Notes: generated by a model not told the origin, from the letters alone. Counted from the first letter of the stretch, positions 1 through 64,000 are shown. The stretch: 64,000 nucleotides of DNA from Spiroplasma chrysopicola DF-1 (GCF_000400935.1 NC_021280.1:558001-622000); one strand, 5' to 3'. Numbers and translations are program-made.

Positions 1-542
1 CCATCAACTGGTACTTTCTCTCCTTTTCTAACTACTAATAAGTCATCAATCTTAACAAGACGCGTATTAACTATTATAATATTATTGTCTTTATCAACAA
101 GATTTGCGCTTTGTGCTTGCAAGGAAACAACATCTTTAATTCCGGCTGTTACTTTTTGTTGCACGCTAGTATTAATTAAATTTCCAATTAACATCATTGT
201 GATAATCGTTCCAGCAACTTCAAATAACAGCATATAAGAACTAGCACTAGCAATAATATAAATACTATAACCGTAAGCAATTAAGGTTCCTAAGCCAATT
301 AAGGTATTCATTCCAATTGAGTGTCACTTAAAAATTTCTCGATACATGTTAAGATAATAATTGCGTCCACAGTAAAATAAGATTACTGATGTTAACCCTA
401 ATTGTAGTCATTGATTATGTAAAATGCTTAGTCCTGGAATCATTGCTAATAATAATGGTAAATTACAACAAATTGCCAGAACTAATTCATAGGTATTTCT
501 AATTTGGCGTTTTGATCATTTGTGTTTTTTTTGGCCAACCAT
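1..542 (-). CDS. Copper/heavy-metal P1B-type ATPase, N-terminal part (runs off the window)
   Basis: About 180 residues of a membrane cation-pumping ATPase; the phosphorylation and ATP-binding domains lie beyond base 1. The frame starts at ATG 542-540 (Met-Val-Gly-Gln). It shows four hydrophobic segments and then the start of the actuator domain, with the family-typical VRKGEKVPVDG stretch at the window edge. The N-terminal metal-binding domain usual in CopA is absent and is instead a separate gene 9 bases upstream, so the two are surely co-transcribed. Copper as substrate is inferred from the HMA neighbour and general resemblance. The CPC-type metal-binding motif cannot be seen in this fragment. 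Confidence 0.8.
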
Positions 543-551
543 TAGTTTAAC

Positions 552-776
552 TTAGGCCATTTCTGATGATAATTCATCATAATCAAATCCGGTTTTTTTC
601 ATTTTTGCCAAAATCTCATCCTTACTAATTTCACTGGGATTAAAAGTAATGGTAATTGTTTTTGTTGCAATCCCTATTAGTAATTTAATTGCAGAAATTT
701 TTTGTAATTTTTTTTCAATTGCATTAGCACAACTACTACAATTTAATTCGGGAACATAAAGTTTTAATGTTATCAT
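552..776 (-). CDS. HMA-domain metal-binding protein (CopZ-like)
   Basis: A 74-residue single heavy-metal-associated domain with the metal site CSSCA (the xCxxC signature), as in CopZ chaperones and CopA N-termini. An in-frame ATG lies at 785, but an AAAGGAG ribosome site overlaps it and is ideally spaced (9 bases) from the ATG at 776, so 776 is chosen. The stop lies 9 bases before the P-type ATPase start. Likely role: handing metal to, or regulating, the ATPase. A split of an ancestral fused CopA is an alternative description. Confidence 0.85.
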   Translation of the reverse strand: MITLKLYVPELNCSSCANAIEKKLQKISAIKLLIGIATKTITITFNPSEISKDEILAKMKKTGFDYDELSSEMA

Positions 777-821
777 AATTGCCATCTCCTTTGTTAAGAT
801 AATTTTAGCACTAATTTAAAA

Positions 822-850
822 ATTAAAAAGAGGTCAATAGACCTCTTAAT
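822..850 (-). terminator. Rho-independent terminator after the ABC exporter pair
   Basis: An inverted repeat (AAGAGGTC at 829-836 with its complement at 840-847) overlaps the permease stop codon and is followed on the minus strand by a T-rich run. It separates the ABC unit from the HMA/ATPase unit. Confidence 0.7.
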
Positions 851-1619
851 TATCTCATTTAAAAATTCGTAAATTAATTCATATGCTAAGCGCTGATAAT
901 AATATTAATCCCCCAATAATACTAAAATAAATTCCTAATCCTAATGGACTCGTAATAACTGTCGCGTAACTACTGGCAAAAGCCATTGGAATAAAAACAA
1001 CCATTATAAAGGCTCCCCCAACAAAAATTAAACTAAAAATTGTTGAAATTAAAGTTTGCATCGAACGTGAATGAACTAAAACAACAAAAATCAAAATTAA
1101 ACAAGTAACAAAAATCGTTGAGAAAATTGATAAAAGAAAACCTAATAAAGTAATTATTGAAAAAACACTGGCAAAATTTAATTTTAAACTAGCGGTAATA
1201 ATAAGGCTTGTAATTAAAACTAACAGATCAGTAATAATAACAAGTGTTAAACAATAAAATAATGATATTAAAATGAAACCAAATGGTTTGATTCCTAATA
1301 GACCTATTCGTTTATAAATCACTGACATTTTTAAATCTAATAAAAATCCAACAATAACATAAATTGAAATGGCGCTACCAATCGCAATAAAGGTAATCCC
1401 TAATTTTAAATCATAAAATCCTCTTATTCCATTAAAAAAACTTTGAAAAAGAATTGCTAAAGGAATGATAATTAAAGTAAAAATCGCAACAACTTTCTGA
1501 CGTTTTAAATAGTTAATAAAAAAACGATATAACGCTAAAATATTAATATTTTCACTAACTAATAAACTATTTTTTGTTTTTATCAACGTATTTTTTTCAC
1601 TGTTTGGCTCATTTATCAT
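846..1619 (-). CDS. ABC transporter permease (ABC-2-like)
   Basis: A 257-residue integral membrane protein with about six hydrophobic segments and no soluble domain, partner of the ATPase encoded just upstream. Start ATG 1619 is preceded by AGGAGGT at good spacing, and this start lies inside the last 53 bases of the ATPase gene. The C-terminus reads through two TGA tryptophan codons to TAA at 846-848. Substrate unknown; a drug, lipid or peptide exporter is typical for this arrangement, but the sequence does not show which. Confidence 0.75.
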
Positions 1620-2370
1620 TTGACACCTCCTGATTTAAATTATTATTACTAATATTAGTTGGTTGAATTTGATATTCTTTAAATTTTTCTTTCACAAATT
1701 TTTCAACTGTCCCAAATTCGCGAACAATTTCTTGGACATTACTAATTTTTTGAATAACACCATTCATCATAAAAATTAAGGTGTCACAAAAATTTTGAAT
1801 TTCATCCATATTATGGGAAATAATAATTAAACCTTTTTCTTGATTGCCAAGAAATTGCGATAGAAGTTCGTAAATTCGTTCTTTACTTTCCAAGTCTAAT
1901 CCAGTTGCTAATTCATCAAGAATAATTAAATCAGGGTTAATAATTAACGCTAATAAAATATTAATCCGTTGTTGTTGCCCACCAGATAATTTTGAAATGT
2001 CTTTATTCATCAATTCTTTAACATTTAGAGTTGTTAAATAATTTAAAATTATTTCTGGTTCTAAATATAGTTTATAAGTTTTTAAATAGAGATTTAAAAT
2101 ATCATAAGCCGTTGTCCCTTTTGGATATTTTGACTCTTGCAACTGCATTCCAATGCGAACCCCATATTCTTTTAATGCTTGACCGCTGGAAGGACGACGT
2201 AACTGTGCTAAAATTTCACATAAAGTGGTTTTCCCACTCCCATTAGGACCAACAATTCCAATTCGATCACCTTTTTTTACCTCTAAATTAATATCTGATA
2301 AAACAGGTTGATGATTATAAATTTTTGAAATATTTGTTGCTTTGACTAAATACTTATTTTCTTGTTGCAT
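1567..2370 (-). CDS. ABC transporter ATP-binding protein
   Basis: A 267-residue ATPase with Walker A GPNGSGKTT near residue 42, signature LSGGQQQR, Walker B LIILDEL and a switch histidine (IIISH). It powers the membrane partner encoded next. Start ATG 2370 follows AAGGAAGGTG. With TGA as Trp the frame runs past two TGA codons to TAG at 1567-1569, giving a 53-base overlap with the permease start. It lies 42 bases downstream of parC with no clear terminator seen upstream of it on this strand, so it may belong to a longer transcript. Confidence 0.9.
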
Positions 2371-2412
2371 TTTGACACCTTCCTTAATAAAGTAATTATA
2401 ACCAAAATTTAG

Positions 2413-5400
2413 CTATTTTTTCTCTTTTAATAAATCATCAAGGGTAATTTGCAATTCTTTTGTTTCACCAATTGCCAAATCATTTTTAAATTGCGTTTTA
2501 TCAACTTTTTTGCTAGTTGGTTTTTTATTGGTAAAATCAACTTTAATTAATTTTTCCGGTCCTGGTGATTTAGAGTTTATTGTCTTTTTAGTAACTAACT
2601 TTTCAACTGTCGTTGTTACTTTTCCAAATGATTTTAACTTAAATTTAGTTGAACTAACATCTTTGTTATCCTCTTTTATTTCTGGTTCTTTAACAGTTTC
2701 AGGTGTTGGTGAAATAGTTTTCGCAGATTTTAGCTGCTGTTTTTCTTCTTCTTTTTTAGCTAATAATTTCCCAACCGTTGTTGTTACTTTTCCAAATGAT
2801 TTTAACTTAAATTCAGTTGAACTAACATCTTTGTTATCCTCTTTTATTTCTGATTCTTTAACAACTTCAGGTGTTGGTGAAATAGTTTTCGCAGATTTTA
2901 GCTGCTGTTTTTTTTCTTCTTTTTTAGCTAATAATTTTTCAACTGTCGTTGTGCCAGTTTGTTTTTTTACAATAATATCATCATGACTATCAATATGATT
3001 AACTGTGACAACCGAATCTTTAATTTTTACTTCTGGTTTTTCTTTTTCAACTACTGGTATTGGTGAAACATTATTACTAGTTATTTTATCGTCTTTTTTA
3101 ACAGAATCGTTTAAATCTATCATTATCTTTTGTTGCGGGTTAAGGTCAACTTCATCATCATTTTTACTAACAGGTGATTGCTCTTTGATTGCTTCTTTTT
3201 CGCTTACTACTTTATTTGGCGTTGCAATTGGACTTTTTCCTGGTGTTATTGATGATTTACTTTGCTTTTGATTTGCTACAATCGCTTTTTTAACCCTAAC
3301 TTGGCTAGGATGCTTTGGCTCACTATGATTTACAGTCGGACTAACAACCGAGGGGATTTGTTTTAAATCATAAAATGTTGGAATTACTGCATTGATAATG
3401 TTTTTTAGCTCAAATTCACCAGCTGGTAACGCTAACCCTGAAACAGGCAATTTATCAACTTTAAAAACATTAATTTCATCATTAGCATTTAGAACATTTA
3501 ATGTATCTTTATTTTTTGCAATAAATAATCATTTAACTAATTCGGGATATTTTTTATTTTGTTTAAAAAGACGAGTCCCTTTGATTGGTCGAGCTGATAA
3601 CGCTAATTCAGTTGTTGCTAATCGTTTTGCAGTTCCCTGATCGGTCAACAAGAAAATTGAGTCATCTTTACAATATCCAGCATTAACGACAATATCATCT
3701 TTTAAATTAATCGCCTTAACCCCACCTGTTCGTAACCCTAAAGTCGGGATTTCACTAGCTTTATATTTAACAGCAAAGCCATTTGCTGTTGCAATAATAA
3801 TATATGGTTGTTTTGTCACTAATTGGGTGTTAACAACTTCATCATCACCTTTTAAGTTAATGGCACGAATTGCTTTACTAATTCGCGTTGCCATAAAATC
3901 AATAACGGCTGTTTTTTTAATCATCCCATTTTTTGTGGCTAACATAATATAAATATCAGGTTTATTAAAGTCATTTAATAAGTAACAGCCAATAATTTTT
4001 TCTTCTCCAGGTAATTCTGAAATTGTATTAACATGTTCACCAATATCTTTAATTTTTGAAACCTTAATTTTATAAATCGGAATAATAACATAATTTCCTT
4101 TTGAAGTTATTAATAATAATTTGTCTAATGTATTAGCTTGCAAATCAGCAATTCAAATATCATTTGGCTTACGTTTAAAATCTTCATTTGCTAAACGTGC
4201 TAGTTGATTATTCTCTAATGCTTTAATATAACCATCATATGATACTCAAATATTTAAATCTTTTTCAATAATTGTTTCGGTTTTTTCAATTTCAATTGTT
4301 TCAATCTCTTCTTCAATTAAAGTGCGACGAAGAGTATTAAACTTTGTTTTGATTAATGTTAATTGATCAACAATAACACTATTTAATTTATTAATATCAC
4401 TTAAAATTGCTTCTAATTCTTTAATTAAATTTTTTAATTCTTTTTGTTCAGCTTGTAATTGTAAAATATCTGTTGATGTTAAACGGTATAAACGTAACTG
4501 AACAATTGCTTCAGCTTGTAATTGTGTAAATGAAAACTTTGCCACTAAATTTTTAATGGCATCTTGGCGATCTTTAGAATGACGAATGACAGCAATTACT
4601 TCGTCTAAAATGCTAACTGTTTTAATTAAACCATCAACAATTTCTAATCGTTTATTTGCTTTTGCTAGTTCAAATTTTGAACGGTTTGTAACAATCTCTT
4701 GTTGGTGAGCAACATAGTAACCAAGGATTTCTTTTAATCCTAGTAATTTTGGTTGCTTATTAGCAATTCCAACAATATTAAAATTATATGAAACTTGTAA
4801 ATTAGTATTTTTTAATAAATATTTTCGCACTGTTTCATAATTTGCTTGTTTACTTAATTCAATAACAATTCGTAATCCTGTTCGATCTGTTTCATCCCGA
4901 ACTTCTTTAATATTTAATCCTGGTTCATTATATTTAATATCATCAATTTTCTTAACCAAGTCTTGTTTAACAACTTCATAAGGGATTTCGGTAATAACTA
5001 AATTATTATTTTCATTTGTAATTTTACTACGAATGATAATTTTTCCTTTTCCCGTTTGATAAGCATCAATGATTCCTTGTTTTCCTTGGACAATTCCCCC
5101 GGTTGGAAAATCAGGACCCTTAATAAATTTTAATAACTCTGATAAACGACAAGTTGGTTTTGATAAATAGAAAATTGTTGCATCAATAATTTCTGGTAAA
5201 TTATGTGGAGGGATATTTGTCGCATATCCTGCCGCAATTCCTGTCGCCCCATTAATTAATAGGTTTGGGAATAACGCTGGTAAAACAACTGGCTCTTGTT
5301 CAGAATCATCAAAGTTTGGGATAAAAGCAACGGTTGCTTTTTCTAAATCTTGTAATAAATAACTAGCAACTTCACTTAATCTTGTCTCAGTATAACGCAT

Positions 5401-5760
5401 CGCTGCTGCTGGGTCCCCATCAATTGAACCATTGTTCCCATGCATATCAATTAATGGATAACGCACTTTTCAATCTTGTGATAAACGAACCATAGCATCA
5501 TAAACAGAAGTATCGCCATGCGGGTGATACTTCCCAATTACTTCCCCAACAATCCGCGCTGATTTTTTATAGCTAGAATTAAAAGTTAAATTTAATTCAT
5601 TCATCGCAAAAAGAATCCGACGTTGAACCGGTTTTAAACCATCACGAACATCAGGCAAAGCTCGATCTTGAATAATGTATTTGGCATAACGACCAAAGCG
5701 GTCTTCCATAATATCATTTAAAGTATAAATTAAATTTTCTGGTTTAACATTATCACTCAC
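2413..5760 (-). CDS. parC: DNA topoisomerase IV subunit A with long repeat-bearing C-terminal tail
   Basis: ParC cuts and passes DNA during chromosome decatenation, with ParE. The frame codes for 1115 residues starting at GTG 5760, preceded by AAGGAG. The N-terminal domain has the family [12 protein letters not shown] motif and the catalytic tyrosine in AMRYTE (near residue 123), with the ParC-type [11 protein letters not shown] context. A coiled-coil and beta-pinwheel region follow, to about residue 760. The last roughly 330 residues are Lys/Glu/Ser/Thr/Pro-rich, low in complexity and contain two tandem 56-residue repeats; usual ParC proteins are about 800 residues. Several in-frame TGA codons read as Trp. 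ParE is encoded immediately upstream with 24 bases between. Confidence 0.95.
2604..2939 (-). repeat. Two tandem 168-bp repeats inside the parC tail
   Basis: Units begin at 2604 and 2772 and a third partial unit starts at 2940; the period is exactly 168 bases (56 codons). Each unit encodes the shared blocks [33 protein letters not shown] and [13 protein letters not shown]. The two units differ by only a few bases, so the duplication looks recent and keeps the reading frame. Confidence 0.9.
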
Positions 5761-5784
5761 AATGGTGGTCTCCTTTCTTTTCTT

Positions 5785-7725
5785 TTACTGTTGAATAATT
5801 GTTGGAAAATCATCTTCTAAAGTAAATTTAACATTTTCATCAATTCATTCTTTTCGTTTTTTGGCGTCATCACCCATCAAGGTTACAACTTTTTTATCAG
5901 CTAATAAAGCATCATCAATTGTTACGGCAATTAATTGGCGTGTGGTTGGGTCCATTGTTGTTTCTCATAATTGCTCGGCATTCATTTCTCCTAATCCTTT
6001 ATAACGTTGTAATTCAAATTTATCTTTAATTGTTTTTAGTTTTGCTTTTAATTCGTTCTCATCTCAAGCATAATCAATTTGCTTTGTTTTAGTATTAAAA
6101 ATTTTAAATAATGGTGGTAAAGCAATATAAACACGATTGTTTTCAATTAAATCTTTCATATAACGATAAAAGAATGTTAATAATAGTGTTTGAATATGAG
6201 CCCCATCCGTATCAGCATCGGTCATAATAATGATCTTACCATAATTGGCATCATCAAGGTCAAATTCAGTTCCAACCCCTGCTCCAATGGCATTAATCAT
6301 CACATTAATTTCTTCATTTTTTAATAAATCTTCTAGTTTTGATTTTTCGGCATTAATAACTTTTCCTCGTAATGGTAAAATTGCTTGGAATTTTCGGTCT
6401 CGTCCTAATTTCGCACTACCCCCAGCTGAATCCCCTTCAACTAAAAATAATTCATTATCTAATTTATTTTTACTTTGGGCTGGTGTTAATTTTCCTGTCA
6501 ATAAACGCTCCGAATTTTTTTTCTTATTACCACGAGCAGCTTCACGCGCCTTACGGGCTTCTTCACGAGCATTACGAGCCAATAAGGCTTTTTCAATAAT
6601 TCCATAAGCACTAGTTTTATTTTCGGTCATTCAAAAACTAAATTGACTAGTAACAATGCTTTCAACTGCACTTTTGGCATCAACAGTTCCTAATTTTCCC
6701 TTTGTTTGTCCTTCATATTGAATTAAATTTTCTGGGACTTTGACTGAAATAATTGCTGTTAAACCTTCTCGCGTATCAGTTGAATCTAAGTTTTTATCTT
6801 TTTCTTTTAATAACCCTTCTTCTTTACGGGCATAGTCATTAATTACCCTTGTTAAACCACTACGGAATCCAACGACATGTGAACCACCTTCACTTGTTTT
6901 AACATTATTGGCAAAACTCAAGAGGTTTTCATTAAATTCTGTTGAATATTGAATTGCAATTTCAACATCAATATTTTTTTCATTACCTTTTAATAACATA
7001 ATTGGCGTAATTGTTTTTTTACCTTCATTCATAAAGGTAATAAATTCTTCTAAACCGTTATTGAAAAGATATTCAACATCTTTTTGGGTACGTTCATCGT
7101 GTAATGTTATTTTTAACCCACTATTTAAAAAGGCTGATTCACGAATTCGTTCAGAAATTGTTGAAAAAGAAAAATCAATTACTTTAAAAATCTCTGGATC
7201 GGGAACAAAATGAACTTTTGTTCCTGTTTTCGTTGTTGTTCCAACTGTTGTTAATTTTTGGCTTAGTTTTCCCCCATGTTCAAATTTAATTTCACTAATT
7301 TTTTTATCACGATAAATCACAACATTAAAGTTAACTGATAACGCATTAACAACTGAAGAACCTACCCCATGTAAGCCTCCAGCAGTTTTATAACCATCAC
7401 CGCCAAATTTACCACCAGCATGTAAAATCGAAAAAATTACTTCTGGGGTTGATTTTCCCGAACTATGTTTACCAATTGGGACTCCCCGCCCATTATCTTG
7501 AACAGTAATTGAATTATCCTTATGAATTATGACATTAATTTCATTACAAAAACCAGCTAAGGCTTCATCAATTGAGTTATCAACGATTTCTCAAACTAAA
7601 TGATGTAAGCCACGAATATCAGTTGAACCAATATACATCCCTGGGCGCTTACGAACAGCAGCTAAACCTTCTAAAATCTGAATTGAAGATTCATCATAAT
7701 TTGTTTTTTTTGTTTGCTCACTCAT
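5785..7725 (-). CDS. parE: DNA topoisomerase IV subunit B
   Basis: The ATPase subunit of topoisomerase IV, 646 residues, normal for the family. Order: GHKL ATPase with [13 protein letters not shown] and GGLHGVG, transducer domain, then TOPRIM with [10 protein letters not shown] (about residue 430) and DADTDGAHI, and the C-terminal [10 protein letters not shown] motif. Start ATG 7725 follows an AAGGAAG site. ParE rather than GyrB is chosen because parC follows directly. Trp codons appear as TGA in family-conserved places, for example EQLWETTMDP. Confidence 0.95.
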
Positions 7726-7852
7726 CTATAGAACTTCCTTTTTTATCTTTTTCTTTAATAATATTATATTATAACTGTAATATTTACAAATATTTTAAAT
7801 TAATTTATTATTATAGTATACTTAAGAAGATTTAAAAATAGAGGTGAAGAAA
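7726..7852. promoter_or_regulatory. Divergent promoter region between parE and plsY
   Basis: The only promoter space for both genes. On the minus strand, overlapping TATAAT-type hexamers occur near 7764-7774, ahead of parE. On the plus strand TTTACA (7783-7788) and TATTAT (7807-7812), 18 bases apart, could serve plsY; its ribosome site GAGGTGA lies at 7841-7847. Assigned by eye only. Confidence 0.45.
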
Positions 7853-8698
7853 ATGGATATTTTTGGTATTATTGGCACAATTATTGGGTCAATTATCGCT
7901 TATTTAATTGGTTCTTTTAGTTGATCAATTTTAATTAGTAAATTAATGTATAAAGTTGATGTCCGAGATTATTATTCAAAAAATGCGGGGGCAACAAATA
8001 CAACCCGCGTTTTAGGAAAAAAATGAGGATTAGCAGTAACTTTCTTAGACATGGGAAAAGTAATTGTGACAATGTTTATTGTCTTTGGAATTAGTTGCAT
8101 TAATATTAATGATGTTAATTTTGAGGCAACTAGTTATTATATTCCTGCTTTCTTTGTTTTAATTGGACATTGTTATCCAATTTATTACCGTTTTAAAGGA
8201 GGCAAAACAGTTGCTTCATTTGGGGGATTATTATTAATGGCAAACCCTTATTTGTTCTTAATTGCCGCAGGAACTTGATGAATTACAATTTTTATTTGAA
8301 AACGGGTTTCGGTTTCGTCAATTCTAGCAGTATTTTTAGTAGCTTGTTTATGCTGGATACCACAAATTAGTGGTATTAATGTTATTAATTTTGATGGAAG
8401 CTTATTAGCTGATTCAAAAATTATTTGATTTAACCAATTTCACCACCTTGCTAATAATTATAATAACTACTATGATAGTTTAGCATTAATTAATATTGTT
8501 ATTGTTTTAGGAGCAATTTTATCAATTGCTCGCCACCATCAAAATATTGCCCGTTTATTAAAAGGAACAGAACCAACATTTGATTTCAAGAAAAAATCAT
8601 CTTTAGCCAGCGGGGAAATTAGCCGTGGGGACAAGAAACCAAAAAAAGTCGCAAATCAAACAAATAACAAAGAACCAGAAATTGTTTCAAAAAAATAA
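7853..8698 (+). CDS. plsY: Glycerol-3-phosphate acyltransferase PlsY
   Basis: A membrane enzyme that acylates glycerol 3-phosphate using acyl-phosphate, the first step of phospholipid synthesis. 281 residues. All PlsY loop motifs are recognisable: GSFSWSILIS near the start, NAGATNTTRVLG, DMGKV, and GHCYPIYYRFKGGKTVASFGG with the catalytic loop. About six to seven membrane segments. The last roughly 45 residues form a Lys/Ser-rich soluble tail that ordinary PlsY (about 200 residues) lacks, and an extra loop precedes the last membrane segment. Transcribed alone, divergent from parE. Confidence 0.93.
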
Positions 8699-8730
8699 AA
8701 CTTAGGATTATCCTAAGTTTTATTTTTTTT
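8697..8730. terminator. Bidirectional terminator between plsY and typA
   Basis: Perfect stem AAAACTTAGGA / TCCTAAGTTTT with a TTA loop (8697-8721), then a T run to 8730. It lies between convergent genes, and the A run on the left serves as the T tract for the minus strand. Confidence 0.9.
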
Positions 8731-10564
8731 ATTCAACTGGTGTTTGCTCTTGTTTTTCATATTGTTTTCGTTCACTAGCATTTAATCATTTCTTACGTAA
8801 ACGAATACTTAATGGCGTAATTTCAACTAGTTCGTCATTTTCAATAAATTCTAATGATTCTTCTAAATTCATAATGATTGGTGGTGATAAACGAATTGCA
8901 TCATCATTTCCAGCTGATCTAGTGTTAGTTAACTTTTTATTTTTACATGGATTAACTACTAAATCATTACTACGACTATGAATTCCAACAATCATTCCTT
9001 CATAGACTTTTGTTCCTGGGTTAACAAATAAACTTCCCCGTTCTTCTAATGCCCCTAAAGCATATGCAGCAGTTATCCCGAATTCATTCGCAATTAATAC
9101 CCCATTACCACGACTAGGGATTTCGCCTTTATATTGTTCATAACCACTAAACTTACGAACTAAGATTCCTTCGCCATGGGTCGCATTAATAAATTCACGT
9201 TGATACCCAATTAATCCACGGGTTGGAATACTATATGTAATTTTAGTATGGGTTCCAACCATATCCATATTTAACATTGTTCCTTTACGTAAATTTAATT
9301 TTCCAATTACTGTTCCTGAATATTCATCGGGAACAGTAATAATCACTTCTTCCATTGGTTCTAATAAAACATTACTATCATCACGGCGAAGAAGAACCTC
9401 TGGTTTTGAAACAGCTAGTTCAAAACCTTCTCGACGAAGATTTTCTAATAAAATCGATAAATGTAATTCCCCTCGTCCTGAAACACGGAAACCATCAACA
9501 CTTGATTCACTTAAAGGTTGGACACGTAATCCCACGTTAACTTCTAATTCTTTTTCTAAACGTTCTTTAATATTACGTGTTGTAACAAACTTTCCTTCTT
9601 TTCCAGCAAATGGTGATTTATTAACTAAAAAGTTCATTGCTAATGTTGGTTCTTCAATTGTAATTGGTTCCATTGCGACAACATTATTTTTATCACAAAT
9701 TGTATCCCCAATCGAAATATCACTAATTCCAGCAATAATAACAATATCACCAGCAACAGCTGTTTCTTTTTTAATTCGTTTTAATCCTTCATAAATAAAC
9801 ACGCCAGTAATTTTCCCTTTTGCTAATTGTCCATCATTTTTAACAATTGCCACTTCTTGACCATCACTAATTGTGCCAGCAAATAAGCGCCCAATTCCTA
9901 ACCGACCGATATATTCATCAAAAGCTAAGGAACTAACTTGCATTCTTAACGGTTCACTAGTTAAATCAGGATACGGCGTAACATGATTAATAATTGTTTC
10001 AAATAACGGAATTAAGTTTTCTCCTTGATCGGTTAATTCTTTTTGCACAATTCCTTGTTTAGCAATTCCATATAAAACTGGGAAGTCTAATTGTTCGTCA
10101 GTTGCTCCTAAATTCATAAATAATTCTAACGCTTCATTAACAACTTCAGCTGCCCTTTGATCTTTTTTATCAATTTTATTAATTAATAAAATTGGACGTA
10201 ACCCTAATTCTAACGATTTTTGCAGTACAAAACGCGTTTGTGGCATTGGCCCTTCACTTGAATCAACTAATAAGATTACTGTATCAACTGTTTTAATAAT
10301 TCGCTCAATTTCTGATGAAAAATCAGCATGGCCAGGGGTATCAACAATATTGATTTTATAATTACGATAGTTAATTGCACAGTTTTTTGCATAAATTGTA
10401 ATTCCCCGTTCTTTTTCTAAGGCATCGCTATCCATTATCAAGTCAACAATTTGAGCATTCTCATGAAAAACTCCACTTTGTTGTAATAAAGCATCAACTA
10501 ATGTTGATTTTCCAGCATCAACATGGGCAATCACGGCAATATTAATAATTTTTTTATGTTCCAT
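8729..10564 (-). CDS. typA: Translational GTPase TypA/BipA
   Basis: A ribosome-associated GTPase of the EF-G family. 611 residues, matching the family. Motifs: G1 AHVDAGKST, G2 RGITI, G3 DTPGHADF, G4 NKIDK, then domain II, the EF-G-like domain with GRGELHLSILLENLRREG, and the TypA-specific C-terminal domain with RSNDLVVNPCKNKKLTN. An ATG exists at 10585, but a GAGGAG ribosome site sits between it and the ATG at 10564, so the latter start (MEHKK) is used. The C-terminal 15 residues follow a TGA Trp codon. Confidence 0.95.
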
Positions 10565-10638
10565 TTTTTTCTCCTCAATTATCATAACTAATTAATTATA
10601 CTTGATATTTTTGAAAAAAGATAACGAATTAATTAATC

Positions 10639-13600
10639 TTATTTTGTTAAATCAACTAACCGTTCGCGGCGTAGACGAATTAAAACAATCATAGTAATTG
10701 CACTCGTAAGAATAAATAAGGCTAGAATAACAATCACAATACTTTGTCATGAAAAGACTAATTCAAATAATAATCCCGTCAAGGAAAAGATAAAACTCGT
10801 TAGTAATTGCCAAGCATAGAACGAAATTAAGAACGGCAGTCCTAGCCCAATCGCAAATGCAATTAAATATCATGATAAAACATAATTCATAATTTTAAAA
10901 TTGCTATAACCCATTCCTTTTAATGTTGCCATAATTCCTTTATTTTCCTCAACTACAATATTAATTAAGACAATCAAAATAAAGGCTATAATAATAAAGG
11001 TAAAGAAGGCTGTAATTTGAATTAACAAGGTGGCATTTTTAAAGACATTTTCCAATGAAGTTTGTAATAAATCAAGGGGCATTAAACTATTTGCATTGTT
11101 TAAAATTGCCGTTGCATATATTACCGAATCATTTTGGACCTTATTTGCTATTGGGGTAAAGTAAATATAATTTTCTGGTTTCAAACCATTTTTTGAATAA
11201 ATTGTTAAATAATGCTCTGGTTGAAAACCTTCTGTCCGTTGGGAAATCAACCGATTGTGACCAAAAGTACTTTTATCAGGTTGATCAGGAATACGGTCAA
11301 TTCCTAATAATTGCCGAAGAATTTTACTATCCATATAAATATTATTGGTTGTAGTATCATTATTTGTATAGCCAACAACTTGTAATAACGTTGTTTGATA
11401 ATCTTTTGGTGAAGTTTTAACTTTTCATTCAAATGCCCTATCAAGGGGTAATTCATTACTATATCATATTTTTTTAGAAACAACGATTGGAATTGCCGTT
11501 GAATTGGGTAATAACTTAAAAATATCATTGACATAACTAGTATTGTCAGCAAAATTATAATAATCGGCAAAGTTAGTTTCTTGATCTAACCCAATAACAG
11601 TAGCTTGGCGAATTTTACTATTATCTTCTAATTGTAATGGTTCAATTGGGGTTGATAATAATGGTAACTCATCATTAGAATCATAAATAAATTTTCCAAA
11701 ACTTAAATTTGGGATTGATGACTGTAATTTGGCATTTTGTAAATAAGACTTAATTTTGGCAAACATCTCTGGTGTTGTTGCTTGTTCAATTATTTTTAAT
11801 AACCCATCAAAAGCCTTACTGTTAATTACTTGTTTTAAATAATCCCCATTAAGACACTTATTCATCATTGGTTGAGAAATAATTTTAATTATTTCCGCCA
11901 ATGGTCTACTCTTACCCTCTTGGTCGTTTTGATCAGTAAAACTAATTGGCATATATGTATTTGCTCATTCTCATGAACAATCAAAATTATCCTCTACCAA
12001 TGTTGCTGGGAAGATTTCTGAAGATGGAATTCAATTATAATTAAAACTACTTGGATCAGGATTTATTTCTAATTTATCATTTGCTAGTTGATATGAAAAT
12101 TGAAAAGGAATATCAATTACTTGAGTTGTTTTTTCGGTATATGGTGTTCGAACACTAGCAACATATTTGTTAAACAAATCAATTGCATTAAACTCAAAAA
12201 ATAAAACTAAGGTTCCAAATAAGAAAGTTAATAAGGTTGTAATCCATTTCGTAATTGATTTTTGGGCAAAAGAAGTCGCAATTTTGACGCCAAATGGTAA
12301 GTAAAATAATGGTTTTTTACGAATTGTTCTAAATTTTTTTCCAATTTTAAGACTATTAAATTGTTTTTGATTATTAATTAACGTTAACGGATTTTTATTT
12401 AATAAATTAATGGTAATTAACATTAAAATCATTATAAAAATTAACGGTATAGCAACAATAAAAACCCCAAAAATAATTCAATTGTTATAAAAAACACTAA
12501 ATGGTAATAAGGCAAATGGTTTGTATAAAATAATAAAATAACTGGCAAACCCAAAGGCAAAAATATAACCTAAAATTGAACCTAAAATAATTGTTAAAAC
12601 AATTGGAATAATAATACTAAAAGCTAATTGCCAAGTGCTATAACCAAGAGATTTTAAAATCCCTAGTGTTTGTTGTTGAGCAGCAATATCACGCTTAATA
12701 AAAAAGTACATAATCGTTAAAATAACCAAGCTTGCGGCAAAACAAACTACCGCAAAAATAATATAATCAATCATGATTAAAATTTCTTGCTGTCCGGGTT
12801 CACCAAAATCATCATATTTAGCAATTGTTTGATTTCAAGTTGTTGAAAAATAGCTAGTTATTAAAGTATTTAGCTCTTTAAAACTATTATTAAAATTATC
12901 ATTATTACCAAAACGAATATAAGCTTGATAATTATTTATTAATGCCGGATTATATTCAAAAATATTTTTAAAGTCATTGTCGGTCATATAAACCAGCGCA
13001 AAATTAGTAGAAGATGAGCCATTATAATTACCATTAATTGTTCGAAACGCTTCTAGCATTAAATCACTATAACGATAACCATTACCGACAATTTTAAATT
13101 GATTTGCTTGATCTTCTTTCACCCCTAAATCAATTAAAGCATTATTGCTTAAGCCAGTTTTACTCATAAAATAACTATTAACAAAAACTTCGCCATCACT
13201 AATACTAATAGCTGTTTTATTACTATTACTAATATCAACTCGGTTCAAGTTATCATTACTTCACAATTGATTTATGCTATGATGAAAAGCGTTAATTAGA
13301 TGATATGTTGTCTCATTGATTGTTAAATCCGCACTATTATCAACCATCATTTCTCAATTTAATGATTTTTTTGTTTGAGAATCTAAACTAGTTGCTAAAA
13401 TATTTTTTAAACTATAAATTAAATAATTGCAATTTACTCCCTTGAATTCATCAACAAACTGTGATAATGATTTATCAGGTTTAAAAGTTAGGTTATGTTG
13501 ACTAATAAAAGTTCATAATTGGTCAGCAATTCCTTTTTCGGAGTCAAAACAAACTTGGTTATTATTATTTGTTTTATCAATAAACTCTATTCAATCTGAA

Positions 13601-13884
13601 ATCATTGTTTTTTCATCAAAGTTAGAAAAACCAATTCAATCACTTGCTAAATCATTGTAGCTACGACTATTTAAATCCATTTTATTTAAATTGACATGTG
13701 TATCATAACGAATTGAATTTTGGACTGCGTTTGTATATAAGACATCTAACTGAGTATTATAATTAAACATCCCAGCAAAAACCCCAACTGATAAAATTAA
13801 CAAAAAAAAGATTGATAAATAGTTTAATAGTTTCTTTGAAATATACTGTAATGAATTTTTAATTAACTTATTGATAAAATTCAC
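10639..13884 (-). CDS. Large FtsX/MacB-type ABC permease
   Basis: A 1081-residue membrane protein. Order: a membrane segment near residues 20-42, an extracellular region of about 320 residues, three membrane segments around 370-480 with FtsX-type loop TLGILKSLGYS, a fourth-type segment near 540, a second extracellular region of about 330 residues, and a final FtsX domain (ATLKGMGYS) with three segments at the C-terminus. This is the duplicated-FtsX layout. Known relatives work with a LolD-type ATPase in export of lipoproteins or peptides or in cell-envelope control. No ATPase gene adjoins it, so its partner must be encoded elsewhere. The frame is interrupted by many TGA codons, all plausible Trp. 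Confidence 0.85.
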
Positions 13885-13959
13885 CCTCTTCCCAAGAAAA
13901 ACATATTTATTAAGATTAAAAAGTTTTTTATAGTTTACTAATTAAATTATAATAAAAAG

Positions 13960-14628
13960 TTAACAAGATAACATTAAATTATCAATAATATTTTTAATTT
14001 TTTTACTTGCTAATAATAGATTATTTTTAAACTCAACTTTAGAATTAGTTGGGGTAAAAACTTGATCACTAATAATTTTAACAGCAACAATTGGGATATT
14101 AAAACTATAAGCTGTTTGAAAAAAAGCTGTTCCTTCCATATCACTGACAGTAATTTCGATTGGCATTGCTTGTAAATGTGCCAAGTGGTTAGGACTATTA
14201 ATAAAAACATCACTTGTTCCTAATAATCCCACTTTAACATCAGGAACAATCTTTTGTAAACAAGTCATTAAAGTTTGATCACTTTGATAACCAAATGGTT
14301 CTTGGGGGATTTGACCTAATTGATAACCAAAAACTGTTGCATCAGCAAAAGTATAATAAGCTTTTTCAATAATAACAACATCTTGAATTTTAACAGTTGG
14401 GATTAAACTCCCTGCTGTTCCCAAATTAAAAATTTTACTAATTTCAAAAGTTTTAATAATTGTTGTTAAAGCAATTGTTGCATTAACCTGCCCAATCTTT
14501 GTAATAGCAAATAATCAATCATCTTTTTGATAAACTTTTAAACCATTATTATTGTGAATTAATTGTGGTTCTAAACTTGCCAATGTTTCGCCAAGTTCTT
14601 CGGCCATTGCACTAATTACTAATTTCAT
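13960..14628 (-). CDS. mtnN: 5'-methylthioadenosine/S-adenosylhomocysteine nucleosidase
   Basis: Hydrolyses MTA and SAH to adenine and the thioribose or ribosylhomocysteine, clearing inhibitors made by SAM-using enzymes. 222 residues, near the usual 230. Shows the N-terminal AMAEELG (catalytic Glu), GTAGSL, the purine/ribose loop SDMEGTAFFQTA and the ISDQ aspartate. Start ATG 14628 overlaps the upstream nadD stop as TAATG, so the two are translationally coupled. Confidence 0.92.
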
Positions 14629-15722
14629 TAAGATTTTCCTCACTTTGAAATTGTTTTAATAATATTCTTACCAATCGCCAGAAGACCATGCTTGGCAACT
14701 GCGCATTGATATTGCATAATAATTAATTCCTGAAATGTTTTTTCTAAATTAATTGTTGATAATTCACGATAATATTCAACCCCATCATATTGACGTTCTT
14801 TTGAAATTTTATCAGCAATAAAAGTAACCATTTCCAATTTTGTCATTGATTGATGACCAACAGTATGTCATTTGATTGCTGATAAAATTTCTTCATCGTT
14901 AAATAGTAATTCATGTTTTAAATAATAATATGCACTATAACCATGCCATGTTGGGATTGGTTCACTAACTAATTCCGGGGCATATTTTAATAAATAGGCT
15001 TCCTGTTTTTCATTTGACCATTGTTTTGTGACATCATGCCATGTCCCAGCAATTAAAGCTTGCTGGGGATTTAAATCATAGATATTAGCTAAATGTTGGG
15101 CGGTTTGACCAACATTTAAACAATGTTGGTAACGTTTTTCATCCATTTGTGATTTTAATCGTTCTGGTAAATATAATAAATGTTCATTAATATAATCATT
15201 AATAACTGGAATTTGTAATGCTAAATTTTTACCTGCCCTTAAATCTGTTGCCGCTAAAAAGTTATTATTTATAAAAGGAATGGTAATAGCTTGATACTTT
15301 TGTAGTAATTTCGGAGAAACTTCTTCCAAACGCTGTAAAATAATAAATGTTTGAATTTTAATTAATTCGTTAATATTATTTCATTCCCCTAATTTCGGTA
15401 ACTGATCAGAACCAATAATAAAATAAAATTCAATATCAGGATAACTTGCTTTTAATTCAACAACTGTTTCATAAGTAGTACTTGGTTGGTTATTTTTTAA
15501 TTCAATATTATTAATTTTGACATACGGAATATCACTAACTGCTAAATTGATCATTGCTAAACGATCAGCAATTGGCGATAATTTTCTTGTTTTAAAAGGA
15601 TTTTGGTTAGTTGGAATTATTCAGATTTCATTAACCGGTAATGTTCTTTTAACTAATTTAATAATTTGCAAATGGTCAGTATGAAAAGGGTCAAAACTCC
15701 CACCAAATAAAGCTACTTTCAT
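14628..15722 (-). CDS. nadD: NadD nicotinate-nucleotide adenylyltransferase fused to YqeK-type HD phosphohydrolase
   Basis: A 364-residue two-domain protein. Residues 1 to about 190 are NadD (GGSFDPFHTDH nucleotidyltransferase motif; later FYFIIGSDQL), which makes deamido-NAD. From about residue 195 follows an HD domain with RYQHCLNVGQTA, the HD pair in GTWHDVTK and WHGYSA, as in YqeK, the symmetrical Ap4A hydrolase encoded next to nadD in Bacillus. The fusion is known in mollicutes. The stop overlaps the mtnN start. Confidence 0.92.
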
Positions 15723-15747
15723 TCTCCAAAATCCTTTCTGTTTTAAC

Positions 15748-16437
15748 TTATTTTTGTTTAATCCCTAATTCTACTAAAACATCTTCAACAGTATCACGCA
15801 CAATTTTTTGTAATTGATCAATTGATAAAGTAATCGTCATTTCATCATCCCTTTTTTTAGGATCTTTTTTTGTCTTTCCCCCAGGTTTTGATTTTTCAAG
15901 CAATGTTTTTGGAGCAAAAACCTTTTCCCCATTAGCATTAATAATTACTTCTTCCTCATCAAGTTGTTTTTCAATAATTTTGTTATTTTTATACTTATGA
16001 TCATCACGGTGTGAGGCATTAATTCTTGACATAATATAGTCCATTCTATCATTAAAATTACGTTCTTTAATTTGATTTAGCATTTGCTGAAACTCATTTG
16101 GCTGTGCTGTTGCATTATCACGCAAGTTTTTTAGTTGCTCTAAGCGTTCTAATAGATTTTCATGCTCATTCATATTTGATTCACTTTTAATGACATTAAT
16201 CTTATTACGAGCCTGTTGTAAAATATTTGAGATATTTTCTGGTTTGCCTTTTTTTGGAACTACCTCACCAATCACATCAGTAGTTCTTACAACGGTAGTT
16301 GGATTATTATCACTTGGTTCATCATAATTAAAATGAAAACCACTAACTGCTTCAATTTCGTCATCATATGAGTGAGCTATTTTTAAACTTGTAATTTCAC
16401 TCTCTTTAAGTTTTTTTCGTTTGAATCAGTTTTTCAT
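15748..16437 (-). CDS. Charged cytoplasmic protein of unknown function
   Basis: 229 residues, no membrane segment and no signal peptide. Starts MKNWFKRKKL at ATG 16437 (GTG at 16440 is also possible; GAGGAAAA lies upstream). The middle (roughly residues 75-150) is Glu/Lys/Gln-rich and likely helical. The C-terminal 30 residues, TLSIDQLQKIVRDTVEDVL, form an amphipathic helix that may mediate binding. I do not recognise a family. Its stop is 25 bases before nadD and no terminator was seen, so it probably heads the nadD-mtnN transcript. Confidence 0.75.
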
Positions 16438-16565
16438 CACAATATTTTTCCTCATCTAAAAGTTTTAAATTCTTATGCGATTATTTTATCAAATTTTTTA
16501 GCGCAAAGCATTAATTAACTTAAATATTCTTAATTTTATTAAGAAATAATGGTATGATAAAATGG

Positions 16566-16660
16566 TAATTGACAGAGGTAACTTATCTTGAAATGATAAG
16601 TTTGAGAAATACTCTTAGAACCTGATCTAGTTGATACTAGCGGAGGAAGTTCAAATTATT
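16566..16660 (+). promoter_or_regulatory. TPP riboswitch (THI element)
   Basis: Recognised from the conserved core: TTTGAGA (16610-16616), then AGAACCTGATCTAG at 16617-16630 and ATACTAGCGGAGGAAG, matching the thiamine pyrophosphate aptamer consensus (UGAGA ... GAACCUGAUC ... GCG.AGGGA). The optional P3 arm ACTTATC / GATAAGT is visible at 16581-16601. A 9-bp inverted repeat downstream (TTCAAATTA 16650-16658, TAATTTGAA 16692-16700) overlaps the 3' end of the aptamer and is a likely expression platform. A -10-like TATGAT lies at 16552-16557. It precedes the thiamine transporter gene. Confidence 0.92.
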
Positions 16661-16746
16661 GCATATATCGCGAAAAAATAGATATTTTATTTAATTTGAA
16701 TCTCATATGTTAATTATAGTTAATTTAATGTAAGGAGATTTTTTTT

Positions 16747-17757
16747 ATGACAATAACAAAAGAAACACAGTGAAAAAAGATTTTAATTGCTAATAAAAGT
16801 CTAGTTTTTATTTCACTAGGATTATTTTTAAGCTTTTTCATTATTTTTGTTGCGTTCAATTATGAACAATTAATTACAATCTTTCCTAGTCTTACTTTGG
16901 AAACTGTTGGTAATTTGAAAAAATTTTTAATTGCCTTTACTACCCTTGGTTTAATTTTTAATGTTTTATATACAATTAGTAGCTGGCTATGTACAAAAGA
17001 TGAATATCTGAATTATAAAATGCAGTTTGTGATGCTAAATATAATAGGTTTAAATCTAATTAATTTAAGCTTTAATTGTGTGATTTATTTACGCTATCGT
17101 TCAGAAATTAAATGGGAAATAACTAACCAATCATTTTGAAAACACCTCCAAATTAAATTAGGATTTTGAAAATGACAAACATTTGATTATGTTTTAATTG
17201 CCCTTTTTGCTAGTTTTACAATCGCTCTAGGATATGTTGAAAGTTACTTTTTACCTAATCTCCCATTTGGAGGAGGATTAGCTTTAAAATATATTCCTTT
17301 AATTATCATTGCTTTTCTACATTCTAGTTTAGCTGGTTGAATAACAGGAGCTATTAGTGCTTTAATGTCATTGCTTTTTATTCAAGCAGGTTATATTATT
17401 TCCCCATGGTCATATTTATTAGATTATTTTTTGCCAATGACAACTCCAGCCCTAGCCGGGGTAATGCGCTTTGCGGTTAAAAAAGATAAAAATTATATTA
17501 CCTATGTTAACTACTTTATTCTATGTATTACTATTTTTTTAATCATTTATTTATGGCAAGTAATTGGGGGTTATTTTATTTGAACAACTGCTTTTCCAGA
17601 TTCAGTTTGACCAGGATATAGTAATTGACTATATAGTTTAATTTATAACTTTATTCATTTATTTATTTTTTCCTATCCCATATCGCAAGTTGTTATTCCC
17701 CTATCACTGCGAGCTTTAGCTCCTGTTTTTTGGGAACGTTATTTAAAGACTCTATAA
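16747..17757 (+). CDS. thiT: ThiT-like thiamine S component (ECF transporter) with N-terminal membrane extension
   Basis: The substrate-binding membrane subunit of an energy-coupling-factor transporter, predicted to import thiamine. 336 residues. The last 190 resemble ThiT/YuaJ: GYVESYFLPNLPFGGGLAL, then LKYIPLIIIA, GWITGAISALMSL and SPWSYLLDYFLP. The first 135 or so residues carry three further membrane segments not found in usual ThiT (about 190 residues). The AAGGAGA ribosome site lies just before ATG 16747. The TPP riboswitch upstream supports the substrate. EcfA and EcfT are not in the window. Confidence 0.88.
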
Positions 17758-17773
17758 ATTGTTATACCTAATT

Positions 17774-19909
17774 TTATTCTCAATTCAACTGATAAATTGA
17801 TGCTAATGAACCAGGTAAATCAGCAAATGATCATGTCCCGGCTAAAATAGTATCATCCGAAAGTTGAACAAGCGATTGAAGATAAGTATCAAACTTTTTC
17901 CCTTCTGGTTGTTCTACTTTTATTTTAATTGTCCCATCCTCATTCAACTGATAAATTGAATTCTTATCTGCAACCAAAATAGTATCATCCGAAAGTTGAA
18001 CAAACGATTCAAGATAATTATCAAACTTTTTCCCTTCTGGTTGTTCTACTTTTGTTTTAATTGTCCCATCCTCATTCAACTGATAAATTGAATTCCCACT
18101 ACTAGCTAAAATAGTGCCATTCGAAAGTTTAACAAGCGAGGAAATCCGGTCATCAAATCCTTTATTAACTACTTGTACTATGATTGTTCCATCTGGATTT
18201 AACTGATAAATTGAGCCCTTTGCTGTTCCCACCAAAATAATATTATCCGAAATTTTAACAAGTGCTGTAAGAAAGTCATCAAATTTTTTATCAGCTGGTT
18301 GTTCTACTTGTTCTATAATAGTCCCATTAGAATTCAATTGATAAATTGATTTAAGACTTGCGGCTAAAATAATATTATCCGAAATTTTAACAAGTGCTGT
18401 AAGAAAGTCATCAAATTTTTTATCAGCTGGTTGTTCTACTTGTTCTATAATAGTCCCATTAGAATTCAATTGATAAATAGTGCTGCCTCATGTTGCTGCT
18501 AATATTACATCATTTTTAATTTGTACAATAGATTCCACGTTATTATCAAATTTTTTATCAGCTGGTTGTTTTACTTTTCCTTTAATCGTTCCAATATTTG
18601 GATTAAAAACACGATAATTAACTTTAATTACATCATTATTTACAATATAATCTGTACTGTCCATTTTGACTTTAATTAACGCTTGCTTACTAGTAATAGA
18701 ATCTGCAACAAATTCAATTTCATCAACATAGACTTCTGGATTTAATTCTCTAATTTTATCTATAATAGTTTCTGGCTTCTTATTTATAATATCCCCTAAT
18801 TCTTGATTAGTTAAAACTTCTGCTAATAGTTTCCGATTATCACTACTAAAATATAATTTTAAAGTATCAGTTGGCAAATATCGGTCACTACTTTTAAGAA
18901 CAGTTAAATCTGCTGTGACAATTTCATTAGCTCCTTGAATGTTTTTAATTTTGACCTGTCCTGTTCTTAATTCCTTATTTGCCTCAAAAATTATGGCCAT
19001 TAATTCTTCTCTTTCTGGCTTTTCGTCAAGATTCACATCTGGAAAACTTCGTTGCTTTACATCAGTTGCCAATGTTACATACCTTGCCACAAAATGAACA
19101 TCAACAGAAGAATTAGGATCATATAAACTACTTGATGATTTAACCCCAACTGTTGCTGAAATTTTAGTAGCATTTTTAACATACAAGTCTTCAATTTGAA
19201 CTACAGAGTTCTTTACTTTAACCGCAGCTAAAATAGTTTCTTCAACATTATTGTCAATTCCCCCTAAGTCTCTATCTTTTAAATGCTCATTCAAATTAAT
19301 TCGTCAATTATAATTAGGATTTTGAACGTTAATTATTTTATTTTCTAAACGACTAAAATATCAACCCAATACTCCACCCGTTGTTGCAAACAATAAAATA
19401 ATTACCAAAACAATACTTAAAATCATTTTTCTAGTTTTTAGCGAATGTAATAAATTTTGGCGATTCATAATTACCATTTGCCGATTAAAATGCTTTACAA
19501 TTGAAGTATTATTTTCACTAATAAGTTTTGAAGTAATATCTTGGGTTTGTTTCTTTTTAACTACTGTTAACTCATTATTATTAGCATTATGCTCTTTAAT
19601 CCGATCAATTGTTGCTTGGGATAATATCAGTCTATTATTAAAAATTTTAATTTTAGATGAACCATCACCATTATATAAATCCTCTTTTCAAAAGAAAACA
19701 TAAGAATCTTGTTTGCAAAAAATAAAAGCTAATGGAACAACCCCATTATCTTCATTAATACTTCGATTTTTATCAACAGTGCAAAGAAATACTTGCAAAT
19801 CGTATAAGTCTTTTAATGCATTCTTTTTAGCAACGTTAATAACTTTTTTAAACTTATACTGACAACTATTACACATGCTATCAAAAAAAACTTGCACTTT
19901 GTTTTCCAT
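17774..19909 (-). CDS. Membrane protein: thioredoxin-like domain, one membrane segment, then a six-repeat propeller
   Basis: 711 residues. The start ATG 19909 has a strong GGAGGTG site. Residues 1-70 look thioredoxin-like: strand VQVFF, a CxxC pair (Cys13, Cys16 in MCNSCQ), a helix, strand LQVFLCTVD and a cis-Pro-like VVPLAFIF. One hydrophobic segment at about 162-184 would place the N-terminus inside and the rest outside. Residues about 220-430 hold two or three beta-rich segments like those in spiroplasma lipoproteins. The C-terminal 280 residues are six copies of a roughly 44-residue unit (DGTI..VEQP..KKFD....LV.LSD.TILA..SIYQLN), expected to close as a six-bladed propeller. Function unknown; a surface sensor or adhesin is possible. 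Confidence 0.8.
18234..18478 (-). repeat. Recent 132-bp tandem duplication of one propeller blade
   Basis: The stretch 18234-18346 recurs without visible change at 18366-18478, an offset of 132 bases (44 codons). The other blades are diverged at the DNA level. The duplication keeps the frame and the blade count changes by one. Confidence 0.9.
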
Positions 19910-20107
19910 ATTTAATTCACCTCCAAATGATACAATAAAAAAATAACTATCTGTAATTATAAAGTATTCCTTGAAAAAAAAAAAAAAAATAGAAAAAACA
20001 TTCTTATTTAGATATTTTTTGATAAATGTTGGGAAAATTAATATTATTAAAAAATAAATAATAAATACATGCAAAACTCATATTTTTTTCACTTTTAAAT
20101 ATATAAA
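19910..20107. other. Intergenic region with a 16-A homopolymer
   Basis: Upstream region of the thioredoxin/propeller gene. It contains an uninterrupted run of 16 A (19974-19989) on the plus strand, i.e. 16 T upstream of the minus-strand gene, a possible slippage site in the promoter zone. No gene with a ribosome site was seen here. Confidence 0.5.
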
Positions 20108-20184
20108 AATGTTTCTTCTAACTGTTTATTTTAATAATAACCTAGCAAGATTTTTATTAAAATATTGTAGTTAAAAGAAACATT
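20108..20184 (-). terminator. Long inverted repeat downstream of tkt, likely terminator
   Basis: Arms of 16 bases (AATGTTTCTTCTAACT at 20108-20123 and its complement at 20169-20184, one mismatch) flank 45 bases. On the minus strand the structure follows the tkt stop at 20204 and is followed by ATTTTTATAT. The large loop is unusual for a simple terminator. Confidence 0.5.
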
Positions 20185-20203
20185 ACCATAATTAATTTTT
20201 ATT

Positions 20204-22159
20204 TTATAATCTATCAATAATTTTTTTGGTAATATTATCGACACCAATTCCAAAGTAATTAAAAACATCTTGGAATGGTCCTGATTTTCCAAAAGTATCA
20301 ATTGCAATATTTAAACCATTATTTGAAGTATAACGTTCTCAACCAAATGTTGATCCTAATTCAATTGATACTTTAAAAGCTGTTGGTTCAATTAAACTTT
20401 CACGATAAGCAGCTGGCTGTTGTTCAAATAACTCTCATGATGGCATTGAAACAACTTTTACTTGTAATTTTTCTTCTTGCTCCAGTTTTTGCGCAACAGC
20501 AATTGCTAAATGCACTTCACTTCCGGTTGCTAAAATTACAATATTATTATTTGTATCTTTTCCATAAACTTTATATGCTCCTAGATTAACTTTTTCAGCA
20601 CTAGTTTCACTTAATTCTGGTAAATTTTGGCGGGTAATTAAAATCGAACTTGGCGTATGTTTTGTCTGAAACGCTTGATAATATGACCCTAATGTTTCTT
20701 TAAAATCAGCTGGACGATAAACATTTAAATTCGGTTGCGCTCTTAACATGGCTAACTGTTCAATTGGTTGATGGGTTGGGCCATCTTCTCCAACAGCAAT
20801 CGAATCATGAGACATAATGTAAATCACTGGCAATTCCATTAATGAACTCATGCGGATTGCTGGTTTCATATAATCAGCAAAAACAAAGAAACCACCAGCA
20901 AATGGCAATAATCCCCCATGAGCATAAATTCCATTATTGATAGCTCCCATTGCAAATTCACGAACTCCATAATTAATGTTTCGCCCAGTTAAATGGTCAT
21001 GACTATAATTTCCATCCGCTCCCTTTGCTTTTGTGCTACCAGTTAAATCGGCACTACCCCCAATTCAATTTGGGCATAATTGTGAAATTCGGTCAACAAT
21101 TGTCCCACTACTAATACGAGTTGCTTGTGGCTGAGTTGGAATTAAATCGGTAAAATCTTTTAAGTTAATTGTAAAATCACCATGAATTGCGCGGTCAATT
21201 TCAGCGCCGATTTCTGGAAATTCTTGGCAAAATTCTTGATAAAGCTTAATTCATATTTCGTAAGCGGTTTCACCACGTTCTTTAACATTTTTTTCAAAAT
21301 CATCATAAACTTCAGTCGGAACAGCAAAGTCTTTTTCTGTTCATTCTAATCTGGATTTAAATGTTTCAATATCATGACCTAATGGGGACCCATGGACATT
21401 TGGTGTTCCTTGTTTTGTTGCCCCTTGTCCAATAATTGTTTTAACTTCAATTAAAGTTGGTTTATCACTTAATTTTGCTTGATTAATTGCTTCATCAATT
21501 GCTTGGATATCATTACCATCCTTAACTTTTAAATAGTTTCAGTTAGCAGCAACAAAACGATCAGCAATATTTTCACTTTGGGCAACAGATGTCATATTAT
21601 CTAACTGAACATCATTTGAATCAAATAAAACAATTAATTTATTTAACTTTCAATGCCCCGCTAAAGATAATGCCTCTTGGGTTACGCCTTCTTGCAAATC
21701 CCCATCTCCACATAATACATAAGTATAGTGATCAAACAAGGGATATTTATCTTGATTATACTTTGCTGCTAAAAAGGTCTCTGCTAAGGCACTTCCAACC
21801 GCCATTGCAAATCCTTGCCCTAATGGCCCTGTTGTTACATCAACTCCCGGTGTTAAATGTGACTCAGGATGGCCTGGGGTAATTGAATCAACTTGACGAA
21901 AAGCTTTTAAATCATCAATTGTTAAATCAAATCCTGATAAATGTAATAATGGGTATAATAAGCCAGTCCCATGTCCAGCTGATAAAATAAAGCGATCACG
22001 ATTAATTCATTTATCAACACTTGGATTAACTCGTAAATGCTTTGTAAATAGCGTATAAGCCATTGGTGCTGCTCCTAAAACAATCCCGGGATGTCCTGAA
22101 TTTGCTTTATTAATTGCTTCAACTCCTAGTATTTTAATTGTATCAATTGCTTTTTTCAT
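20204..22159 (-). CDS. tkt: Transketolase
   Basis: The TPP enzyme that moves two-carbon units between sugar phosphates in the non-oxidative pentose phosphate pathway. 651 residues, normal length. Motifs: [28 protein letters not shown], the TPP-binding [14 protein letters not shown] followed by [17 protein letters not shown], and in the pyrimidine domain [20 protein letters not shown] with the conserved Glu region GIYAHGGL. Start ATG 22159 follows AAAGGAG. It stands alone between a terminator-like repeat and the upstream dehydrogenase. Confidence 0.96.
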
Positions 22160-22215
22160 TTTTTTCTCCTTTGAAATTATCATAACCTGATTGAAAATTA
22201 ATAATTATTAGTGAA

Positions 22216-22938
22216 TTAGCACAAGTCATTTGTTGCTGATGTCACTAATTCTTTGATCGCAATGCGTTGTGGTAATTGATAAAGATATAACATCATTGCC
22301 GCTAAATCTTCAGCTTTTAGACCGTTATCAATTGCTTTTTTAGTTGCTTGATAACTTGCCAAAATATCAGCATTTTTGACAGAAGTTAATAAATTGGTAT
22401 CAACAATAGCTGGGGCTAAAACACTAACTCGGACATTAAATGGTCCTAATTCTTTGCGAATTTCTTCACTAATAGCGTGAACAGCATATTTTGTTCCACA
22501 ATAAACACTATGATTAGCAAAAGTATAACGGCCAGCGACTGATGAAACATTAATAATTGTTCCGTGCCGACGTTCTTTCATCCCATTAACAACAGCATGA
22601 ATGCCATTTAAAACACCCTTAATATTAATATCAACTAAATTATATTGATCAGTTAATGGTTGATCATAAATTTTATCTAATGGCATTATTCCAGCATTAT
22701 TAATTAATAAATCGGCGGGTCCATATTGTGCTTCGGCCGCTTTAATTGCTTTGTTTAAACTTTCAAAATCAGTCACATCAACTTGTGCACAAATTGCTTC
22801 TGGTAATTGCAATTGTTCTAACAATTCTTTACGCCGAGCAATTAACAGTAACGGATAACCTTCCTTACTAAAAGCAATGGCAGTTGCTTTGCCAATTCCT
22901 GATGATGCTCCTGTGATGATTACTAGTGGTTTTTTCAT
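22216..22938 (-). CDS. Short-chain dehydrogenase/reductase (classical SDR)
   Basis: An NAD(P)H oxidoreductase with a Rossmann fold, 240 residues. Shows the cofactor motif TGASSGIGKA, NNAG, the catalytic Ser (NVSSVAG) and YxxxK (YCGTK). An ATG at 22962 is in frame, but a GGGAGGAAAC ribosome site lies immediately before ATG 22938 (MKKPLV), which is chosen. Arg residues after the second strand (IARRKE) suggest NADP(H). Substrate unknown. The 57-base gap to tkt downstream allows co-transcription. Confidence 0.9.
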   Translation of the reverse strand: MKKPLVIITGASSGIGKATAIAFSKEGYPLLLIARRKELLEQLQLPEAICAQVDVTDFESLNKAIKAAEAQYGPADLLINNAGIMPLDKIYDQPLTDQYNLVDINIKGVLNGIHAVVNGMKERRHGTIINVSSVAGRYTFANHSVYCGTKYAVHAISEEIRKELGPFNVRVSVLAPAIVDTNLLTSVKNADILASYQATKKAIDNGLKAEDLAAMMLYLYQLPQRIAIKELVTSATNDLC

Positions 22939-23280
22939 AATGTTTCCTCCCATGCATTTCAATTATACCGTAAAAGATGAAACAAACCTTAAAAAATTTG
23001 ATAAAATAACATTAATAATTTAACTTAATTATTCCGAAAAGAGGGTAAACAAATGAAAAAATACTTATTTAAAAGTCGAGATGATGTTTTATAACTTAGT
23101 TAGGAAAAACAAGGAAAAATTTTAATAATTAATAACAATTTTATATTTATCATAAAAAAAATGGAGAGCAAAAAATGAAAAAAACTTTTTTAAATCAACA
23201 TATAATTTCTGCCACAATAAATTGTTTTTCCCTGATAGTCTCAATGTTGCACTTTGATTAAAAAAGTGCGACAGATATTG
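22939..23280 (+). promoter_or_regulatory. Leader region of the 23281-25117 transporter unit, with two short ORFs and a hairpin
   Basis: No full gene is present. Two short plus-strand frames each have a good ribosome site: 23053-23094 (13 residues, after GAGGGTAAAC) and 23175-23261 (28 residues, hydrophobic centre, after GGAGAG). A perfect 7-bp hairpin, GCACTTT (23249-23255) with AAAGTGC (23262-23268), covers the second stop codon, 13 bases before the S-component ATG. This may be a leader-peptide control region, or the decayed 5' end of a gene. Confidence 0.5.
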
Positions 23281-23922
23281 ATGATCGAAAAAAATTCAAA
23301 TTGTGGTGTTACTTTTAAACTCATTTTTGAAATAGCTATAATCGCTTTATTAAGTAGTTTTACTTTTGTCTTAAACTTAGTTTTTCGGTTCCTTCCAGGC
23401 TTTAATTTTTTACCCTTTATGGTTATTATCACAACAATTGTTTTTCGTTATAATATTGCCCTTGGCATTATTAACATCAGTAGTATGCTACAATTTTTGT
23501 TAGCAGAAGCCATGATTGAAATGGTTTTCATCATGTTGTTATTTAATCTTTATGGGATTTTAATTTTTATCTTACGAAAATATTTGATTCGATGATGATG
23601 AATCTTAATTATCTTAATGCCAGTATTAATTTTAGGAATGCGATTAACTAATTATTTAGTATGACTTTTAATCTATAATGTTTCAACGGCAAATGTATTA
23701 TTCTTAAAAAATACCTTAAAAGATGATATTTTATTTACTTTATATTTAATTTTACCCTTTACCTTATATCCGCTTTTTTGACGCGTTTTAATGTTATATC
23801 AAAATAAATGACCTTTTATTTTTAATAAATTCTTTTTAACTGTTAAGAGAGTTAATTTGTATCAACGCAAACAAAATAATAAAAATATTTTAAAACAGAA
23901 AGGAGTACCATATGAAGAATAA
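23281..23922 (+). CDS. Integral membrane protein, ECF S-component-like
   Basis: 213 residues with about five to six hydrophobic segments. The opening part (KLIFEIAIIALLSSFTFVLN, then FRFLPGFNFLPFM) has the look of ECF-transporter substrate-binding proteins, whose first helix is followed by a Pro/Gly-rich loop; the substrate cannot be told. The ATG at 23281 has no clear ribosome site. The frame is open back to 23239 with TTG or GTG alternatives, and a hairpin and a short ORF end immediately before, so translation may be coupled. The stop at 23922 overlaps the next gene's start by 11 bases. Confidence 0.6.
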
Positions 23923-25117
23923 AATGATTCCTTGAAAAATAACCCTTTTTTGGCAAGGAGCTCTTGTGGGCACAATTTTTTCGTTATTCCCAACAATAAT
24001 TTATTTTAACCTTGGATTAAACTGAATGTGACTTTTTTTACTAGTACCATTAATGATGTTTTTTATAACCCCACTTTGAATGCGGTTAAAAACAAAAATT
24101 GGTAATCAAAAAGTCTTGCAAATAAATAGTTGTTTCTTATTTATCTTTTTAATAACCCTAATGATTATTAATGCTTTTAATCCTAATAATTATTTAGCTT
24201 TATTTATTATTAATTTAATCTTAATAGGGATTTTTACCGCCGGGTTAGTTCCCTTTACTATGGAAATAACTCGTAGTTATACAATTAAAAATGAAATTAA
24301 ATTTAATCCCAATCTGATTTTTAACCTGGGGTTGGTGTTATTAATTTTAATCCCCTTTCTTATTATGTTCTTAACAAAAGATCAAATGCAAAACATTATT
24401 CTTGGAAGTTATTTAGGAGTTCTTGGGTTAATTAATTTAATTTTAGTTTTAACTAATCAAGATATTAAAGGTGAAAATATTACCTTTAATTTAAAAGATA
24501 CTAATTTCAAAGAACTTTTAAAAAATAAGGATTTCCAAAAATATTTATTTACAAGCAGTTTTTTAAACGGGATAATTGAATTTTTTGGTTATGTTTTACC
24601 AATTTTAGTTTTCCCAATAACGCCGACTTTAATTATTGTAATTGGGGTCTTATATTTTATTCGAAAAAGTGCTTATTTATTAGGTTATACCCTTAAGATT
24701 AATAATAACAGTTATCGGTTACTAATAACTATTATTAGTTTCATTAGCCTAGCATTGCTTTTTAGTACTTTCTTAATAACTACTTTGTTTACAAGCAACT
24801 TTTTTGCTTGACTATATTTAATTTTAGGACTTGGTTGTGGTTTTTTTGGCTTAGGATTTAGCCTTGGAATCATGCAACGTAAACAAAAAACTGAAATTAG
24901 CCAAATAGTTCCCGCTCATAACTTTAATCTAGCGATGATGGTACAACACGTTTTTGGTAATGCTATTATCAGTTTATTAATTAGTGCTATTTGTTTACCG
25001 CTATTAATTACTTTTAATGCTAATAATCTAATAATTTTAATAATTTATAGTGTTTTCGTTGGTATTGCAATTATTAGTTTGCCATTATTTCTAACAAAGC
25101 AAAAAATACGAAGTTAA
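23912..25117 (+). CDS. Major-facilitator-like multi-spanning transporter
   Basis: 401 residues, about twelve hydrophobic segments in two halves with a charged central loop (roughly residues 185-215, Lys/Asn/Asp-rich), the usual MFS organisation. The loop between segments 2 and 3 (MRLKTKIGNQKV) is a weak version of the MFS GxxxDrxGrr motif. Start ATG 23912 follows AGGAG within the end of the preceding gene, so the two are translationally coupled. Substrate unknown. Confidence 0.65.
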
Positions 25118-25131
25118 TTTAATTTAAGATA

Positions 25132-25162
25132 AAAACTCATTCAATTATGAATGAGTTTTTTT
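25132..25162 (+). terminator. Terminator after the transporter unit
   Basis: Stem AAAACTCATTC / GAATGAGTTTT with loop AATTAT, followed by T residues. It lies between convergent genes and may serve both strands. Confidence 0.88.
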
Positions 25163-25178
25163 AACGTTCTATTAAAAA

Positions 25179-26372
25179 TTATTTACGATAAATTGTAATA
25201 ATATTCCCGTCTTTATTACTTTGTAAAGTTAACTCAAAAAATTGACCTGTTTTAGCAATGTTTTTAGCAACTACTTGGATAATTTTATATTCTTCATTTT
25301 GATAAAATAACATATCACCTGGTTGATAAAGTCCTTCCCCAGTTTGATCATTGATTTCGGTTTTTTCATTATAATTATAATTATTTAAATCAAAACCAAC
25401 TTTTTCTTTGACAACTTCAGTTGTTCTAACTTCATCTCTAAAATTAATTTCTTGAATTTCAACTGTTCCTGTATTATCGTTCTCATCTAGTTCATTTAAG
25501 ACCTTCTCGACTTTCTTACGATCAAATATTGCACTTAACGATAATTTTTTTTCGGTTTGGGGCAAACTTGTTGATAAAAATTCTTGCGTTGGAAAGTTAT
25601 TAACAAAATTTTCTTCCCGTTTTGGCAAAATATATTCTTTTGGTTCTACTAAACTAACTGGGCGATTAACTACTTCTTGTTCGGTAGAAAGTTTTGGTAA
25701 AATATTTTCCCCTGGTGACTGATTTTGATCAGATATTAATTGTTCTTGTTTTTTCAAAATTCCATCTAAATCATCGTTTTTTACCGTTAAAAATGTTTGA
25801 TGTGTTTTTGTTGCCACTGATTGTTTTGCACTTTTTGGTGTTATTAAACCTGTAAATTTCTTTAAAGCTTTAACATCATAATGGAGTTTAACTAAAAACT
25901 CTTGAATATCATTCATATTTTGCTTAATTTCTGCTAATAAAATTTCCTCTGGCGATGTTTTTTCTTCTTTCGCTTCTTGAACTAGTTCTCTTTTATCATT
26001 TGAATGAAAAATTATCACTAAGATTAAAATAGCAACTGCTGTTCCTAAAATTGGAACAACAATAATTAATAAAATATAACCAATTTGATAGCCAATCAAA
26101 ATCATATCACTAACAGTTTGGGGAGTTACTGCAAACTTCATTGTTCAAAGATTTGCTAATGAAAATTGTAATAAATAAAATGGTGATAATAAATATTCAA
26201 CCGGAGCGATTTTATCATTGTTGGGAAATAGCAACGCTTGATTCCACTGGCTTGCTAATTCCGTATTAATCATTTTGCCAGTTGTTCCTAAGATAATTAG
26301 CGACAAAACAATTACTAAGAGCATCAACAAACTGACGATGAGAAGACTAATTTTTCACTTATTTTTAAACAT
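25179..26372 (-). CDS. Membrane protein with a long charged cytoplasmic region, function unknown
   Basis: 397 residues. Two hydrophobic segments (about residues 8-31 and 90-120) bracket a short outside loop. The remaining 275 residues are Glu/Lys/Asn-rich and presumably cytoplasmic, with predicted helix at about 135-180. The C-terminal 60 residues are compact: YQPGDMLFYQNEEYKIIQVV then FELTLQSNKDGNIITIYRK, resembling a small beta domain. Start ATG 26372 overlaps the pepQ stop as TAATG, so it is coupled to the peptidase. No family recognised. Confidence 0.75.
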
Positions 26373-27469
26373 TATTTTAAAATCAATTTTCTATCAGATT
26401 TTGTTAATAATTCATAGCCAGTTTCTGTTACTAAAATATCGTCTTCAATCCGTACTCCACCAAGATTAGGAATATAAATCCCCGGTTCAACGGTAATAAT
26501 CATCCCTGGTTCTAATGGTACTTGGCAAAAAGGAGAAACACGGGGAAATTCATGAATTTCAATTCCAACTCCATGACCTGTTGAATGAGTAAAAAATTCA
26601 CCATATCCTTTACTCTTAATATAATCGCGAGCAATTTGATCAATTGCTGAAGTCAAAACCCCTGGTTTAATTGCCTTAATGGCCGCATCTTGCGCTTCAT
26701 AAACAATCTGAAAAATTTCTTGCAGTTTTGCACTAGGTTGGCCAACCCCAATTGTCCGGGTTGTATCCGAACAAAACCCATTATAAATGCAACCAAAATC
26801 AATTGTAACTAAATCATTATTTTGAATTACTCGTTCTGTGGCTCGACCATGTGGTAATGCTCCTCGTTCCCCAGAAGCAACGATTGTATCAAAACTTGGT
26901 TTTTCGGCCCCTTCCCTAATAAAAGTATTAATAATCACTTGTTCAACTTCGCGTTCTGTCATGCCAGGTTTAATAACTGCTAAAACATTTTCAATAGCTA
27001 AATCCCCAATTGCACAAGCTTGCGCTAAAGCACTAATCTCCTTGTTTGTTTTAACTGCTCTTAATTCCGAAAAATCAATTGGAACTAAAGTAATTGGGGC
27101 AAGTTGTTTTTGTAAACCTTGATAATGTTGATAAGTTAAAAAATTACTTTCAAAGCCAAGGTTCTTTATATTATTAGCTATTAGTTTCTCTTTTAGCATT
27201 TGTAAAAATCCTCCGGGATTATTAGTAATCATTTCAGCAACATTTGTAACATTTTTCGCTTTTGCTTGGCCATCAGTAATATAACGACCATCTAAAAATA
27301 ATGTTGTTTGGGTTTTAGCAAATAGTAAATACCCCTCTGATGACATAAATTCTGACAATCAAAAACGATTTTCTGGTGAATGAAATAAAATCCCATCTAG
27401 GTTATTTTCCACTAATTTCGCCAATAATATTTTAGTTTTATCAATTTCCTTATTAAGATAAGTTTTCAT
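26372..27469 (-). CDS. pepQ: Xaa-Pro aminopeptidase/dipeptidase (M24 family)
   Basis: A cytoplasmic metallopeptidase that removes residues preceding proline. 365 residues. The N-terminal creatinase-like domain is followed by the pita-bread domain with all five metal ligands in place: Asp in TIDFGCIYNGFCSD (two Asp), His in STGHGVGIEIHE, Glu in VEPGIYIP and Glu in GVRIEDDIL. Start ATG 27469. Whether it is a dipeptidase (PepQ) or aminopeptidase P-like (YqhT/YpdF) cannot be told from sequence. Confidence 0.9.
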
Positions 27470-27523
27470 CTTTTTGTGGCTCCTTTAAATTAATCAATAT
27501 TTAACAAATTAATTTTAACAGCA

Positions 27524-29329
27524 TTATTGCTGTTTTTCTTTTTTCCCAATCAAATTTTTAATAATTGTTGTAATATCAGCAGGATAATCATTAGTTAAAC
27601 CATTGGTAAAACCATAATGAACTAGATTAAACTGCTGATTATTTGGAAAACAACTAGCAATTTTACTATACAATCCTGTTTGCGCTAAAACCTCTTCAAA
27701 AATAATAATTTTTTTATATTGATGGGCAAAAATTGTTGCTAACATCGTTTCATCAATGGGATTAATGAAACGAGCATTTACCAAGTCAATGTTATCCCCT
27801 TGGCTTGTTGTAATTGCTGTTTGGGCTTTAATAATATTGTTCCCATAAGTAATAATCAAATAGTCTGCTTGCGGGGTTTTAATTTGATATTCTCAACTGC
27901 CAATCGCAAAGGGAACAAAAGTCTCAGGGGAACTAAAAGTTATCCCTGATTTTGGATAGCGAATAAAAAACGGATTTCTGTTATTATTAAGGGCTAAAAC
28001 AAATAAATGCTTAAATTCTTGATCAGTTGCTGGTTGGGCAATTATCGCTAAATCTCCCATGCTATTTAAAAAACCAACATCATAAATCCCATGATGACTA
28101 TCTCCATCACCTGGTGATAAACTGGCGCGATCAACTAAAAAAATAACTGGTAAATGATTACGAATAATATCATGTAAAACTTGATCATAACAACGTTGTA
28201 AAAAAGTTGAATAAATACTTACCACAACTTTTTGCCCATCAAGGCTTAATCCTGATGCCAGTGCCACAGCGTGCTCTTCAGCTAAACCTACATCAATACA
28301 GTAGTTCTTATTATTATCCATAAATTCTTCAAGATATAACGATGACTGCATCGCGGCTGAAATTAAATAAAACTTTTCTGATGCTTGATGAAAACTTTTT
28401 TCCAATTGTTGGGCAACATAATAACTTCATTCGTGATCATGCTGGCTTACTAAACTATAAGAATGATATCGCTCTTGGACTTCTTGTTCCAATCCAAACC
28501 CATATCCTTTTTTGGTGTTAACATGAACTACAACTGACCCAGAGGTTTTCTTTGCCGCTTGTAGTCCTTTTTTTAATTCCTTAAAATTATGACCATTAAT
28601 GCGACCAATATAATCTAATTTAAATCCAGCAAAAATACTTGGAATCACAAAGGCGTGAATTATTTTTTCGACTAATAAATATCCCAATCAAAAAATTGTA
28701 AAGGGTGGGATATACTTCGTTACTTTCGCAATTTTAACACTCCATCGATAAAATCAACCGCGACGAACTTTGCTGACAGTAGTATGTAAAATATTAATAT
28801 TTTTTGAAATACTCATCCCATTATCATTTAAAACAATAATAATTTTGTTATTAATTGTTCCTAAATGGGTCAAAGCTTCTAAAGTTAAACCATTAGTAAA
28901 AGCAGCATCACCAAGGACACAAATAATATTATTATACTTGGGATTATAACTATACCCCATCGCAATTGATAATCCTGTTCCAGCATGACCGTTAGCTAAA
29001 AAATCATATTTACTCTCTTGGGGATGTTGAAAAGCAGCTAAGCCATTGCGTAAACGAATTGTGCTAAATGTTGTTTTACGATCAGTTAAAATTTTATAGG
29101 TATAGGTTTGATGGCCAGTATCAAAAATAATAATATCATTATTATCTAAATCAAAATTCTGTAATAAACTAATTGTTAATTCAACAACTCCTAAATTACT
29201 AGCTAGATGACCCCCATTTTTTGTAACTGTTTCAATAATTTCTTGGCGAAGGTCAGCAGCTAATTCAATTAACGCTTTGGTTTTGAGGTTTTTTAAATCT
29301 TTAAAATTTGAATAATCTGCTAGCTTCAT
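27524..29329 (-). CDS. dxs: 1-deoxy-D-xylulose-5-phosphate synthase
   Basis: Condenses pyruvate and glyceraldehyde 3-phosphate, opening the MEP isoprenoid pathway (also a source for thiamine and pyridoxal precursors elsewhere). 601 residues, slightly short of the usual 620. Motifs: GGHLASNLGVVELT, DTGHQTYTYKIL, the TPP site GDAAFTNGLTLEAL with NDNGMS, RINGHN, DVGLAEEHAVALASG and DRASLSPGDGDSHHG. Some spots vary from the common consensus (GDAA for GDGA, GRINGHN for GPVDGHD), as in other divergent mollicute enzymes. Start ATG 29329 follows AAGGAGTCC. Confidence 0.93.
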
Positions 29330-29341
29330 TATTTGGACTCC

Positions 29342-30010
29342 TTAGTATTTTTTTAAAAAGTAATTATTGCGTTGAATAAATTGATTAAAATATAATGGTG
29401 TAATTTTGGCGATAGCATATTGATATTCTCAAATAACATTTAACTTAATTTTGTAAAGATCAACATTTTCATAATCTTTAAAAATTTTTTTCATAACTGT
29501 TAAATTAATTAAAAAAGTTACTAAATAGCCATAGTTATAAAATAATTGATAATTTTCTTGTTGTAAAAATGGTTGAACATAAATTTGGGCAATAATAGAA
29601 TATAGTTGGTGAAAATTATAATAACGTTCTGTCTTATCATTTAAGTTATTTTGCTCAAAAATCTTTGCTTCTCAATTAAATTCAAATTTATTATTAATTA
29701 CTTTTTGACCTAAATCTTGTAATACCTTTAAAATTTGTTCTCCTTGTGCTTGGACTTTACTATTTTTAACATGCTGAAGATGATAGTAAATCAATAATAA
29801 TTTAATTAACATAATACTATCAAAATAGTCTTGTTCATTTAAATTTGCTAATCGAAGTAAATAAACAAAATTTTTAATAATTAAATCTTTTTTGTCAAAA
29901 GGTTTAAAATGACGCGAAATAATTCAGTTTAATTGTAATTTATTTAACCGGTGCAAAATTTTTAGATTATTTTTTTTAAGTCATCCTTTACGTTCAAAAA
30001 TTTGGGCCAT
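29342..30010 (-). CDS. Unknown helical protein at the ispA position
   Basis: 222 residues, rich in Leu, Tyr, Asn and Gln, apparently all helical; no signal peptide. Between xseB and dxs, where Bacillus has ispA (farnesyl diphosphate synthase). Neither DDxxD motif of prenyl synthases is present, and it is 70 residues shorter. Even so, the segment DSIMLIKLLLIYYHLQHVKN and the later GYLVTFLINLTVMKKIF...NVDLYKIK sit where the two Asp-rich helices of IspA would lie. It could be a decayed, non-catalytic relative or an unrelated protein. Its stop lies in the dxs ribosome site region, so it belongs to the same operon. Confidence 0.7.
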
Positions 30011-30019
30011 CTTTAACTC

Positions 30020-30241
30020 CTATTCAGTCACTGAAAAGTCACTAATTTTGTTATCTTGCACAATTTTTGTTACTTTGCTTTTAATATCTTGTAATTGTTG
30101 TTCAGCTTGCTTTGTTAAATTAATCCCCTTTTCAAAATTAGCAATTGCTAAATCTAATGGTAATTGATTATTTTCAAGTTCACTAACTACTGTTTTTAAC
30201 TCATCTAAAATTTCTTCAAATGATTTATTTTTTTGTTCCAT
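30020..30241 (-). CDS. xseB: Exodeoxyribonuclease VII small subunit
   Basis: 73 residues; the short three-helix XseB family, with [18 protein letters not shown] and [16 protein letters not shown] matching the conserved core. It binds XseA to form exonuclease VII, which degrades single-stranded DNA. Start ATG 30241 lies within xseA, overlapping its end by 17 bases. Confidence 0.92.
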
Positions 30242-31529
30242 TCGTTTTTTCTTCCTTCCCAACTTTATCAACTGTGGCAAAAATAATTCCATCATTAACT
30301 CTTGTGATAATTTTATCATTATTTTTAACGGCATTTGTTGTAAAAATAATTTTTTTTGATGTTTCCAAATAAGTAATACTATAACCGCGGGTAAGAGTTT
30401 TTAAGGGGCTTAATAAATCTAATTTCGCAATTAAGTTATTTTTATCATAGTTTTTTTGTTTTAAAAGATTTACTATTAAAGTTATTATTTTAGTTTCAAA
30501 ATTTTTAATTTGATTTAAATTATGACTAAAAAAAGTTTCTTTTAAATGAACAAATTTATTTTCAATTAATTGATAACTATTCAATTTTTGTTCATAAATT
30601 TGCAAAGGGTTTTTTAAGACTTGATTATTTTTATATGTAAGTACTTGCTGGGCGATTTTATCAACATTGTTTTTAATAATACTAATTAAAGTTTTTTGTT
30701 GTTGTAGTAAATAACGATATAATTCTTGTTGATTCGGAGTTGCTAATTCAGCAGCAGCAGTTGGGGTTGGCGCCCGTAAATCACTGACAAAATCTGCCAA
30801 GGTAAAATCAATTTCATGCCCAATCGCTGAAATTATTGGTATTGGTGACTGATAAATTGCTTCAACAACTGCTAATTCATTAAAACTTCACAAATCTTCA
30901 ATGCTTCCCCCACCACGGCCAACTATTAATACATCTAATCTAACATCAAAATTATTAGCTAACTTAATTTTATTAGCAATATCATATTTTGCCTCTTTTC
31001 CTTGGACTAAACAAGGAAATAGATAAATATTAACTTGCGGATAACGGCGATGAATTGTGGTAATAATATCCCGAATTGCCGCTCCAGTTGGGGCAGTAAT
31101 AACACCAATATTTTTTGGAAATCGAGGAATTGGCTGTTTTAGGGACTGGGCAAATCACCCTTGTTGTTCTAAACGAACTTTCAATTCTTCATATTGTTGG
31201 TATAGTTCACCAACACCATCTAAAGTTAAGACATTTACTTGTAAACTATAAGTGCCATAGGGTTCATATAACTTAATTGTCCCAATCGCAACTACTTTTA
31301 AACCTTCTTTTAAACTAAATTTTAAATTTTTGGCATTAAAATTAAACATAATTGCTTTTAGTTGAGAATCTTTATCTTTAATTGTAAAATAAAGATGACC
31401 AGTACTATGGCGCGTTAGATTTGAAACTTCACCTTGAATTGCAATATTAATTAAATTATTATCTTGTTCTAACATGGTTTTCAAATATTTATTAATTTCA
31501 CTAACAGTATATGTTTTAACACTAGCCAT
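30225..31529 (-). CDS. xseA: Exodeoxyribonuclease VII large subunit
   Basis: 434 residues. An N-terminal OB fold ([33 protein letters not shown]) is followed by the catalytic domain with [30 protein letters not shown] and [25 protein letters not shown], then a helical coiled-coil region and the C-terminal [10 protein letters not shown] motif. All family hallmarks are present. Start ATG 31529. Upstream is nusB as in Bacillus, though folD is missing between them. Confidence 0.95.
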
Positions 31530-31582
31530 TCTTTCCCTCTTTTCTACAATTAACTTAGGATAATTTAATGGGAAATTTAACC

Positions 31583-31963
31583 TTAAATTTGATCAAGAAC
31601 TTTATTAATATAATTAAGTTCTGTTAATTCACCATATTTTTTTAATATTTCTAATGCTTCATTAATAATAATTGCCCGGGCAACCTTTAAATATTTAATT
31701 TCATATGTACTATAAACTAACGTTGCCTTATGAAAATTACTTAGTCTTTCAAAATTTCAATCTTCAGCTAAATTTTGATTAATTAAAATGATAATCTCAT
31801 CAAAATGTTCTAATAGTTGATCAAAATTATTACTTTCTTCAATAGTTGTAATACTTTGTGAAAAATCAAACGCTTCCTGACGGGTAATAGTAAGATCATG
31901 ATTTAAGACAAAATGACGATATAATAAGTTAATAGCGTTTAAGCGCTCTTTTCGTTTTGACAC
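31583..31963 (-). CDS. nusB: Transcription antitermination factor NusB
   Basis: 126 residues, all-helical. The N-terminus KRKERLNAINLLYRHFV and C-terminal part IIINEALEILKKYGE...YINKVLDQI fit NusB, which binds boxA RNA with NusE/S10 in rRNA transcription. Sequence is divergent and the call leans on position directly before xseA. Start ATG 31963 follows AAAGGAG. Confidence 0.8.
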
Positions 31964-31975
31964 GATAATTCTCCT

Positions 31976-32641
31976 TTAAATTAAATGATATAAACAATAT
32001 AATCAATGTTTTTTAATCTGATGATTTTTCTTATTACTATGGATTGTTAAAATCTTATGTAAAGAAAAAATTGTTTCATCAGCTAAATAATCTGAACTAA
32101 GTTCATCATATTTTTCGATATGCTTAATTATATCACTTCCTGTTAATTCTTGGGTATTTAAAATATGAATATTACTATATTTTGTTAAGTCTTGAAAGGA
32201 TGTTTGCTCAGAGTATTTTAATAATTGTAAATTAATAACACAAGTTGCTAAAAATTGTTTTTGCTGTAAAAGTTCTAACACCTGATTAATAACAAATTGT
32301 TGGGTTACAATTGGGGAAGAAATATTTTGGTTGCCGTTACTTCAAACAGGATTTGTTAAAACAAATTCCCCCTCCAGCGAGATTATTTTGGCTTTAAAAA
32401 CATATAAATGTTTTCGTGTTAAGAGAATGCGGGGCAAATAATATGTTAATTTTGTTTTTTCATCATAAAACGCCACATTTTTAAAATATCAATAGTAATT
32501 AACGTTTTTTAAGTATTTTTTAACGACTTTATCTAAATCCTTATAATTTTCCGGTTTTAATTCAAGTTTTCAGGTTAATGGCGCTAATTTTAACGCTTGG
32601 CGACTCTGATTTACTTCTTTTTTTCAACGATATTTAGTCAT
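31976..32641 (-). CDS. Unknown protein, weakly NERD-like
   Basis: 221 residues, start ATG 32641 after AAGGAG, translated just ahead of nusB (12-base gap). No signal peptide or membrane segment. The centre (YYWYFKNVAFYDE..., LLTRKHLYVFKAKIISLEG, then NPVWSNGNQ) recalls the layout of NERD nuclease-related domains, but the usual ExK pair reads FKAK, so catalysis is doubtful. Basic N-terminus. The family call is inference; the gene itself is well supported. Confidence 0.7.
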
Positions 32642-32661
32642 GGCTTAGTTCTCCTTAAAGT

Positions 32662-32683
32662 AAAAAAGAAACATTTGTTTCTT
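32662..32683 (-). terminator. Terminator after the 32685 gene
   Basis: Stem AAGAAAC / GTTTCTT with an ATTT-type loop, followed on the minus strand by TTTTTT. It separates the cluster to the right from the nusB-xse-dxs transcript. Confidence 0.85.
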
Positions 32684-32684
32684 C

Positions 32685-33116
32685 TTAACGGTTTTTACGT
32701 TTCGTACGTTTTTGGCGATATTCTTCTTCTTCATTATTAATTAATTGCTCAAGCAAGTTTTTATTATATTGTTGTGTTAACTCTTTTGAATATGAAAGAA
32801 GATGATCATTTAAGCGAATATGAACTTCGTCAATAATTAACGGTTCAGGAGTTTCGTTTAAATCTAAGAGGTACAATTCATTAGTAAATAAATATAAAGA
32901 TTTATTATTTAACTTAATATTTTTTAATAAAACATATTCTTTACGATTTGCAATATCTGCCACTTGGTCTTCAAAATATATTCGGTAATACAAATAGTTA
33001 CTATTTTCATTACGTGAATTAAAAAATAACCTTTTTTTATGACTACGATCAATACAAATTAATGATTCATCTTTAAGACGGTAAACATGTCGACTTTTAA
33101 GTTCTAATTTTGGCAA
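32685..33116 (-). CDS. Small basic/acidic protein of unknown function
   Basis: 143 residues. The start is TTG 33116, supported by GAGGG seven bases upstream; no ATG fits. The first 95 residues alternate strands (HVYRLKDESLICIDR, YVLLKNIKLNNKSLYLFTNELYLLD), suggesting a small beta domain; the end is helical with an EEEEYRQKRTKRKNR charged tail. No membrane segment. It lies downstream of the Lys-Arg-Pro gene cluster, past a weak terminator. Confidence 0.7.
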   Translation of the reverse strand: MPKLELKSRHVYRLKDESLICIDRSHKKRLFFNSRNENSNYLYYRIYFEDQVADIANRKEYVLLKNIKLNNKSLYLFTNELYLLDLNETPEPLIIDEVHIRLNDHLLSYSKELTQQYNKNLLEQLINNEEEEYRQKRTKRKNR

Positions 33117-33148
33117 AATAATCCCTCATTTACTGATTGTTTTTAATA

Positions 33149-33168
33149 AAAATAACTTCGTGTTATTT
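33149..33168 (-). terminator. Weak terminator after the 33183 gene
   Basis: Stem AATAAC / GTTATT with loop TTCGT, followed on the minus strand by TTTATTAAAAA. Short stem, so partial read-through into the 33116 gene is likely. Confidence 0.5.
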
Positions 33169-33182
33169 ATTAATATTATAAA

Positions 33183-34778
33183 CTATTTTTTGTTTTCTTG
33201 TCGAAATTTATTTGCTAATTGAGTTTGTTCACGTAATAATTCAATTAATTGTTGACGAGTATCTTTAATTGTTTCTTGCAGAATTAATAACTTTTGAAAC
33301 TCTTTTTGTGAACGAACAAAGCCTTCCATATCAGCTCTAAATTCTGTATTTTTTAATAAATGGCGATTTAAAATCAATAATTCTAATTGTTGTTTGCGGT
33401 TTAATAATTTAACATATAATCGCAATAGGGTGTTGGCACGTTTATGGTTTTCAATAATATCAGAATTAAACAGCAATGATTTTGTTTGATTAATTGCTTG
33501 ATTAAAATCAGCTAACTCTTGTGAAATTTGGCGATTATAACCTTGTTCATATTGTTCTTGTACTGTTAATAAATAATTTAAAATTTGTTGTTCAAATGTT
33601 TCTTTTTTGTTTTTTGTAACATTTGGTCGCTTCTCAGCATCAAAAACATAGTTGTAATCTGTTTGCTTATAAATTTCAGCATCTGGTAATTCCATTTCTG
33701 AGATTTCCGCAATTAATTCTGTTTGTAGTGATCTTGTCATTTCACGTTGTGTTTCAAAATCACCTTCCTTAATCCCTAAAATTTGACGAAGATTTTTTAA
33801 CTGTTGTAATTCTAACAATTCTAGTTGATCTACTTTTGCTTTACTTTCTAGTCGTTTTAACATGTGTTCTTCTAATGTTAAGCGTTTTTGTTCTTTACGA
33901 ATTACTTTAACTGGTGTTGGTTTTTCAATTACTTCTGGTTTAGCAAAAAACTCATCAAATTCAATTTCAATTTTATGGTCTTTTATTAAATGGACTAAAA
34001 TTTCATCCTCTTTTTTTTCAATTTCAATTTTATCATCTGGTTCAATAATAAAATCAACAATTGATAAACCATTACGTTTAATTTGTGATAATTGTGTGGC
34101 AAGAACAGGACGATATTGACGTTGAATTTCGTCATTTTCCTTTTTCACTTCCCCTTTATTTTTGCTAGTAAAGTTAGTTTTTCACATTTCGTTATAGTTA
34201 CTATTAACCTCTTGTTTTCCTTGTCTTGCTAATTCAGTATTAAGGTCTTTTTCCGCTTGAACTGGTGGCTTAATTAAATTAGTTTCTAAGGTTTTCTTGT
34301 CAGTTTTTGGCTTAACAACAGATTTTATTTTTACTGGTTTTGGATTTAAATTTTCCTTTACTTTAGCAGTTTTTTCTAATAATTTAATAGTTTCATTAGC
34401 ACTAACTGTTGAAATAGTTTTAAGATTTTTTCCTGGCTTTTTTACTAATAAACCAAGTTTAGCTTCGGTTTTTTCTTTATAGTCATTTTGATAATCACGA
34501 TTAATAAATTGGCTCTTAGTACGGGCTTTTTCTCAATGTGAAGCATTATTCAAGCGAATTACACCTGGTTTTTTAGTACCAGCAACTTCATCATGGTATC
34601 TTTTTTGTAAAGTTTTAAATTCTTGACTATTTTTATCAAGTTTTCCTAATAAGGCTTTAATCGTTGTGGGAGTTAATTTTTTATCTACTAACTCACCAGG
34701 ATCACGATTAGGATCAATAATATTACCATAATTAATATTTTCTGTTAATAATTGATTACTATTTTTTTCTTTTGCCAT
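33183..34778 (-). CDS. Large charged coiled-coil protein with KRP motif (cluster gene A)
   Basis: 531 residues, cytoplasmic by composition (no membrane segment or signal). N-terminal 230 residues are Lys/Asn/Pro-rich and low in complexity, starting MAKEKNSNQ with GNIIDPNRDPGEL near residue 20. The centre carries Glu/Lys/Leu helices (RLTLEEHMLKRLESK, ELLELQQLKNLRQILG), then FDAEKRPNVTKN near residue 375, and a C-terminal helical region with repeated heptad-like Leu and Gln. The short D-x-x-K-R-P motif is shared with the two genes upstream. Start ATG 34778 after GAGGG. Function unknown; a structural or scaffold role is only a guess. Confidence 0.75.
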
Positions 34779-34809
34779 TTTTTTACCCTCTTTTTTTATT
34801 TACTATTAC

Positions 34810-34838
34810 ATTATATAAAATTTCTTACATTTTTTAAA
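34810..34838 (-). promoter_or_regulatory. Promoter of cluster gene A
   Basis: On the minus strand TTTAAA (34833-34838) and TATAAT (34810-34815) are 17 bases apart, about 30 bases before the gene A start. A terminator lies further upstream, so gene A needs its own promoter. Confidence 0.5.
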
Positions 34839-34918
34839 TAGTTTTTACTAAAATGTTGATTTTTTTTATAAATTATCTATAATATTATATTTATTTTATT
34901 TACCCTTAAAAATAGGGA

Positions 34919-34948
34919 TAAAAAAATAATAATCAAAGTGATTATTAT
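34919..34948 (-). terminator. Terminator overlapping the end of cluster gene B
   Basis: Perfect 10-bp stem ATAATAATCA / TGATTATTAT with an AAG loop (34926-34948), followed on the minus strand by seven T. It covers the gene B stop codon. Confidence 0.85.
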
Positions 34949-35550
34949 CATTTTGACCGCGGTCCTTTTTTATAAACTATTTTTTTAGTAAATAGTTTAC
35001 GTGGTTTTTTCACTTTCTTAACTTTTGGAAGCTTAACAACCGGGGGTTGGTGATACATTTCATATTCATCCATTAATGTCCGGGCAATTTGTTGCATAAA
35101 CATTGTGCCATATGATTGATCATCAACTGCGTTTTTCTTTTTTAAAGCCATTGTTTCTTGGTTCAATTGTTCAGAATCTTGGTTAATTTTAACATCAGCA
35201 TTTAAATCCTTTTTTGTAATTCGCGGCAATTTTTGCTTTTGATTTAAAGTTGCTAAATACTCTTCCCGCAACTTTAGTTCTTGGAGTCTAATTTGCTGTA
35301 AATCTTTTAATTTTAAGTGCTTTTTTATTAAAGATTGATTTGTTCCAGTTAATTTTGCTTGCTCAAGTTGAAGTAGTAATTGGCGCTGTAATTCAGCATC
35401 TTGTTCTTTTGACCACAGTTCTTTTTCTTTCGCTCATTGTAAGGCAACATCTGGTCGTTTTGTTGCATCAATTCCACTTGAGGTAATCACTTCATCAAAG
35501 TACTTATTAATTAATTTTTGGATTTCCATCTCATTTTGTTTCGTGCTCAT
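34945..35550 (-). CDS. Charged helical protein with KRP motif (cluster gene B)
   Basis: 201 residues, no membrane segment. Residues about 23-32 read GIDATKRPDVA, the motif shared with genes A and C. A long Leu/Gln/Lys helix follows (LQRQLLLQLEQAKLTG, LKDLQQIRLQELKLREEYL), then a Lys-rich tail ending KKIVYKKGPRSKW, pI clearly basic. Start ATG 35550 after a GAGGTGA-type ribosome site (GAGATAATG context). The last residue is Trp by TGA, immediately before TAA. The 39-base gap to gene C suggests one transcript. No family recognised. Confidence 0.75.
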
Positions 35551-35589
35551 TATCTCACCTCATTAATCATAACTTGTTTAATAGTTGAG

Positions 35590-37431
35590 TTATTTTTTTT
35601 GTGTTGATTCATCAATTAAAATCCCATTAACAACCTTTTTTCCTTCCTTTTGATATTTATCAATTAAAATTTTAGGTAACGGTTTTGGTTTAACACTTTT
35701 ATTTTTTAAATGTTTTTCGTGACGAGCAGTTTTTTTCAAATTCTTAGCTATTAATTTTTGTTTATGTTCCTGTTTATTAACCTCTTTGAGATATTGGCGT
35801 TCAATTTCGCGAATTTCTTTTGGATGATAACCTTCATAAGTATAAATATTACTTGTTAAATCCTTTTCTAAATCTGGTCGTTTTTCTAAATTAAAATAGT
35901 CGATTTGATAGTCTGGTAATTCTTTTTGTAAAAAGATTTCTTCATTATTATCATTTTTACTATTTTTTTTTGTTTTTTCTAAGCTGGATTTTGCTAACTG
36001 TTTTATATTATTTTGGTCTTGGTCTTTTCTAAGATTATTACTTGTTTCACCATATTTTAATTTCTTTAAATTTGGTCGTTTTTTTGGATCAACAATTGAA
36101 ATATATTCTTCTTCGATAATTTTATTTTCTTGCACCATAACCGGAGGTTCTGCTTTAATATCATTCCTATTCAATGATGACATTGCTTTTTGGTGTTGGT
36201 CTTTTTTAAGTTTTTCTTCATTTGAAATTACCAAAGATTTAATTGCTAAAAGTTCATTATCATGTAATTTTGTGTTATCAGGATTTGATTTAATAACTGT
36301 TTTAATTGCCGTTGATTCAGCAATATAATTTGAAATAACCTTGCCGTCAAAAATCCGTTTTTTTCCAAGAGTATTTTTAAAAGCTCTCCCACTAATTTGC
36401 TTTTGTTTTGCTAAAATCTCTTGCGTTGTAACTCGTTTACGGCGTGGGGCTGGTTCTGCTCGTTTTTTTTGCGATGAACCAATGAATTCTTTTCACTGTT
36501 GTGGGGATAAATCACGACCAGCAATTAATTTTAATTGTCCTGGTGATAAATTGAAGTTTTGACTAACAACACTAATTTTATTAAAATTTTCTTGCTCTTG
36601 TTCTTGATTATTTTCAACTTGTTGTTTTGCCTTTAGGTTAGTTCTTTCAAAACGAGCATTATTATATTGTGGCTTAACACCATCACGACGTTTTAATAGT
36701 TCAACTTGTGTTTTACTTAAACCAAATGTTTTTGATCGTAATTTAATTCGTTCATTAAATAAAACTAGTTCTTTATTTTCAGAACTATTATTAGAATCAT
36801 TTTCTAACATTTCATTAAAGAAATTTGTTCGCGATGCCTCATTAAAAGTAGATGATGATATCTCGTTTTTTGGTGATTTTTCATCTGATGATAAAAAATT
36901 TAAACTTTTAAAATATCCTGAACTATTTTTCTTTTTACCATTAGTACGGCTCTTTAATAATTCTAATTGTGTTTGACTTAATCCTTTATTCTTAGCGTTT
37001 AATTTGATTTTTTGGTTAAACATAAAAGCATTACTTTCCGTTGAACTAGTATTAGTAATTAATGATACTGGGGTTGGGTTAACTTTCTTAACTTGGGATG
37101 TAACATTTGCGGGCAATACTTTTTCGGGCTTTCGTGTTTTGCGCAAAGCTTTTGCTGGCGCTGTTTTAGTCTTAGGAATTGTTAGTTTTTCCCCCAAGAG
37201 ATTATTAACAAATTTTAGATATTCCGCTTGGTATTTTTGTGATAGATTTGTTGTTTTTCCTGAAATTTTGTCTGTTGCTTTCATTAAATTTTGATATTCT
37301 TGTGAGGATTTTCAGCTTTTAATTAAAATTTTTGACATTTCATCAACTTGATCTGGCAAGGCAAATTGTTTGTTTAATTCTGCTAACTTAATATCATCTG
37401 TTTTGCTTATCATTGCAACATTTTTTTTCAT
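35590..37431 (-). CDS. Large basic protein with KRP motifs and an internal LSxxQ repeat (cluster gene C)
   Basis: 613 residues, start ATG 37431 (weak GGGGTAAAC ribosome site). No membrane segment. Three related internal units are visible between residues about 130 and 310: FNQKIKLNAKNKGLSQTQLE, FNERIKLRSKTFGLSKTQVE (each followed by LLK.R) and NKISVVSQNFNLSPGQLKLI. Further on lie two KRP motifs, IVDPKKRPNLKK (about residue 435) and YFNLEKRPDLEK (about residue 505). The C-terminus is strongly basic. The LSxxQxELLxxR unit looks like a helix-turn-helix-sized binding repeat. Function unknown. Confidence 0.75.
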
Positions 37432-37468
37432 TTGGTTTACCCCTATTTGTTATAAATAAAATTTCTAA

Positions 37469-37509
37469 GTTAATTGTATCATTTTTTTTAAAAAAATGAT
37501 ACAATTAAC
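37469..37509. repeat. Perfect 41-bp inverted repeat upstream of cluster gene C
   Basis: Two 20-base arms (GTTAATTGTATCATTTTTTT and its exact complement) flank a single T. It could be a terminator stranded from the symporter gene by the IS insertion, a hairpin in the gene C leader, or a symmetric operator/promoter, since both strands contain TTGTAT and TACAAT. Confidence 0.9.
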
Positions 37510-37637
37510 TACCAAGAAAAATGAGATAAAAATGTAAAAATTACCTCCTAAAAAATTAATAAAATAAATGTTTTTTAACTATTTTATCAAGATATTCCAA
37601 TATTTACCAATTACTTATCGCGATAACTTCACATAAT

Positions 37638-38863
37638 AAAAAATTAACATAATGAATATGTCAAGAAAAATAGACAATTAAAAAGTTACTTGAAGGAATG
37701 ATTTTCTGTATTGAACAGGACTCATTCCTTTTAATTTGGCTTGTGGTCTAAAATTATTGTAAAAATAGATATATTTAGGTAGATTTTCAATAATTCTCAT
37801 AAGAGTTTCCACGTCTGGACATTGAAATCGTAATTCCAAGATAATTGCATAATTTTTCATAATCAGAATTTGTATAATGAAAACCTTGATCTGATTGTAG
37901 AACTCAAGTTGATGGCTTTCCAGCTTTTACTCAAGAATTAATTATGTTTTTAAAGACAAATTCTTTTTCTAAATTATTACTGATTTGGTAGTCCAAAATT
38001 TCATTAGTATGAAAGTCTTTTACTATTGATAAAAAATAGGTTTTATCGCTTGTTAATAAATATATTATGTCTGTTCCTATTTTTTGATTAATATCTGTGG
38101 TTGAAAAATCTTGATTCATGATATTTTCATGTCTTTTGTTACCAGAAGATAATTTATAATTAAATTTTTTTATTCTAATAATTGATTTTAAATTCATATT
38201 TTTCATATATCTATAGACAATATGAGGTTTTAAATTTCAATTATATAGTTTATTAATAATTAGTGTTAACATATTATATCCATAAATTTTCTTAAAAGTT
38301 AGAAATAACGTTTTAACTATTTTTGCAATTGTATTATTCCATTTATTAAAAAGTTTCATTCCAGCATTAAATCATTTATAATAACCAGCTCTAGAAACAT
38401 TTAAAATTTTGCATAAATATTTAATTTTGTATTTTTTCTTTAAGGACCAAATCGTTTGAAATTTCTTCTTTTTCGATTTGGGCAAGGACTTTTTTACATC
38501 TTGAATCATTTCAATATACTCAATTAATTCTTTTTTTGTCATTAATTCAAAATTAAGATTTTTTGGACGCCCTGGTCGGCGAATTCCTTTAGATTGTAGA
38601 CCATTTCCTGGTTCTAACGCTTTTTCTCCACTAATTTTAACTGCCTTTTTTCAACGAGATAAAGTTGGTGTTGAAATTTCAAATTTTTTAATTGTTTTTG
38701 CTCAACCATTTTCTTTGTAATATTTTAAAATATTAAGTTTTTCGTTTTTTGTAAATCATTTTGTTCCCATAATAAAAGAATACCTTTCAATAAAATTATG
38801 ACACATAAGTAACTTTTTATGTGTCTAATTTATTTTAGGTATTCATAATTATGTTAATTTTTT
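37638..38863 (-). mobile_element. IS3-family insertion sequence (IS150-like)
   Basis: About 1.2 kb bounded by imperfect inverted ends. Both termini read inward AAAAAATTAACATAAT, then GAATA, a TAGACA-like block, and AAAAAGTTACT (left 37638-37690; right 38863 back to about 38808). It carries one transposase gene, now broken. It lies 11 bases beyond the symporter stop. No clear target-site duplication was found by eye, so the exact ends are uncertain by several bases. Confidence 0.75.
37678..38770 (-). pseudogene. IS3-family transposase, inactivated by an internal deletion and frameshift
   Basis: Starts at ATG 38770 (MGTKWFTKNEK). N-terminal helix-turn-helix (STPTLSRWKKAV), a second HTH-like region (YLCKILNVSRAGYYKWF), then the DDE integrase core with first Asp in IGTDIIYLL and second in QSDQGFHYT. 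After SMSRRGNSY the frame ends at 37775, and the remaining C-terminus (YFYNNFRPQAKLKGMSPVQYR) continues in another frame to 37678. The block between, which normally holds the catalytic Glu (SYDN..E.FF..LK), is missing. Intact relatives are single proteins of about 380 residues. Confidence 0.88.
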
Positions 38864-38874
38864 ATTTAGCTTAA

Positions 38875-40437
38875 CTAGCTAGCTTTTTTAGCTGCCATTT
38901 TTTCTTTTAAAGCTAATTGTTTTGTCTCTTTTAAATTATCTTTTTTAATTCGATTTGATAAAATTTCTTTTTGTTTTGCTAACTGCTTAGCCGATAAAAT
39001 TTCACTATCATCACCAATCAATCCTTCCGTCTTCGCGGTCATGGAGGCGACGGCAACTCCGGCGACAACATTGACAGCTGTTCGTCCCATATCAAATAAA
39101 CCATCTAACGCCCCAATAATAGCATAAACTGGCCCAAACATTGAAGCATATCCTAAGCCACCTAAAACCCCACTGGTAACAACTGCTGCTGTTCCGGGAA
39201 TTCCAGCAATTCCTAATGAAGCAATTAAACAAATAATTAAAGACATAATAAAGAAGACTGCTAAGCCACCACTAAAGCCACTCGCAATTTTATCACTACC
39301 AGTTCATAAAAAACTAGTAACTAAGCCCGCTTGGACTCCGGCACAGGCCATAAGACCTAATGATGTTGAAAGTGGCGCAATTGTTGAAACAACTTTATCA
39401 TCAACTTTCATATCATCTTTTAATGTTTCCATGGCAACAGGTAATGTTGCATTTGAAGATTGGGTTGCAAAAGCTTGTACCAATGGTTTTCAAGCTGCTT
39501 TTCATCATCCTTTCAAACGGAAACCAAATAAGAATAACATCAATGTTAAGAATGCGACAGAAATTAATAATGATAAGTATCCTAATCCAATTACTTTTCC
39601 AATTGTTGCTAAGGCTCCAATTGGTCGTGAAGTAATCGCTGTTGTAATCATTGAAATAACAGCAATTGGCATAATTTTCATAAATGTCATTAACATTGAA
39701 ATAACTAAATCTCATCCTGTATCCATTGCATTACGAATCCGTGCCATTTGTTCAGGTTTACGTTTATTTAACATCTTAACAGAATGTCCTGTTATTGCTC
39801 CTAAAACCATGACAGGAATAATAACTCCTAAGGCTAAGGCCCCCATAAAGTTTTTTGGCATATAATCTCAAATAATTTGTGGTAATGGTTTTGTTTCATG
39901 GGTACCATTTGGATCATTTCCTTCAACTTGTGAATCAAGGTCCATTCCAGCACCAACTTTAAATAAAATCCCTAATCAGAAAGTTATAATAAATGCAAAA
40001 GTTACATTTAATAGTAATAATCCAATTCCTTTTAGAGTAATTCGACCAATCCCTTTTTGTCCTGGTTTAGCAGTTATTCGAAAAATTGCTAAAAATACAA
40101 CTGGAACTGTTAATAATAAAATTCCATTAATAAAGATTTCTTTTAATAAGTTTGCTCAAATATTAAATTGCATTACTCAAGTATGTTCTTTTAAGCCTTC
40201 AGCTGTTTGGGGAAAGCCAATGATTGCTTGGATAACAATCCCGAAAACTAAACCAATTCCTAATCCCATTAAAATTCTATAAATAAATTTAACTTTATAA
40301 CGATTAATTAGAATAAAAAATGGAATGATAACTGCATAAAAAACAACTACAGCAACAAGTGTTTGCCATGATCCTAACGCTAAAAAGTCATTTAGAATAC
40401 TAGACCCTGCATTATCAGCTAATAAATTAATTGTCAT
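38875..40437 (-). CDS. Dicarboxylate/amino acid:cation symporter (DAACS family)
   Basis: 520 residues with about eight membrane segments and re-entrant loops. Family marks: the serine-poor but recognisable ATQSSNATLPVA, the LGLMACAGVQAG region and the final GIPGTAAVVTSGVLGGLG and DMGRTAVNVVAG motif, matching the DAACS substrate site (D..RT..NV.G). It imports glutamate, aspartate, C4-dicarboxylate or cystine-like substrates with H+ or Na+; which one is unknown. C-terminal 50 residues form a Lys-rich soluble tail. Start ATG 40437 after AAGGAG. It follows the flavoprotein gene by 30 bases. Confidence 0.88.
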
Positions 40438-40467
40438 TTTTTGTTATTTCTCCTTTTCCATATTATT

Positions 40468-41814
40468 TTATTTTAATAATTTTGATATTGCAATATGAAT
40501 AATATCAGTTGTCCTTGAAAAAGGTGGTGCATATGGTAAGTCAAGTTGTTCTAAAATACTATCAACTTTAACTTTATTCCATATAATTGCAACTAAGCCA
40601 TAAATTCGTAAAACAGCTTGGTTGCTCCCAACCATCTGGGCTCCTAATATTATCTGATTTTTTTGATCATAAATTAGTTTTAACGTTAGATCTGCTTGAT
40701 TAGGGACATAATGCGTACGATCTTTATCCTTTATCATAACGTTTTTAATATCATAGCCTTTTGATACTGCTTCAACTGTTGTTAAACCTGTTCGCACGGC
40801 TTCTACCCCAAAAACACGAATAATTGCTGTTTGTAAAGATCCTACAAATTTTGCTGGTTTACCACAAATATTATCGGCAATTACCCGAGCCATTTTTGAT
40901 GCAACAGTCGCTAAGGGGCTGTAAATGTCTTCTCCTGTTAAATAATTTTTTGAAGTAGCACAATCACCACCACTTCACACATGATCAAGATTTGTTTGAC
41001 CTTGTTCATTAACAACAATTGCTTGATTCGCTAGCATTTTTAAGCCTGTTTCTTGTAAAAAACTAGTATTTGGAATAAAACCAACACTTAATAATATTGC
41101 ATCACAAGAAACAAGATTACCACTTGCCAATTTAACGCCAACTAATTGTTTATCATTAACTAAAACTTCTGTTACTTGTTGTTCTAATAATACTTCAACA
41201 TCATTTCTAATTAATTCCGCTTTAATCAAAGCACTAATTTCTTCATCATATTGTTTGGCAACAACATTACTTGCCATTTCAATTAATGTTACATCTTTTT
41301 GCAAATGTCTTAGGGTTTCACACATTTCTAACCCAATGAAGCCAGCCCCAATAACAACAACTTTTTGAATTGTTTGGTCAGTAGCTAAAGCTTTTTTAAA
41401 ACGGACTCCATCTTCTAGCGTTGTTAAGGTAAACACTTTTGGATGCTTAACATTTATAATGTTAGGAACAATTGGTCGAGCTCCCGTTGCAATTACCACT
41501 TCATCATAAAAATCAGTCTTTTCAACTTGATTTTCATCAAGAAATGTAATCATCTTATTTTTTGAATCAAGTTTTATAACTTGACTATTCTGACGAATAA
41601 TAATCCCTATTTCTTCAAATTGACTAATTTGTCGAGCAATTAATTTATCAGGATCTTGAAAATTATCAGCAACAAAATAAGGTAGACCACAAGCCCCTAA
41701 TGAAACATAATCATGCTTTTGATAAACAACAATTTCCATTGTTGGGTCATTTCGTTTTAATCGTGCAGCAACCCCCATTCCAAGGGCTGCCCCACCAATA
41801 ATAATTGTTTTCAT
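40468..41814 (-). CDS. CoA-disulfide reductase / NADH oxidase-like flavoprotein
   Basis: 448 residues, FAD and NAD(P)H binding. GGAALGMGVAARLKR (FAD Rossmann), active-site Cys42 in SLGACGLPYF (the single-Cys type of CoA-disulfide reductase and NADH oxidase, not a CxxxxC pair), ATGARP, VIGAGFIGLEM (NAD), then GDCA and a dimerisation domain. Either reduction of low-molecular-weight disulfides or oxygen detoxification is possible. Start ATG 41814 overlaps the ridA stop as TAATG. Confidence 0.85.
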
Positions 41815-42194
41815 TAGCAGGCAACAACCTCAACTTCTACTTTTGCGTCTTTTGGTAATTTACCAACTTCAAAAGCCGCACGAGCCGGTTTAACATCACC
41901 AAAAAAGTTTGCATATACTTCATTCATTTTGGTGAAATCATTCATATCTTTTAAATATACTGTTGTTTTGCAAACATTTTCTTTTGTCATATTAGCTTCT
42001 TGTAAAATTACTAAAACATTTTGTAATGCTTGCTCGGTTTGTGAAACAATATCATCACCTGCAAAATTGCCCGTATTAGGGTCAATTGGTAATTGTCCTG
42101 AAATATAAAGCGTCCCATTTGTTGCTAAAACCGCATGTGAATATGGCCCAATTGCGGCTGGGGCTAAATCTGAATTGATCATTTTATTTTTCAT
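41814..42194 (-). CDS. ridA: RidA family enamine/imine deaminase
   Basis: 126 residues, the standard RidA length. IGPYSHAV, YISGQLPIDP and the key Arg in PARAAFEVGKLP with VEVEVVA at the end are all present. RidA hydrolyses reactive enamines such as 2-aminoacrylate released by PLP enzymes. Start ATG 42194 after GGAG overlaps the end of the PLP enzyme gene by 11 bases, and its stop overlaps the flavoprotein start. Confidence 0.95.
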   Translation of the reverse strand: MKNKMINSDLAPAAIGPYSHAVLATNGTLYISGQLPIDPNTGNFAGDDIVSQTEQALQNVLVILQEANMTKENVCKTTVYLKDMNDFTKMNEVYANFFGDVKPARAAFEVGKLPKDAKVEVEVVAC

Positions 42195-43389
42195 TGATAA
42201 TTTCTCCTTCTGTTTTTTTAAACTGATTTACTATTTTAATAATTCGTTGACAAACATCAACCATTACTCTTGGTTTAATTGCTAAATTCAATCGGAAGAA
42301 GGAATGGCATGAATCAACAAAATCATCGGCAAATTGCGGTAAAACTTTAATGTCTTTAATTAATAAATTCACCATTTCGAGACGAGAAATCCCGGTATTT
42401 GCAAAATTAACACAACATAAGAATGTCCCTTCTGGAATTATTGGTACTAATTCTGGGCATTGTTCTTTAAAGTTTTTAATAATATACTCAAGATTTTGTT
42501 GATAGATTTTTTTTGATGTTTGTAAATACTTTTGACCATATTTAAAACAACTAATACATGCCGCTTGGGCAAAAATATTTGGCGAAGATGAAATATGACG
42601 TTGATCAAGAATAGTAGCTATTTTAGCTTGATCAGCTGGTGATTTTACAATTCCTCAACCATTATGAATCCCAGCTAAATTAAACGTTTTATTAATTGAA
42701 CTAGCAACAATAATGTTATCATATTCTTCCCAAAATTTTAAAAATGAAATAAACTGATTTTGATATAAAATTATATCCCCATGAATTTCATCTGAAATTA
42801 ATATTATACTATTTTCTTTACAAATTTTAACAATTTCACTCATTTCTTCTTTTGTTCAAATCCGTCCCCCAGGATTAAGTGGTGAACAGACAACAAAAGC
42901 CCTTGGTTTTTCTGCCTTAATTTTTGCTCGTAACGCAACAAAATCAAACGTAATCTGATTTTGTTCAACAATTAACGGAACTACAACTGGTTTACGGTCT
43001 AAAACCTCAATTGTGTGAAATAATGGTTCATAAATTGGCGTACAAATTAAAATTTTATCTTTAAATGTTGTCAAGGCTTCAATAATCGTGGCAACAGTAA
43101 AAACTGTACTTGGTGTGAAAAAGAAATTTGATAAAGAAAGTTCGACATCTTTTGTTTTTTGATGTCATAATAATAAATTTTCAGCAAAATCTTTGCGTAA
43201 GATTTGATATCCATAATAAGGATACTTTGCCCTTTTTACAATACCCCGAACTATTTTTCGTGGTAGTGGCAAATCAGAATCAGCAATTCATAAGCCAATT
43301 GCATCTTCTGGACTAATATTATACTTGGTAATAATTTCATTGTGATTTCAACGTTTTTGGTCAATTTTTCGACATGAATGAAAATGCAT
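42184..43389 (-). CDS. PLP-dependent C-S lyase/aminotransferase (PatB/MalY-like)
   Basis: 401 residues, fold type I. It opens RKIDQKRWNHNEI and WIADSDLPLP, which is the PatB/MalY signature (usually W.ADMDF). Later come CSPLNPGGRIW (NPxGR), SDEIHGDI (the PLP Asp) and SSINKTFNLAGIHNGW with the Schiff-base Lys near residue 234. The C-terminus has FRLNLA with the carboxylate-binding Arg. Such enzymes cleave cystathionine or cysteine conjugates to a thiol, ammonia and pyruvate. Start ATG 43389. Confidence 0.88.
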
Positions 43390-43451
43390 TATTATAAACT
43401 TCCTTTCTATAGATAATCTTATCATTAATTATGGAAAAAAAATTCTAAAAA

Positions 43452-43482
43452 TATTAAAAAAAAGTAAAATAATTTACTTTTC
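43452..43482 (-). terminator. Terminator overlapping the ruvX stop
   Basis: Perfect stem AAAGTAAA / TTTACTTT with loop ATAA (43461-43480), followed on the minus strand by a T run. Separates alaS-ruvX from the C-S lyase operon. Confidence 0.85.
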
Positions 43483-43905
43483 ACTATTTTCTTGCTGTTG
43501 CAAAAATGTTTCTAAAATTAATTGCGCCGCAAGACTATCTTTTTTTGTTTTTCGTTTTTGGCGTGATAAATTTGCCTCTAACATAATTTGATTTGATATT
43601 CTTGTTGTTAACCGTTCATCAACAAGATGAATGTTAGTTTCTGCATTTAACAGTGATTTTAAAATTGCTAAAAAATCATCAACCATTACAGCCCGGGGAC
43701 CAATTGTATTATTCATATTTTTTGGATATCCAACAATTAAATCAGTGACGTTTTCATTAATAATCATCTGATAAATATCATTTGCCGCTTTCTGAAAATC
43801 TTCCTCCCCAAAATAATATGTTCCCCGACCACTGGCAATCACTCCGTGACTTGATGCTAAACCAATTGTTTTAGTACCAATATCTAGTGCTAAATAAAAT
43901 GCCAT
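43474..43905 (-). CDS. ruvX: RuvX/YqgF putative Holliday junction resolvase (pre-16S rRNA nuclease)
   Basis: 143 residues, RNase H-like fold. ALDIGTKTIGLA carries the first catalytic Asp; DLIVGYPKNMNNTIGP and VDERLTTRISN follow, the last with the conserved Asp-Glu. Family members process the 16S rRNA 5' end. Start ATG 43905 overlaps the alaS stop (TAATG). The alaS-ruvX order is the one in Bacillus. Confidence 0.93.
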   Translation of the reverse strand: MAFYLALDIGTKTIGLASSHGVIASGRGTYYFGEEDFQKAANDIYQMIINENVTDLIVGYPKNMNNTIGPRAVMVDDFLAILKSLLNAETNIHLVDERLTTRISNQIMLEANLSRQKRKTKKDSLAAQLILETFLQQQENSEK

Positions 43906-46649
43906 TATTTTTCAAACACCGCCATTGGGTCAACTAAAAATTCCTCTAGAGCAGTAACATTTTTAAAGCCACATTGTGCTAAACTAGCATTACCTCCCCC
44001 ATTGCCTTCTAATAATTGACAAAGATTTTTAACAATTTTATTTGCTTGATATTGCTCAGTCAAATCGTGACTAACCCCAACAACAAGTTTTGCTTGCTTT
44101 GGATTATTGCAATCAATTAAACAAACAATAATTTTTGTAAAACGAGCTTTGTAATCATCACTTAACATTTTTAAAGCCGGGATTGATAATTCTTCAGGAG
44201 TTTGATAAATTAGGAGATTTATATCCCCAATTGTTGTCATTGGTAAAGCATGATATTTTGTCAAAACAGTTTTGATTTTTAAATCTTCAAGTTCTTTTTG
44301 TCATTGTTTAAATTGTTCTTTATAAAGAGCAGCTAAATTTTTTAAATCATTAAAACTATTTTTATTAGCAGCTAAATTATTAATTTTTTCCGCAAGGGCC
44401 ACTAATTGTTTATCATTAACTAGATTTTTTTCTTGATTGTATTTATCAAAATAACTACTTAAACTTTGGATTTCTTTTTGAAATTGGTCATTAACATAAG
44501 CCGCAATTGTCTTATGGGAAGTAATCGCATGGACACGGAATGTTCCTGCCCCTTTAGATTCAACACCAGTTACCAATAAGTCTTCAACTTCAGCAGAATT
44601 AGCGACATGCGTTCCCCCACATAATTCACAAGAGTACTGCCCAAATTTAATAATTCGGACTGTTGCATCATATTTCTCAGTGAAAAATGCTAAAGCATGA
44701 AACTCATCAAGGGCTGTTTTTAAATCAGTATAAATAACTTCACAAGGAATCTTTGCTAAAATTGCAGTTTGAACTGATTGTTCGACTAACTGTAAATCAT
44801 TTGAAGTAATTGGTTGGTTATGACTAATATCAATTCTTAACCGTTCCTCATCATTATATGACCCAATTTGCATTGCGTGGTTACCTAACACTTCTCGTAA
44901 AGCAGCGTGTAGTAAATGTGTTCCTGAATGATTTTTCCGAGTGTAAAATCTTTTATCACGGTCAATTGTCGCATTAACTAAATCATTTAATTTTACTGTT
45001 CCCGTTACTCTCACATAATGAAGATGTTGTTTATTTGGACCTTGTTGAACATTTAATACTTGAATTGTGGTGTTATCATTTGTCATTAAACCACTATCAC
45101 TAGCTTGCCCCCCCTTTTCCGCATAAAATGGGGTTTGATCAAGAATGATATAACCTTCACAATCAGTTAATTCGTCAACAACAAAGTCATTGGCAAACAT
45201 AAAAACAACTTTTGCCCCTTCAACTTCATCTTGCTCATAACCAACAAAAGTACTATCAACATCTAACGTTGTAAAAATTTCTAACTGTAATTGCATTGCT
45301 TTAACATCTTTACGATTAGTGCGTGATAATGTTCGGGCTTTATCTAGTAATTCATAAAAACCTTTAACATCAACACTAATATTGGCTTCTTTTGCCTCTT
45401 CTTCAATTAATTCAATTGGAAAGCCATAACTTTCGAACAAACGAAAAGCATGTTCTTTTGAAATCTGATGGTATTTATCTTTCAATTCATTAAATAGTTT
45501 GCTACCTTGTTCTAACGTTTTTAAGAATTTTTCTTCTTCATCAAAAATAGCTTTTTCAATAACTTCAGCTTTTGGGATTAAATAATGATAAAAATCACCC
45601 ATAATTTCAATAACAACATCAACAAGTAAATATAAAAATGCATGATTTAAACCTAATTTTTTCCCATACAAACTTGCCCGACGAATTAAACGGCGAATAA
45701 CATAGCCACGATCTTTATTACCAGGAAAAGCCCCATCAGCAATCGCAAAAGTAACGGCACGAATATGGTCGGCAATAACTTTAAAAGCAGTATTAATTTT
45801 AGTTTGTTCATCTTTAGAAACAAAAAAGTTATTAATATCATATTGATAACGGTGGTTTAATAATTCTTCAACCTTATTAATAAGGGGCATAAATAAATCA
45901 GTTTCAAAATTAGTTGGTGTTTCTTGCACAATTGAGACAATTCGTTCTAATCCAGCCCCCGTATCAATATTTTTACGTGGTAATTCACTATATTCACCAA
46001 AGCCATTATTATTAAACTGAGAAAAAACAATATTTCAAACTTCTAAATAACGATCATTTTCAATATCTTCTTGTAATAATTTAATTCCTAAGTTTAATGG
46101 GTCATATTTTTCGCCACGATCATAAAAAATTTCTGTATTTGGCCCACATGGTCCAGCTCCGATTTCTCAAAAGTTAGTGTCTTTATCTCCTAAAATTATT
46201 TTTTCATCTGGAATCCCAATTGTATTATGTCAAATATCGTATGCTTCTTTATCTTCTTTATAAACTGTAATATATAGTTTTTCAGGATCAAATCCAATTC
46301 ATTCTTTACTTGTTAAAAATTCTCATGCAAAAGCAATTGCTTCAGATTTGAAATAATCCCCAATTGAAAAATTTCCTAACATTTCAAATAAAGTATGATG
46401 GCGAGCAGTATAGCCAACATTTTCAATATCATTTGTTCGAATTGATTTTTGTGAATTAACTAAGCGCGGTGCTGGAGGGGTTTTGCGACCATCAAAATAT
46501 GGTTTTAAAGTTGCGACACCAGAATTAATTCATAATAATGAATCATCATCAATTGGAATTAATGAACATGGTGCTAATTCAAAATGGTTTTTACTTTTAA
46601 AAAATTCGATTCACATAGCCCGAATTTGATTTGATGTTATTTTTTTCAT
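43905..46649 (-). CDS. alaS: Alanyl-tRNA synthetase
   Basis: 914 residues, full length for bacterial AlaS. Catalytic core: [64 protein letters not shown]; then the tRNA-binding helices, the editing domain with [15 protein letters not shown] (HxxxH) and CELCGGTHV (CxxxH) as zinc ligands, and the C-Ala domain with [13 protein letters not shown]. Start ATG 46649. A TATAAT hexamer at 46692-46697 on the minus strand is a likely -10; no T-box leader is present. Confidence 0.97.
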
Positions 46650-46748
46650 ATAGAGCCCTTTCTTTGTTTATTAAATAAAATAATCATAAGAATTATAGCA
46701 TAATCAGTCCTGAAAAAAAGGGTTAATTTTGTTATATCACCCGAACTT

Positions 46749-46780
46749 AAAAAAAAAAAAAAAACTGTTTGACAGTTTTT
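46749..46780 (-). terminator. Terminator after the 46779 membrane protein gene
   Basis: Stem AAAAACTGT / ACAGTTTTT with loop TTG (46760-46780), overlapping the stop codon; a 16-A run on the plus strand (46749-46764) gives the T tract on the minus strand. Confidence 0.9.
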
Positions 46781-47999
46781 AACGGTGACCACGGACAAGT
46801 AATAAAAATGATATCACCAAAATTAATGAAAAGATAAAAGTTGTAATAATTGAAATATATGCTGGGTATTCAAAGTATTTTTGGAAGGCAATAATTAATA
46901 CTAACTGTCAAACAACTCCAATAATTAATCATACTAGCATTTGAATAAACATTAATAAATTATACGAAAAACGACGTAAATTCTTTAATCGATATAGCAT
47001 AAAATACAATGGTAAAAAACTGGCAAAAATTAAGACTAACGCAATTCCAATAATAACATAGTTTGCTGTTTGAAAGCCATTTAAAGGAATAAACGTTGGG
47101 AAAACCATTACGGCAATAAAGCCAAAGAACAATAAAATCATCCCAATGTTGCTTCCTAAGCGTGTTCGTAATTCTCGTTTTGAAGTAATATTAACAAAGC
47201 CTAATCATTGTCCAAAACTACTTGCTCCACCATAAGATAATGTTTGCGGCGTAACTACACGTACCGCTTGGTTTATAATTAAACTAACAAGGTAAATTAC
47301 AAAAAAGATTGGTGTTAAAAAGATTAAAATTAACATTCCTACCTGTAAAACAGCGGCCTGATTACTAAAAAAATGATTTAATCCAAATTGATTAATAACC
47401 AGTCCAACAATTGAGAAAATTGTTGGGTGAAAAGTTGTTCCATTGGCAAAAGTAACAACCCCAGCATCAGTAGGTAAATTATATCATGCTAATTTTTGAC
47501 TATTACTAAAAGCGGAATTATCCTGAATTGCTATTAAAAATAATCCTAAAAATAATAAGAAGAAGGTAATAATACCAGTGATCCTTTTACCTAATAATGT
47601 TATCTTAATTAGTCGTTCATTTTTTCATTTTGCTTGATTATTAATAATTGATAATGTGATAACAAAAATTGCTAATCCACCACCAATTAACGTAAAAATT
47701 GGTAAAAAAATGTATAATAACAATGATCAAAATTTAAATAAACCTAAACCTGGTAAACTAAAAATCCCTTCAAATGATGAATATGATAATAAAAAATTAA
47801 GTAATGAATATGCACTATTATTGTTAATATCTGCTAACGGATTATTTGCTAATCCTGGAATACTCAAGGCAGTAATGGCAGCGGCTTTAATATCACCAAC
47901 TTGACCATTTAAAACAGGAATAAAGACAACTGCTAACAAAATTGTTAACAATGTTACTGCTCAAACAGTACTAAATTTAATTCACGTTTTTATAGACAT
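46779..47999 (-). CDS. Multi-spanning membrane protein, function unknown
   Basis: 406 residues with about nine hydrophobic segments spread along the whole length; the N-terminal one (WIKFSTVWAVTLLTILLAVV) could pass as a signal anchor. Loops contain no recognisable motif, although SYGGASSFGQWLGF and RELRTRLGSNIG lie in one cytoplasmic-type stretch. Start ATG 47999 has GGAGGAAGTT upstream. Flanked by terminator and repeats, so a single-gene transcript. No family recognised. Confidence 0.75.
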
Positions 48000-48069
48000 A
48001 ACTTCCTCCAAAAATCTATTTTTAAAGTTCCACTGTTTATTATAACAACTTTTTAAAGAATATTAATTA

Positions 48070-48190
48070 AAACTACATTAAAATAATATCACATTTTATT
48101 GATAAAAAACTACATTAAAATAATATCACATTTTATTGATAAAAAACTACATTAAAATAATATCACATTTTATTGATAAAAAACTACATT
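48070..48190. repeat. 37-bp tandem repeats ending in the relA stop codon
   Basis: The unit AACTACATT...GATAAAA recurs at exact 37-base steps (copies begin about 48071, 48108, 48145 and a partial one at 48182). Each contains the small inverted repeat TAAAAT...ATTTTA. There are no spacers. The last partial copy contains the relA stop codon (48184-48186). Confidence 0.92.
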
Positions 48191-50433
48191 AAAATTCTTT
48201 CAACAGTTTTAATATCTGGGATTGATAATAATGAAGAACGAATTTGACGTAAGCGATCAACATTAGCAACTTTAATAATTAATTTAATTGAAATTGTCAT
48301 TAAATCACTACTTGTATTTGCATTAATCATCTGAATTGAAGCATTTAAATGACTCAATACTTTAGTAATATCAGCTAGCAAGGCTGGGCGATCAATTGCT
48401 TCAATTCGGATTCCACAATCATATTGTTTATTTTTACAAACAAGTTCATTTCAAATAACATCAACCTGGCGTTCTTGTTTATCTTCACTCTGAATATTAT
48501 GGCATTCTTTTAGGTGCACTTTAATTCCTTCTGACTTAGAAACATAACCAACGATATCTTCATAAGGAATTGGTAAACAACATTGTGAAATAATAACTTT
48601 AATACTTGTAATTCCTTGGACAATAATGTCATCTTTTAATTGCGCTTTTTTATATTTTTTATCTTGTAACTTTTTCAAAATCTTTTGATTTTGATTTGTA
48701 TCGGGATCATAATAAATTAAATTAACCGCTTCTTCAATTGTATATTCATCATTGGCTACATCTAATAAGAAATCTTCAATATTTGTATAATCAATTTCGC
48801 GTAGCCGTTCCAATTGTGTTTCAGCATCAACTAATTTATATTTTAAATCTTTTTTACCAATATATTCTTCAATCTGGGCTTTGGCGGTTTTAATTTTTTC
48901 CAAGTTTTGCGTTTTTAAATCCCCACTTGTTTCAACTAATTCTTTTTTTAAATATTTCCGAATTTTTTGAACAGCCGATGAAGTTTTGGCAATTACTAAT
49001 CATGAATGATTTGGTTTTTGGGTCACTGATGTCTTAATATCAACAACATCTCCCGATTTTAAGACTGTTGCAATTGGTGAAAATAGACCATTAATTTTGG
49101 CCCCAATTGTTTTTTCCCCAATTTCGGAGTGGATTTTATAGGCAAAATCTAACACAGTTGATCCAAATGGCAATGTCACAACTTTTCCGTTTGGAGTTAA
49201 AACATAAACCAATGAAGCAAAAATATCATTTTGAATAATTTCTTCCAGCACTTGGTCAGGCTTATAAACTTCTTGCTGAATTTCATCTCGTTCATGGGCT
49301 GTTAAATTCTCAAGATCTAAAATTCGTTTAAAAATATCAAGACGATCATCAATGTCTTTTTGTTTTTTCTGGACATCATAATTTTCTCCTTCTTTATAAC
49401 GTCAGTGCGCAGCTACCCCTTGTTCAGCAATTTCATCCATTTCTTCTGTCCTAATTTGAACTTCAAAAATTGAACCATCTTCAGCGGCAATTGTGGTATG
49501 CAAAGATTGATATAAATTATGTTTCGGAGTCGCAATATAGTCTTTAAAACGGTTATTTAATGGTGTATATTGTTGATGAACAAAACCCAATACTTTATAA
49601 CAGTCATCAACTGAATTAGTAATAATTCGCACAGCTAAGATATCATGAATATCATCAAAATTTTTTCCAAACTGATTCATTTTTCGATGAATTGAGTAAA
49701 TTGATTTACTACGGCCATAAATCTTGACATCCATTTTTTTCTGATTAATTAAAATATCTTTTAATTCCTCAATTTTTTTATTAATTGTATTTTCGCGTTC
49801 TTTATTACTTGTTTCTAATAAAGTAATAATTTTATTATATTCTTGAGGGTTTAAAATTTTAAATGATAAATCCTCAATTTCTGATTTTACTGCTTTCATC
49901 CCTAATCGATGGGCAATCGCTGAATAAATTTCTAAACTTTCTTTGGCAATAATTTGTTGGCGTTCAGGAGATAAAAAATTAATTGTTCGTAAATTATGTA
50001 AACGATCAGCTAATTTAATAATAATTACCCGAATATCTTTTGACATTGATAAATAAAGTTTTCGTAAATATTGGGCCTTAATTTGGGTACGATTTTCTTT
50101 GGCAAAATAACTAACTTTTGTTACTGCCTCAACTAAATTAGTGATTTCAAGACCAAAAAGTTTTTGCATTTCATCATAAGTCGCTGGAGTATCTTCAAAG
50201 ACATCATGTAATAATCCGGCAATTAAAGTTTTTGGCCCCATTTTTCATTGGGCCAAAAAAAAGGTTGTTCATAATGGGTGAATAATATAAGGTGCCCCAC
50301 TTTTGCGAATTTGGCCGCGATGTTTTTCTTCGGCAAATTCGTAAGCTTTTACAATTTCATTTAAACTCTTTTCATCTTTAATATAGAGTTTAATTTGTGT
50401 TAAGACATCTTCAAATTTTATATTCTGATCCAC
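48184..50433 (-). CDS. relA: Bifunctional (p)ppGpp synthetase/hydrolase RelA/SpoT (Rsh)
   Basis: 749 residues. Order: HD hydrolase domain (KHRGQIRKSGAPYIIHP, LLHDVFEDT, DRLHNLRT), synthetase domain (GRSKSIYSIHRKM, DIHDILAVRII, DYIATPKHNLYQSLHTT, FEVQIRTEEMDEIAEQGVAAHW), TGS (VYVLTPNGKVVTLPFGSTVLDFAY), a conserved-Cys region (ISQCCLPIPYEDIVGYVSKSEG) and a C-terminal ACT domain. Both catalytic halves look intact. Start GTG 50433 follows GAGGTG at six bases. The stop lies in a tandem repeat. Confidence 0.96.
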
Positions 50434-50491
50434 TATAAACACCTCTTTTACTTACATAATAATAGCGTTTATAATTATATACTTATTTAGG

Positions 50492-51007
50492 TTAATATTC
50501 AACTAATGATATTGTTGAATATTTTAATAGGCCTGGGTCTTTTGGCAAGGAAGTTAAATTAATTAAAAATCCTAAACCAACAACCGTTGCGCCTTGTTCT
50601 TCAACTAAGTCACAAATTGCTTTAACAGTACCTCCGGTTGCAAGAACATCATCAATAATTAAAACACGATCATTTGGTTTGATTGCATCAAGATGCATTT
50701 CTAGCATATTTTCCCCATATTCTAAACTATAGTTTTTTCGAACAACAGTGCGGGGTAATTTTCCTGGCTTGCGAACAGGAACAAAACCAACTTTACTATT
50801 AAAACTAACAGCAGGTCCAAAAAGAAAGCCACGTGCTTCGGGAGACAAAATAACTGTTGGTTTTAATTGCTTTACAAGCTGACTAAATTCCTCAATTACA
50901 TAGTGAAAAGCTTCCACATCATTTAACAATGGCGTAATATCTTTAAAACTAATGCCAGGTGTAGGAAAATCAGGAACATTGACAATATATTTTTTTAAAT
51001 CAATCAT
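50492..51007 (-). CDS. apt: Adenine phosphoribosyltransferase
   Basis: Salvages adenine to AMP with PRPP. 171 residues, typical. PDFPTPGISFKDITPLL, SPEARGFLFGP and the PRPP loop VLIIDDVLATGGT are all present. An in-frame ATG at 51028 is passed over because AAGGAGAG lies between it and the ATG at 51007 (MIDLKKY). The secDF stop falls inside this ribosome site region, so they are one operon; mtnN elsewhere in the window supplies adenine. Confidence 0.95.
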   Translation of the reverse strand: MIDLKKYIVNVPDFPTPGISFKDITPLLNDVEAFHYVIEEFSQLVKQLKPTVILSPEARGFLFGPAVSFNSKVGFVPVRKPGKLPRTVVRKNYSLEYGENMLEMHLDAIKPNDRVLIIDDVLATGGTVKAICDLVEEQGATVVGLGFLINLTSLPKDPGLLKYSTISLVEY

Positions 51008-51020
51008 TTTGATGCTCTCC

Positions 51021-54000
51021 TTAATCATTTATGCCTTTAACAATTTGTTCATCAATTTCAACTCGTTTTGAATCTAGGTAATTTTTTACCCGAATTTTAT
51101 TTAAGGCACGATATTTTTCTAATGATACTCAAATTGGAATTCCAATTAACAATGTTGCAAACATTCCAAAGAAAATTCCTAAGAAAATTACTAAGTTAAA
51201 GCCAAATAAACTTCCTGAAAAGGCCGCTAATACTAATAATAATGATCCTAAAATAATTAATAAAGTTAAACAATGTTTAAACATTTGTTTAATTGTAATA
51301 TTAGCAATTTTTTGTAAAAAATTGTTTGATAAATCATATTGATGGAACTCTTTATTAATTGCTTTTATTTCTTTTTTATTTTTCTTTTTAATTTCAACAG
51401 CTTGCGCTTTAATTGCTTTTATTTCAACTTTAAAAGTGTGTTTAAATTCACTATATTTCAATTCAGGATTTGCTAAACGTAATGCTTTAATTTCATCTTT
51501 CACATACTGTTTTGGTGAATTACGTATTTTTTTAACTGTGTTATGATGTTTTGACATATAATTAAAGAATTTTTCATATTCAACATTATTAACTGTTCGT
51601 TTATTTTGTTTTGCTCGAGCCATAATAATTGTCCCGATTGCCATTGCAAAACCAAAAATAGCAATGAAGGCGATCAACATTTCAAAAGTAATTAAAATTT
51701 GGAAAATAATCGCAATTGAAACTGTAATTGCTAAAGCAAATAAACTTCCTAAAACAATTCCAACAAACTGTGCTCAATCTAAACGGAATAACGTATAAAC
51801 AAAAATACATAAGATTCCAATTGCAAAACTAATTACCGTAATAATTAACGCTTTTACTTCCATAATTGGATTAGTTTGATACATGTTAATCCCATTATCT
51901 TCCGCTGACGCTCCATAATATGAGGCAATTGAAGCCAATAATGCCCGCGCATAATTAGAACCAGTAATATTTGTGCTTACAACTAAAACTTTTGTACCAT
52001 TTAAGCGTTTAATTGTATATAAATTATAAGTAAATTTTGTTTTTATTTTATGTTCGCTGATAATGTTATTAAGATGTTTAGCTAAGTCTGTCTTCGCTTG
52101 TTCTTCATTATTATGGTCTTGCCAATATTCGCTTCCAATTGTAATTTCTGTTCCTTTTTTAATTGAACTATCAAAATTAGCAACACCTGTTAAACCAATA
52201 ATAATTGCGGCAAGTACTAAAATTAAGCCAATAATTGGTGTTCATTTTGAAAAGTGATAAAAGCGATCTTTTAGTTTTATTGCGTCTTTGGCTTTTTTAC
52301 GACTATCAATAATTGGTGTATCTGTGCTATCATCGCCAAGATTTTCCGGTGTTCCAACATCAACTACTGTTGCTGTTGCTGTTGCTAATAATTTATCATC
52401 GCTATGATTAGCATGCCCTGTTTTTTTGTTTTTTGAAATTAATTTCTTAAATGCATATTGGGGAATATCTAATCACTTAAATTTTTCTTGTCAACGTAAT
52501 TTAATAACAATTCAGTATAATAACCGGGCCACAGCAAAGACCATTACAACTGCAATAATTAGATTAACTAATAAAATTGTTGCAAATGATTTAATATTGT
52601 TTGTTCCAACTCAGAATAATGATAATCCTAAAATAATTAAAACGACAACCGCATCAACAAATAAGGCAATTGTTTGTTTATTAGCAATTTTAACAGCTGG
52701 CTCATAGGGAACCCCATTTTCATAACGCTCGCGCTTATAACGAGAATAAAATAGGAGATTTCCTTCTAACCCAATACCAAAGGCAATAATTAAGGCTGAA
52801 ATACTTTCAGGAGAAATTTGAACTCCTAGTAATGATGAAAAATATAACGTTAAGATAATGGTAAAGGCTAGGGTCAAAACACCAATAAAGCCAAATAAAC
52901 GATAGTAAACTATTAAATAAACAAAGATTGCTAGTGTTAAAACAGCAAGAATTACCATTGAAGCAATAAAGATCGGTTGTGTTACAACTGGATCAATTTC
53001 ACGGTATCCCGAAATTAAAAAGGCATAACCACTTAAACCACCATTAATTAAATTACTAATTTGTTTTGCTTCTGTCGCAGTTGTTGTCTGAATTGTATTT
53101 GAGTTAGCCCCTGCACCAACCCCTTTAACAATTGAATCTCAGTTAATTAAATATTTTTTATATTTATCTGTTAATTTTGTTGAATAATCAATAATTTGTT
53201 TTAATTTGGGACGAATTGGATCAATATAAATATTTGAAATTGCTGTTTTATCGTTGGGATCAATAATTAAATCATTTTGTTTCACATCAACGAAAGCAAA
53301 TTTTTCACTCTTCATAACTTCAACTAAATTTGCCCCAAATAACGAAGTTGTTAACAAATTATCGCGTTTTGTCATTGATGTTCCAGCATCATAATATTCA
53401 AAATTAAAAATTCGATAAACATCGTTATTTGAAGATAAATTTAACTGATTAAAAGCAGTACGAATAATTTCAATATTATCACTATCACGACGTAAATCAT
53501 CGATAAATTGGCCAATATCTGTTCAAATATATAATGGTTGAGCACTACCTTCTTCTGGTGTTAATGAATTAATAATTTCATTTCACTTAACTTGGTCTTT
53601 GATTTGCAAAGTAATAACGGGATTACGAGTTTGGTCAACTCCTGTTGTTGAACCAGAAATAACATCACTTAATGGTGTTCTTTCATTATCTTTAACCAAT
53701 AAATCTGTTCCTTTACTATCAGTTAAATAAATTGCTCCTAACCGTTGAATATTATTAATTAAATCATTAAAATTAGTAAAATTATTTTTACCAATCATGA
53801 CTTCAACACTATGTTTTCCTAATGTTTGTAAATATAAATTAGAATTGTTTAAAGGGTCTAACTTTGCTTTTAATAATTCTAACCCTTTTTCACTATCCCC
53901 ATTTGGAGTATTAGGATCAGGATTAGTTACTGAATGATCATAGACATCAACTTGAACTTGGTAGCCACCAGAATAAGCTATTCCTGTTTGATACTTATAA

Positions 54001-54146
54001 CGGAAATTATCGGCTGAAAAAAAAGCACCAACAATAATAGCAATAACAAATAAAACTAAAATTGAAATTCGGGCAATTAATTTATTAATTTTTTTCTTAT
54101 CAGTTGAGTTTTTCTTAGTTTTTTTTGTACGTTCTACCTGTTGCAC
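51021..54146 (-). CDS. secDF: Fused protein-export membrane protein SecDF
   Basis: 1041 residues. SecD half: first membrane segment at about 30-50, large extracellular P1 region, then the cluster around VTQPIFIASMVILAVL with ISPESISALIIAFGIGLEGNLLFYSR (SecD signature, usually G..VDA.I...R.KE). SecF half: WTPIIGLILVLAAI, then membrane segments and a Lys-rich cytoplasmic loop of about 105 residues between the last groups (AKQNKRTV... to ...FLQKIANI), far longer than usual. Start GTG 54146 with only a weak ribosome site. Many TGA Trp codons. Confidence 0.92.
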
Positions 54147-54210
54147 TATTTTAACACCACAATTCTTTCTTTTTTGATTTTGCTATTTATATTGTACACT
54201 ATAATTAAAA

Positions 54211-54501
54211 TTATTTCTTAAACATATCTTCAAATTCTTCTAAAGAAATATTTTTTTCCATCACTTTTTGGTTATTCATAAATTCAATAATCCGGTTAAT
54301 TTTGATATTAAAAATATAAAATGCGCCTTCACTAACATCAATAATTTTTCGATCAGGTAATATTACTTGTAATAAATAATTAGTTACATCAAGCTCGCTA
54401 ATATTTGAATTAATTAGTTTTAGTTCAATTGTTTTTAAACTAATCATTTTTTGCAAATACTTACTAAGTTGACGATCATTAAGTTGTTTATTTTCTTCCA
54501 T
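54211..54501 (-). CDS. ComN-like post-transcriptional regulator
   Basis: 96 residues, helical. NDRQLSKYLQKMISLKTIELK, then LDVTNYL and a DISLEEFEDMF-type ending fit the small ComN (YrzD) family of Bacillus (about 98 residues), whose gene lies just before secDF there as here. The call rests on length, composition and synteny rather than strong sequence identity. Start ATG 54501. Stop 64 bases before secDF. Confidence 0.55.
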   Translation of the reverse strand: MEENKQLNDRQLSKYLQKMISLKTIELKLINSNISELDVTNYLLQVILPDRKIIDVSEGAFYIFNIKINRIIEFMNNQKVMEKNISLEEFEDMFKK

Positions 54502-54554
54502 ATAATCACCTTTTATTATTTCATTTTATATTATAAACTAACTTCTTTTAAAAA

Positions 54555-55523
54555 TTAACTATTTTCGAATTTTTTAAAATTTATTTTTTGTAAAAATTCC
54601 TGCCCTTTTGTGGTTATTACGCGGCCACGGTTTGTTTTTTGTAAAAACCCTAGTTTTAATAATAGCGGTTCAACACTATTAGTAATATTTAAAACTGGCT
54701 CATTTAAAACTTGGGCGATCAGTTCAATCCCAGTTGGCTTATTACTAAAAGTATTGTTAATAATCCATAAATAATTAATTTCTAATTTACTAATCCCCCC
54801 AAGATAAATTTGTAAATTTTTAAAAACAACTTTAATCAAAGCAATTGTGATTATTTTACTGCCTGTTGTTAAGGCATAATCATAAATTCTTTTGAACAAA
54901 TTAATTGCAATGCGGGGATTAAACCGGCTATGTTGCGCAATAAAATATGCTTCTGGCATACCTAATCTAATTGCTTGTTGTGCGGCACAATTAAAAATTA
55001 TTTGTTGCAAATCAGACAAATTATAATTGCTCATTGTCAAATTAATTGGAAAACGTTGAATTAAAGGGTGTGACAAATGATAAAGATTTGTTGTTGCCCC
55101 TATTAAGGTAAACTTTGGTAAAGTAATATTAATATTTTTACTATTATAATCTTTGCCAATAATTAAATTTAAAGTATTATCTTCCAAGACAGGATATAAT
55201 AATTCACTTACTTCTTTACTTATCGCATGAATTTCATCAATAAAAACAACCTCAAAATCTTTTAATAGGGTTAAAACACAAATTAAATCACTGGGTTTTT
55301 GGAGGTTTGGACCATGTAAAATATGGGTTTTCGTTTTTAACACCACTCCTATTAAATAAGCTAAACTAGTTTTGCCAACACCAGCTGGGCCAGAAAGCAA
55401 AATATGATCAATGGCGCGGTTTTCTAATTGACTAGCAGTAATCGTAATTTTTAAATTATTTTTAAGATCTTCTTGCCCGATATATTCCTCTCAAGAGGTT
55501 GGACGAAAACTAACTTTGCCCAT
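54555..55523 (-). CDS. ruvB: Holliday junction branch-migration ATPase RuvB
   Basis: 322 residues (family about 330). RPTSWEEYIGQ, Walker A GPAGVGKTSLA, Walker B VVFIDEIHA, sensor GATTNLYHLSHPLIQRF, and the C-terminal winged helix with GFLQKTNRGRV. The AAA+ motor that drives branch migration with RuvA. Divergent at several places (for example PNLQKPSDL for the usual GPALEKPGDL). Start ATG 55523 overlaps ruvA by 14 bases. Confidence 0.95.
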
Positions 55524-56079
55524 TATTCACACTAATTTGTTTTAACACAGCAGCTAAATATTGTTCCAAATTATTCTGTTCAGGAACTAAATTTAGTGCA
55601 CGATAAATTGCTGGTAAAGAATAACCTAGTTTTTTTAAGCAATCAATTATACTATTTTGAAGATTATTATAATTTTTACGAAAATAAATCTTTTGTAATG
55701 TTGTCATAATTAGCCGAGCACTATGATTTTTTAACCCTTTTAATTGGCATAATTCCTCAATCGTTCCTTTTTTGATAATTCCTAAAAGTTGCTCAACACT
55801 TAATTGTTGTAAAACTAAACAAGCTGTTTTGACCCCAATTGAAGGAATCATTAATAAATCTAAAAATAGTTTTCGAGTCTCTAAAGTTAAAAATCCATAT
55901 CATTGGTAATTAACATAATCATTATTAACTAATGTTGTGTAAAATTGATAAGATTTATCCTTTGCAATTTTAAGGGGTTTATAAGTAATAATCATAATTT
56001 CATAACCTTGATTATTAACATCTAGCCATACTTTTTGGTTAGAAACATTTTGGACAATTCCTGTTAAATAATTAAACAT
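55510..56079 (-). CDS. ruvA: Holliday junction DNA-binding subunit RuvA
   Basis: 189 residues. An N-terminal OB fold (MFNYLTGIVQNV, GYEIMI), two helix-hairpin-helix regions (LLMIPSIGVKTACLVL and CQLKGLKNHSARLI) and domain III (DCLKKLGYSLPAIYRAL). RuvA binds the four-way junction and loads RuvB. Start ATG 56079 after AAGGAGT. No ruvC is present; RuvX is at 43474. Confidence 0.93.
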
Positions 56080-56134
56080 TATCTTACTCCTTTCAGATAA
56101 TAATTATCAGGGATATGATTAATTTCCTTTAAAT

Positions 56135-56162
56135 AAAAAAAGACTTATTCTTGTCTTTTCTT
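56135..56162 (-). terminator. Terminator overlapping the stop of the 56145 gene
   Basis: Stem AAAAGAC / GTCTTTT with an 8-base loop, followed on the minus strand by TTTTTTTATTT. Ends the helicase/exonuclease-like transcript before ruvA. Confidence 0.85.
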
Positions 56163-56924
56163 CCCATAACTGATAAAAGTTTTTAACAAACTTGTCATTT
56201 TTAATAAATCATTATAATTTTTATCAACAATTTCTTTTAAGTGTTCATCTTGATATTTGTGTAAATTTTGATAAAGATTTTTTTTATCATAAGAATAAAA
56301 ACCATCTAAACGCCGTCAAATATTATCTCAGTAATGGCGATCATTATTCACCGGACGTAACATAATTTGATATAAATCATCAAACCGTAAAAACTGCTCA
56401 ATTTGTTTAACCTTCAGGGGTGTTGAATCTTCACTAAGATATAATTGAAATAAGGTTTGATTAGCATATAAATCATAAATATCAATTATTGTTAATTTTT
56501 TCAATCGAAATCAGCGCGGTCAACGTTTTGACATTATAGCAATTAACTCTTGTTCTAACTCTTTGCCAAGCACTAACAATGTTCTAATATTATGTTTACG
56601 AACTAGTTTGACAAGAAACAGCGCAAATGATTTAAAACTATGCAGTTTTTTATCATTTAAATTTCAATTTAAATGATATTGATATTCAATTAATTCATCC
56701 AAAGAATTATTTAATAAGATTGTTGGGCTAAAAATAATATTAACCCCAACCAAAAAAGGTTTAGCGTTACATTCTTTTAAATGATCATAATCCTTATAAT
56801 CCTTTTTAAAATGATAAGCTTCAAAATCAAGGGCCAAAATTGGAAATTGCCATTGTTTTATTATCGCGGCAATTTTTGCTTGATCATATTTAATTAACAA
56901 ATCGTCTTTTCTTTCTTCTTGCAT
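56145..56924 (-). CDS. Putative DEDD/RNase H-fold exonuclease-like protein
   Basis: 259 residues. Near residue 30 PILALDFEAYHF gives the Asp-x-Glu pair of DnaQ-type 3'-5' exonucleases (exo I). KLTIIDIYDLY near residue 160 could be exo II, and NYNDLLKM near the end could be the exo III Asp. Similar layout occurs in DUF2779-type proteins. None of this has been tested by alignment. Start ATG 56924. It lies 44 bases downstream of the PLD-helicase gene on the same strand. Confidence 0.6.
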
Positions 56925-56968
56925 CTTTCTTGTTCATTTCTAGTTTTTTTAATTATATCAAATTAACC

Positions 56969-59698
56969 TTAAATTACCGCAAATTGACCAGTTAAATATT
57001 TACTATCTAATAATTGCTCAAAAATTCCGGTCCCAATATAACGATATAACTTTAATTTTAAATTTGGATAACTTAAATTAATTTTATTTTGTAAAAATAA
57101 ATACTTTTTAATTTTATTATTTTCCATATCTTTAACAATTTTATGGTTAATTGTCATTTTTTCTGGAAGAGATCAATAAAATTTTTGCTTTTGTTCATCA
57201 TAACTTGTCAGTTTTCCATAACCTTGCCCATCTTCATCCGCTAAAATAACTTGGTAATAATTATCAAAAGTTAAATATCCAGCTTGAAAAGCAATAATTC
57301 GTAATGGCCCGCGGGGTAATAAAAAATTTGTTCGGCCAATAATCGCTAGAACTTGTTTTACAGTAAAAGTACATTGTTTTAATAATAAATTAGTGCTTCT
57401 TAATTCGGTTTTAATCAAAGTTTCATGTTCTAACTTATATTTTAAAATTAGTAACAACTCTCGCACAATCATTTGATTATTATTAATAATTGTTTGTACT
57501 AAATCAACTTCATTTAGATAATTTGATAATAACTTTTCAAAAACAGGATGACTGGTTACTTCATATAATAATGATGTTACTAATAAATTATCATATTCTA
57601 AATTAATATCGTTAGGTGATAATTGTTGGGCTAACCGTAAATAAAAATAATTAACAATCTCATAACTATCTAAAAATAAAAATTGTTTTAATAAATTTTG
57701 ATTACGTTGTAAATCATTTTGACCAGGACTATATTTACGCCAATTATTAGCAATCCGAAGATATAAATCATCAATATGATTATAAAATTGATAAATTGAC
57801 ATTTCGGAATCAGCAAGCAGTTTATATAAGCCTTCATCATGATATTTTTGATAATATTCTTGGATTTGAGGTTGTAAACGGTTTTTATGCTGATATCATT
57901 TTTTTAAATTATTAAGAATTAACTCTTGGGCCTTTTTTTCTAAAGTAATTGTACAATTATATGGCAAACCAGCTTGCTGGGGTAAAGATTTTATTGTTGT
58001 TAGGTTAGGATCATATAAATTTTTAATCCCAATCGTTAAATCATATTTACTATCAATATTACTAATTAAATCGTAAACTTCTAATTTTCCTTTTCGCACA
58101 GTTTTTCGTAATCCACGCCCTAATTGTTGCAAATAAACAGTTCGTGAATTAGTTGGACGAAGGAGAATAATTGTATCAATTTCTGGAACATCAATACCTT
58201 CATTAAACATATTAACAACACATAAATAATTAATGCGACCAGTTTTAAATTGATGTAAAATCATTGCGCGCTGGTCACTAACCTCGCTGGTTAGATAAGC
58301 GGCCCGAAGGTTTTTAGCTTGTAAAAAAGTTGCAATAATTTTAGCATGTTCAGTTGTAACACAAAAAATTAAAGCTGTTGGATGGGCATAAACCCCCAGA
58401 TATTTTTCAATTGTGCTAAATAATAAATCATTGCGCGCTGGGGTATTTAATTTCTGAAAAACTTGACTATCAGAAGATAAATCAACCCCTTGTAAATCTG
58501 TGGAAATATCATCAATACAGTAATAATCAAAAGCTGCTAATAAGCCTTGATTAATAGCACTTCATACTCGTAATTCGTAAGCATATTCATCATCAAAATA
58601 TTCTTTAATTGACTTGCCATCAGTGCGTTCTGGGGTTGCAGTTAAACCTAAGATTTCTTGTGGTTGAAAATGATTAAAAACCTTTTCAAAACTTGTAGCC
58701 GCAATATGGTGTGCCTCATCAAAAATAATATAATCAAAATGATTTGACCCAAATTGATCTAAATTATTTAGCATTGTTTGAATTGTTGCAAATAAATATT
58801 CTTGCTTGTCTGGCACTTTTCCTTCGTACATTAAAACACCAAAGCTATTATCTTGTAAAACTGTCCGAAAAGTTTTTAACGCTTGTTCAACAATTTCTCG
58901 CTGATGGGCTAAAAATAAAATCTTTAATGGCCGATTATGACGATGACATTGATTCAAATAGTCAAAAGCCCCAATAACAGTTTTACCAGTCCCCGTTGCC
59001 ATTATGACTAAATGTTTGTTTTTTCCTCTTTCCCGGCGATATTCCAAATGATTAATAATTTTTTGTTGATAGTCATACAAATATTTTTTAATGGTATCAA
59101 ATTCTGTTTCTTGTTTGCCAAACATACCAATAATTTGTTGCTCTTGATTACGAGTAATTTTTGCTAATAATTCTTGGCGAAGAGTTGAATCATTAAAATT
59201 AATTAAATTATTTTCTCATAAATAATTAAACTCATTAATCATTTTTGTAATGACATCTTCGTTTGCTGGTGCCGTTAGTTTAACATTTCATTCGCGACCC
59301 GCAACCATTCCGCGGTAAGTTAAATTAGAAGAACCAATAATCGCTGAGGATTGATGATTGGGGCGCGAAAAAATTGATGCCTTAATATGAATTCGTTCAC
59401 TTCGTTTTTCAAAATTATCTTCAACATGAATTAAAATATTATTATAAGTAGTAACTAAGCGTTCTAATTCATTGAAATCATTAAATTGGGCTAAATCATC
59501 AAATGTTGTAGTAATAATCCGAATAATAATATTATGAGTTTGACAATATTTAATTGACCTTTCAATTTTATTGATAATACTTTTTGAAATAAAGGGGAAA
59601 ATCAATAATACTTCTTGGGCATTACGCATTTCTGCATTAAATTCAGTAATTAATTCTTGGGCAATATGATTGGTAAATAATTTGCTAATATAGTTCAT
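56969..59698 (-). CDS. PLD-like domain + SF2 helicase + DUF3427-type protein
   Basis: 909 residues. Residues about 1-150: one phospholipase D half-site (HIKASIF with GSSNLT), as in NucT-like nucleases. Residues about 190-640: SF2 helicase with motif I MATGTGKTVIGAF, II DEAHH, III LTATPERTDG, and motifs V and VI in NEGIDVPEIDTIILLRPT and QQLGRGLR. C-terminal 270 residues resemble DUF3427. Such PLD-helicase-DUF3427 proteins occur sporadically in Firmicutes, where a DNA repair or defence role has been suggested. Start ATG 59698 after AAAGGGG. Both nuclease and motor motifs look intact. Confidence 0.85.
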
Positions 59699-59727
59699 CC
59701 CCTTTCTTGTAATTATCAGACACTAAT

Positions 59728-60753
59728 TTATTTAACATCAATAATGTCAAACTGATTTGCTCAATTTAGACTATCTTTTAATCAGTTTAAATCAATTTGC
59801 ATTTTTGTAATAATATCATTAGTTACATGTTCTCAATCACTAAAAAATTCAACATCATTAATCACCATTTTATGGTCATTTCAACCCTCAACTAAGTAAC
59901 TTTGAAAAATCAAAGTTAAAATACCATCTTCAAAAATCATGACAGGAATTGCCACTGATGTTTGCTCTTCGGAAATTAGCTTTGCTTGGACAGAAGGTGG
60001 TAAAACCCGACTAAGATCTTTTTGGTTGCTACCAACAACAAAAATATCATCAAAAGCTGAATTACCAGTTTTAATTGTTTGGGCTGGTCGGAAAAAGTCA
60101 TTATTAAGGTCAACTAATTGAATTGTGACATTATCAATAACCGATTTCTTCAGTGGTTTTAAGGTTAAAATTGGGACACGATAAAAAATAGGTTCAGCAT
60201 AATTTGAACTAGTTTTTTTCTTTGTTTTATGGGTAATTGTCCCTAACGATATTTCACAATTAGAATGTTTCAAATTTAAAACTTGATCAACTTTTGTATC
60301 ATTTTCAAGATTAATTACTTTGCTTGGTGGCAAATTATAACTACTACTAATATTGATTACATCTATTTTATCCTCAAAAGTTTCTTGTAAACCTCAGTCA
60401 TATAACTTTTTAAAATCTAAAATATCTAAAATATTTTTTTGCAAACGCATAATTTTTGTTCACTTAATTAAATAAAAAATAATAAAGCCATCAAAAACTA
60501 ATCCTAAGATAATTGTTAGTACTGGAATAACATAATATACCCCTGGAGTTTTTTTAATATAAAACATTGCAAAAATAAAAATTGCAACTAATGTTAATAA
60601 TGGTCCGATAAACAGCATTCAACGGACAACAATTTGTCTTTTTTTCGTTGGGGCTTTAAAAATAACCTTACTTTTATTAAATTTTGCTAAAACGTTATTA
60701 ATTTCATCTTTTGATTTTTGTACTCAGCTACTTTGGTTTGCTTGCTTTGCCAT
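59728..60753 (-). CDS. DUF3137-like membrane protein
   Basis: 341 residues. Two adjacent membrane segments near residues 45-95 (WMLFIGPLLTLVAIFIFAMF and YYVIPVLTIILGLVFDGFIIF) are followed by a long cytoplasmic domain. Late in the sequence come FFRPAQTIKTGNSAFDDIFVVGSN and FEDGILTLIFQS, the DUF3137 pattern of F...F.V.s. Starts MAKQANQSSW at ATG 60753. It ends 29 bases ahead of the helicase start, with no terminator seen. Function unknown; mollicutes often carry several relatives. Confidence 0.75.
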
Positions 60754-60859
60754 AAATTCATTTTTCCTTCTTGTTTGTAATTACTTTTCTATTATCATAA
60801 TTATAAACTACCTTATCTTAATTTGGCAAATTATTCCGGGTTTTATTTTCCCATTAGCA

Positions 60860-61849
60860 TTATTTTAATTCAATTTTAAATTGAAAGCTATTATCCAAAA
60901 TCAGACTAGTTGGCACGGCTGAGACTATCATAATAACATTTGTCCCAACAACTTGATTAGCATCATCAGGCTTATCATTTGTTAATTGAAAATCGTGTAT
61001 TGTCACTAATACGTTAAATTTAGTGCCCACTACTTTTATTATCATTGCAATTATTTTTTCATTTTGGTTTAAATTATCATATGTTGCAGTTACATCCGCT
61101 GGGAATTGACATGGTTTAATTGTGACTAAACTAAGATCTTTTTTAGCGCTTAATGTATTGGTAAATATAAAATCACCTTGAATTAAGTAACTATTAGATT
61201 CAGCATGAACAGTAAAAGTCACAACTGTCCCAACAGTTTGGAGAAGTTCTTTATCTTCATAATCATTTGTTAAATAAAAGTCTTTTTGTGAAACAACAAG
61301 ATTTAAGGTTTTATTAATGGTACTAATAACAACATTTAAAATGTTTTCATTTTGATTTAGTGCTTGATAATTAGCTTCTAGTTCAGCAATCGTTTCTAAA
61401 TCTGGTACATGTACATTTTTAATATCTTGCTTATTAATCTCTTTTACCGTAATATCAATTACATATTCTGTATTCAAGTTATACCCAGCATTAATTAATT
61501 TCTGCTGATCATTTTGAATTGTTGAATCAAATTTATTTAAGAAAATTTTAATAGTAATAATATCTCCAACACCAACTTTTATTTCATCATTATTACTTAT
61601 TTCATCCTCATCATATCAAATCGCATAATTAGCAATTTTAGTTGCACTTTTATCCTCAACCAAACTATAGCGAACTTGCATATAAGTATGTAAATTCGTA
61701 AAAATTTCAGCCCCGGTTTGATTGGCTTTAATTTGGAAGGTATCTAACAAATTTTTTTGGTAATTAGCAAAGACCCCACATCCTAAAACAGGAGTTGTTG
61801 TTGTAATTACTGCTGATAAAACAGTCATCATTGTTAAAAGTTTCTTCAT
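60860..61849 (-). CDS. Lipoprotein with two spiralin-like repeats
   Basis: 329 residues. Signal peptide MKKLLTMMTVLSAVITTTT and lipobox PVLGC with Cys24 as the lipidated residue. The C-terminal part holds two related units: LNQNENILNVVIST...LTNDYED...TVGTVVTFTV and LNQNEKIIAMIIKV...LTNDKPD...VVGTNVIMIV. The pattern of short strands ending in a xVxITVxA-type strand recalls the repeat of spiralin, the main surface lipoprotein of S. citri; that comparison is from memory. Own promoter (61892-61919). A surface protein, function unknown. Confidence 0.85.
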
Positions 61850-61891
61850 TATTCATTTTCCCTTCATTTTAAATTAGAACCTATAGTAATT

Positions 61892-61919
61892 ATTATACTA
61901 TTAACTAAAACATTGTAAA
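61892..61919 (-). promoter_or_regulatory. Promoter of the 60860 lipoprotein gene
   Basis: Minus-strand -35 TTTACA (61914-61919) and -10 TATAAT (61892-61897), 16 bases apart, about 40 bases upstream of the start codon. Confidence 0.65.
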
Positions 61920-61920
61920 A

Positions 61921-61952
61921 TAAAAAAATACTTATAAATAAGTATTTTTTTA
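61921..61952 (-). terminator. Terminator after the large lipoprotein gene
   Basis: Stem AAAAAATACTTAT / ATAAGTATTTTTT (61923-61935 and 61938-61950) with a two-base loop, followed on the minus strand by T-rich sequence. It lies just past the stop at 61957. Confidence 0.85.
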
Positions 61953-61956
61953 ATTT

Positions 61957-63783
61957 TTAAACTTTTTTATCAGATAATAACATTTCAAATGTTAAATCAT
62001 TGTTTGTTGTATATGATGCATTTGGATCCACTTTTGAAGTTAATTTAAACTGTAAATTAGTAAATTGTAGTTTCATATCTGTCGCATTAAGAATTTGGTC
62101 TAAATTAGGTTCCTCATCACCATTAAAGACATCTTTAAACTCTTCTCATTGTCCGCTTTGATTTTTAAACTTTACTTTTAAGCGCCCTTGCAATAATTCA
62201 ACATCTACCTGATTTAACTGATTAGCCTCAACCCCTAATGATGGTAAAGCAGCATTTCATAATGGTGCCATAAAATCTTTTAAAGTAAAAATCATATCAT
62301 CTGGAATAAAACCCATGACTAAAGTTGATACACCTTTTAAATGATTTTTATTAATAACGTTTTGATTAATTAAGTCAAAACCATTTTCTGATAAAGTACT
62401 AAATTCGTTTAAAATACTCATAATTAAAGTTGTTGGTTTTAAATTCATTAAAAATCCAAAAACCACTTGTTCAATAACTGGAACAGTACTCAAAGCAACA
62501 ATGAATGGTGGATTTTTTTTGTATCCTACTAAAGCTTGGCCAATTAAAGCATCTAAATTAGTATTTGCTTTTTTATAAAAATTACTACTTTCACCATAAG
62601 TTCTGGCTAAACCAGCTTTTACTTTTGGATTAACATTTCCTAATAAATATTGTAATAATTCCATAATAACATTATTTGATTTAAAATCATTACTAATAAT
62701 TCATTGTAATAGCGCTATTAAACTTGGAGCTATATTTGTTAATAATTCCCCCACTGTTCCATTAGCTGTAATTTTTCCTAAATCAAGGTTAATTGGAAGA
62801 TTAATAAATGAATTACCTATTAAACCTTCTAACATTCCATCTAAACTAGTTAAAAAGTTTTTTCATTGATCATCAAATTTATCAGTTCCAATGTTATCTA
62901 AATTAACTAAATTAATGCTAGAACCTAACATTGTGTTAATTAAACTAGCAAATTCGTATAAAGTTCCCAATGATACTTCAAATGGTAGGCCTGGAATTGG
63001 CAATTTAAAATCAAAACCATTATTTAGACTATGCCCTTTCCCCATTAAATCCATCGCAAAAGCAGCCACAGTATTAATTGGTTCAGTTACTCAATTAATT
63101 TCACCACTAAAAACAGCAACATCATCTGATGTTTTTACTTTAATTGTCGTTTTTCCATAATTAATAATACTGTCTTCTTCTACCTTACTTGTTGTTTCTT
63201 TGATACTTGGTTTTGATGAAATTGATGAAACAGTAAAATTAAAACGATTTTGAAATTTTTGTTTCAAAGCAGCTTCCAATTCTTTTTCCTTAATATCCGC
63301 TGGAACAAATTGCCCCGGAACTTCAAAACCATTATTTTCATCAGTAAAACTAGCTAATGTTGTTAAATTAGTTTTAACTGTACCAAGTTCATTAGTTAAT
63401 CAAAAAATCTTGTCATTTCAAAATTCTTTGCCTTGGTATTTAACGCTAAGAGTCGCAACCCCGTTATTAATTGTTGCGATTTCCGCTTTCTCATATCCCT
63501 GTAAATTTGGAGTTTGATAATCTTTATCTAAAACAATAATCTCATAATCAGAAGTTAAATGTAACTGTTGCGTAATATCTTTTACTAAACGATTTTTTTG
63601 ATTACCCTCATCACGACTTAAAATAAATGGATTTTCTTCATTTTGTGAGTTTAAAAATTCCTTTACTTGGTCTGGTGTTATTTGATCAGAGGGTTGTTGC
63701 GTGTTAGCATGACATGCAATAACTGACGTTACTCCTGTCATACTAATAGTTAACGCACTTAAAATAGTTAATAATTTTTTCAT
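61957..63783 (-). CDS. Large surface lipoprotein of unknown function
   Basis: 608 residues. Signal peptide MKKLLTILSALTISMTGVTS with lipobox VIAC and lipid-carrying Cys24, then a Gln/Asn-rich linker. The region around residues 40-200 is beta-rich (YEIIVLDKDY, GVATLSVKYQGKEFWNDK). The centre is Leu/Asn-rich and helical (ELLTNIAPSLIALLQWIIS), ending in VDVELLQGRLKVKFKNQSGQW. The N-terminal 20 residues are nearly the same as in the neighbouring lipoprotein, but the mature parts are not alike. Start ATG 63783 after AAAGGAG. I know no function. Confidence 0.85.
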
Positions 63784-64000
63784 ATTTTCGTATCTCCTTT
63801 TTGCAACGCTTTTACAATAGTAAAAACTGAAAAATATCTCAATACAATAATAATTAAATAGGTCCAAAACGATAAAATCATAATTGTTGCTTTTTGAGAT
63901 AGGTACATTATATCTTAAAAAAAGAAAAAATTTATTATCTTTTTTAAATAAAAAAAGAACTTTTATGAAATAAATCAGAGTTTTAACACGCTTTTCTATT
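63784..64000 (-). promoter_or_regulatory. Upstream region of the large lipoprotein gene
   Basis: No gene was identified in this end stretch. A TATAAT hexamer lies at 63907-63912 on the minus strand, 124 bases from the start codon, without a clear -35. Nearer the gene, TTGGAC and TATTGT-like hexamers near 63840-63870 are another option. The frame is open for some way upstream of ATG 63783, but no ribosome site supports a longer protein. Confidence 0.35.

Follow-up and report, generated by a model that had tools for sequence, protein, structure and literature searches.

A short KRP peptide recurs in otherwise unrelated Spiroplasma-specific proteins and is a candidate docking motif

The C-terminal conserved peptide of FtsZ binds FtsA, ZipA, SepF and other proteins, and the binding motif of the sliding clamp (DnaN) occurs in bacterial replication and repair proteins. 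Both systems offer a comparison for the KRP motif described here. In FtsZ, a short conserved peptide, placed within a disordered linker or at its end, is recognised by membrane-side partners. The direction is opposite, however, since one FtsZ peptide serves many partners, whereas many proteins share the one KRP peptide; moreover, the end peptide of Spiroplasma FtsZ (DDLPPFVRRSW) is unlike the KRP motif. In the DnaN case, many unrelated proteins carry one short peptide and all dock on one hub, but its QLxLF-type motif differs in sequence, and the KRP carriers include membrane proteins and no replication enzymes. A third comparison is the internal ribbon of Spiroplasma, composed of fibril and MreB1-5 (PMC5289999, PMC9582952), a cytoskeleton and hence a natural candidate for a common partner. 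How the helical, polarised, wall-less Spiroplasma cell is built and steered is an open question, and the linkers of fibril, MreB, FtsZ and the membrane are largely unknown.

We analysed a 64-kb stretch of the Spiroplasma chrysopicola chromosome (558,001-622,000), called the window below; feature positions are counted from its first letter. A preliminary description of this DNA had reported three adjacent genes for large charged proteins sharing a D-x-x-K-R-P motif. Reading frames were found at the positions it gave, on the minus strand, and they stay open only when TGA is read as Trp (code 4).

33183..34778, minus strand: gene A, 531 aa, Spiroplasma-specific
34945..35550, minus strand: gene B, 201 aa, helical, Spiroplasma-specific
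35590..37431, minus strand: gene C, 613 aa, net charge +48, Spiroplasma-specific

The genes are separated by 39 bp (C to B) and 166 bp (B to A). All three products are indeed charged, with K, E, Q, R, D and N making up 48-49% of residues; the word "large" suits A and C and does not suit B, at 201 aa. The proposed lack of recognisable domains was borne out: Pfam and NCBIfam gave no significant match for A, B or C, PHROGs gave none, and profile searches of the PDB with A and C were likewise negative. A fold search with the models of A and B, which are of low confidence, returned no meaningful match.

The KRP motifs were present as they had been quoted, namely FDAEKRPNVTK in A, GIDATKRPDVA in B, and IVDPKKRPNLKK and YFNLEKRPDLEK in C. 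Three LSxxQxELLxxR units, also reported earlier for C, were recovered as well.

33621..33641, minus strand: KRP motif of A (DAEKRPN), immediately ahead of the C-terminal helical region, pLDDT < 50
35449..35469, minus strand: KRP motif of B (DATKRPD), in a coil between two predicted helices
36070..36090, minus strand: first KRP motif of C (DPKKRPN), identical in all 8 intact orthologues that were aligned
35872..35892, minus strand: second KRP motif of C (NLEKRPD), degenerating to KKP or KTP in orthologues of the citri clade
36946..36981, minus strand: LSxxQxELLxxR unit 1 of C (LSQTQLELLKSR)
36685..36720, minus strand: LSxxQxELLxxR unit 2 of C (LSKTQVELLKRR)
36514..36549, minus strand: LSxxQxELLxxR unit 3 of C (LSPGQLKLIAGR)

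The LSxxQxELLxxR units number 3 in C against 0.0006 expected from shuffles, and 3 to 5 in its orthologues. The peptide IIDPNRDPGEL of A, which had been read as a degenerate copy of the motif, was rejected as such; it belongs to a separate conserved N-terminal block (YGxIIxxxRxxxEL..KK.TP) of the A orthologues. In the predicted structure of A, of low confidence, the N-terminal ~300 residues are mostly unstructured and the C-terminal part forms long, coiled-coil-like helices. The models, built from 6-9 sequences, place the motif of A in a stretch with pLDDT < 50 and that of B in a low-confidence coil between helices. Taken over its carriers, the motif reads as a hydrophobic or aromatic residue, D/N, two variable positions, K, R/K, P, N/D/T and then usually a hydrophobic residue.

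The motif turned out not to be specific to this locus, contrary to what the preliminary description had implied, and it also occurs in three proteins encoded elsewhere in the genome, X1, X2 and X3. Judged by sequence comparison, X1 and X3 are two further, unrelated genus-wide families that carry it. X1 (441 kb, 519 aa) has a long N-terminal part rich in lysine and asparagine, the motif MEWDITKRPNLG and, as recognised by eye from hydrophobic segments, a C-terminal membrane domain; it is present in 13 of the 60 family genomes, all of them in this genus and including G011. In the species inspected, the N-terminal region of X3 (506 kb, 324 aa, net charge -24) bears FDPAKRPTSI or a similar sequence, except that genome G007 reads KQP and G011 lacks the protein. 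In X2 (491 kb, 245 aa), observed only in S. chrysopicola and S. syrphidicola, the motif IDFAKRPNF sits close to the C-terminus. The VirB4-like ICE ATPase of G007 (L146:1493-4321; NF045975, E 3e-210) ends in a KRP tail (...NYDPSKRPNLTNK). Such a tail was rejected as a general trait of Spiroplasma conjugation ATPases, because four plasmid VirB4 homologues lack it.

Further carriers were found at a greater distance. Genome G048, taken as S. sabaudiense, encodes an in-frame DISKRPNL protein (MSYKKRLKNEEVDIDISKRPNLSL). It is one of just three strict matches in g9, another Spiroplasma genus, all in frame and all in disordered-looking ends of hypothetical proteins; the other two are orthologous proteins of ~295 aa from two relatives, which terminate in DLSKRPNL/I amid a run of several charged proteins of no known family. 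In two g9 genomes (L259 1-4672, L261 1-4800), a row of large charged uncharacterised proteins, one of them ending in DLSKRPNL/I, precedes trigger factor, and the first protein of this row has a conserved YDVSKQPSM, a possible KRP variant.

Relatives of A, B and C were detected in 13 of the 14 genomes of the genus, G011 having no detectable relative of any of them, and a search for A in the 60 family genomes found none outside the genus. A scan of genome contigs with C as the query returned no more than three named relatives. Conservation of the motif among orthologues was uneven in its contrast with the surroundings. The first motif of C ranked 1 of 758 seven-column windows across the 8 aligned orthologues (1.00 as against 0.46 in the flanks), and the motif of X1 ranked 3 of 630, its columns being 0.89 conserved as against 0.38 in the flanks. 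The window of X3 ranked 24 of 401. For A (78 of 572) and B (42 of 196), the motif stood little above the best other segments, in surroundings that are generally conserved. The expectation that a functional motif be kept among orthologues therefore held, most clearly for the invariant DPKKRPN of C. Broken copies of B, C or X1 occur in several citri-clade genomes, which indicates that the KRP system is dispensable there. One decayed copy, in G012, reads KCP. Contig C1 of the same genome holds the A/B/C cluster twice (~241-244 kb and 346-352 kb), with one broken member in each, C in the first and A in the second; in S. eriocheiris, gene A is interrupted and reads as two overlapping frames (L150 9572-11330).

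We consider it reasonably probable that the motif is a lineage-specific short linear docking peptide, carried by at least five otherwise unrelated Spiroplasma-specific families that would all bind one common partner. As is typical of docking motifs, the same peptide occurs in non-homologous proteins (A, B, C, X1 and X3), and it does so above chance and is kept among orthologues. This reading is favoured by the membrane anchoring of X1 and by the lack of homology between the families. Weighing against it are the modest conservation contrast in A and B, the degeneration of the second motif of C and the broken gene copies in the citri clade, and the negative comparison with the ribbon proteins described below. 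From these observations we infer protein binding and a single partner for all carriers. The motif would be displayed in mostly disordered parts of the carriers, each docking on the same partner. Two of the carriers would lie at or near the membrane, X1 through its C-terminal membrane domain and the VirB4-like ATPase with the motif as its C-terminal tail, while the remaining ones would be soluble. The combination of membrane-attached and soluble carriers implies a hub that would be reachable in the cytosol next to the membrane, and C, with its two motif copies, could cross-link hub units. The earlier suggestion that the shared motif reflects one common partner gained from X1, X2 and X3 and from the chance and conservation tests, and lost its confinement to the locus. 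The finding is real, and it is better supported than the preliminary description could show. A literature search for a short linear motif in Spiroplasma returned nothing relevant.

A different account would dispense with a separate hub: the KRP proteins might bind each other, for example through the helical C-terminal part of A, so that the motif drives self-assembly of a scaffold. The conserved order of the neighbours A, B and C and their long helical segments fit this account, as does the tendency of broken A/B/C members and broken X1 to share genomes (G001, G003, G007 and G008), although the co-breakage is confounded by the general decay of citri-clade genomes. Two genomes speak against it. 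G011 retains X1 with an intact motif, although none of A, B, C and X3 is detectable there; in S. sabaudiense the motif occurs while A and X1 are both missing. These patterns imply that none of A, B, C and X3 can be an obligate receptor, and we regard self-assembly as unlikely.

To about the same degree, we doubt that the motif is an element for processing, degradation, or nucleic-acid or membrane binding, in which the basic K-R-P beside the acidic D would have a role other than protein docking. As such an element might be, the motif is charged and likely to be exposed, and it frequently lies close to a terminus. It is more specific than a basic patch, however, with D fixed three residues before K, a fixed P, and N/D/T following. 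Its position also varies, from N-terminal in X3 through internal in A, B, C and X1 to C-terminal in X2, which is ill-suited to one common cleavage outcome.

Common descent was considered next to these: a single ancestral KRP protein could have been duplicated and have diverged so extremely that the motif is the last remnant, with no need for a common partner today. Homology is readily lost in lineage-specific, charged, low-complexity proteins such as these, and a real shared module was in fact detected, since X3 has a helical-looking segment of 60-90 aa in common with two small families, Y1 and Y2 (E 3e-6 and 2e-8 in profile comparison). Y1 adjoins rlmH and the ribosomal operon, and Y2 proteins have 90-92 aa; the loci carrying the module are L185-L197 for X3, L235-L243 for Y1 and L244-L248 for Y2. 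The LSxxQ units of C look like a part of this module (LTxxQRLRLLKxAxDP) and were rejected as copies of it, because an iterated profile found the module not significantly present in A or C. Against common descent, when profiles of A, B, C, X1 and X3 were searched against one another, nothing outside the motif reached significance at the sensitivity of these searches. In the profile-profile comparisons of X3 with A, X3 with C, and C with X1, the best local alignment was exactly the motif, located without supervision, with scores that are individually weak. The families differ in topology and in the position of the motif, and keeping just these residues would itself imply selection on binding. 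We therefore regard this account as rather improbable, somewhat more so than the two above.

The enrichment of the motif was measured against shuffled and reversed controls. The pattern [DN]..KRP[ND][ILVFM] occurs 4 times in A, B and C together, against a mean of 0.0012 in shuffles of the three sequences, and among the main reading frames of the window [ND]..KRP was confined to A, B and C. Searched as DNA across the S. chrysopicola genome, D..KRP[ND] gave 6 matches and the reversed control gave 0. All but one of these lie in frame, in A, B, C, X1 and X2, and the remaining one is antisense to dnaK; the composition predicts 0.16 in-frame matches per S. chrysopicola genome, as against the 5 proteins observed. 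In the 14 genomes of the GTDB genus, 57 coding-pattern matches stood against 4 in the reversed control, whereas the 46 genomes from other genera of the family gave 14 matches against 16 in the control, which is the chance level. Assignment by position places 47 of the 57 in Spiroplasma-specific families or the VirB4 tail: 12 in A, 8 in B, 12 in the first and 2 in the second motif of C, 10 in X1, 2 in X2 and 1 in the VirB4-like tail. The other ten comprise DNWKRPN (7), KSP (2) and a sugar-metabolism enzyme (1). DNWKRPN was rejected as a carrier, being an antisense frame of dnaK where checked, and NLLKRPNI, found in eleven genomes, was set aside as unrelated, since by eye it belongs to MnmG-like housekeeping proteins. 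Coincidence, by chance or composition, among disordered proteins rich in lysine is thus extremely improbable and, for practical purposes, refuted by the control searches: A, B and C are rich in K, D and N, but the motif far exceeds its shuffled and reversed controls and is kept among A and B orthologues at about 41-48% identity.

Returning to the docking reading, we compared the candidate partners. The detergent-insoluble internal structure of S. eriocheiris has yielded sixteen identified proteins (PMC5289999). When gene numbers were used for an approximate mapping (ftsZ, SPE_0752, ~822 kb; A/B/C, 577-581 kb; X1, 752 kb; X3, 672 kb), no KRP gene matched any of these ribbon proteins, in a list obtained by a gel method that sees abundant proteins only. 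Fibril seems disfavoured as the partner, since S. sabaudiense has a KRP protein though its fibril gene is reported to be probably disrupted (PMC7609405). Our guess is a membrane-side cytoskeletal or division component, on the MreB or FtsZ/FtsA side rather than fibril.

FtsZ itself contains one weaker [DN]..KRP match. Among five species (loci L094:1599-2816 of G000, L268, L270, L274 and L278), its acidic linker is variable and RKRPSYF is invariant. A second element, NANRRINAW[RK]EHV, lies amid the variable acidic stretches before DDLPPFVRRSW. RKRPSYF resembles the motif in having KRP followed by a small polar and an aromatic residue, and differs in that no aspartate stands at the third position ahead of K. 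By our composition-based estimate, a bare KRP should turn up tens of times in each proteome, and for both reasons we treat the relatedness of RKRPSYF as a lead only. A speculative extension, which we think doubtful, is an adaptor network in which one membrane-near hub reads the KRP box on lineage-specific scaffolds, FtsZ joins through RKRPSYF, and the VirB4 ATPase acquired its tail to reach the hub. If true, such a network would organise the shape, polarity or division of the wall-less Spiroplasma cell. A nine-residue bait common to several lineage-specific proteins, one of them membrane-anchored, offers a direct handle on the partner, and the KRP motif provides a defining feature for several families annotated as "hypothetical protein".

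The surroundings of the cluster were also inspected. Starting 66 bp after A, two genes of no known family are followed by nusB, xseA and xseB.

32685..33116, minus strand: 143-aa neighbour downstream of A, TTG start, no known family, without the KRP motif, within the surrounding gene order
31976..32641, minus strand: 221-aa neighbour downstream of A, no known family, between A and nusB/xseA

In S. eriocheiris, open reading frames of like size occupy the place of the 143- and 221-aa genes after the cluster; by eye, the second is clearly related. Directly upstream of C lies an IS3-type transposase gene (rve domain; window 37678-38806), the frame of which seems to be disrupted towards the 3' end. 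The neighbourhood of X1 contains a longer, open copy of the IS3-type element (L108 1972-3199).
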